6,038 nt of DNA. It comes from Sphingopyxis sp. Lineage in GTDB: Bacteria > Pseudomonadota > Alphaproteobacteria > Sphingomonadales > Sphingomonadaceae. The stretch is taken from the NCBI GenBank assembly GCA_012035435.1, contig JAAUPH010000159.1:1-6038 (forward strand). The letters run 5' to 3'. Shown piece by piece: positions 1 through 6,038 of this stretch. Position 1 is the first letter of the stretch. Each line of letters starts with the position of its first letter. A program made the position numbers and the translations under genes. The notes under the pieces are model-generated. The model was not told the DNA's origin, did no database searches, and saw nothing but the letters and a program-made list of their open reading frames with translations.

Positions 1-314
1 ATCAGCACGTCGCAGGGCTGACATTGCAGCAGCGCGAGCGCGTCAGCGGTGCTCAGGCTGGGGGCGAGCACCAGCCCGGCCATAGCGCTATGCGCGCCCA
101 GCGTTTCGACCAGCGCTTCAAAGCTTTGGTCGCTCAGCGCTGGCCGGTCGATGATCACGCAGGCGCTGTCGATTCCCACCATAGTTTCGCAAAGCTCCCG
201 CGGATCGGCAAAGCCGCGGACGATGCGGTTCGCCTGTGCCGCCAGCTCGGTAAAGCAGGCAGCACGGCGGGCGGTGTCGGGGATGGCGAGCAAGATGGTG
301 TCGGTCTGGTCCAT
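1..314 (-). CDS. Partial gene, degenerate receiver-like N-terminal domain (C-terminus outside window)
   Basis: Reading leftward from the ATG at 314-312, about 104 codons run open off the left edge. The protein begins MDQTDTILLAIPDTARRAAC. A GGGG run sits a few bases before the ATG and can act as ribosome binding site. The pattern is that of a response-regulator receiver fold: a first hydrophobic strand (TILLAIPD), a second region ending in VIIDRPALSD where the phosphoacceptor Asp would sit, then a strand (GLVLAPS) where the family has a conserved Thr/Ser. The usual acidic pair after strand 1 is missing and Ala replaces the Thr, so I infer a pseudo-receiver, as in some FixJ/LuxR-type regulators. 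No DNA-binding domain is visible because the gene is truncated by the window. It is divergent from the lacI-type gene. An overlapping ATG at 325 in another frame gives a low-complexity R/P/S-rich protein and was not chosen. The CDS call is fairly good; the family call is tentative. Confidence 0.55.
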   Translation of the reverse strand, partial: MDQTDTILLAIPDTARRAACFTELAAQANRIVRGFADPRELCETMVGIDSACVIIDRPALSDQSFEALVETLGAHSAMAGLVLAPSLSTADALALLQCQPCDVL

Positions 315-398
315 GCCCCGATCATGACTCGACTGCGGCGGTTACGTAAGCACAACTGCCTCCGCGCTGACACCGATATGGTGCCGATCTTACCGCTA

Positions 399-410
399 TT
401 GGTTTACCAA
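399..410. promoter_or_regulatory. Operator-like inverted repeat between divergent genes
   Basis: The sequence TTGGT-TT-ACCAA is a perfect 5-bp inverted repeat with a 2-bp centre. It lies in the 231-bp divergent spacer between the left-edge gene and the lacI-type gene. The TGGTnnACCA form is known from FadR/UxuR-type GntR operators, and short palindromes are also typical of LacI-family autoregulation. A second, shorter palindrome TTACGTAA with central CG lies at 342-349, 28 bp upstream of the leftward ATG. Either could bind the neighbouring repressor. I saw no convincing -35/-10 pair in this spacer, so the role is inferred from symmetry and position. Confidence 0.35.
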
Positions 411-545
411 AATTCACTTGAAGCATATGTTCAGCCCGCTCAGCGATTGTAATTAGCGCCTGCCGAATAGAATGATTTCAATGGGTTTTACTTTTTTGCA
501 GCCACCGCTTGCCTTCCTTTGCAAACCGCCGCAAATACCGCGGCC

Positions 546-1559
546 ATGGAAACTGTTTCACGGGTCCGTAACATTACCGATCTCGCACGCCTCGCCGGGG
601 TGTCGGCCGGCACGGTTTCGCGGGCGTTGGCCAATTCGCCGCTGATCGCTGAACGAACCCGTGCCCGCATTCAGGCGCTTGCCCGCGAACATGATTTTCG
701 GCCTAACGTCCTGGCCCGCAATCTGCGCAACCAGCGAACCGGTGCGATCGGTGTTCTGATCCCTCTGGGACATGAAACTGCCCAGCACATCTCTGATCCC
801 TTTTTCATGACGCTGCTTGGCCATTTGGCCGATGCGCTGACCACCCGCGGCTATGACCTGTTGCTGTCGCGCGTGATCCCGACCAACGCTGACTGGTTGG
901 GTGATGTGACCAATTCGGGGCGTGTCGATGGCGTGATCCTGATTGGCCAGTCGGACCAGACCGAGGTGATTGACCATGTTGCGTCACGCTATTTGCCCTT
1001 GGTGGTCTGGGGCGCCAATCGGCCCGACCAACGGCATTGCTCGGTAGGCACCGACAATCGCAAGGGCGGTGAACTGGCCGCCCGCCATTTGCTCGAACGC
1101 GGTGCGCGGCGGCTGGCCTTTTTTGGCGACCCAACCGCGCCCGAGATTGCGGAACGTTTTGCAGGGGTTCAGGCCGCGTTGGCGGCTACGGGAAGGGGCG
1201 GCGATGTGACGGTCGTTCCCGCCAATCTGCTGGCCGATACGGCTCATGACAAGATCGGTGCGTGGTTGGCCCAGACGGACCTTGTCCCCGATGGCATTGT
1301 CGCGGCGTCTGATGTGATCGCGATGGCTGCATTGCGCGCACTGGCCGAGCGCGGCCATCATGTTCCCACCGATGTGCGGGTTGTCGGGTATGACGATCTG
1401 CCGCACGCTGGCCAGACGATGCCGCCGCTTACCACGATTCGGCAGGACCTGGTCGTCGGCGCAGCACATCTTGTCGATCTGCTGCTCCGCCGTATCGGCG
1501 GCGAAGAAACGACGTCGGTGGTGATCGAACCCCAGCTCGTAGTACGCGGATCAAGTTAG
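546..1559 (+). CDS. LacI-family transcriptional repressor
   Basis: This 337-aa protein has the full LacI-family layout. An N-terminal helix-turn-helix occupies about residues 9-28 (ITDLARLAGVSAGTVSRAL). It is followed by the hinge helix region with RPNVLARNLR at 52-61, then the two-lobed sugar-binding-protein-like effector domain. Recognisable family signatures are DGVILIG (128-134), GTDNRKGGELAARHLLERGA (168-187), DGIVAASDVIAMAALRAL (249-266), VVGYDD (279-284) and PPLTTIRQD (293-301). I chose the ATG at 546 rather than the in-frame TTG at 519, because it places the HTH at the usual distance from the start; neither has a clear Shine-Dalgarno. Members usually dimerise, bind a palindromic operator and are released by a sugar or related ligand. 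The ligand cannot be read here, and no catabolic genes are in the window. The gene ends 15 bp before the displaced tRNA 3' end, so its downstream neighbourhood was changed by the insertion. Confidence 0.95.
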   Translation: METVSRVRNITDLARLAGVSAGTVSRALANSPLIAERTRARIQALAREHDFRPNVLARNLRNQRTGAIGVLIPLGHETAQHISDPFFMTLLGHLADALTTRGYDLLLSRVIPTNADWLGDVTNSGRVDGVILIGQSDQTEVIDHVASRYLPLVVWGANRPDQRHCSVGTDNRKGGELAARHLLERGARRLAFFGDPTAPEIAERFAGVQAALAATGRGGDVTVVPANLLADTAHDKIGAWLAQTDLVPDGIVAASDVIAMAALRALAERGHHVPTDVRVVGYDDLPHAGQTMPPLTTIRQDLVVGAAHLVDLLLRRIGGEETTSVVIEPQLVVRGSS

Positions 1560-1574
1560 CCGCGCCGCAAGCAA

Positions 1575-1594
1575 TGGAGCGGGTGAAGGGAATC
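1575..1594. repeat. att core, left copy (displaced tRNA-Gly 3' end)
   Basis: TGGAGCGGGTGAAGGGAATC is identical to the last 20 bases of the tRNA-Gly gene (complement strand), comprising CCA, discriminator base, acceptor 3' strand and part of the T arm. Identity stops at both sides: A versus G at the base before, T versus G at the base after. No D arm or anticodon arm is present here, so this is not a second tRNA. It marks the chromosome-element junction behind the lacI-type gene. Confidence 0.85.
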
Positions 1595-1609
1595 TGCTCC
1601 CTTTTTCAC
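1584..1609 (+). terminator. Putative rho-independent terminator of the lacI-type gene
   Basis: AGGGA (1587-1591) pairs with TCCCT (1598-1602) around a 6-nt loop, and a run of five T follows (1602-1606). The outer bases GTGA and TCAC extend the stem with a small bulge. The left arm belongs to the displaced tRNA 3' end, while the right arm and T-run lie inside the mobile element, so the hairpin spans the att junction. It lies 24 bp after the lacI stop on the same strand. On the other strand there is no U-tract after the stem. Confidence 0.5.
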
Positions 1610-1629
1610 TCATTCTCAAGTAACTGTTT

Positions 1630-1764
1630 CTACACGCTTTTATAAGCATCCAAGCGCCATTGTGCACAACTGTGTGCGCAGGTCAATGCGCAAGTGATCA
1701 TTGCCACTTTAAGTTCAGGCGCGGCCGCAGCGTTTGCACTTTGTAGCTCGGCCTCGAACTTCAC
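1630..1764 (-). CDS. Small 44-aa ORF coupled to the relaxase stop (doubtful)
   Basis: A GTG codon at 1764-1762 overlaps the relaxase TGA in a GTGA arrangement typical of translational coupling, with GAGGG four bases upstream as ribosome binding site. The reading frame gives 44 residues, from KFEAELQSANAAAAPELK through CALTCAHSCAQWR to a TAG at 1632-1630. The C-rich CAxx pattern comes from the 12-bp repeat array, because 12 bp equals four codons, and the same CAHSCA peptide would be read from the right array. This makes coding by chance quite possible. I do not recognise the product. No membrane segment or domain is apparent. Confidence 0.25.
   Translation of the reverse strand: MKFEAELQSANAAAAPELKVAMITCALTCAHSCAQWRLDAYKSV
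1661..1692. repeat. Left array of three 12-bp-spaced TGCRCA units (putative arm-type sites)
   Basis: Hexamers TGCACA, TGCGCA and TGCGCA start at 1663, 1675 and 1687, a strict 12-bp period. The stretch 1661-1681 matches 4788-4808 near the other end of the element at 20 of 21 positions, in direct orientation. The array begins 68 bp inside the left att core. Its match in spacing and distance to the right array suggests integrase or excisionase arm binding sites; iterons for a replication protein are the alternative. Confidence 0.6.
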
Positions 1765-3797
1765 CGACCCTCAGATTTGTCGAGTTGTGCCATCGCTGCG
1801 GCAATTCCAGACTTCTGCACATCCAGCTGCTGCTTCCGCTCGGGCCGCAATGTCTCGATCTCCGCCGCAATATCTTGAAGCTTATCGCCCGCGATCTGCG
1901 CCGCAGCTCTCATACTCTGGGCGGAAACAGCCAGCCGCACCACGGCAAGCGTATTTTCTGAGACGGGGCGGCCGTAGTTGACCGTTGCCTCGGCCCAACC
2001 GTCTGCCCGCTTGAACAACAGTCGCTCGTCCACAAATTTGACCTCGAGCCGCCCGCTTACAACATCGTGTAACAGCTTTCGCTCAGCCTGCGCCTGAGCC
2101 TTAGCCGTGTCAATTCGCGTGGTATCGAGTTCAATGGTAGATTTCTCGTGCTCGAGCTTCTGAAAGTCGCGCCAGTGCTGGTCTTTCGCTTGCACGAGCG
2201 CCTCCTCGCGCCGCTTCAGCTCGGCAGTCGTGGCAATTTGATCGATACGTTCCTGCACGGTTTTTTGGTGTTCGGCGTCTAATGCCGTCCGCCGCTGAAC
2301 AAGCATTTCCTTCTGTCGGCTCAGGTCATCGGCCACGGAGAGCAAATTCTTCTCGGCGCCGAGAACAGCTTCTTCCCGCTTCGACACTTCGGCACGCTGC
2401 TCAACCGTTCGGTGCTGTAGGGCCTCGGTCTCAAGCGCAGTATTGCGCATAGCTCTTTCGCGGGCCTCTAATTTATCATGCAGCGTTATCGTTTCCTGTT
2501 CACGCCGCCGGATGACAGCGGATTGCGCGTCCAGCAGCGCGGTGCGCTTTGCAACCGCAAGCTCGCGCGTCCGCACCTGCACTAAGCGCGCTCGCATCCG
2601 TTGGAACAAGATCGCTAGCCGTTGCCGTGATCGGCGTGTGTGCAGAATCAGCGATTTGATCAAGCGCATAGGCTCGGACCATGTGGTTGCCGCCACCCGC
2701 CGTTCATCTGGAGTTTTTGCAACTGCGGCACTGTCTGCGGACAGCGGTTCGCGGGGATCAGCGTGACGACGAAGCAGGCGGAACTGCACTTCATGGTCGG
2801 CCATTTGCTTCGCAAGAGCAATTTGCTGGCCTGCTAGGTCATTTTCTCGAAGCGTGAGATCAGCCGCTTGTCGTTTCGTGGCCTGCTCAACGTCTGACAA
2901 CTTTTTCGCGCGCGCTTGGATTTCGATTTCGCGTTGAGCCGCAGTAGCCTCTGCAAGCGCCAGTTGATCCCTTCGCGATTGGGCGGCGGCTTGTTCGTTT
3001 TCGAGAAGGCCAACGTCGCGCGTAAATTCCAGGACCCGGAATTCGAGTTCGGCCTCGGCGCGGGCCAGCCTCTCTCTTCTCTCGATCAGCTCGGCTTCCT
3101 GGTTATCAAGCTTTGTCTGCCGAGCGTCCAGCTGCTCTCGATACTCCTTTAACGGAGTATGGCGTTTGCCCTGGCCAACCGAATCTTCACCCCGGGCCAG
3201 GCCAAAATGCTCTACTGCGCGGTGATAGGAAGTCTGGAGGTCGCGGAACGCGCAACGGCCGCTACCCATCACGCGGTCGTAGGATTGACGCCACACTTTC
3301 GGCGCTTCCAGCTCCTCCTTTTTGCGTCTGGCCTCTCCCTCCAGTGTTGCTGGCTTGGCGCCACGCTTGCGCACGATGTCCTTGTAAACCGGCAGGCAAA
3401 TGGCGTGGATGTGCGGCGTGCTCTCATCAAGATGGAGCGTAGCCGAAATCAAGCCGGGGCCGTGCTTCTTGCGCAAGAAGGCAAGATTGCAGTCAACCCA
3501 ATCTTGCTGCATCTTGGGATCTATGCCGTGGAACCATTCGGGGGAGGCAGAGATGACGTACTCCACGGCAGTCACTTTGGCCGGGTCCGGTTTCAAGCCG
3601 AGCGAATTAAGCGTTCGCTTCGCATGTTGGGCCACCGAGATGGGTCCGCGCGGTATCAGTTCGATGGGCGGTGGACGGCCTTCGATCGTCGAGCTTACCC
3701 GCTGGTCGCGCACATTGTGGCGGCTGGCCTCGATCAAGTCAGACCAAGTCTTGAGGCGTTCGCAGCGCACGATGGCGTAAAGCTTTTTTTCAGTCAT
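1761..3797 (-). CDS. MobV-family (Mob_Pre) relaxase with long coiled-coil tail
   Basis: This 678-aa mobilisation protein would nick one strand at oriT and lead it into a recipient. The start chosen is the ATG at 3797-3795, with GAGGG close upstream; a longer frame to 3839 adds 14 residues with no good start context. The catalytic domain is about residues 1-220. It has HNVR at 27-30, matching the HNxR motif whose first His is the nucleophile in MobM of pMV158, and HLDESTPHIH at 122-131, the HxDExxPHxH metal-binding motif. LARGEDSVGQGKRH near 200-213 matches the family's RG..GS..KH region. From about 220 to 600 the protein is almost entirely heptad-rich E/R/Q/A helix, broken near 345-375, and it ends with a short mixed tail. 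Family members are usually some 400-500 aa, so the tail is unusually long. It is the only enzyme recognised in the element. Pre proteins are also known for plasmid recombination at their recognition sites, so a role in recombination cannot be excluded. Confidence 0.92.
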   Translation of the reverse strand: MTEKKLYAIVRCERLKTWSDLIEASRHNVRDQRVSSTIEGRPPPIELIPRGPISVAQHAKRTLNSLGLKPDPAKVTAVEYVISASPEWFHGIDPKMQQDWVDCNLAFLRKKHGPGLISATLHLDESTPHIHAICLPVYKDIVRKRGAKPATLEGEARRKKEELEAPKVWRQSYDRVMGSGRCAFRDLQTSYHRAVEHFGLARGEDSVGQGKRHTPLKEYREQLDARQTKLDNQEAELIERRERLARAEAELEFRVLEFTRDVGLLENEQAAAQSRRDQLALAEATAAQREIEIQARAKKLSDVEQATKRQAADLTLRENDLAGQQIALAKQMADHEVQFRLLRRHADPREPLSADSAAVAKTPDERRVAATTWSEPMRLIKSLILHTRRSRQRLAILFQRMRARLVQVRTRELAVAKRTALLDAQSAVIRRREQETITLHDKLEARERAMRNTALETEALQHRTVEQRAEVSKREEAVLGAEKNLLSVADDLSRQKEMLVQRRTALDAEHQKTVQERIDQIATTAELKRREEALVQAKDQHWRDFQKLEHEKSTIELDTTRIDTAKAQAQAERKLLHDVVSGRLEVKFVDERLLFKRADGWAEATVNYGRPVSENTLAVVRLAVSAQSMRAAAQIAGDKLQDIAAEIETLRPERKQQLDVQKSGIAAAMAQLDKSEGR

Positions 3798-3824
3798 GTC
3801 CCTCAATCCGGATAGGTCATTACA

Positions 3825-3853
3825 ATTTCGACAGTTCACTCACTCTGGGTCAA
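3825..3853 (-). promoter_or_regulatory. Candidate promoter of the relaxase gene
   Basis: On the leftward strand TTGACC (3853-3848) is a good -35 element. A 17-bp spacer separates it from CGAAAT (3830-3825), a weak -10. The relaxase ATG follows 28 bp later at 3797. The -35 hexamer lies inside one arm of the 10-bp inverted repeat at 3847-3869, so a protein bound to the palindrome would block it. The call rests on hexamer similarity and spacing only. Confidence 0.35.
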
Positions 3854-3869
3854 TTCTCTGAATTGACCC
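3847..3869. repeat. Perfect 10+3+10 bp palindrome upstream of the relaxase (oriT or operator candidate)
   Basis: GGGTCAATTC and GAATTGACCC are perfect reverse complements separated by TCT. In MobV plasmids such as pMV158, oriT is an inverted-repeat region directly upstream of mob that overlaps its promoter, and the relaxase represses its own gene there. The position 50 bp before the relaxase start and the overlap with the TTGACC hexamer fit that model. I see no certain match to a known MobV nick sequence, so oriT is an inference. Confidence 0.5.
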
Positions 3870-3902
3870 CGTTCGCTGCACGTCGCGACCGTGCATGGGT
3901 GG

Positions 3903-3953
3903 CCCTTTGCTTGCGCGGCGGGCCAGCATCGTCGCCAGACGATGCGCAAAGGG
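3903..3953. repeat. Nested hairpin 1 of the structured block
   Basis: CCCTTTGC (3903-3910) pairs with GCAAAGGG (3946-3953). Inside it GCATCGTC (3926-3933) pairs with GACGATGC (3938-3945) around a GCCA loop. The two stems stack without a gap on the right-hand side and leave a 15-nt bulge (3911-3925) on the left. Sixteen perfect base pairs in 51 nt is well beyond chance expectation. Part of the bulge can pair with 3969-3975. Confidence 0.7.
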
Positions 3954-3974
3954 CAGCGCCAATGACCGGCGCAA

Positions 3975-4067
3975 GCCAGCAGGCGATTGCAGCCGCGTTC
4001 GCGGGACCAACATGATCCAGAGCCATCCGAGTGGATGGCGGGATCATGTCGGGCAATCGCTGTTGGC
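3975..4067. repeat. Branched palindrome 2 of the structured block
   Basis: The outer stem is GCGATTGC (3983-3990) with GCAATCGC (4053-4060). It extends outward through GCCAGCA/TGTTGGC (3975-3981 with 4061-4067) with one bulge and one G.T pair. Inside are a small hairpin CCGCG-TT-CGCGG (3993-4004) and a long arm: CATGATCC (4011-4018) with GGATCATG (4041-4048), then CCATCC (4023-4028) with GGATGG (4033-4038) around GAGT. The result is a three-way-junction fold. Confidence 0.7.
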
Positions 4068-4072
4068 CAAAG

Positions 4073-4087
4073 CGGCACGTCGTGCCG
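4073..4087. repeat. 15-bp palindrome 3 of the structured block
   Basis: CGGCACG and CGTGCCG are perfect reverse complements around a single T. As DNA it could bind a dimer. As a single strand the one-base centre would open to a small loop. Confidence 0.6.
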
Positions 4088-4113
4088 TCCGCCCGCTCAA
4101 ACGGTCGGTTAGG

Positions 4114-4131
4114 AGCGCCGGGTCCGGCGCT
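4114..4131. repeat. 18-bp palindrome 4 of the structured block
   Basis: AGCGCCGG (4114-4121) and CCGGCGCT (4124-4131) are perfect reverse complements separated by GT. No T-run follows on either strand, so a rho-independent terminator is unlikely. Confidence 0.6.
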
Positions 4132-4163
4132 GCATCCCCCCTGCGCGGCCGCCATGGGCGGGA

Positions 4164-4209
4164 TCGATATGTGCTGAGACCGGCCATTCGGCCGGTCGGC
4201 ACATATCGA
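4164..4209. repeat. 46-nt near-perfect hairpin 5 of the structured block
   Basis: TCGATATGTGC (4164-4174) pairs with GCACATATCGA (4199-4209). Inside it GACCGGCC (4178-4185) pairs with GGCCGGTC (4190-4197) around ATTC. The only unpaired bases are an internal TGA against G and the 4-nt loop, giving 19 base pairs. It lies 46 bp beyond the 155-aa gene's stop codon (on the leftward strand) and is the strongest single stem-loop in the window. Confidence 0.75.
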
Positions 4210-4244
4210 GCGCAAGGGGAAAGCATGGCGGACGATCACAGCCA

Positions 4245-4263
4245 CGTTCTGCACGTCAGAACG
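4245..4263 (-). repeat. Inverted repeat over the stop codon of the 155-aa gene
   Basis: CGTTCTG (4245-4251) and CAGAACG (4257-4263) are perfect reverse complements with a 5-nt loop. The TGA of the 155-aa gene is inside the structure. No U-tract follows leftward, so it may protect or attenuate the transcript rather than end it. It could instead be part of the adjoining structured block. Confidence 0.45.
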
Positions 4264-4723
4264 GGACTTCATCATCGGCCGCTACGCGGCTCACTGGAGT
4301 GGCAAGTGTGGGGTTTTCCCAGTGATCGGACGCGCTCGCTTCTTGCTCGCGTGCAATCTCTTCCATGTCCTCAACGGTCAGGGTGACGGATCCGTCGATT
4401 GCCCGCGCGCTGCGGTCGTCATCGTCCCAATCATATGTGACCTGACGATGGGACAGTTTGCCGCCTGCCCGAAGAAGCGCCAATTCGCCGCGCGCCATGT
4501 CGCGCTCTTGCGACACCGACGCCAACCGGGTTTCAAGTTCGATGATCTTCCTGTTGATGTCGGCGGCGTGCCAGTTTCGCGCCAACTCCGCCAACTCGTC
4601 CCATCGATCAGGTGCACGCACTGGATCGAATGGAGTTCGGCTGGCCTCGTATAAATCTGAATTCAGCCGGATGAGGGCAGCATAGGTCTCAAGGCTGCCC
4701 TGATTGTTGAACGCCTCGCGCAT
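4256..4723 (-). CDS. 155-aa element protein of unknown family, coiled coil and SSB-like acidic tail
   Basis: I do not recognise the family. The frame is open far upstream through the tRNA, but 4723 is the first ATG past the tRNA and no GTG or TTG lies between. The Shine-Dalgarno is weak (GCGCGAG). Residues about 1-60 are mixed and probably helical, with aromatic and acidic content. About 60-90 (NRKIIELETRLASVSQERDM) is a short coiled coil. Then come an acidic patch, TYDWDDDD, a second helical segment (VEDMEEIAREQEA) and a disordered tail ending ADDEVPF. That end resembles the DDxPF tip of bacterial SSB, which docks PriA, RecO, Exo I and the Pol III chi subunit, but there is no OB fold here. 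The gene sits between the right arm-site array and the structured block, in the same direction as the relaxase and tRNA. It may be an accessory to transfer, excision or replication. The CDS call is supported by amino-acid composition and length. Confidence 0.75.
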   Translation of the reverse strand: MREAFNNQGSLETYAALIRLNSDLYEASRTPFDPVRAPDRWDELAELARNWHAADINRKIIELETRLASVSQERDMARGELALLRAGGKLSHRQVTYDWDDDDRSARAIDGSVTLTVEDMEEIAREQEASASDHWENPTLATPVSRVAADDEVPF

Positions 4724-4775
4724 CTCGCGCGCAGAGGGTAGGCGTTTGTGCTGCCCGTAACCCCCACGCCAAGCT

Positions 4776-4808
4776 GGTGCACAGTCGTGTGCACAGCTGT
4801 GTGCGCAG
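4776..4808. repeat. Right array of three 12-bp-spaced TGCRCA units (putative arm-type sites)
   Basis: Hexamers TGCACA, TGCACA and TGCGCA start at 4778, 4790 and 4802, again at strict 12-bp period and in the same direction as the left array. The array ends 67 bp before the right att core. It also lies 55 bp upstream of the 155-aa start, so binding there could regulate that gene. The presence of a matching array at the other end, where no promoter is needed, favours an att-arm role. Confidence 0.6.
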
Positions 4809-4874
4809 CGAAGATTCGCGGCAGCCTTCGGATGCGCCCGAAAGCGTTGCAGATCAAAGACTTGATACGAAAAG

Positions 4875-4894
4875 TGGAGCGGGTGAAGGGAATC
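4875..4894. repeat. att core, right copy (3' end of the intact tRNA-Gly)
   Basis: This is the second copy of TGGAGCGGGTGAAGGGAATC. It forms the 3' part of the working tRNA gene, so in the integrated state the tRNA's last 20 bases would be supplied by the element. Confidence 0.85.
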
Positions 4895-4948
4895 GAACCC
4901 TCGTCGTAAGCTTGGGAAGCTTCTGCTCTGCCATTGAGCTACACCCGC
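4875..4948 (-). tRNA. tRNA-Gly (anticodon CCC), CCA encoded
   Basis: The complement strand folds as a complete 74-nt tRNA. The acceptor GCGGGTG pairs with CACCCGC, the D stem is GCTC/GAGC, and the T arm is GAGGG-TTCGATT-CCCTT, followed by discriminator T and an encoded CCA. The anticodon loop TTCCCAA gives CCC, reading GGG glycine codons. The first anticodon-stem pair is a G.A mismatch, leaving four good pairs. All parts are present, so the gene appears functional despite the insertion at its 3' end. No rho-independent terminator follows it before the 155-aa gene. Confidence 0.95.
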
Positions 4949-4959
4949 ATTCTCCGATC

Positions 4960-4988
4960 CTCTGCCATAGCATGGCATTGCCGGTCAA
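4960..4988 (-). promoter_or_regulatory. Candidate promoter of tRNA-Gly
   Basis: TTGACC (4988-4983 on the leftward strand) is a strong -35. A 17-bp spacer leads to GCAGAG (4965-4960), a poor -10 by Escherichia standards. Transcription would begin a few bases before the tRNA 5' end at 4948. Support is positional plus the -35 match only. Confidence 0.35.
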
Positions 4989-5157
4989 CGCCAACGGTCG
5001 GTGCTTGCTGAATATCCTGTTTGTTCGATACGCTGAACTTTGCGCCCACGGGCGCGGTGAAGGCGGAAGCGCGGAGCTTCGGTGGCGCGTCTGACGGAAC
5101 CTTCCGCGCTCAATCGGGTTAGACTGGCTCCTTGCACATCGGAACAATGTCCCTGTC

Positions 5158-5762
5158 ATGCCGCATCCCACGATCTTTGCACGACCGCTTGAAGACGAGC
5201 TTCGCGGGATGATTGCTGCTCCTGATTTCCCTTGCGTGGGCGCGAGGCGATATCGAACGGTCGCACCTTTGATTATGAAGAAACGATCAAGCTGACGACC
5301 GGCAATATGCTGTGGTCGAATCGGTCCAAACCGCTGCTGGAAATTGTCGAGGATAGCGTGGGCGTGCATGACTTTTTGCTGACGCCGTGCAGCGCCGATA
5401 CATTTCGGCATTTCTATCCTGACAAGCCTGAACATCGCGGCTGTTTCGGCAACCTGGTCGAAGCGCTGGCGCCTTATGGGATTGATGCCGACGCGCTGCC
5501 GTACGCCTTCAACCTGTTCATGAATGTCCCGGTGGAAGCGACCAGCGGCCGGGTGAGCGTATTGCCGCCGGTGACCAAGAGCGGGGATTATATTCGGCTA
5601 CGCGCGCTCACCGATTTGGTCGTCGGACTGACCGCCTGTTCGGCCTATGCCTCAAACGGCGGAACGTTCAAGCCGATCGATTATCGGGTCGATCCCGGCG
5701 AACTTGATGCGCCGGGATTTCGGCCGTTGGCGGCAACGGCGGCGGGGGGGCGACGATTCTGA
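5158..5762 (+). pseudogene. Broken DUF1989 (urea carboxylase-associated family) gene with out-of-frame N-terminal segment
   Basis: From 5232 one frame encodes a clear DUF1989 core: NGRTFDYEETIKLTTG, LWSNRSKPLLEIVEDSVG, HDFLLTPCS, FNLFMNVPV, SGDYIRLRA, LTACSAYASNGGTFKPIDY. This frame has a TGA at 5223-5225 and no good start. A second frame opens at the ATG at 5158 and reads MPHPTIFARPLEDELRGMIA then APDFPCVGAR before leaving the theme and stopping at 5293-5295. The two readings meet near 5245. FPCVGA resembles the N-terminal motif of YqcI/YcgG (GntA-type) proteins, so the gene may be an internal deletion that joined two domains. A single missing base would also make one continuous protein. DUF1989 proteins usually have a further N-terminal part before NGRTxDY, which is absent here. 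Conserved His/Cys (H46, C53, C71 and C136 counted from 5232) remain. A 7-G run lies near the 3' end. Biochemical function is not established for this lineage. Confidence 0.7.
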
Positions 5763-5769
5763 CGCGCGG

Positions 5770-6038
5770 TTAAGCTCCCGGCACACCTAGCAACTCGGCC
5801 TGAGCCCGTAACCGCGAGGCCGCGTTCGGATTTGCGGCGATCGCCTTTTTCAGCGCCGCGCTCGCCTTGGCGCTCTCACCCAGCGTCATGCGACTGCGCA
5901 TCAACATGATCCAGCCATCGACATTCGCCGGATTGGCCTTCAGCTTATCTTCCAGCCCCGCGACCATCGAATTGATCATCGCATCTTGTTGACCCTTAGG
6001 CAGCTGGCTCGCGGCTTCCATATCGGCGCGGCTGGGGC
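5770..6038 (-). CDS. ccmI: C-terminal part of CcmI-like TPR protein (cytochrome c maturation), N-terminus outside window
   Basis: The leftward frame is open to the right edge, giving 88 visible residues before TAA at 5772-5770. Upstream of the first visible Met the frame reads PSRAD without a stop, so that Met is internal. The sequence LPKGQQDAMINSMVAGLEDK, ANPANVDGWIMLMRSRMTLG and ASAALKKAIAANPNAASRLR has TPR spacing and matches the C-terminal tail typical of CcmI/CycH proteins in alphaproteobacteria. CcmI presents apocytochrome c to the CcmF/H haem ligation machinery at the periplasmic side of the inner membrane. It converges with the DUF1989 gene, with 7 bp between their stop codons and no terminator hairpin visible. 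The TPR nature is solid; the exact assignment rests on remembered family patterns. Confidence 0.7.
   Translation of the reverse strand, partial: PSRADMEAASQLPKGQQDAMINSMVAGLEDKLKANPANVDGWIMLMRSRMTLGESAKASAALKKAIAANPNAASRLRAQAELLGVPGA

What the first reader, a model, noticed from the sequence alone, without database searches (positions are those of the whole stretch)
1575..4894. A 3.3-kb tRNA-Gly-integrated element with a relaxase but no integrase
Two identical 20-bp repeats exactly 3300 bp apart, one being the 3' end of an intact tRNA and the other an orphan copy, are seen directly. They define attL/attR. Known integrative mobilisable elements normally carry a tyrosine integrase; this one has no space for one. 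It would be an extreme minimal form, in effect a satellite that depends on a foreign integrase and a foreign conjugation apparatus while keeping its own relaxase. I do not know of a described element of this make-up.
Basis: partly seen in the sequence, partly recalled or inferred. Interest (0 to 1): 0.85.

Follow-up and report, generated by a model that had tools for sequence, protein, structure and literature searches.

The report
Integrase-less mobilizable tRNA-Gly element remnant
A 3.3-kb stretch of DNA, probably from a sphingomonad bacterium, has the docking sites and the DNA-transfer starter of a mobile element but no enzyme to insert or remove it, so it could move only if another element lends that enzyme, or not at all.

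Summary
An exact 20-bp repeat (1575-1594, 4875-4894) is the 3' end of an intact tRNA-Gly(CCC) plus an orphan copy; no integrase was found between them. The interior carries an intact MobV-type relaxase, a conserved oriT-like hairpin and a small ORF. New here: repeats TGTGCACA[A/G]CTGTGTGCGCAG lie exactly 66 bp inside each core, the layout of integrase arm sites; similar paired repeats occur in three of five comparison islands. The small ORF lacks the first 17 codons of its closest relative and its homology stops 10 bp from the arm repeats, so I read a deletion that removed the ORF start and, by inference, the integrase. The three closest genomic relatives of the relaxase sit at tRNA-Pro with an integrase-like protein of about 700 aa; a fourth, partial relative (G131) showed neither nearby. 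Four other sphingomonad genomes carry islands at tRNA-Gly(CCC) with the same core, one with a clear P4-type integrase. Best reading: an IME reduced to att sites + oriT + relaxase, between IME and CIME. Present mobility by a borrowed integrase is not shown: no convincing match to the arm site in 397 sphingomonad genomes. New variant of a known kind.

The parts
1575..1594 (.). orphan 20-bp core copy (att end away from the tRNA)
   Evidence: exact repeat of 4875-4894; no tRNA there
1661..1681 (+). inner arm-like repeat TGTGCACAACTGTGTGCGCAG, 66 bp from the core
   Evidence: arm function inferred
1761..3797 (-). MobV-type relaxase (678 aa, stop codon 1761-1763), HLDESTPHIH motif intact
   Evidence: MobM of the PDB matched over residues 75-137
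3837..3869 (-). oriT-like hairpin GGGTCAATTC-AGA-GAATTGACCC followed by GAGTGAGTG
   Evidence: conserved upstream of mob in window, L001, L002, L003 with two paired changes in the stem; nicking not tested
4164..4209 (.). second inverted repeat between small ORF and mob (function unknown)
   Evidence: I17
4256..4723 (-). small ORF, 155 aa from ATG 4723, 5'-truncated against P0015; C-terminus DDEVPF
4766..4775 (.). presumed deletion junction: homology to P0015 ends at 4765 (its residue 18), arm repeats begin at 4776
   Evidence: junction inferred
4776..4808 (+). arm-like repeats, two overlapping copies at 12-bp period (4776-4796, 4788-4808), 66 bp from the core
   Evidence: arm function inferred
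4875..4894 (.). 20-bp core inside the tRNA
4875..4948 (-). tRNA-Gly(CCC), intact, attachment gene

Best explanation
A decayed integrative and mobilizable element. A tyrosine integrase once inserted a circular element into the 3' end of tRNA-Gly(CCC), giving two 20-bp cores (shown: the two cores; inferred: the event). The integrase recognised the core plus arm sites 66 bp to either side (shown: repeats and symmetry; inferred: that they are arm sites). A later deletion ended beside the left arm repeats and removed the start of the small ORF and, with it, the integrase gene (truncation shown against a relative; integrase removal inferred). What remains is core - arm repeats - small ORF - oriT - relaxase - arm repeat - core. 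It could still be nicked at oriT by its own relaxase, but could excise only if an integrase of the same specificity is supplied in trans, for example by another tRNA-Gly(CCC) element; otherwise it is fixed.
For: Cores and tRNA. Arm-like repeats at 66/66 bp, the only 12-mers (<=1 mismatch) shared by the two 260-bp ends. The same test on the integrase-bearing relative L001 gives CTAGCCATTTC 77 and 87 bp inside its cores; islands G016 and G030 also show paired direct repeats, G016's in a 12-bp period. oriT conserved with compensatory changes. Relaxase intact and the same length (678 aa) as a 76% relative. The P0015 alignment to the window starts at residue 18 = nt 4765, 10 bp from the arms. Relatives L001, L002 and L120/L003 sit at tRNA-Pro with related integrase-like proteins of about 700 aa. 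Islands with the same core at tRNA-Gly(CCC): G016, G095, G030, G265.
Against: No relative was found with the same arms and an integrase, so the ancestral integrase is not identified. The integrase-like proteins known with this mob module are beside tRNA-Pro, not tRNA-Gly, so a module exchange is also needed; in Pfam they match only DUF6538 weakly, not Phage_integrase. Two comparison islands (G265, G095) did not show paired arm repeats by my tests. One relaxase relative, G131 (N-terminal match), has no L001-type integrase and no tRNA in the 20 kb fetched. The truncated ORF may still work: L001's version naturally lacks the N-terminal part. The nearest relatives of relaxase and small ORF lie on short metagenome contigs (3461, 3806, 3488 bp) that I could not read.
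Confidence: 0.58

Rival explanations
1. A maintained double satellite: it keeps only the sites that an integrase and a transfer system need plus its own relaxase, and spreads by borrowing an integrase from one element and a conjugation pore from another.
For: Both arms, both cores, oriT and relaxase are present and look intact while little else is left. tRNA-Gly(CCC) is used by other sphingomonad islands with the same core, one (G016, 21-bp core) with a P4-type integrase, so helpers of a fitting core specificity exist. A 23.4-kb island at the same site without a recognised integrase (G095) shows that integrase-lacking residents occur there.
Against: No helper with the same arm repeat: 1 of 397 genomes within 2 mismatches, with no tRNA in its 3-kb locus, and 0 of 397 with a loose arm motif beside the tRNA. 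No second copy of this minimal form was found. The truncated ORF points to recent loss.
Confidence: 0.22
2. Left behind by a tandem array: the element and an integrase-bearing neighbour once shared the tRNA-Gly site, and the neighbour left or decayed.
For: Tandem accretion with decayed members is described for such sites in streptococci (PMC7563491, passages). The lacI side is not shared with six relatives at the same tRNA locus, so more foreign DNA may lie beyond the window.
Against: Only one orphan copy is in the window, and the window ends 1.6 kb beyond it; nothing positive shows a former neighbour.
Confidence: 0.13
3. Chance repeat, tRNA-duplication scar or assembly artefact.
For: Repeated arrays of the 20-mer and second tRNA-Gly genes sharing it exist in the family.
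Against: The repeat has the same 20-bp core as four other islands and stops at the tRNA 3' end, and there are symmetric arm repeats; rough chance expectation 3e-5 for the core and 1e-6 for the inner pair in 200-bp end windows, equal base frequencies.
Confidence: 0.04

Closest known systems
Erythrobacter oryzae L001 element at tRNA-Pro (found here, 11.2 kb between cores)
   Same: Same relaxase family (37-40% identity), same oriT motif, homologous small ORF, att core of 21 bp at the tRNA 3' end, paired arm-like repeats
   Different: Has its own 694-aa integrase-like gene and methyltransferase/nuclease-like cargo; different tRNA; different arm sequence
CIME (cis-mobilizable element; definition in passages of PMC5704250 and PMC7563491)
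   Same: att sites kept, integrase lost
   Different: A CIME has also lost its transfer/mobilisation genes; this keeps relaxase and oriT
dIME (decayed IME, criteria in passages of PMC7563491)
   Same: IME-like element with a signature protein missing
   Different: Little: this is the best label; what stands out is the size (3.3 kb) and how cleanly only the integrase side is gone
MITE and CALIN (recombinase-less hitchers, PMC11389934 passages)
   Same: Keep recombinase sites, lost the recombinase, could be moved in trans
   Different: Neither carries a relaxase (recalled); movement here would need two helpers
G016 16.2-kb island at tRNA-Gly(CCC) (unnamed sphingomonad genome)
   Same: Same core (21 bp), arm repeats of 12-bp period near both ends
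   Different: Carries a 410-aa P4-type integrase; arm sequence TTGGGGGTATC

Membership tests
IME (integrative and mobilizable element) | encodes its own integration/excision | tested here: not met
   no integrase by Pfam on 10 interior ORFs, main ORFs, tblastn with four integrases or integrase-like proteins
IME (integrative and mobilizable element) | relaxase and/or oriT, no mating-pore genes | tested here: met
   no other Pfam family inside above its cut-off; no dedicated T4SS search was run
IME (integrative and mobilizable element) | flanked by att repeats at a target gene | tested here: met
IME (integrative and mobilizable element) | excises and transfers | not testable with these tools
   needs circle PCR and matings
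CIME | attL and attR retained, recombination genes lost | tested here: met
CIME | conjugation/mobilisation genes lost | tested here: not met
   intact relaxase and conserved oriT
[quoted passage not shown]
   integrase not found while the relaxase is present
MobV relaxase family | Mob_Pre domain with the HxDExTPHxH motif (motif recalled) | tested here: met
   Mob_Pre 52.9 bits, cut-off 25.5; HLDESTPHIH in the alignment and its counterpart in 4lvi; but NCBIfam MobV 91.6, below cut-off 100
Tyrosine-integrase attachment site with arm-type sites | core flanked by arm repeats on both sides | tested here: met
   66/66 bp symmetric repeats
Tyrosine-integrase attachment site with arm-type sites | an integrase binds the arms and recombines the core | not testable with these tools
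   no cognate integrase identified

The most novel reading that the evidence does not exclude
A miniature, relaxase-carrying hyperparasite: att arms and cores recognised by the integrase of a co-resident tRNA-Gly(CCC) element, plus its own oriT and relaxase to ride a third element's pore. It would be a conjugative counterpart of a MITE or CALIN and, at 3.3 kb, smaller than any self-integrating IME I can recall.
Probability: 0.2. Interest if true: 0.68.

Novelty: new variant of a known kind. Interest (0 to 1): 0.42.

Why it matters
It is an unusually clean intermediate between an autonomous IME and a CIME: integrase gone, both att sites with arms, oriT and relaxase apparently intact. Such forms are easily missed by surveys that start from integrases; PMC7563491 (passages) says its method could not detect single CIMEs, and names one earlier survey, in Streptococcus agalactiae, that counted CIMEs alone or in tandem at one tRNA-Lys gene. 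If excision in trans works, it shows how recombinase-less hitchers can arise among conjugative elements as MITEs and CALINs do among transposons and integrons.

Tried and rejected
Plasmid origin: the 20 best of 133 plasmid records matching the element DNA match only at the tRNA, and relaxase matches are all below 60% identity (494 of 494 records, 424 of 424). The two 4394-bp-spaced core pairs in G231 and G268 looked like small elements but are two tRNA-Gly genes with ordinary genes between. A helper with the same arm repeat: viral contigs exact scan 0; 397 sphingomonad genomes, 1 hit at 2 mismatches, no tRNA in its 3-kb locus; loose arm motif beside tRNA-Gly(CCC) 0 of 397. Empty site through lacI: in the lacI loci I fetched no tRNA was found (L136-L138, L156, L157), and in G006 lacI and tRNA-Gly are about 0.5 Mb apart; in G034 a 43-bp exact piece of the tRNA-Gly lies about 19 kb from lacI on the same contig, not followed. 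Predicted structure of P0015 (single sequence) was too poor to use, mean pLDDT 55.9. Literature on the SSB-like tail gave nothing direct in the 6 of 15 papers listed; on Sphingomonadales IMEs, none of the 10 of 186 listed titles is about such an element; on arm sites, 0 papers.
Full report
Observation. The 20-bp direct repeat at 1575-1594 and 4875-4894 is exact and spaced 3300 bp. Its second copy is the 3' end, CCA included, of an intact tRNA-Gly(CCC) on the minus strand, 4875-4948. The first copy is not part of any tRNA found and lies 15 bp after the lacI stop. The repeat does not extend on either side. Rough chance expectation, equal base frequencies, is 3e-5 for the window.

Interior. On the minus strand, from the tRNA inwards: 66 bp, arm-like repeats, a small ORF (155 aa from ATG 4723), a 0.46-kb spacer with two inverted repeats, and a 678-aa relaxase (1764-3797). 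The relaxase matches Pfam Mob_Pre (52.9 bits, cut-off 25.5) and falls just under the NCBIfam MobV cut-off (91.6 against 100). Its HLDESTPHIH motif is intact, and the stretch around it aligns with MobM in the PDB (4lvi, query residues 75-137, E 0.0015). No integrase was recognised: 10 interior ORFs gave no Pfam family at E<=0.1, the main ORFs none to integrases, and tblastn with four integrases or integrase-like proteins gave nothing in the window at E<=1.

Arm-like repeats. TGTGCACAACTGTGTGCGCAG (1661-1681) and TGTGCACAGCTGTGTGCGCAG (4788-4808), 20 of 21 identical, lie exactly 66 bp inside the two cores; a weaker overlapping copy sits at 4776-4796, giving a 12-bp period. They hold the only 12-mers (<=1 mismatch) shared by the two 260-bp ends. 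In the circular form this is arm-66-core-66-arm. I read it as integrase arm sites by layout. The same test on the integrase-bearing relative L001 gives CTAGCCATTTC 77 bp and 87 bp inside its cores and nothing else. With other settings (11-mers), island G016 shows TTGGGGGTATC repeats in a 12-bp period at both ends, among a few chance-like matches, and G030 shows TGCGGTAAAACTGCGGT at both ends. G265 showed no exact shared 11-mer and G095 only one chance-like inverted match. So 3 of these 5 comparison islands show the pattern.

oriT. The hairpin GGGTCAATTC-AGA-GAATTGACCC followed by GAGTGAGTG (window 3837-3869, minus) recurs upstream of the relaxase in L001, L002 and L003. The last two have two paired changes in the stem that keep it paired. 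A motif scan of all loci then held found it only at these four distinct places (the other rows are re-fetches of the same places), so not in the more distant relaxase loci, G131 (L118) included.

Relatives of the module. The protein search found 13 proteins, the query included: P0002 at 76% and the same length, five at 37-39% over 98%, the rest distant. The scan of GTDB contigs kept the best 80 of 154 loci; three are close (L001 Erythrobacter oryzae over nearly the whole protein; L002 Porphyrobacter MAG and L003 Sphingomonadales MAG over the N-terminal 266 and 322 residues). All three have tRNA-Pro(TGG) with L001's 694-aa integrase-like protein, or one about 41-42% identical to it, beside the tRNA. 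These proteins match DUF6538 weakly in Pfam and not Phage_integrase; L001's and L120's match phrog_1 integrase (9.6e-7 and 4.5e-13); they keep HSIR, MGHA and a downstream Y. L001 has a 21-bp core repeated at 3624 and 14785. For L002 and L120/L003 the far core was not found in the DNA held. In 397 sphingomonad genomes, 9 had any match to the relaxase family and only G001 (the genome of L001) matched over the full length. The next best, G131, matches over the N-terminal 319 positions; in the 20 kb fetched it shows no L001-type integrase and no tRNA, though its ORFs were listed and not scanned with Pfam. It is an exception to the rule that relatives carry an integrase-like gene.

Sign of deletion. 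The small ORF's closest relative, P0015 (190 aa), aligns to the window from residue 18 onward, nt 4765 to 4259, 70.5% identical. The arm repeats begin at 4776. So the first 17 residues of P0015 have no counterpart in that alignment and the arm region lies in their place. This fits a deletion ending beside the arms that took the ORF start and, I infer, the integrase with it. Counter-evidence: L001's homologue naturally lacks that N-terminal part, so the shortened ORF could work; and the integrase-like proteins known with this module are beside tRNA-Pro, so a module exchange must also have happened.

The attachment site in other genomes. The 20-mer was found in 193 of 298 genomes. The place list was cut, so I re-asked for 11 multi-copy genomes. 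Pairs followed: G231 and G268 are two tRNA-Gly genes, not elements; G016 (16.2 kb), G095 (23.4 kb), G030 (30.3 kb) and G265 (42 kb) have tRNA-Gly(CCC) at one end and an orphan at the other. Not followed: arrays in G207 and G255, the 118-bp pair in G019, and far-apart, opposite-strand or different-contig pairs. Cores are 21 (G016), 22 (G095) and 47 bp (G030, G265). G016 has a 410-aa integrase with Arm-DNA-bind_3 and Phage_integrase domains. The 400- and 408-aa proteins beside the tRNA in G030 and G265 match no Pfam model at 1e-5 and no PHROG model at 0.01; I call them integrase-like from position and, for G265, a LGH...Y pattern read by eye. In G095 no integrase was seen: 8 ORFs scanned with Pfam, one of them without any match, and tblastn without a significant match.

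Helper not found. The arm repeat occurs once within 2 mismatches in 397 genomes, with no tRNA in its 3-kb locus. A loose arm motif 55-85 bp from the tRNA-Gly core occurs in 0 of 397. The 18-base core of the pattern is absent from viral contigs.

Host and locus. No host genome is held. LacI relatives reach 79% and the best one named by organism in the 120 listed of 4066 is a Sphingopyxis MAG at 77%, so a sphingomonad host is inferred. In six genomes chosen for their ccmH match, tRNA-Gly(CCC) lies 3.9-4.6 kb from a ccmH 79-84% identical to the window's; in the window they are 0.8 kb apart. None of these six loci contains the relaxase or small ORF at E<=1e-6, and each has one copy of the 20-mer (5 exact, 1 with 3 mismatches) and no orphan. 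This supports an insertion, but lacI is not the neighbour in them, so the exact empty site was not seen.

Mechanism. Shown: cores, symmetric inner repeats, conserved oriT, intact relaxase frame, absence of a recognisable integrase, truncated ORF. Inferred: insertion by a tyrosine integrase, arm-site function, deletion of the integrase, and ability to be nicked. Unshown: any present mobility. PMC5704250 (passages) defines IMEs as encoding their own excision and integration, and CIMEs as having lost integration and transfer genes while keeping att sites. [quoted passage not shown] By these rules it is not an IME, not a full CIME, and fits dIME best. PMC11389934 (passages) describes MITEs and CALINs as hitchers without their own recombinase, the closest functional analogy if it is moved in trans. 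Among the listings seen (12 of 115 papers, 2 of 2, 12 of 15, 12 of 75) I recognised no title describing a solitary relaxase-bearing, integrase-less tRNA element; that is a limited search, not proof of absence.

Going back over the calls I corrected the L001 arm distance, the ccmH distance and the description of the relatives, and added the G131 exception; I left the odds as they were, since none of these changes the balance much.

Noticed in passing
window 4256-4275 (minus); P0015; P0016; L001 up to 9530: The small ORF's C-terminus is acidic and ends DDEVPF or DDIPF in all four members aligned, resembling the tail of bacterial SSB (motif recalled); it may recruit SSB-binding host proteins during ssDNA transfer.
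   Followed up: partly
L001 3789-5870, L120 8569-10593, L002 196-2208: The roughly 700-aa integrase-like proteins keep HSIR, MGHA and a Y, but the usual first-box arginine region reads [ST]HA[AT]LNEIAGL in all three; a divergent tyrosine-recombinase-like group.
   Followed up: partly
L129/L130 (G095), 23.4 kb between tRNA-Gly(CCC) and an orphan core: Island of sulfatases, a TonB receptor, GH3/GH10 enzymes and a LacI regulator with no recognised integrase: another integrase-less resident of the same site.
   Followed up: partly
L118 8351-10705 (G131): A 784-aa relaxase relative in a chromosome-sized contig, with no L001-type integrase and no tRNA in the 20 kb fetched; could be another integrase-less or differently integrated form.
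   Followed up: partly
window 5158-5762: The DUF1989 gene beside the tRNA looks broken or misread: the Pfam match starts at profile position 41, and the start of the protein appears, read by eye, to lie in another frame.
   Followed up: no
G207:C1 1933630-1934168 and G255:C6 44787-45037: Arrays of the tRNA-Gly 3' 20-mer at 173-bp and 77-bp spacing, perhaps tandem tRNA genes.
   Followed up: no
L001 12103-14567: The E. oryzae relative carries an adenine methyltransferase-like and a NucS-like nuclease gene as cargo (all below the curated cut-offs), perhaps a restriction-modification pair.
   Followed up: no
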